From contig SLLW01000246.1 in NCBI GenBank assembly GCA_007133875.1, forward strand, positions 1 through 21,577: 21,577 nucleotides of DNA. The letters are read 5' to 3'. This DNA comes from Balneolales bacterium. Its GTDB lineage: Bacteria; Bacteroidota; Rhodothermia; Balneolales; Natronogracilivirgulaceae. The position numbers and the translations under genes are program-made. This document shows, in pieces, positions 1 to 21,577 of the stretch; the first letter of the stretch is position 1; every line of letters starts with the position of its first letter. The notes beneath the pieces are model-generated. The model searched no databases. It was not told the DNA's origin and saw nothing but the letters and a program-made list of their open reading frames with translations.

Positions 1-1
1 G

Positions 2-733
2 ACCTGGTACGGGCTCGATTTATACGGGAAACGGAGTCTGGCGGACCTGCTCAAACAGTTGTCGGATGTCGGTTTCGACTGGATCCGCCTACAATACGCC
101 TATCCTGCCAAATTTCCTATGGACATATTGCCGGTGATCCGGGACCGGCAGAACATCTGCAACTATCTGGATATGCCGGTCCAGCATGCCAGTACCGATG
201 TTCTGAAGTCCATGCGCCGCGGTATGAGCGGGCCGCGTATGCGCGAACTGCTTCATCACATCCGGGAGGAGGTGCCCGGCATCCGGTTGCGAACCACGCT
301 CATCACCGGTTATCCAACCGAGACGCGCGACCATTTCGAGGAGCTGCTCGATTTTATCCGGGATATCCGGTTTGAACGGCTGGGCTGTTTCGCCTATTCC
401 CGGGAGGAAGCCACTACGGCTTATGACCTCGGAGATCCGGTATCTGCCGAAGAAAAACAGCGGCGGGTCAGGGAACTGATGGGGGTTCAGGAGGAAATTT
501 CCCGGCAGCACAACGAAGCGCTGATTGACCAGCTTTTGCCGGTACTGATTGACCGCATTGAGGATGGTATCGCCTATGGACGAACCGAATGGGACACCCC
601 GGAAGTCGACAACGAAGTCATTGTCCATGATGCATCGGACGGTTTTTCCTCACGTGACCTGAGAACCGGCGAATTTTATAATATCCGCATCACCGATTCG
701 GAAGCGTTCGATCTGTTCGGCAGAATTGAGTAG
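2..733 (+). CDS. rimO: Ribosomal protein S12 methylthiotransferase RimO, 3' part (5' truncated by window edge)
   Basis: RimO is a radical-SAM enzyme that adds a methylthio group to the conserved aspartate of ribosomal protein S12. The frame is open from base 2 (TWYGLDLYGKRSLADLL), so the gene starts left of the window. The N-terminal MTTase domain and the Cys triad of the [4Fe-4S] cluster are outside. Visible family signatures are the YAYPAKFPMDIL stretch, the DMPVQHAS segment, MRRGMSG, and LRTTLITGYPTET followed by FERLGCFAYSREE. The last ~65 residues fit the TRAM substrate-binding domain. The order and spacing match RimO rather than MiaB. It ends with TAG at 731-733. The family assignment is firm; only the C-terminal part can be judged. 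No hairpin terminator follows directly. Confidence 0.93.
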   Translation, partial: TWYGLDLYGKRSLADLLKQLSDVGFDWIRLQYAYPAKFPMDILPVIRDRQNICNYLDMPVQHASTDVLKSMRRGMSGPRMRELLHHIREEVPGIRLRTTLITGYPTETRDHFEELLDFIRDIRFERLGCFAYSREEATTAYDLGDPVSAEEKQRRVRELMGVQEEISRQHNEALIDQLLPVLIDRIEDGIAYGRTEWDTPEVDNEVIVHDASDGFSSRDLRTGEFYNIRITDSEAFDLFGRIE

Positions 734-734
734 A

Positions 735-974
735 GCCCTGATTCACATTCGTGTACAGTTTAATGGATTTTTTTATTGCCCGGGTTGTCTCCTGCCGGAT
801 ATGACCTTTGATGAAATCTGATAAGTGCATGAATTCCGGATGTTGCTTGATCCGGCCGGATTGTGACCGCGCCCAAGTTAACAGATGTATCAGAATGACA
901 TGGAAGTGCTGTGTATTCTGTTCAAGGTGATTGGCGAGGTTTTCAATCTCCTTCACGTTTTTTGCTGTTTTCAA
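735..974 (-). pseudogene. Remnant of a sensor histidine kinase (dimerisation-domain fragment)
   Basis: On the minus strand the frame encodes a helical segment containing HLLTWARSQSGRI followed by HPEFMHLSDFIKGHI and IKLYTNVNQG. This closely follows the pattern seen just after the phospho-acceptor helix in many Bacteroidota sensor kinases: an L(L/E)WARSQxGRI motif, a helix, then I.L.N.V. No start codon with a ribosome site is visible, no phospho-acceptor His region precedes it, and no ATPase domain (N, G1, G2 boxes) follows. The frame runs straight into the 3' end of rimO. I infer a decayed, truncated kinase gene. It could instead be a chance resemblance, since no search was possible. It occupies most of the 316-base gap between rimO and the MFS gene, in which I see no intact gene. 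Confidence 0.5.
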
Positions 975-1049
975 GCAACTATCGCTGCCATATACACATA
1001 TAACGGCATAACACGCAAATTAAAAGCCATAAATTATTTTTTTAATACT

Positions 1050-2384
1050 TCAGCTTTTTTTTGCTGCTTCTGCCACCATCGCTTCCGGAACAGGCAACCG
1101 CAAAGCCAGCCATGAACCCGATACCATCATCAGCATAAAGACAAAAATCACCCCCTGCACACCGATGAGACCCGCCAGTAAACCGATAATCGAAGAGGTG
1201 AGAAAAATTATTCCGGTCATGGTATTGCTAACGGCGACATAAAGCGGACGCTCCTCCTTTGGTGCGGCATCAACAAGATACGTTTTTCGTCCAAGGCGTG
1301 TTCCTGCCTGGGCGAAGCCGGTGATAAATATGATGGCTGCCAGCCACCAGGAGGTGTAATCAAGTCCCACCATTCCGCCAAGTATCAACGCCATTACCGC
1401 TGTTACAGCACCAATCACGCCGCCGAAAGCCATAGCGTGCTTACTGGACCGATCGGCGAGCCTGCCCCAGAAATAACTGCTCAACACCATTGCCAGGCTG
1501 TTTGCCATCACAAAAAGGCCCAGACCGCTTAACCCTGCCCCCAGGTCGCGGGCAAAAAGCGAATAAAACGGAATAACAAGCGGGACTCCAAGCAGAAGGC
1601 TTCGCGCTATCACAAAATTGCGAAACCCGGCCTGTTCCGTCAATATGGTCCAGCCTTTGCGTGCTTCTTCGATGGCATTGCGGCCACCATCCGTAGCACC
1701 CGGAAATTCCCGGATCATTGAAAACAGAGTTGTCGCAAAAAACCACAACAGTGCTGCAACCGCCAGCAACGCCCCGTAGAAAAGAAGCGGCTCTTCCTCG
1801 CCGCCGGTGAGCATCAGCCATGTACCTGCTCCAAGTGCCAATGCGCCGCCCACTGTGGCACGAATGGAGAGTAAGGTGCCCCGTTTCCCTTTAGGAATGG
1901 TTTTGGCCATCACGTCTTTGTAACTAACCGATGCTACCCCGCTGGCGATACTAAAAACGGCAAGCAGCATTAAAATCCCGATACCGCCCCACAATCCGCC
2001 GACAAACAGGGTGAGCGGGATCATCAGCAGCAATGTAAGTGCCTGGATATACCCGGATATGACCCAGAAGTACTTGCGGCGGGCGTATTTTCGAATGCGT
2101 GAGGAGACAAGTAACTGGGGAAGCAGCGATCCGCTCCGGCTCAGCGGAACCAGGAATCCGCTCAGGGAGGATGGCGCACCGATACCGGCCAGCAACCATG
2201 GAAGCACCAGCGACGGACTGGCAATCTGTTCGGCCAGTTTGGTCAGGGCGCCGTTACCGGCATTCAGAAAAAAGTTGCCGGGCGCCTCGCGACAGGCACT
2301 GTCAGGAATATCCTGACATGCACGATCGTCATCAATGGTTAAAATTTCATACGCTTTTTCAAGCGTTTCGGAATGTTTTCCCAA
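1050..2384 (-). CDS. Major facilitator superfamily (MFS) transporter
   Basis: This is a predicted inner-membrane secondary transporter of 444 residues, a usual MFS length. The sequence alternates about 10-12 hydrophobic helices (for example ALTLLLMIPLTLFVGGLWGG and LLFYGALLAVAALLWFF) with charged loops. The cytosolic loops carry R/K-rich stretches such as RIRKYARRKYFW and MAKTIPKGKRGTLLSIR, the latter resembling the MFS loop 2-3/4-5 signature, and GRLADRSSKHAM sits in the second half. The soluble N-terminus of about 35 residues (DDDRACQDIPDSACREAPGNFFLN) is unusual for MFS and contains two Cys. The only available start is TTG at 2384, because a stop lies in frame shortly upstream and no ATG lies before the first helix. 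No strong ribosome site precedes it. The substrate cannot be told from sequence. Confidence 0.85.
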   Translation of the reverse strand: MGKHSETLEKAYEILTIDDDRACQDIPDSACREAPGNFFLNAGNGALTKLAEQIASPSLVLPWLLAGIGAPSSLSGFLVPLSRSGSLLPQLLVSSRIRKYARRKYFWVISGYIQALTLLLMIPLTLFVGGLWGGIGILMLLAVFSIASGVASVSYKDVMAKTIPKGKRGTLLSIRATVGGALALGAGTWLMLTGGEEEPLLFYGALLAVAALLWFFATTLFSMIREFPGATDGGRNAIEEARKGWTILTEQAGFRNFVIARSLLLGVPLVIPFYSLFARDLGAGLSGLGLFVMANSLAMVLSSYFWGRLADRSSKHAMAFGGVIGAVTAVMALILGGMVGLDYTSWWLAAIIFITGFAQAGTRLGRKTYLVDAAPKEERPLYVAVSNTMTGIIFLTSSIIGLLAGLIGVQGVIFVFMLMMVSGSWLALRLPVPEAMVAEAAKKS

Positions 2385-2457
2385 TGACAGGTTCTGGTTT
2401 GGATACGGTTTGATGGGGTTTCACCAGCCATACCGGCCGGATGTGCGTGGAGGCTGC

Positions 2458-3105
2458 TCAGAATGCAAAGCCAAGGGAGACAGATATGACGCGGTGTTTT
2501 TCGTCATTATCAAGCGGTTCATCAAAAATGCTCTCCAAACCCAGGTTATAGCGTGCATCAATGTGAATGGTGTTAAGCAGAATATTGATTTCTGTTCCCA
2601 GCCCCAACACCAGGCCATAATCAGTATCACGGACGCTATCCTCCCAATCATCCGCAAAATCTTCGTCGCCGTCATAGCTGCTGTCAAGATGAAATCCGAC
2701 ATAGGGGCCGGCATACATATTGGGGCTGACGGGGCCGGGAAGTGGAAAATAATATTTCACCAGAACCGGAATTTGCAGGTAATTCATCTTCATCGTCTCT
2801 GTGACGGTAGAATTTGGCAATCCAATGCTGCCATTCAGTATATCACCGGGGAACTCAAACTTGCTTCCAAACTGGGTATAAAGCAGTTCCGGTTGAATGG
2901 CAACCGGAGAGAGCGGAGGGCTGATGTTCAGGAAGGCCCCAAAATGGTATCCGACATGGAATTCGGAATCATCCACATTGGAAAATTGTGCGAAATTGGC
3001 GCCACCCCGAAGCCCGTAATCAAACAATTGGGCATGAACCGGTTTGACGGAACAAAGGATCAGGATCAGAAATAAAAATAGCGGGGCTCTTGCAATGGTT
3101 TTCAT
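2458..3105 (-). CDS. Small outer-membrane beta-barrel protein (PorT/OMP_b-brl family type)
   Basis: A 215-residue exported protein. The N-terminus is a signal peptide (MKTIARAPLFLFLILILCSV) with likely cleavage after VHA at about residue 25. The mature part alternates hydrophobic and polar residues in beta-strand fashion (FDYGLRGGANFAQFS, YHFGAFLNIS, IQPELLYTQFGSKF, LQIPVLVKYYFP, MYAGPYVGFHL, YGLVLGLGTEINI). It ends in VSLGFAF with a C-terminal Phe, the usual signal for outer-membrane barrel insertion. The opening G.RGGANFA..., then QPELLYTQ.G..., then L.IPVLVKYYF pattern is typical of the Bacteroidota 8-stranded barrel family (PF13568-like). No catalytic residues are evident; its role is unknown. 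It lies 73 bases upstream of the MFS gene on the same strand, so co-transcription is possible. Confidence 0.8.
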   Translation of the reverse strand: MKTIARAPLFLFLILILCSVKPVHAQLFDYGLRGGANFAQFSNVDDSEFHVGYHFGAFLNISPPLSPVAIQPELLYTQFGSKFEFPGDILNGSIGLPNSTVTETMKMNYLQIPVLVKYYFPLPGPVSPNMYAGPYVGFHLDSSYDGDEDFADDWEDSVRDTDYGLVLGLGTEINILLNTIHIDARYNLGLESIFDEPLDNDEKHRVISVSLGFAF

Positions 3106-3275
3106 AATATCAGGTATTACGTCCGGGGGGTCTCTTGCAGGTAAATGTAACGATTCCGGAGAACTATTCCATGACCGATCATCGGCGGGTAGCTATCAGC
3201 GTGATTATCAATTGTGCAGGAATGGTTTCGAAATTTTTTGTTGGCATCCTGCCGGCATCAGCGAAACCGGTATTT

Positions 3276-4730
3276 CTAAACGATGCGGTCGGGATCACTG
3301 AGGTCGGGCATCGGTCCGCGGAAACGGAACAACCTGCGAATCCATTTGATGAGCGTAAGGTTTTGTTTTTTTACATACCACTGATCGGCCGTCCGCCGTG
3401 CACCAAACGCAATGGTCGGGTACGGATAGATGGTATCGGCCATTTGTTTCAGGGATATGCCGTTCTTCATAGCCAGTGTAAACTGACTGATCAGCTCGCC
3501 CGCCTGTTCTCCGACTATATCGGCGCCAAGAATTTTGCCTGATCGTTTTTTAGCATACACCAGAATCCACCCTTCTTGCACCCTATCGGTTACAGCCCGG
3601 TCAATTTTGTGATAGGGGAGCCGGTATGTTTCAAATTTTTTGCCCGACTTTTCGAGTTCGTATCGTGTGATGCCGACATGTGCGATTTCCGGACTGGTAT
3701 AGATGGCCCATGGCACATGGCGGGCATCGATCGTGACCGGCATACGCAGCAATGCGTTTCTGGCTGCTATTTCAGCCATATGCCCGGACATGTGGGTCAG
3801 CTGGTAGCGGCCGGTCACATCCCCTGCGGCATAAATATTGTTGCGATTGGTCCGGCACGCGGAGTTCACAATAATCCCGTTGCTGTTGCTTCTGATACCG
3901 GCATTCGGAAGTTTAAGCGACTCCAGATTTACTCTGCGTCCTGTTGCAAAAAAGAGTTTTTCCGCCTTTCTCTGGATCGTTTCCCCATTTTGCCGGAGTT
4001 TCATTACAATTTGGTGCTGGTCGCCCTGTACGGCATCGGGTGTTGCACCCAACAAAAACGAAACGCCTTCATCTTCCAGCTTTTTTTGCAAAACCGATGT
4101 AATTTCCGCTGGTTCACACGGCAGGATGTGGTGGGACATATCGACCAGTGTAACATCGGTTCCCAGCCGTTGAAATGCCTGCGCCATCTCGGTACCGGCC
4201 GGTCCGGCGCCAACGATGATCATACTTTCAGGGGGATAGGGCAACTCGAACAGGGAGTGGTTTGTGAGATAAGGGGTGCGTCCGATTCCGGCGATGGATG
4301 GGATATAAGGCTTGCTTCCGGTTGCGATAATGATGTAGCGGCCGGTTGTTTGCCTGGTTTCACCATTTTCCTGCCGGATGGAGAGCGTGTGCTGATCAAC
4401 AAATGAGGCCTGGCCCTCAGCTACATCAATTCCCATGCTGCGGAGTTTATCCGGGTAGTTCTCTTGTTCGTATATGTAATTACGCCGTTCCTTCAGCTCA
4501 CGGGATACGGTTTCAAACGTTACAGGAACGCCCGATGCCGCCAATCGTGCCTGATGCAGCATGATTTTACCTGGGATACAACCAGCCCAGGTACAGATTC
4601 CACCCAGCTTTCCCTTTTCGATCAGCAATGTTTTTGCACTCACAGAGGCACCAAACCGGGATGCCGTCAATCCGGCTGATCCACCGCCAATCACAATCAG
4701 ATCATATTCGTGTTTCATGGATGCACCCAT
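3276..4730 (-). CDS. FAD-dependent pyridine nucleotide-disulfide oxidoreductase (dihydrolipoamide dehydrogenase/MerA-like), atypical active site
   Basis: A 484-residue flavoprotein disulfide reductase. Visible elements in order: the FAD Rossmann motif GGGSAG at residues 15-20, the redox-active disulfide GGICTWAGCIPGK with Cys46 and Cys51, ATGSKPYIP, the NAD(P)H Rossmann motif VGAGPAGTEMA, FATGRRVN, the second FAD contact IYAAGDVTG, and the C-terminal dimerisation domain. In lipoamide dehydrogenases a catalytic His-Pro-Thr...Glu lies in that last domain. Here the stretch is YPYPTIAF, with Tyr437 at the His position (as in mercuric reductases) and Phe442 at the Glu position. No N-terminal metal-binding domain and no C-terminal Cys pair of MerA is present. 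So the fold is certain but the substrate is not. ATG at 4718 (MKHEYD) is an equally plausible start; neither ATG has a clear ribosome site. Confidence 0.88.
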   Translation of the reverse strand: MGASMKHEYDLIVIGGGSAGLTASRFGASVSAKTLLIEKGKLGGICTWAGCIPGKIMLHQARLAASGVPVTFETVSRELKERRNYIYEQENYPDKLRSMGIDVAEGQASFVDQHTLSIRQENGETRQTTGRYIIIATGSKPYIPSIAGIGRTPYLTNHSLFELPYPPESMIIVGAGPAGTEMAQAFQRLGTDVTLVDMSHHILPCEPAEITSVLQKKLEDEGVSFLLGATPDAVQGDQHQIVMKLRQNGETIQRKAEKLFFATGRRVNLESLKLPNAGIRSNSNGIIVNSACRTNRNNIYAAGDVTGRYQLTHMSGHMAEIAARNALLRMPVTIDARHVPWAIYTSPEIAHVGITRYELEKSGKKFETYRLPYHKIDRAVTDRVQEGWILVYAKKRSGKILGADIVGEQAGELISQFTLAMKNGISLKQMADTIYPYPTIAFGARRTADQWYVKKQNLTLIKWIRRLFRFRGPMPDLSDPDRIV

Positions 4731-4733
4731 CGA

Positions 4734-4769
4734 ATGTTATCTTAATCATGTTATACCATACCATAACAT
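4734..4769. promoter_or_regulatory. Candidate operator: three ATGTTAT/ATAACAT half-sites
   Basis: ATGTTAT occurs at 4734-4740 and 4748-4754, and its exact reverse complement ATAACAT at 4763-4769. The last two form a perfect inverted repeat with an 8-base spacer. The element sits 4-40 bases upstream of the flavoprotein start (4730), where a dimeric regulator could control transcription. The function is inferred; only the repeat is seen. Confidence 0.45.
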
Positions 4770-4777
4770 AGCATAAT

Positions 4778-4807
4778 TTCACAATCAGCATTGATCTTTT
4801 TTATAAT
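4778..4807 (+). promoter_or_regulatory. Possible sigma70-like promoter for the SDR gene
   Basis: TTCACA at 4778-4783 and TATAAT at 4802-4807 are separated by 18 bases in the divergent intergenic region, about 115 bases before the SDR gene at 4925. The match is good to the E. coli consensus, but FCB-group sigma factors often use other elements, so this is tentative. Confidence 0.25.
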
Positions 4808-4924
4808 GTAAAACACTGGTCAGGCCACACCGAAACGATTCCGTAACCCATCAGGTTATATCATCACGAGTTATTATTACAGGCATAACAGGCAGCTCAC
4901 CTATCCCCACTACTCACACATTCC

Positions 4925-6349
4925 ATGAAACTATTGCTCACCGGCGCCACCGGCTACATCGGCAAACGATTGCTTCCTGTACTGGTTGAAAGCGGACACG
5001 AAGTGATCTGCAGTGTTCGGGACCGGAACCGTTTCAACCTGGACCCATCATTACAAGGTCGGGTTGAAGTAACGGAAGCAGACTTCCTTGACCCTAACTC
5101 ATTATCGGCCATACCAAAAGATATTGAAGCCGCGTATTACCTGATTCATTCGATGTCATCCCGCTCCGGGAATTTTCTGGATCTTGAGCAAACGGCTGCG
5201 CTCAATTTCCGGGATTATATAAACAGCACAAAAGCGAAGCATGTAATCTATCTGAGCGGCATTATCAATGATAAAAACCTTTCAAAACATCTCGAGTCCA
5301 GGAAGCAGGTGGAGAAAATTCTCGCCGGTGGAACCGTTCCGGCAACTACGCTCCGGGCCGGAATTATCATCGGATCCGGCAGCGCGTCATTCGAAATCAT
5401 TCGCGATCTGGTTGAAAAGCTGCCTGTAATGATTGCCCCACGCTGGCTTAAAACCCGCTCACAACCTGTTGCTGTTCGCGATGTGCTGAAATTTTTGGAA
5501 AAGACCCTGCTTGACGAACGAACCTATCACTCAAATTACGATATCGGCGGACCCGAGGTATTAACGTACAAGGAAATGCTTGAGCAATATGCCGAGGTGC
5601 GTGGACTCAGGCGGCTCATCATCCCTGTGCCGGTACTTTCACCCCGGCTCTCCTCCTACTGGCTCTATTTTATGACATCCACCACCTATTCTCTTGCCAT
5701 CAAGCTTGTAGAGAGTATGAAAGTGGATGTAACCTGCCGGAATAACGATCTTGCCGACATATTGGATATCAAACCCATTGCCTACAAAAAAGCGGTATCG
5801 CTGGCTTTCAAAAAAATTGATCAGAATGCCATTATTTCAAGCTGGAAAGATTCGCTGATCAGTGGCCGGATAACCACACGGCTTTCAGAGCACATTCAGG
5901 TACCGGTTGAAGGCTGTTTCAAGGACCGGAAAGAACGGCATCTTGATGAGCCGGGCGAGGTGCTGTCCCGGATTTGGAGTATAGGGGGAGACACCGGATG
6001 GTATTATGCGGATTGGCTGTGGCACTTCCGTGGATTTTTTGACAAGTTGTTCGGCGGTGTGGGGTTACGACGCGGACGGACCTCCGTTGATGATATTAAC
6101 AGCGGCGATACACTTGATTTTTGGCGGGTACTTCTGGCGGACAAGGAAAACAGACGGTTACTGCTTTATGCCGAGATGAAATTACCAGGAGAAGCCTGGC
6201 TGGAGTTTCGCATTATTGATAACAAACTGATTCAGGAGGCAACATTCCGGCCGAGGGGAGTGTGGGGACGTGCGTACTGGTACCTCGTCCAGCCCTTTCA
6301 TTATTTTGTTTTCAACGGCATGATCAACCGGCTGGTTAAACAGAAGTGA
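4925..6349 (+). CDS. SDR/NmrA-like NAD(P)-binding oxidoreductase with C-terminal DUF2867 domain
   Basis: A 474-residue protein in the style of E. coli YbjT. The N-terminus is an atypical short-chain dehydrogenase Rossmann fold: MKLLLTGATGYIGKRLLPVL carries the TGxxGxxG dinucleotide motif (residues ~6-13), followed by CSVRDRNR and a conserved YYLIHSM. The classical YxxxK catalytic pair is not seen; instead the strand YLSGII precedes HLESRKQVEKIL, as in NmrA-like atypical SDRs. From about residue 320 comes a separate domain (WSIGGDTGWYYADWLWHFRG, then LRRGR, LLLYAEMKLPGEAWLEF and RGVWGRAYW) that matches the DUF2867 pattern. This two-domain layout is known, but its substrate is not. ATG 4925 begins right at the Rossmann strand, so the start is well placed. 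The gene converges on mnmE with 35 bases between the stops. Confidence 0.86.
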   Translation: MKLLLTGATGYIGKRLLPVLVESGHEVICSVRDRNRFNLDPSLQGRVEVTEADFLDPNSLSAIPKDIEAAYYLIHSMSSRSGNFLDLEQTAALNFRDYINSTKAKHVIYLSGIINDKNLSKHLESRKQVEKILAGGTVPATTLRAGIIIGSGSASFEIIRDLVEKLPVMIAPRWLKTRSQPVAVRDVLKFLEKTLLDERTYHSNYDIGGPEVLTYKEMLEQYAEVRGLRRLIIPVPVLSPRLSSYWLYFMTSTTYSLAIKLVESMKVDVTCRNNDLADILDIKPIAYKKAVSLAFKKIDQNAIISSWKDSLISGRITTRLSEHIQVPVEGCFKDRKERHLDEPGEVLSRIWSIGGDTGWYYADWLWHFRGFFDKLFGGVGLRRGRTSVDDINSGDTLDFWRVLLADKENRRLLLYAEMKLPGEAWLEFRIIDNKLIQEATFRPRGVWGRAYWYLVQPFHYFVFNGMINRLVKQK

Positions 6350-6384
6350 TTTTTTCTGTTCTTGAGGTATGCGTTACCCGCCAG

Positions 6385-7782
6385 TCACTTACCGATGCAA
6401 AATCTCGAGAAAATCGATTCTAATAGATCTTCCGTGGTAATTTCTCCTGTGATGGTTCCAAGTTCATTCAGTGCCGCACGCAGATCTATAGACAGAAAGT
6501 CGCCGGTCATTCCACTATCCAGTGCATTCATTGCTTCACGAACGTGGTGACGTGCTTTTTCAAGTCCGTCACGGTGCCGGCTGGAGGTCACAAGCAGCTT
6601 GCCTGTATCGATTTCACGGTTATGAAGCACCGATGCACGCATCTTTTTTTTCAACGCATCTATTCCGGATCCATCAATTGCAGAAACAACCATATGGCAC
6701 CAGTTCTCTGCACGTACTGCAGCGGAATCATCGTTAAGCAGGTCTTTTTTCGTGCCGACCTTTAACAAAACTTTCCCTTCTGCCCGCTCCAGAATGCGCT
6801 GCAACAACCGCTCCTCCTCTTCATCCGGCGGTTCGGAGACATCCTTGAGATAAATAATAAGATCTGCTTTTGTGACCGCTGATTCGGAGCGCCGGACCCC
6901 CTCGGATTCAATTTCATCCGCTGTTTCCCGTAAACCGGCGGTATCGGTAAGGGTGAAGGTTAATCCCTCATAACTCCAGTCCGCATCGATGACATCGCGT
7001 GTCGTGCCGGCCGTAGCTGAAACAATCGCCCGCTCCTTTCCCATTAAGGTATTCATCAATGTGGATTTACCCGCGTTCGGCCGCCCTACAAACACCGTCT
7101 GTACACCATGTTTTACCAGGCGGCCGGTCTCGTAGGTCTCCAGTAGTTTTCCTATTTCTGAATCAACATCCCCCAGCAAACGCTGCAACTCCTCTTTATT
7201 TGCAAACTCCACATCCTCTTCAACAAAATCGAGTTCGAGCTCAACCATGGCTGTAGCATCGATAATTTGCTGCCGGAATTCCCTGACATGACGTCCGAGT
7301 GCCCCCTCCAGCTGCTGGCTCGCCGCCTCCACCGCTATTCGGCTGCGGGCGTGGATCATGTCGGCGACCGCTTCGGCCTGTGATAGCTCCATTTTCCCGT
7401 TCAGAAATGCACGTTGTGTAAATTCACCGGGTTCGGCGTGGCGTACACCACTTCGCAATATCGTCTCAAGAACCTCCTGGGTTACCAATACACCACCGTG
7501 GCATGAGATCTCCACGGTATCCTCCCCGGTATAGGATTTTGGTGTACGGAATATTGTTGCGACCACTTCATCAACGATACGTCCTCCATCAACAATTCTG
7601 CCAAAATGCGCGGTATGTGTTTTCTGTTCCCCCAGTTTTTTTCCGTGGAAGACCTGTGAGACCCTGTCGATTGCGCCTTCGCCGGATATGCGAATCACGG
7701 AAATTCCGGCTTCGCCCAGTGCTGTGGCAATTGCTGCGACAGGTGGTTTTTGAGTGATGTGATCAGACTGTGGTTCTTTCAC
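6385..7782 (-). CDS. mnmE: tRNA uridine-5-carboxymethylaminomethyl(34) synthesis GTPase MnmE
   Basis: MnmE, with its partner MnmG, makes the 5-carboxymethylaminomethyl modification at wobble U34 of certain tRNAs. The 465-residue length is normal. Order: N-terminal formyl-THF-binding domain (residues ~15-125; AAIATALGEAGISVIRISG and EISCHGG), helical domain (PGEFTQRAFLNGKMELSQAEAVADMI), then the inserted G domain with G1 GRPNAGKST (233-241), the K-loop/G2 region with GTTRD (259-263), G3 DTAG (280-283) and G4 TKKD (344-347, a variant of NKxD). The protein ends in FCIGK, whose Cys is the conserved catalytic residue. The start is GTG at 7782, because a TGA lies in frame just upstream; no strong ribosome site is visible. 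Identification is certain. Confidence 0.97.
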   Translation of the reverse strand: MKEPQSDHITQKPPVAAIATALGEAGISVIRISGEGAIDRVSQVFHGKKLGEQKTHTAHFGRIVDGGRIVDEVVATIFRTPKSYTGEDTVEISCHGGVLVTQEVLETILRSGVRHAEPGEFTQRAFLNGKMELSQAEAVADMIHARSRIAVEAASQQLEGALGRHVREFRQQIIDATAMVELELDFVEEDVEFANKEELQRLLGDVDSEIGKLLETYETGRLVKHGVQTVFVGRPNAGKSTLMNTLMGKERAIVSATAGTTRDVIDADWSYEGLTFTLTDTAGLRETADEIESEGVRRSESAVTKADLIIYLKDVSEPPDEEEERLLQRILERAEGKVLLKVGTKKDLLNDDSAAVRAENWCHMVVSAIDGSGIDALKKKMRASVLHNREIDTGKLLVTSSRHRDGLEKARHHVREAMNALDSGMTGDFLSIDLRAALNELGTITGEITTEDLLESIFSRFCIGK

Positions 7783-8011
7783 TGCTATTCAGGTGTCATT
7801 TAGGAAATACAGGCCTGGTCCTGACTCACCACTACCGGACGAGGATGGGAAAAAATCTGTGTGGAAAACATCTAAAAAGAGAAACTAACGGTTTTTTATA
7901 TGATGCTCAATCTGCTGTCATCACTTTACCAATCAATATTACACCCCGCCCCCGGCCAAACGTTGAAGTTTTTCCGCAGTTGATGGCATTGAAGCAATGA
8001 TCCAATAAAAG

Positions 8012-8052
8012 GACAGGATCAAAAGCAGATTACCACTGCATTTGACCCTGTC
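8012..8052 (-). terminator. Hairpin terminator after the small membrane protein
   Basis: Two 17-base arms (8012-8028 and 8036-8052) pair at 15 of 17 positions around a 7-base loop. They begin 5 bases past the stop codon of the minus-strand gene ending at 8058. On the minus strand the hairpin is followed by CTTTTATT, a short T tract. It would end transcripts coming from the lipoprotein/small membrane protein unit. The 8-kb stretch 7783-8011 before it holds no gene I can support. Confidence 0.7.
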
Positions 8053-8057
8053 ATTCA

Positions 8058-8270
8058 TCAATGTTGAAGGCTATTGGTTTTCCGGCCTTTGTACCAGGAT
8101 ATGATGCCCATAATGATCAGAAATAAGATGCCGACGCTACCCAGAATGACAAACCAGTCAAGCATTGCATTCGGAAAATTCTCCCAACCAGTCTCACCTA
8201 TTCGGGTACGCCAGGCTCGAATCACAAGCATTATTAAAAAAGCTGCAACTCCAAACTGGATTATGGCCAT
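8058..8270 (-). CDS. Small two-helix membrane protein of unknown function
   Basis: About 70 residues with two hydrophobic helices: AIIQFGVAAFLIMLVIRAW near the N-terminus and WFVILGSVGILFLIIMGIIS near the C-terminus. The loop between them is polar (RTRIGETGWENFPNAMLD), and the tail is basic (YKGRKTNSLQH). I chose ATG 8270 because AAAGGAAG (8276-8283) lies 5 bases before it. An upstream in-frame ATG at 8291 would add MKIKEVL but is preceded only by an A tract. It lies 20-40 bases downstream of the lipoprotein gene with the bacteriocin-like tail and before a terminator, so the two are probably co-transcribed. Size, topology and position would suit an immunity or anchoring partner, but that is inference; I do not recognise a family. 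Confidence 0.65.
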   Translation of the reverse strand: MAIIQFGVAAFLIMLVIRAWRTRIGETGWENFPNAMLDWFVILGSVGILFLIIMGIISWYKGRKTNSLQH

Positions 8271-8275
8271 CAATA

Positions 8276-8283
8276 CTTCCTTT
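8276..8283 (-). promoter_or_regulatory. Ribosome binding site deciding the start of the small membrane protein
   Basis: On the minus strand AAAGGAAG ends 5 bases before ATG 8270. The upstream ATG at 8291 has no such site, which favours the shorter 70-residue product. Confidence 0.5.
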
Positions 8284-8310
8284 ATTTTCATTTTTTTTTG
8301 GATTTATTGT

Positions 8311-9024
8311 TTAACAGTATTCCGCTGCTCCGACAAGTGCACCGGAAACAGCACCAACGACACATCCGGCGGGACAACCGACCAGTGTCAACTTGCACCC
8401 CGCAATGCAACCTGCCCCTGCACCGCCAGTGGTTCCGGCAACACATCGTCCCCAGCTATCCCACCAGGATTCCCTCTCTTCTCTTTCTTCTTCATCATCA
8501 TTATCATTTTCCAAATTCAGGACCAGATTAGAATCCGTTTGACCCGATCCCAGCAAGTCTCCATTTTCCTGCATGAATAAGATTACCTGACGTACACTGA
8601 TTAAATCGATGATGGTATGGTCGTCCAGGGCCTCATCATTCAAAGCGGCCGCTATCTGTTCCAGTGCCTGTCCGGGCGTCTCCGACTGCTCCACAATCAA
8701 TTGTGATTTGGACGGGCCGGTTCTTTTATTACGCATTGGGTCTGCAGTAAAAGTATTTGCCTCAAGTACCTCTGACATGGCCTCATCTTCCAGTACCTCC
8801 AGGTACGCTTTATGGAATATCTCCTCCATATTATCCCTGTCAGCACCTTTTGAGCGCATTTCACTTGCAGCCGTCACCATTATCTGGTTAAGTGCATGCT
8901 CCAACTCTTCAAATTCATTTGCCGAAGTATCCTTGTGATCGGTAACACTCTGCGTCTCACAAGCTCCAAACATAAAAACGAGAATCAGAACTTTTGCCAA
9001 TGGAAAGGTTATGATAGTTTTCAT
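8311..9024 (-). CDS. Lipoprotein with acidic middle and Gly/Cys-rich bacteriocin-like C-terminal tail
   Basis: A 237-residue protein. MKTIITFPLAKVLILVFMFGAC is a lipoprotein signal with the acylated Cys predicted at residue 22. The middle (~25-150) is acidic and helical (EFEELEHALNQIMVTAASEM, MEEIFHKAYLEVLEDEAMSEVL, ALEQIAAALNDEALDDHTI), followed by a highly acidic linker (DNDDEEEREERE) and SWWDSWGR. The last ~45 residues are hydrophobic, rich in Gly and Ala, and contain six Cys (194, 206, 210, 217, 221, 237) including a CxxxC-x6-CxxxC core. Such tails resemble class II bacteriocin-like or halocin-like peptides and Gly-rich membrane-inserting segments. I start at ATG 9024, where the signal begins (AGAGAG lies upstream), and not at ATG 9096, which would bury the signal. 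No family recognised; export and maturation are unverified. Confidence 0.7.
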   Translation of the reverse strand: MKTIITFPLAKVLILVFMFGACETQSVTDHKDTSANEFEELEHALNQIMVTAASEMRSKGADRDNMEEIFHKAYLEVLEDEAMSEVLEANTFTADPMRNKRTGPSKSQLIVEQSETPGQALEQIAAALNDEALDDHTIIDLISVRQVILFMQENGDLLGSGQTDSNLVLNLENDNDDEEEREERESWWDSWGRCVAGTTGGAGAGCIAGCKLTLVGCPAGCVVGAVSGALVGAAEYC

Positions 9025-9117
9025 TGCATTACTCTCTATGGTTAAGTGATTAGTTTTGCCTAGCCCAAGCCATTTTCCCAAGTTTTTGAAAATCATGACC
9101 CGGAAGCTGATCCAAAA

Positions 9118-9576
9118 TTACCACCCATTCACAGCCTCATTCTTCAATTGGTTGTTCAAAGTTCCCTTTAGTTTATTTTTATACGCTCTGGGTGACATAC
9201 CGGCTACTTTTTTGAAAGCCTCACAAAACGTTGACGGTTGTTCATACCCCACCTCAAACCCAATTAAAGTTATACTGCATCTTCCATTTGATAGCTTCAT
9301 CATCCTTTGTGAACAATGGATCCTGTGCAACCTTATATATTCCAATGGAGTCATTCCGATCAAATAGCGGAATTTCATTGAATAGTTATTTTGATTGATA
9401 TGGCATGTTGCACGCATCTTGCTGACTGTACAACCAAACTCAAAAAGATGCCGGTTAAGATATTCCAATGCACGTTTTATATCAGATGGCCATTTGGCTC
9501 CTGCTTTTTGCAGTTTCTCATGCTTGTATTGCTCCTTCAATACCCGAATCATCCTGTTTTCATCAATAGTTTCCAT
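9118..9576 (-). CDS. AraC-type helix-turn-helix transcriptional regulator (DNA-binding domain only)
   Basis: A 152-residue protein carrying little more than an AraC/XylS DNA-binding domain. Helix-turn-helix 1 spans ~49-70 (CTVSKMRATCHINQNNYSMKF), followed by the linker motif LIGMTPLEYIRLHRI. HTH 2 spans ~101-122 with the family signature IGFEVGYEQPSTFCEAFKKVAGMSPRAYK. The N-terminal 30 residues are polar and too short for a sensor domain, so any ligand sensing must occur elsewhere or be absent. It lies directly upstream of the lipoprotein gene on the same strand (93 bases between them), so it may regulate that unit. The start is ATG 9576; a possible small ORF upstream overlaps it out of frame, so an older longer form is conceivable. 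Confidence 0.8.
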   Translation of the reverse strand: METIDENRMIRVLKEQYKHEKLQKAGAKWPSDIKRALEYLNRHLFEFGCTVSKMRATCHINQNNYSMKFRYLIGMTPLEYIRLHRIHCSQRMMKLSNGRCSITLIGFEVGYEQPSTFCEAFKKVAGMSPRAYKNKLKGTLNNQLKNEAVNGW

Positions 9577-9695
9577 CTATTCCGATCGTATCTGTCAAGA
9601 TCACGTATTTTTTCCCAATCATCGATATGGATTGCACCTGGCTGCCATATAACCGGGTTCACATGAATTACACAGTCATGTTGCAAATCTGCCAT
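9549..9695 (-). CDS. Possible 48-residue small ORF upstream of the AraC-type gene
   Basis: ATG 9695 opens a 48-codon frame (MADLQHDCVIHVNPV... IDDWEKIRDLDRYDRNRWK...) ending at TGA 9549-9551. It overlaps the start of the AraC-type gene by 28 bases in another frame. AGGTGG lies just before the ATG, closer than is ideal. The composition (Trp, Asp, Arg, Ile) looks like protein. It might be a leader peptide, a small gene, or the frameshifted N-terminus of the regulator. I recognise no family. Confidence 0.28.
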   Translation of the reverse strand: MADLQHDCVIHVNPVIWQPGAIHIDDWEKIRDLDRYDRNRWKLLMKTG

Positions 9696-9800
9696 ATCCA
9701 CCTGCCAATCCTGAATTCCCTGATTTTATTATCCTTCAGACAACATTACAGGACCGAAAAAACATAAAACAGATCCATTTATTTTCGGTGTTTACGTCTA

Positions 9801-9880
9801 AGATCACATACAACCCGGATCCTTACACTTTTATCTGATGAAAAACCGATTCATCACGCTGGTGGAGATCACATACAACC
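9801..9880. repeat. 15-base direct repeat pair
   Basis: AGATCACATACAACC occurs identically at 9801-9815 and 9866-9880, 65 bases apart, within the gene-poor region. No third copy was noticed. Confidence 0.6.
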
Positions 9881-10022
9881 TGCCTGTTACGGTAAGGTAC
9901 CCTGCCACCCGTTTGACAGATGAACGGATTCCCGGCATCACCAGGTAGTGTGACAATTGCGTTCATCACTGACGTTGAATTACCGATACTGCCTGTGAAC
10001 GATTCGTACATTTTCCGGATTT

Positions 10023-10052
10023 TTGTTTACAGAGAGCATTAAATGATATAAA
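10023..10052 (+). promoter_or_regulatory. Weak promoter-like element before the barrel gene
   Basis: TTGTTT (10023-10028) and TATAAA (10047-10052) are 18 bases apart and lie about 50 bases before ATG 10103. The match is modest and the organism's promoter consensus is unknown to me. Confidence 0.2.
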
Positions 10053-10102
10053 ACAAGCAATTCCGGGTATAAACTTGCGGAAAACAAAGCGTTCTCAGTA
10101 CG

Positions 10103-11032
10103 ATGTATCTTCTTCAGTCGATATCACAGAACCTGCACAAGTCCAGGAAGTTTCTGCTGTTTTGGCTTCTCCTGATCGCTCTGCTTATTCCCTTCGATCT
10201 CGAAGCACAGCGTCAGGCTTCCCGAAACCTTATCATCAACCCGCTCCTGGATGAGCGCCATCATCCGGACGAAGGAGAATCTCGGGGTTTCAACTCATTC
10301 GGAGGGTGGGCCGGATTCGGTTCGTTTCCATACAGCAGCGATACAAACCATCTCTGGTATCAGGATCTTGGCGGGTATGTGGAATTATGGCGAAGGGGAA
10401 GTACCTCATCTTTATTGTTAACCGGCCAGATCCAGTTCATCGCCGATCCTCACAATGACATCAACTTTAATCCAAGAGCCATTTTCTGGGAGGAAGGCCT
10501 GATTTATACCCGTCACCTGCAGCCCGGTTATCTGCAGGTCGGATTCATGCATCGCTGCAAACACGATATTGACAATATTGATATCGGTGAGGAACGATCG
10601 CTCATTTTCAGCAGCCTGCTGGTACATTATCAGCATCCGGCATCCCTCTTGCGTGATAATGACTTGATGCTCAAGGCCGGTTTCGAGCAGTATGTAATCA
10701 CCTGGGATCGCAGAACTCCGCGCAGCCTGGAAGAACGCAACCCGAACTGGAACGACTTGAACAACGAACTCACGATCCAGGCACACTGGCGTGAAAATCC
10801 GGCCGGAAGCAGTTTATCTCTGGATACCCGGGTGCATCTGATCAATCTCAACGGGGAATATCATGTCAACCGCGGTGCTGCCATCGGCTGGCATGTACAC
10901 AGAGACGGCGGCGACTTCCGGGTATCACTTGGTTATGAATATCTGCACGACAGCGGAATCCCGGCAGAACCAGCCGGTGCGCATCTGTTAAGTGTCGGAA
11001 TCCGGGCCAACTCAGCGTTTGTATTTTGGTGA
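10103..11032 (+). CDS. Putative outer-membrane beta-barrel protein of unknown function
   Basis: A 309-residue exported protein. After a basic N-terminus there is a strong signal core (FLLFWLLLIALLIPF) with likely cleavage at LEAQ (~residue 35). The mature part has repeated alternating strands and turns typical of a barrel: FNSFGGWAGFGSFP, GGYVELWRRGSTSSLLLTGQIQF, EEGLIYTRHLQPGYLQVGFMHRC, SLIFSSLLVHY, ELTIQAHWRE, DFRVSLGYEYLHDSG, LLSVGIRANSAFVFW. The C-terminal Trp and terminal amphipathic strand fit outer-membrane insertion. Family not recognised; it resembles lipid-modifying or porin-like barrels in general shape only. The motif HRCKHDIDNID in the centre could hold catalytic or metal-binding residues, but that is speculative. 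ATG 10103 is the only start before the signal; no ribosome site is clear. Confidence 0.65.
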   Translation: MYLLQSISQNLHKSRKFLLFWLLLIALLIPFDLEAQRQASRNLIINPLLDERHHPDEGESRGFNSFGGWAGFGSFPYSSDTNHLWYQDLGGYVELWRRGSTSSLLLTGQIQFIADPHNDINFNPRAIFWEEGLIYTRHLQPGYLQVGFMHRCKHDIDNIDIGEERSLIFSSLLVHYQHPASLLRDNDLMLKAGFEQYVITWDRRTPRSLEERNPNWNDLNNELTIQAHWRENPAGSSLSLDTRVHLINLNGEYHVNRGAAIGWHVHRDGGDFRVSLGYEYLHDSGIPAEPAGAHLLSVGIRANSAFVFW

Positions 11033-11236
11033 TATCGTTTAATACCAAATGGATATAACAATCTGACCATCGCAGCTTCCGGGCAGGACTTGTGAATCAA
11101 CATACATTCGCTTATTATCTTCGTTTGAGATGAAATGGCGCAGAATGTGCATCATTCAGAAATAGTCCGCTGCCGGGGTACCTGCACCGATTCATCCGGC
11201 AATACGTACTTACGTGCTTCACCCACACCACCGAAC

Positions 11237-11241
11237 GGAGG
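11237..11241 (+). promoter_or_regulatory. Ribosome binding site deciding the symporter start
   Basis: GGAGG lies 5 bases before GTG 11247. The GTG at 11214, 11 codons upstream in the same frame, has no such site. Confidence 0.6.
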
Positions 11242-11246
11242 CTTTT

Positions 11247-12752
11247 GTGATATTTTTCTTTGTCGTTATCGGTTATCTCGTCCTTCTGATGTCCATATCC
11301 ATATGGAAGAGTTTTCTGGTAAAAAATCAGGAAGATTTCATGGTTGCCGGACGCTCTGTTTCGACCCCCAAACTGGTTGGTACCCTGCTCTGTACCTGGA
11401 TGGGATCCGGAAGTTTGCTGGCCGGAGCCGGACTGGCGGCAAATATCGGCTTCTCCGAACTCTGGATGGCGGCCGGCGCATGGGTTGCCATTGTCATTGT
11501 CTTTTTCCTGGCAGCACGGGTACGGCGTATTGCAGAGTTTACAGTTCCTGATATCCTGGAGCTGCGCTATAACAAATGGGCACGGATACTCGGTACGATA
11601 GTCATCGTCATCGCCTACACCACCATTGTCGGGTATCAATTCCGGGCCGGCGGTTTTGTCCTGGATCTGGTCGCTGGGGTACCTGAGTGGCAGGGTGTAT
11701 TGCTGACTGCCGGTTTCATCGTCATCTTCACCGCTTTCGCCGGAATGCTTTCGATTGTCTCGGTTGATATTATCAATGGAGCCGTAATCACGGTCGCTGT
11801 ACTCATTGCCGTGCCCCTGGTCTATATCCATATCGGTGGTGCTGAGCATCTCACCACTACTCTGGATCCATCCTATTTTACCGTGTTCGGCGAAAACAAT
11901 TTCTGGTGGGCGATGGGGATCTTCCTGCCAACGTTCTTCCTGTTGCTGGGTGAGTCCAACATGTATCAGAAGTTCTTCTCAGCACGCAGTGAGAAATCAG
12001 CCAAATCCGCCGTGATGTGGTGGGTTATCGGAACCATCATCGTTGAAACCGCCCTGGCGTCGCTTGCCATTTTTGCCTTCAGCCACTTTAATGCACTTCC
12101 GGCGGCTTCTGAATTTTTCCTCTCAAGCGGCGATTCGGAACGGATTATCCTTCATACGGCACGTTACGGTACCGAAGTGGGCCTGCCGATCGTGGTCGGG
12201 CTCCTGTTGATCATGGCATCGGTCGCCATCATCACATCCACCGGAAATAGCTTCCTGCTGACCCCGTCCACCAACCTGACCCGCGACATCTATCAGCGTT
12301 TTGTCAATCCGTCGGCGACAGGAATGAAGATTGTCATCTTCCAGCGCTCTATGGTGGTGCTGCTCGGCATACTGGCCTGGCTGCTGCTGACCCAGTTTCA
12401 GACGATCCTCGCGATGGCCCTTACGGCCTATACTATGGTGGGGGCCGGACTCACACCGGCGCTGCTTGCCGCATTTCTCTGGAAACGGGTTACGGTGGCA
12501 GGAGGGGTATCCTCTATCGCAACCGGGATGGGCATCACCCTGTTTATCACGGTCGCTAACTCAATTTTGGTGAGCACAACCGGAGAACAGCTTCTCAACG
12601 AACAATACATTATTTTACCTGCAGCTTCGGCATCCATAATTGTGCTTGTCGTCGTATCCCTGCTTACGCCACACGACCCGGAATCAAAGTGGGGGCGTTT
12701 TTATACCAAGGATACGTCACTTGCCGAAGCCATTGAAGAAACGAAACCGTAA
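11247..12752 (+). CDS. Sodium:solute symporter (SSS family)
   Basis: A 501-residue inner-membrane secondary transporter with about 13 hydrophobic helices, a usual SSS size. Family features: the N-terminal helix VIGYLVLLMSISIWKS, then the cytosolic KNQEDFMVAGRSVSTPKLVGTLLCTWMGSGSL. This combines the DF.VAGR motif with the Ser/Thr-rich unwound first helix that binds sodium. FTVPDILELRYNKWARILG and the GYQFRAGG stretch follow. SEKSAKSAVMWWVIGTIIVE and SVAIITSTGNSFLLTPSTNLTRDIYQRF (the helix-8 sodium-site region, rich in Ser/Thr) are further family hallmarks. The substrate cannot be inferred. GTG 11247 is chosen over the GTG at 11214 because GGAGG precedes it and the protein then begins at the first helix (MIFFFVVIGYLV). 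The UPF0182 gene follows 120 bases later on the same strand. Confidence 0.9.
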   Translation: MIFFFVVIGYLVLLMSISIWKSFLVKNQEDFMVAGRSVSTPKLVGTLLCTWMGSGSLLAGAGLAANIGFSELWMAAGAWVAIVIVFFLAARVRRIAEFTVPDILELRYNKWARILGTIVIVIAYTTIVGYQFRAGGFVLDLVAGVPEWQGVLLTAGFIVIFTAFAGMLSIVSVDIINGAVITVAVLIAVPLVYIHIGGAEHLTTTLDPSYFTVFGENNFWWAMGIFLPTFFLLLGESNMYQKFFSARSEKSAKSAVMWWVIGTIIVETALASLAIFAFSHFNALPAASEFFLSSGDSERIILHTARYGTEVGLPIVVGLLLIMASVAIITSTGNSFLLTPSTNLTRDIYQRFVNPSATGMKIVIFQRSMVVLLGILAWLLLTQFQTILAMALTAYTMVGAGLTPALLAAFLWKRVTVAGGVSSIATGMGITLFITVANSILVSTTGEQLLNEQYIILPAASASIIVLVVVSLLTPHDPESKWGRFYTKDTSLAEAIEETKP

Positions 12753-12872
12753 CCGGAAAATCTATACTGCACTGCTGTTATTGCAGAAATCATTTGTATT
12801 TTTACGGTATCTGATCCACAGATTTCCATCCGTTTTACCGATTTATCACTCATCCGTTACTGAGGCTGGCCT

Positions 12873-15617
12873 ATGACTATGCGAATTATCCGCATTGCTC
12901 TCTATCTACTTATTCCAATCGTTCTGTTAATCATCTCATCAAGCTGGATCATGGAGTGGCTCTGGCTTAGTGAGTTGGGGTATTCCGATGTCTTTCGCGT
13001 TCTGAAAGGAACCCAGATTATGCTATTTGCAGGTGCCTTTCTTCTTGCAGTGGTTTATTTGATGATCAACTTCCGGTATCTGGCACGGCGTATCGGGCAA
13101 TCCCGGGTAATGGCGTTACTCATCGGTAGCCTGAACATCGCCATCCCATCCAACCAGCATCAGAAATGGATGGTCCGCGCCGCGACACTCCTGGCTATAT
13201 TCATCGCCCTGATTTTCGCCCTGGCCTTCATGCTGCGATGGGATGACGCACTGCGATTTTTCTGGACCCAGCCTTTCGGTGCCGTTGATCCCATATTCGG
13301 ACGGGAGATCAGCTTTTACATGTTTCAGCTCCCCCTGCTCTCGCTATTGCAGGGATCACTGACCGCACTCACGTTTTTCACAACTTTTGTGCTTGCAGTC
13401 GCCTACTTTGCGACGGATATGATCAGTGCCCGGCCCAACGAAGGACTGCAAGCCGAACCGGGTGTACTGGCTCATATCAAAATCAACCTTTCCCTATGGC
13501 TGCTCACCCTTTCCGCCAGTTTCTTTCTTTCACGATATGAGCTGCTCTTCCGCGATGACGGTGTAACATTTGGTGCCGGACATACCCATGTGGCCATTGA
13601 GCTTCCGGCACTTTGGATAGCATCTGTTCTAACACTGGTCCTGGCCGTGCTGGTTATAAGCAGTAACTGGGTACGGATGACCAAGGTGCTTGGAGGTGTG
13701 GCTCTCCTCACCGTATTGGTATTGCTGTTCGGGAGGCTCATTTTACCCTCCGCTGTGCAGCAATTCCGGGTGAACCCAAATGAGCTGGATGTGGAGTGGT
13801 CGTATATTGAACACAATATTGAAATGACGCGCCTGGCGTATGGCCTTGACCGCGTCAGAGAGATCGATTATTCCGCAGAGGATACGCTTTTCGCTGAAGA
13901 TATCCGCAACAATCAGGAGGTGATAGAAAACATCCGTTTGTGGGATCCGCGCCTGTTGATTCAAACCTACCGTCAGCTTCAGGAAATTCGCCCATACTAC
14001 CAGTTTAACACCATCGGCATTGACCGGTATACACTGGACGGACAGAAACAGCAGGTCATGCTGGCCGGTCGGGAACTCGCGCCTCAACTACCCGACGGAT
14101 CCAATACCTGGGTCAACCGTCATCTGCAGTATACCCATGGTTACGGAGTTGCCATGAGCCCGGTCAACCGTGCCAACCGCCAGGGGGAACCACTGATGCT
14201 GGCCCGTGACCTGCCCCCGGTCACTCATCCCGATATCCCAATAGATAATTCGGCCATATATTATGGCAAACAGAGCCAGAGTTACTACATTGTCAACACC
14301 GGCACAGAAGAGCTCCACTACCCTGCCGGCGATGGAAACGTATACCATCATTATTCCGGTTCGGGTGGTATCGCATTCCGCAGCTGGTTCCACCGCCTGT
14401 TGTTTGCCTGGGAACTGGGAGATATCAATATTCTGCTCTCCGACTATATCACCCCCGACAGCCGGTTACAGATCTGGCGGGGAGTACAGGAACGAATCGA
14501 ACGAATCGCGCCATTCCTGACCCTTGACGAGGACCCCTATCTGGTTGTGCATGACGGACGGCTGGTCTGGATTCAGGATGCATACACCACATCCTCCAAG
14601 TTTCCCTATTCCGATCCGCATGGCCGGATCAACTACATCCGTAATCCGGTCAAAATTGTTGTCGATGCATACGAAGGTTCGGTTGATTTTTATGTGATCG
14701 ACAATGCTGATCCGGTCATTGCCATCTACCAGCAGCTATTCCCTGAGATGTTCCGTCCGGCGGATGAGGCTCCGGAGGGGTTGGCAGAGCATTTCCGGTA
14801 TCCCGTTAATTTCTTTGAAGTGCAGATGGAGAAATTCACCCGGTACCACATGACAAATCCGCGTGTATTTTATAATGATGAGGACCGGTGGCGGAGGCCG
14901 TTTGAACAGTATGGGGGCCGGCGTCAGCTTATGGAACCATACTATGTGCTTGGCCGGCTTCCCGGCGAGGAAACCGAGGATTTGGAGTTCAAATTGATCA
15001 GCCCGTTCACACCCGACGGACGAAACAACATGATCGCCTGGATGGCTGCCCGCTCGGACCCTGCCTATTACGGCGAGCTTGTGACCTACCGGCTTCCGAA
15101 AGACCGTCTGATTTACGGACCGGCGCAGATTGAATCGCGCATTGATCAGGATCCTGAGATTTCGCGTCAGCTGGCACTGTGGGATCAGCGTGGTTCCCGG
15201 GTTATCCGCGGAAACCTGTTAGTGGTGCCCATCGCCAACTCCTTTATGTATGTAGAGCCGGTATTTTTGCTGGCCGACCGGGATGACATTCCGCAACTTC
15301 AACGCGTGATTGTCGCTGTTGGAGACGATATCTCCATGCAGCCGACCATCGAGACCGCCATGGTTGATCTTTTTGGTGACGATGCCGATTTCCTTGACCT
15401 GGATATTGTACCGGAAACCATTCCTGATGATGATGAATTACTTGCCGAGATGGACGAACCGTTACCGGTCGGTGACCAGGCTCAATTGTTGGATACCGAA
15501 GAGTTCTCCCGTTTCCGTTCCCTCTGGCAGGATTTACGCCATGCCATGGACGACGGTGACTGGGCACGGTATGGCGAAATAATCGACGAATTGGACGATT
15601 TATTGGAGGTTGAATAA
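12873..15617 (+). CDS. UPF0182 family large membrane protein
   Basis: A 914-residue protein matching the UPF0182 (COG1615) family in length and layout. There are seven hydrophobic helices in the first ~290 residues (at ~5-25, 50-68, 97-118, 160-190, 204-226, 239-266, 268-292), then a ~570-residue soluble part outside the membrane. Characteristic stretches are SELGYSDVF, PIFGREISFYMFQLPL, RVNPNELDVEWSYIEHNIEMTR.AYGL, NIRLWDPRLLIQTYRQLQEIRPYYQF, RHLQYTHGYGVAMSPVN, and TYRLPKDRLIYGPAQIESRIDQD. The C-terminus is strongly acidic (DDADFLDLDIVPET, DDELLAEMDEP). The molecular function of the family is not established. ATG 12873 follows GAGG (12862-12865) by 7 bases. No signal for a partner gene was seen. 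Confidence 0.92.
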   Translation: MTMRIIRIALYLLIPIVLLIISSSWIMEWLWLSELGYSDVFRVLKGTQIMLFAGAFLLAVVYLMINFRYLARRIGQSRVMALLIGSLNIAIPSNQHQKWMVRAATLLAIFIALIFALAFMLRWDDALRFFWTQPFGAVDPIFGREISFYMFQLPLLSLLQGSLTALTFFTTFVLAVAYFATDMISARPNEGLQAEPGVLAHIKINLSLWLLTLSASFFLSRYELLFRDDGVTFGAGHTHVAIELPALWIASVLTLVLAVLVISSNWVRMTKVLGGVALLTVLVLLFGRLILPSAVQQFRVNPNELDVEWSYIEHNIEMTRLAYGLDRVREIDYSAEDTLFAEDIRNNQEVIENIRLWDPRLLIQTYRQLQEIRPYYQFNTIGIDRYTLDGQKQQVMLAGRELAPQLPDGSNTWVNRHLQYTHGYGVAMSPVNRANRQGEPLMLARDLPPVTHPDIPIDNSAIYYGKQSQSYYIVNTGTEELHYPAGDGNVYHHYSGSGGIAFRSWFHRLLFAWELGDINILLSDYITPDSRLQIWRGVQERIERIAPFLTLDEDPYLVVHDGRLVWIQDAYTTSSKFPYSDPHGRINYIRNPVKIVVDAYEGSVDFYVIDNADPVIAIYQQLFPEMFRPADEAPEGLAEHFRYPVNFFEVQMEKFTRYHMTNPRVFYNDEDRWRRPFEQYGGRRQLMEPYYVLGRLPGEETEDLEFKLISPFTPDGRNNMIAWMAARSDPAYYGELVTYRLPKDRLIYGPAQIESRIDQDPEISRQLALWDQRGSRVIRGNLLVVPIANSFMYVEPVFLLADRDDIPQLQRVIVAVGDDISMQPTIETAMVDLFGDDADFLDLDIVPETIPDDDELLAEMDEPLPVGDQAQLLDTEEFSRFRSLWQDLRHAMDDGDWARYGEIIDELDDLLEVE

Positions 15618-15668
15618 AAAATTGAATTTTTTTTAGTCATGCTCTTCTCCTGAATGGTAACATAGGTG

Positions 15669-15722
15669 CAGTTAGCGATCAGATCTGATCTCTGCCACCA
15701 AATACAGTTAGTGATCAGATCT
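15669..15722. repeat. Paired 18-base direct repeats with embedded palindrome
   Basis: CAGTTAG(C/T)GATCAGATCT occurs at 15669-15686 and 15705-15722, 36 bases apart, with one mismatch. The first copy extends into a perfect 14-base palindrome GATCAGATCTGATC at 15677-15690. The pair lies 57-110 bases before the small secreted protein and may be operators for a dimeric regulator. The ten bases GTGATCAGAT of copy 2 recur at 16153-16162, behind the gene. Confidence 0.55.
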
Positions 15723-15724
15723 CT

Positions 15725-15739
15725 GTAACAAAATGTTAC
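15725..15739. promoter_or_regulatory. Short palindrome GTAACA-AAA-TGTTAC
   Basis: Six-base arms around AAA form a perfect inverted repeat 40 bases before ATG 15779. A further GGTAACAT lies near 15657. Possible operator; no regulator can be assigned. Confidence 0.4.
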
Positions 15740-15764
15740 CCTGTAGAAAATAACTAATTCAAAA

Positions 15765-15770
15765 AAGGAG
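15765..15770 (+). promoter_or_regulatory. Ribosome binding site of the small secreted protein
   Basis: AAGGAG lies 8 bases before ATG 15779, showing that canonical Shine-Dalgarno sequences are used in this genome. Confidence 0.6.
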
Positions 15771-15778
15771 ATAGAGAC

Positions 15779-16117
15779 ATGATGAATTCAATTGTTTATT
15801 TCATAACCGGACTGTTACTTTTTGGACTTACGGCAATGGTACCTGCTTCTGTTGAAGTTGATGAACATAACGGAACGCTCACCGGTACCGTCGTAGAAGC
15901 TCAGGCCGAAACCCCGGTCCCAAATGCCACGGTCAGTATTGACGGTGAAGGTGTCTCGACAGAAACAGACGCAAACGGCTATTTTGAATTGAATGAACTT
16001 GCCAAGGGTACATATACCCTGGTGGTTGAAGCCGACGGATTCCCATCAATAGAGCGCGAAGTTGAGCTGGATGGCGATCACAAAGAGATCACGGTTGAAT
16101 TAGAATCCGGCATGTAA
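15779..16117 (+). CDS. Small secreted CarboxypepD_reg-like (carboxypeptidase regulatory-like) domain protein
   Basis: A 112-residue protein. An N-terminal signal (IVYFITGLLLFGLTAMVPAS, residues ~4-24) precedes one immunoglobulin-like beta-sandwich of the CarboxypepD_reg type: GTLTGTVVEAQAETPVPNATVSIDG, VSTETDANGYFELNELAKGTYTLVVEADGF, then EREVELDGDHKEITVELES. The motif ..G.V.......P...A.V...G....T..DG.Y.......G.YTL.V...GF is clear. In Bacteroidota this fold usually forms the plug-side N-terminus of TonB-linked receptors or a linker; here it is alone. The start is fixed by AAGGAG 8 bases upstream. The gene is closed by a strong terminator about 70 bases past the stop. Its role is unknown; a small periplasmic or surface adhesion-like module is likely. 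Confidence 0.8.
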   Translation: MMNSIVYFITGLLLFGLTAMVPASVEVDEHNGTLTGTVVEAQAETPVPNATVSIDGEGVSTETDANGYFELNELAKGTYTLVVEADGFPSIEREVELDGDHKEITVELESGM

Positions 16118-16184
16118 CCCCCCCATACATTGACGGATTATTTGTTAATCGTGTGATCAGATACCCCCTAAGATCGCATCATCG

Positions 16185-16220
16185 AAAGGCACCGGACGCA
16201 ATCCGGTGCCTTTCTTTTCT
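16185..16220 (+). terminator. Strong intrinsic terminator
   Basis: Perfect 12-base arms AAAGGCACCGGA (16185-16196) and TCCGGTGCCTTT (16202-16213) around a 5-base loop, followed by CTTTTCT. It ends the transcript of the CarboxypepD_reg-like gene and isolates the sigma factor gene that follows. Confidence 0.92.
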
Positions 16221-16326
16221 ATACATGGTTGTTATCACTATTCCAGCAGAGTCTTTAATATGGGGCATTTCAAGTTAACCCGGAACGGGTTCCCCCTCAA
16301 AATTGCAATGCCCGCTAAACCGACAG

Positions 16327-16917
16327 ATGAATAACAGCACAGATCTACCTCCGGCAACCCAGTTTCGCCTTTGGGGACAGTTGATACGACAGTCGGATGA
16401 ACAAGCGTACCGGGAACTGTTTGAACAAACGTATAACCTGTTGTTCAAATTCACTAATCGCTATGTGCAGAGCAGAGATGTCTGCAAGGATATTCTTCAG
16501 GAATCCTATGTAAAATTGTGGCAGAATCGATCACATGTTGATGAATCAAAATCTCTCAAGGCCTATCTCTATACCATTGTTCGAAATGAATGCATGAACT
16601 ATATTTATGCTGATCAGAACCGCACAATAGATGATGAATTTCCGGCAGAAATTGCCGATGATCAGGGTTTGGATGACGCGGTAACGGATACGGAAAAAAC
16701 CGGGGTGCTGCAGTTGAAACTGGACCAGTGGGTTAGCGAACTTCCGCAGCGCCAACGTACGGCATTCGAGCTAAGCCGGTACGACGGACTGGATCATAAT
16801 GAAATTGCCGAAGTAATGGATTGTGCTCCACGCACCGTCAACAATCATATTGTAGCCGCTCTTAAGGTTTTACGCAGTAAATATGATCGCTGGAAGCAGA
16901 AAAGCGTGATGGACTGA
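16327..16917 (+). CDS. ECF RNA polymerase sigma factor (Bacteroidota sigma-70 type)
   Basis: An approximately 196-residue sigma factor with only regions 2 and 4. Region 2: LFKFTNRYVQSRDVCKDILQESYVKLWQNRSHVDESKSLKAYLYTIVRNECMNYI carries the core-binding and -10 recognition helices. Region 4: SELPQRQRTAFELSRYDGLDHNEIAEVMDCAPRTVNNHIVAALKVLRSKY is the -35-binding helix-turn-helix. The size and the FTNRYV.S.....DI.QE pattern are typical of the expanded Bacteroidota ECF group. That group is usually controlled by a FecR-type anti-sigma factor encoded next door. None is present: the next gene is convergent (stop at 16936). ATG 16327 is preferred to the TTG at 16303, though neither has a clear ribosome site. 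Confidence 0.92.
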   Translation: MNNSTDLPPATQFRLWGQLIRQSDEQAYRELFEQTYNLLFKFTNRYVQSRDVCKDILQESYVKLWQNRSHVDESKSLKAYLYTIVRNECMNYIYADQNRTIDDEFPAEIADDQGLDDAVTDTEKTGVLQLKLDQWVSELPQRQRTAFELSRYDGLDHNEIAEVMDCAPRTVNNHIVAALKVLRSKYDRWKQKSVMD

Positions 16918-16935
16918 CAGGCCTGCTTGCTGATT

Positions 16936-18261
16936 TTAAAGCCTGTTCGAATTCCGGGAACCGCGCCGACGCTTCACGTACACCCGGACTATAGCAAAGA
17001 TTATCAATACTGATCCGGACAATGTCACGATTCCGGAATAAAAAAGTGTTTTTTGGACCGGATACGGTGGAATCGTACCGGTTATCTGCATCACTCCTGT
17101 CAGAATAAGAATGGCCGCCATCGAAACAGATCCCAGAAGATAGGTGATCGATCCTGCACGAAGAATGCCCGGAATCCGTGCTGGTATGCGAAACTTTTCC
17201 CCCGCAATCGGAATTCGTGCGCCATATAGTCGCTGTACAATCCCGAATAAAAGCAGTGTACTTACCACCACCAGCAGATGCAGATGAATAAACCCAATCA
17301 CCAGAAACTCCGAACGCGTTAAAATCTCCCGGAGTGCCGGCCATGACATGACAATGGGAAGCAGCAAAACCGGGACTGCTGCCGTTAAGCCGGCCCATAA
17401 AAGCTCCTTGCAGATCCACCTGTGGTTTCGGGATGCTGACGCTGCAGGTATATAAATCCACCTGTCAAGATCGCGCTTTCCCCGTACGCGAAGGAGAGAA
17501 CCGGCGGTATAAATAATCACAGCCAGCCCCCCCGCCGCAAAAAGTATCGTGCCGGAAATCCCGGTCCATACAATCAGATATGACGGTTCGCTCAGTGGCA
17601 ATTGCGGAATCAGAGAAGGAATCAGTCCGATCATCATCAACCAGAACGGCCAAACAGTGCGATAATATTGCCGGTTGACGAGATACCTCCACGACAATCC
17701 TGCCAGGGCAAACAAAAACCATCCATTAAACAGCACATGCAAGTAATAATGGACAGCCGCATCCATCCAAAACGGGGGCAGTCCCCGTCCGACGGCCAGC
17801 AACCAGGGACCGGCGGTCGCCATCACCATCCAGAATACCGCTCCCTCTATGAAATATCTGGAACCGATATTCCGGTCATCACGTGCAAAACGAAAAAATA
17901 TCCAGGCTAAAGCATAACCGAAGACCATGTGAATCGTGGAGAGTATGATGGAGAGCGGAGTATATCCACCAAGTGTAAATGAGGCAAACAAGATGAGGGT
18001 GAGGAGTGTCACCAATCCGCCCAAACCTGCAATCATTCGCTGAGGGAGTTGCGGCCTATGTGCACCCGCCTCAAACACAAGACCCATCATACCTAAAAAA
18101 ACCCAGCCTAGCAGCGCGACATGGGAGTGGCCGTGCGTCAGGAAATCGGTCCTGAACGTCATCCACTGAGGCCAGCCCCACTGAAGACGCAGCCAGACCC
18201 CACTTATGAGGGTCAGGAGCAGAAATATCAGGGCCGGAATATAATACCACTTTTTGATCAT
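16936..18261 (-). CDS. Polytopic histidine-rich membrane protein, possibly heme-copper-oxidase/NnrS-like
   Basis: A 441-residue protein with about 12 hydrophobic helices. Histidines cluster inside or next to helices: THGHSHVALLGW (His43, 45, 47), His111 in STIHMVFGYALAW, DAAVHYYLHVLFNGW (His171, 175) and FIHLHLLVV (His326, 328). The repeated H-x4-GW pattern and HxH pair recall heme and copper ligands of CcoN/NorB-type subunits and of NnrS. However, I cannot align all six canonical ligands, so it is not a certain oxidase subunit. It starts 2 bases after the stop of the small membrane protein at 18264, hence an operon. Nothing identifies the substrate; a heme-binding membrane protein in a nitrogen-oxide or oxygen respiration cluster is the best inference. 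Confidence 0.72.
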   Translation of the reverse strand: MIKKWYYIPALIFLLLTLISGVWLRLQWGWPQWMTFRTDFLTHGHSHVALLGWVFLGMMGLVFEAGAHRPQLPQRMIAGLGGLVTLLTLILFASFTLGGYTPLSIILSTIHMVFGYALAWIFFRFARDDRNIGSRYFIEGAVFWMVMATAGPWLLAVGRGLPPFWMDAAVHYYLHVLFNGWFLFALAGLSWRYLVNRQYYRTVWPFWLMMIGLIPSLIPQLPLSEPSYLIVWTGISGTILFAAGGLAVIIYTAGSLLRVRGKRDLDRWIYIPAASASRNHRWICKELLWAGLTAAVPVLLLPIVMSWPALREILTRSEFLVIGFIHLHLLVVVSTLLLFGIVQRLYGARIPIAGEKFRIPARIPGILRAGSITYLLGSVSMAAILILTGVMQITGTIPPYPVQKTLFYSGIVTLSGSVLIIFAIVRVYVKRRRGSRNSNRL

Positions 18262-18263
18262 GC

Positions 18264-18677
18264 TCAGTACCCTCCACGATAGGAAATGACGCGCGGATAG
18301 AGGAGTACAGCCATGGTAACAATACCTGAAAGGATGAGCAGATACCCGGTAATGATCAGGAGCAACGGGATCGTCCCTGATATGCCGGCAGCAGGTACCA
18401 GATGTCCGGCGGCTGAAAGGATGAGTCCCAAATTAACCATGCAGACCACTGCAAATGCGGGTCTGCGGGGGCCCCGGAAGGGCTGTTTAAGAAATTTTGG
18501 CAGCATCCAGTAGGCGACACCCAGTATAAACTGGATCATCCAGCCAAAAATCATGGTACTGATGTGAACGGGAAGAAGAAGCCAGATTGCCGGCTCGAAA
18601 GGAATGGCCTTTTCTGCAAGCATCAGGGTACCGGTGAGGCCGCCTGTCAGCAGCCAGATGAAAGCGGCACGAATCAT
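18264..18677 (-). CDS. Small membrane protein, heme-copper-oxidase subunit I-like (CcoN/NnrS-type motif)
   Basis: About 137 residues with four hydrophobic helices. The second contains VHISTMIFGWMIQFILGVAY followed by WMLPKF, whose His38 with the downstream G-W and G-V-A-x-W-M-x-P resembles the low-spin heme helix of CcoN-like proteins. The same motif occurs in the neighbouring gene at 18709. I chose ATG 18677 (MIRAAFIWLLTGG), because the longer frame from 18770 begins with a polar Pro/Arg-rich stretch that overlaps the previous gene. The stop lies 2 bases before the 441-residue gene. It is too short for an oxidase subunit and probably works with its neighbours. Family not named with confidence. 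Confidence 0.68.
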   Translation of the reverse strand: MIRAAFIWLLTGGLTGTLMLAEKAIPFEPAIWLLLPVHISTMIFGWMIQFILGVAYWMLPKFLKQPFRGPRRPAFAVVCMVNLGLILSAAGHLVPAAGISGTIPLLLIITGYLLILSGIVTMAVLLYPRVISYRGGY

Positions 18678-18708
18678 ATGTCGGCTTATATCAGGCAAAG
18701 CAGATCGG

Positions 18709-19236
18709 TCAGGATGGTTTCTTTGGTGTGGATACGGGTCGCTTACCCCTGACCCGCGGCCACATTTCACGGGAGAATATAATGAATGCGAGAAGCTGGA
18801 GGGTTCCGGACAGCGGGATCATCAGAACGGCAAGGGATCTGAACGGCTGTTCGTAAAACTGAGTGATCGCACCTGAGATTTGAGTGGAGGTGGCACCGGT
18901 TACCGTGATGCCACTGTCGACCATCGGTTCAAAAATCCACCGAAGCAACAGCCCGATATTCAATAACAGATATACCAGGTTATAGGCGGCAAGATTGCCT
19001 TTGGTATTAACCGGCTGATCTTTACGATGTTTTTCGGCAAGTTTTCTTGGGAACATCCATATAGCAACCCCGAAGATGATCTGGGTGATCCAACCGGTCA
19101 TCAGCATATGATAAAATACCGGCCGCCAGATGAGACTGAAACCGGTACCCGGAATCTGCATCAGCATAAAAAGAATCATCGAAAGGATGAGATAGATGAT
19201 TCCCGTTTTAATAAAGAGGCGGGAGATAAAAGGCAT
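18709..19236 (-). CDS. Small membrane protein, heme-copper-oxidase subunit I-like, paralogue-like to the next gene
   Basis: About 175 residues with roughly five hydrophobic helices. Helix 2 reads VFYHMLMTGWITQIIFGVAI followed by WMFPRK, the same H-x-GW...FGVA-WM-P pattern as in the downstream protein. His43 could bind heme. A polar loop (EKHRKDQPVNTKGN) follows and later helices lack further His. ATG 19236 overlaps the TGA of ctaA as TGATG, typical for translational coupling; a GTG one codon earlier (19239) is also possible. The C-terminal tail is basic (RGKRPVSTPKKPS). It is inferred to belong to the same heme/respiration unit as ctaA. I cannot give a family name with certainty. Confidence 0.68.
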   Translation of the reverse strand: MPFISRLFIKTGIIYLILSMILFMLMQIPGTGFSLIWRPVFYHMLMTGWITQIIFGVAIWMFPRKLAEKHRKDQPVNTKGNLAAYNLVYLLLNIGLLLRWIFEPMVDSGITVTGATSTQISGAITQFYEQPFRSLAVLMIPLSGTLQLLAFIIFSREMWPRVRGKRPVSTPKKPS

Positions 19237-20336
19237 CACATAGCGGTTTTATAGTGGTAACGCCATAAGAGCAAGACGGCCAGCAGTAACAGTGCTCCAA
19301 CCTGATGGACCGATGAGAGCCAGACCGGAACGCCCCACAGGACATTTAGTGCCCCGGTTATTATTTGCAGCGCTATGATCAAAAGCAGTGCAAGTCCTGC
19401 ACGTTGTAACGGCCTGACTTCCGATCGGATACCGGCTACAGCCGGAGGAAGAATTACGATGGTTACAAGCAGAGCGATAATTCGGTGAATAAATTGTACC
19501 GATATTAAGTTATTACTCATGTCGTACCACCATGGGGATAACCGGCCTATTTCGGGCGGAATCCAGTAATCACCCATTTTCGGAAATGTGGGATAGACAA
19601 ATCCGGCTTTGAGGCCAGCGGTCCATCCACCCACCATTACTTGTATAAAAAGGAGCATTATGGCAGACAGCCCGAATATATAAATCCACTGACGTTTGGT
19701 GATCCCCAGAAATGTACGGTAGCTGTGATTCCGTAAATAACGATTTTTAACTGCTCCAGTATAACCGATATTTCGTGTATAATATCTGTTCAGCACCATT
19801 GTCCAAAGCAGGGAGAATATCAGAAATGCCACGGTGAGGTGAATGCCCAGGCGTATATGACTCACCACCGGCTGATCATCCAATCCACTCTGGACCATAT
19901 ACCAACCCAGAAAAGCCTGAACGCCCCCCAACAGGGCAATACCTCCGAGCTTCAGGGCATCATCCGGTGGCATGACGCGGTACCAGATAAATATGAGAAA
20001 TGGAACCAGAAAGAGCATACCGAGAAAGCGGCTCAGCATCCGGTGAGAATACTCCCACCAGTAGATCACCTTGAACTCCCCGAGTGTCATCCCCTGATGC
20101 ACATACTGATACTCGGGGAACTGCTTATAGGTATCAAACGCATCTTCCCATTCCGCATGATTCAGCGGAGGCACCACGCCGCTGATAACCTCCCATTCGG
20201 TTATCGAGAGTCCGGCCTGGTTCAGACGCGTTAATCCGCCTACAATGAGAATGACGGCAATCATAACGCATCCGCTGAACAGCCATATGACGCGCCACCG
20301 CTTCCAGCCCGCCGTGTCTAAATAGGGATCATACAT
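19236..20336 (-). CDS. ctaA: Heme A synthase (COX15/CtaA family)
   Basis: Heme A synthase oxidises the C8 methyl of heme O to a formyl group, giving heme A for aa3/caa3 cytochrome oxidases. The 366-residue length and eight-helix layout fit the longer COX15-like type. Signatures: VGGLTRLNQAGLSITEWEV after helix 1, EYSHRMLSRFLG (His98), VVSHIRLGIHL (His160, His166), the second half repeat with VGGWTAGLKAGFVYPTFPKM, QFIHRIIALL (His284) and SSVHQVGALLLL (His344). These are the paired heme ligands of the two four-helix halves. ATG 20336 is the start; a 10-base palindrome lies 15 bases upstream. Its stop overlaps the start of the next gene. Identification is secure. Confidence 0.94.
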   Translation of the reverse strand: MYDPYLDTAGWKRWRVIWLFSGCVMIAVILIVGGLTRLNQAGLSITEWEVISGVVPPLNHAEWEDAFDTYKQFPEYQYVHQGMTLGEFKVIYWWEYSHRMLSRFLGMLFLVPFLIFIWYRVMPPDDALKLGGIALLGGVQAFLGWYMVQSGLDDQPVVSHIRLGIHLTVAFLIFSLLWTMVLNRYYTRNIGYTGAVKNRYLRNHSYRTFLGITKRQWIYIFGLSAIMLLFIQVMVGGWTAGLKAGFVYPTFPKMGDYWIPPEIGRLSPWWYDMSNNLISVQFIHRIIALLVTIVILPPAVAGIRSEVRPLQRAGLALLLIIALQIITGALNVLWGVPVWLSSVHQVGALLLLAVLLLWRYHYKTAM

Positions 20337-20350
20337 GGGTGCTTTCGTAG

Positions 20351-20360
20351 ATTGATCAAT
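20351..20360. promoter_or_regulatory. Palindrome ATTGATCAAT upstream of ctaA
   Basis: A perfect 10-base palindrome, with FNR-like TTGAT half-sites but no 4-base spacer, lies 15 bases upstream of the ctaA start between the cupin stop and ctaA. It could be chance. Confidence 0.2.
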
Positions 20361-20376
20361 CCGGGTTTAATGGGAA

Positions 20377-20700
20377 TTACCCCTTTTTCATGATAATCAA
20401 TCCGAACCGAAGAATCTTGTCCGAGGTAGGATAAACGGCATGCTCTTCGGAGGGTTCCAGGTAAAACCAGATTCCCGGCGACATGGTGTGCTCTCCATCC
20501 GGTGTCTTGAGCTTCCCCTCACCTTCAAATGTCTGGATCCATACGGGAAATTTCGAGGTGTGTTCATTCAACTCTTCACCGGGGGCAAGGTGCATTAAAA
20601 CCAAAGCAGTGTGCTCATTTTTGAAAAGCGTTTCACTTAAAATGCCGCGATCGGGATTTCCTTCAGCAAGCGGTTTGTTTATATCGATACTATTAGCCAT
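20377..20700 (-). CDS. Cupin-domain protein
   Basis: A 107-residue single-domain cupin. Motif 1: the stretch LAPGEELNEHTSKFPVWIQTFEGEGKL has the G(x)5-His pattern (His47) with an acidic residue. Motif 2: the stretch ending MSPGIWFYLEPSEEHAVYP supplies a second His (His87). These are usual metal-binding positions, though motif 1 shows one His instead of HxH. Single cupins near denitrification genes are often small metal-binding proteins of unclear substrate. ATG 20700 is the start; no ribosome site is evident. It lies 73 bases downstream of nosY and 40 bases upstream of ctaA on the same strand, probably in one transcript. Confidence 0.82.
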   Translation of the reverse strand: MANSIDINKPLAEGNPDRGILSETLFKNEHTALVLMHLAPGEELNEHTSKFPVWIQTFEGEGKLKTPDGEHTMSPGIWFYLEPSEEHAVYPTSDKILRFGLIIMKKG

Positions 20701-20773
20701 GTGCAGAACAATTAAGTTGTATTACATTTAAATTCGGCAAACTGATGCCGGCAGTGTGTTTGTCACGAAATAT

Positions 20774-21556
20774 TCAAAAATCTTTCAGCAGGAACCGGCG
20801 AAAGCCAACGGTCACCGGAACTACCAGCCAGAGAAGCAGACTGACCAGAGCGATTATCATGCCCATCGCGGTACCGAAAAAATCACGGAATACCGCTCCG
20901 GTAAGGCCCATAAGTGCGGACAGATCGAATTGAAGTAAGAGTAAAATTCGTCCGAGATCGATGGGATTCAAGAGTGAAAGCACCATCACCGGTTTTTCCA
21001 GTGGGTAACTGGAGAACATATAAATCACAAAAAGGATGATTCCGTCGTAGATGATGGTGAAAAAGAGGCAGATGATCAGTGCCAATCCGAGGCCTTTGAT
21101 CCGGTCGTCAAAACGTAGTGCAAGATAGTAGGAGATTCCAACAAAAATGACTGTCAGTGTGGATCCGGTGAAGGTCAGCATCAACGCAGCGATCCAGGCT
21201 TCCGGCCCGGCACCGTTATAGATAAACGGGATGATGACACCGGCACTGAATGCCGCCACAAGCGGAAATCCCAGCCCGAGAAACAATCCCCAGAATAGTT
21301 GATGCCGTTTAATCGGATGGCACAGAAGCATTTCGATGTATTCTCGTGTATTGTAAAGGTAAAATGCCCCAAGAATAATCGATGCCAGCGGTATGACGAT
21401 CAAAATAACATTCATCATACTGGTTGCGACCCGCACACCATCACCACCAAAACGGAACAGCACATCGGTCAGCACCAGGAAAAAGAGCGCATAGGCAACG
21501 ATCCACTTGCTGCGCATAACATCTCTGAGCTGATATTTTAAAATTTTCGCAATCAT
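20774..21556 (-). CDS. nosY: ABC-2 type permease, NosY-like (nitrous oxide reductase maturation)
   Basis: A 260-residue inner-membrane permease of about six helices, close to NosY length. NosY with the NosF ATPase and periplasmic NosD helps build the CuZ centre of nitrous oxide reductase NosZ. Features: KYQLRDVMRSKWIVAYALFF as the N-terminal amphipathic entry, YLYNTREYIEMLLCHPIKRHQLFWG in the cytosolic coupling region (typical of ABC-2 permeases), and LNPIDLGRILLLLQFDLSALMGLTGAVFRDFFG, which is very characteristic of NosY. ATG 21556 follows GAGAGGGA at good distance, and the upstream frame stops in an ATGA overlap. That overlap suggests a nosF gene just outside the window. Confidence 0.88.
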   Translation of the reverse strand: MIAKILKYQLRDVMRSKWIVAYALFFLVLTDVLFRFGGDGVRVATSMMNVILIVIPLASIILGAFYLYNTREYIEMLLCHPIKRHQLFWGLFLGLGFPLVAAFSAGVIIPFIYNGAGPEAWIAALMLTFTGSTLTVIFVGISYYLALRFDDRIKGLGLALIICLFFTIIYDGIILFVIYMFSSYPLEKPVMVLSLLNPIDLGRILLLLQFDLSALMGLTGAVFRDFFGTAMGMIIALVSLLLWLVVPVTVGFRRFLLKDF

Positions 21557-21577
21557 GACCGTCCCTCTCCATTTGAA
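21553..21577 (-). CDS. Possible 3' tail of the preceding gene (nosF candidate)
   Basis: In the frame ending at TGA 21553-21555 the last bases read Ser-Asn-Gly-Glu-Gly-Arg-Ser before the stop, which overlaps the nosY ATG as ATGA. This arrangement is common in nos operons, but only eight codons are visible, so the identity is a guess from context. Confidence 0.25.

Follow-up and report, generated by a model that had tools for sequence, protein, structure and literature searches.

The window, a stretch of 21,577 nucleotides from a Balneolales bacterium, carries a three-gene unit that, to judge from its sequence, probably encodes a bacteriocin and an immunity protein: a class II-like tail borne by a lipoprotein, and a small membrane partner. 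An earlier note on this DNA had read the unit as a regulator, a toxin-like precursor and a possible immunity protein. That reading is supported by the adjacency of precursor and small membrane gene in 24 of 27 loci, by a double-glycine form of the tail in a Mucilaginibacter locus (L050), and by small genes that occur as orphans.

Organization of the unit

Reading from position 9576 to position 8058 on the minus strand, the AraC-type gene, the lipoprotein gene and the small membrane-protein gene lie in series, separated by gaps of 93 nt and 19 nt, respectively. The features are as follows.

9118-9576, minus strand: AraC/XylS-type stand-alone DNA-binding regulator, 152 aa (HTH_18, PF12833, E 1.2e-15)
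8311-9024, minus strand: lipoprotein precursor with C-terminal bacteriocin-like tail, 237 aa, ATG at 9024 (lipobox Cys22; relatives)
8959-9024, minus strand: signal peptide, residues 1-22, lipobox FMFGA/C (lipobox rule; Cys22 invariant in a five-member alignment)
8539-8934, minus strand: helical N-terminal carrier domain, residues 31-162 (AlphaFold2, block pLDDT 77-96)
8467-8517, minus strand: acidic linker, residues 170-186, possible processing region (Asp/Glu content, low pLDDT)
8314-8466, minus strand: bacteriocin-like tail WWDSWGRC...EYC, residues 187-237 (motif, alignment, model)
8058-8291, minus strand: two-helix membrane protein, proposed immunity protein, 77 aa (model, conserved adjacency)
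8012-8052, minus strand: hairpin, probable terminator at the end of the unit (-25.4 kcal/mol, z -6.2)

That the three minus-strand genes close in a strong hairpin, as first described, is borne out by the coordinates, the folding energy and the shuffled sequences, none of 200 being equally good. The hairpin is followed by CTTTTATT, and is absent from the output of a simple terminator scan. The unit has a G+C content of 43.4%, against 49.4% for the window (1519-bp windows: standard deviation 2.6, minimum 41.9). The start of the AraC gene is also covered, in a different frame, by an open reading frame (ORF) of 50 aa with a GTG start (9549-9701, minus strand).

The AraC-type protein, for which no ligand-binding domain was matched in Pfam, has relatives immediately upstream of the lipoprotein gene in genomes G009 and G011. 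Because the three-gene order is kept in these two other genomes of the family, the arrangement is more than chance. Beyond them, no AraC relative was found at E 1e-5 in the loci examined, including the stretches examined around the pairs of G047, G026 and G066. The proposal that the regulator belongs to the unit thus stands for three genomes, all of this family; as no AraC gene was found next to the pair in the other loci examined, we take the general unit to be the pair of precursor and small protein.

The lipoprotein and its tail

Within the model of the carrier domain, pLDDT falls to 65-66 at residues 81-100, and no convincing fold match was found for this domain. Ten of the 20 residues preceding the WW motif are Asp or Glu, and residues 165-173 have a pLDDT below 50. 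The tail itself comprises the last 51 residues and is rich in Trp, Gly (22%) and Cys (six residues); its model, which is of low confidence (block pLDDT 56-67), shows a helical hairpin formed by residues 187-212 and 217-236. This architecture, together with the occurrence of the tail as a module elsewhere, supports the initial description of a lipoprotein with a Cys-bearing, bacteriocin-like C-terminal tail. Neither the lipoprotein nor the small membrane protein has a Pfam or NCBIfam match above cut-off.

The motif WWxxWGxC(A/V)AG was recast as a DNA pattern and scanned over the genome collection, which gave 45 matching stretches. In 27 of these (24 from Bacteroidota/Balneolales and three from Corynebacterium) the motif marks the start of a Gly-rich tail close to the C-terminus of a precursor-like protein; the remaining 18 were read as chance frames and dropped. 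The size of the family is a lower bound, as it derives from a single exact pattern and from 856 genome look-ups, counting repeats. Some loci are not independent: L027, L049 and L059 probably correspond to G047:C69, G009:C216 and G011:C38, respectively, L066 and G026:C2 share one truncated protein, and L043 and L070 belong to one genome.

In an alignment of 29 proteins, W191 and C194 do not vary, and conservation reaches 90% or more at C237 and at several glycines, the conserved glycines being regularly spaced in the tail. The number of Cys is even in 25 of 28 tails, a count that excludes L066, whose tail is cut, and three members without the motif. The lipobox rule is satisfied by 18 of the 29 tail-motif proteins. 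The other 11 consist of five without an export signal, the three from Corynebacterium, and L031, L036 and L050; a Sec-type signal without lipobox, judged by eye, was seen in L031, L036 and the Corynebacterium proteins L033 and L069. A lipid anchor, at first considered unusual for such a precursor, is in fact its commonest form.

The class II bacteriocin profile Bacteriocin_IIc (PF10439) was matched at E 0.5 or better by four of the 29 members, and among the ten members listed singly only L050 fell below 0.01 (L061, 0.06; L031, 0.1; L026, 0.58). Apart from this family, the best E values over all 29 members were 0.005 in Pfam and 0.007 in NCBIfam, and no member listed singly had a Pfam match above cut-off. 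One profile ranking was not used as evidence, since the profile had been built from the proteins ranked and the result would be circular.

In L050 the tail follows a short double-glycine leader in a peptide of 71 aa. The protein of the window is not matched by PF10439; the best member is the L050 peptide, just below the curated cut-off (E 7.4e-6, 26.3 bits against 27.1). The L050 locus also encodes an ABC exporter with a C39 peptidase (PF03412, E 1.1e-23), a two-helix protein, a membrane protein of 215 aa and an AhpC/thioredoxin-like protein. The 215-aa protein has no Pfam match, and it has a homologue with 37% identity in L073, a locus of the lipoprotein type. The L050 tail and this homologue therefore tie the lipoprotein form to a bacteriocin cluster. 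The toxin-like character that had been proposed for the tail gains support from its occurrence with a double-glycine leader and a C39 exporter.

The small membrane protein

The protein encoded just behind the lipoprotein was rightly recognized as a two-helix membrane protein; its length is 77 residues, not 70. In the model (mean pLDDT 84.8) it consists almost wholly of two helices, 3-34 and 43-76, with short loops.

A partner was defined as a small ORF with a hydrophobic helix starting between -30 and +150 nt from the stop of the precursor. Thirty loci were examined, and L030, L045 and L066 were left out for having too little downstream sequence; such an ORF is present in 24 of the other 27. 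Two controls drawn from the same loci agree with each other: the figures were 7 of 102 ORFs of at least 200 aa in any frame, antisense included, and 8 of 107 non-overlapping ORFs of at least 150 aa (Fisher p 1e-16, relatedness ignored), two of these eight positives being other precursors of L031. The misses are L052, L063 and L027. In L052 and in the Aquimarina locus L063, the 150 nt downstream contain no small membrane ORF; the L052 tail is without the last Cys, and no signal peptide was seen in that protein. L027 was scored as a miss, although L005, from another copy of that contig, shows a membrane ORF of 56 aa there. Hence adjacency of tail and small protein, whose constancy the earlier note had put forward as a check, is far more frequent than in the controls and is broken at L052 and L063. 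In Corynebacterium (L033, L064 and L069), a Gram-positive genus, a small membrane ORF starts -7 to +45 nt from the stop of the motif protein. A named strain that carries the pair is Lunatimonas lonarensis AK24 (L057).

The small proteins are divergent, yet their sequences suggest that they are largely one family: in a leave-one-out analysis at E<1e-3, 23 of 31 were recovered. The eight that failed include the partner of the L050 double-glycine peptide. Three of the 31 count for less because they were found by similarity in the first place.

Distribution and mobility

The lipoprotein was matched in six of the 97 genomes searched, the window's own included; a match in G049 was weak and was dropped. 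Full-length relatives have 41% identity in G009 and 37% in G011, the latter with two small genes in tandem, and in G047, G026 and G066 a small membrane gene likewise comes after the lipoprotein gene. When a five-member profile was run against 128 genomes of the order, seven gave a match, which in G001 covers no more than a remnant of the tail. The small protein is present in ten of the 128 genomes, in 11 copies, and has a precursor alongside in six (G000, which is the genome of the window, G009, G011, G026, G047 and G066). The copy in G002 lies at a contig end.

In G001, which belongs to the genus of the window, a tail remnant (L023, 7320-7439; 50-52% identity over 40 residues) lies beside an intact gene for a small protein of 98 aa (L023, 7534-7827). 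Both sit between the lipoyl synthase and lipoyl ligase genes, and neither the N-terminal domain nor the rest of the precursor was matched within 12.7 kb. G039 and G084 have the small gene, and no precursor match was found in them with the five-member profile in the 128-genome search. The G039 copy is located 110 nt downstream of a Vut_1 (PF02592) gene; in G066 a relative of that Vut_1 gene, with 75.6% identity, stands ahead of the complete pair. The occurrence of the small gene with no intact precursor in these three genomes is therefore the pattern of a toxin and its immunity protein, and its survival where the precursor has decayed or was not found supports the small protein as the immunity candidate. 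Orphan immunity genes are reported to be common for E. coli bacteriocins (PMC12546727, in the part of the source available).

All three genes are absent from the mnmE site of G001, which is syntenic with the window. The low G+C content of the unit and its absence from this site indicate that the unit is cassette-like. A spermidine-synthase-like ORF of 242 aa occupies the place of the unit at the G001 site (L081, 2715-3440).

Comparison with known systems

Class II double-glycine bacteriocins resemble the unit in combining a hydrophobic, Cys-containing glycine-zipper peptide with an adjacent small membrane protein. They differ in that the peptide of the window forms the C-terminal part of a lipoprotein of 237 aa, which has a lipoprotein signal in place of a double-glycine leader and no linked exporter.

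The available text on the Cdz system of Caulobacter (PMC5380434) describes glycine-zipper, bacteriocin-like proteins on the surface of the producer, contact-dependent killing and a membrane immunity protein. The unit shares with Cdz a glycine-zipper protein and an adjoining membrane-protein gene. In that text CdzC and CdzD have 86 and 84 aa and are exported by a linked type I system (CdzAB), genes for which were not seen by eye among the ORFs of the window. For CdzI three membrane segments are predicted, against two helices here, and a lipid anchor is not described.

According to the part of the source available (PMC8546572), SitA of the SitA/SitI system of myxobacteria is a lipoprotein with an N-terminal carrier (escort) domain and a variable C-terminal toxin, its immunity gene is adjacent, and the genes are often on mobile DNA, like the cassette-like unit here. 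The window likewise has a lipoprotein with a carrier domain, a distinct C-terminal module, whose toxin role is putative, and an adjacent small gene. In contrast, SitA has an escort domain of ~375 aa, nuclease tails and TraA-dependent outer-membrane exchange, while the tail of the window is short and predicted to be of a membrane-active type.

Two further comparisons also draw on partial sources. Bacteroidetocins (PMC6671954) are likewise peptide toxins of Bacteroidetes, but of the class IIa-like, double-glycine-leader kind; their region, comparable to L050, encodes an ABC transporter with a double-glycine peptidase domain, a membrane protein and a thiol oxidoreductase. The producers were found to restrict their own growth, and the authors took this to mean that there is no immunity protein. 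DAG-RiPPs (PMC12636315) are peptide precursors that enter the lipoprotein pathway and occur in Bacteroidota as well, but they are modified by MNIO enzymes and were mined among precursors of 50-160 aa; no modifying-enzyme gene was seen by eye in the ORF list of the window.

Proposed mechanism and alternatives

On the sequence evidence, the unit most likely encodes a class II-like peptide that forms the end of a lipoprotein, together with a two-helix immunity protein. The two halves of the idea are each known, surface-held contact killing from Cdz and the lipoprotein carrier with its toxin from SitA (both as described in the parts of those sources available). The AraC-type protein would turn the unit on. 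The precursor would be made as a lipoprotein and exported by Sec and the lipoprotein pathway, and its lipid would keep it in the envelope, the helical N-terminal domain acting as carrier. The C-terminal 51 residues would form a class II-like peptide with a Trp cap, a glycine-zipper helical hairpin and disulfides, and this tail would insert into the inner membrane of a competitor and permeabilise it; in the producer, the 77-aa protein would reside in the inner membrane and block the peptide there. We infer killing, immunity, disulfides and regulation by the AraC-type protein alike, as well as the choice between a tail that acts while anchored, in a contact-dependent manner, and one that acts after proteolytic release. 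Among the precursors whose signal can be recognised most are lipoproteins, so the peptide may work on contact while still at the cell surface, or proteolysis may set it free. Export probably runs through the lipoprotein pathway, because no ABC transporter or adaptor was recognised by eye in the window's ORF list and no C39 peptidase match was found in four of seven genomes (G000, which is 76% complete, G009, G011 and G026; matches were found in G001, G047 and G066).

We propose tentatively, as something that may well turn out otherwise, that the unit represents an undescribed family of widespread, surface-anchored polymorphic bacteriocins of Bacteroidota, in which carrier-domain lipoproteins with interchangeable class II-like tails would kill on contact without a dedicated secretion machine, each with a two-helix immunity protein, and would move as small cassettes. 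If this is true, Bacteroidota possess a minimal two-gene weapon, a class II-type peptide as the tail of a lipoprotein, that needs housekeeping export only, and free bacteriocins, surface-bound glycine-zipper toxins and lipoprotein toxins become connected. Searches for short double-glycine-leader precursors with a transporter could miss such lipoproteins, since the members listed singly have no Pfam match above cut-off.

The strongest alternative keeps the same toxin-immunity pair and differs in the delivery step alone, so that it is compatible with the mechanism above: the anchor would only park the precursor, and an envelope or extracellular protease would cut the linker and let the tail diffuse as an ordinary class II bacteriocin. 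We regard this as possible but doubtful. The acidic linker of the window protein, with its low model confidence, would suit such a cut, members with a Sec signal and no lipobox exist (the four given above), and the leader and C39 exporter of L050 would free the same tail. On the other hand, no conserved cleavage site before the WW motif is visible in the tail alignment, no protease gene was seen by eye in the ORF list of the window, and the lipobox is present in 18 of the 29 proteins, five of the other 11 having no export signal.

It is unlikely that the precursor is an outer-membrane lipoprotein with a structural or stress-related role, its tail a glycine zipper of the YMGG, OsmB or PdsO kind, accompanied by a small inner-membrane partner. 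Such a role is suggested by the sole Pfam match of the lipoprotein, Gly-zipper_YMGG (E 0.32), by the only NCBIfam matches of the tail, PdsO (E 0.53) and an OmpA-like family (0.76), by an OsmB match (0.095) in one of the 29 members, and by the presence in the order of glycine-zipper OmpA-type lipoproteins, one of which (L075) was also picked up by the profile. However, the YMGG, PdsO and OmpA-like matches are all below the curated cut-offs (11.2 against 28.9 bits for YMGG and 9.9 against 152.2 for PdsO), and both the motif and the even number of Cys are conserved. A structural glycine zipper is further disfavoured by the patchy distribution in the order and the absence from the syntenic site of a genome of the same genus, by the double-glycine form of the tail in L050, and by small genes without precursor, intact in G001 where the precursor has decayed.

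An intracellular or sibling-directed pair resembling a toxin-antitoxin, switched by the AraC-type protein and serving to stabilise a mobile cassette or to trigger envelope damage under stress, would fit the low G+C content, the absence from the sister site and the regulator that adjoins the pair in three genomes; we consider it improbable, as the precursor has an export signal and a pure addiction pair has no need of small genes without a detected precursor, such as those of G039 and G084. It is very improbable that the tail is a secreted peptide for signalling or adhesion and the small protein its membrane receptor, for although a two-helix membrane protein next to a peptide that is exported could equally be the sensor of a signal, the small protein is nearly all helix and short loop with no signalling domain matched above cut-off, and the tail is akin to a bacteriocin-type peptide (L050).

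Other precursor loci

In an 8-kb locus of Chryseobacterium gwangjuense (L031), three Sec-type precursors share near-identical leaders but differ in their C-termini, one of which is Cys-rich without a glycine zipper, and each of the three is followed by one or two small membrane ORFs. The Aquimarina sp. locus L063 encodes two lipoproteins that resemble each other in the leader and differ in their Cys-containing tails; the second protein, at reverse-strand position 4851, has a Cys-rich tail and is perhaps another type of toxin.
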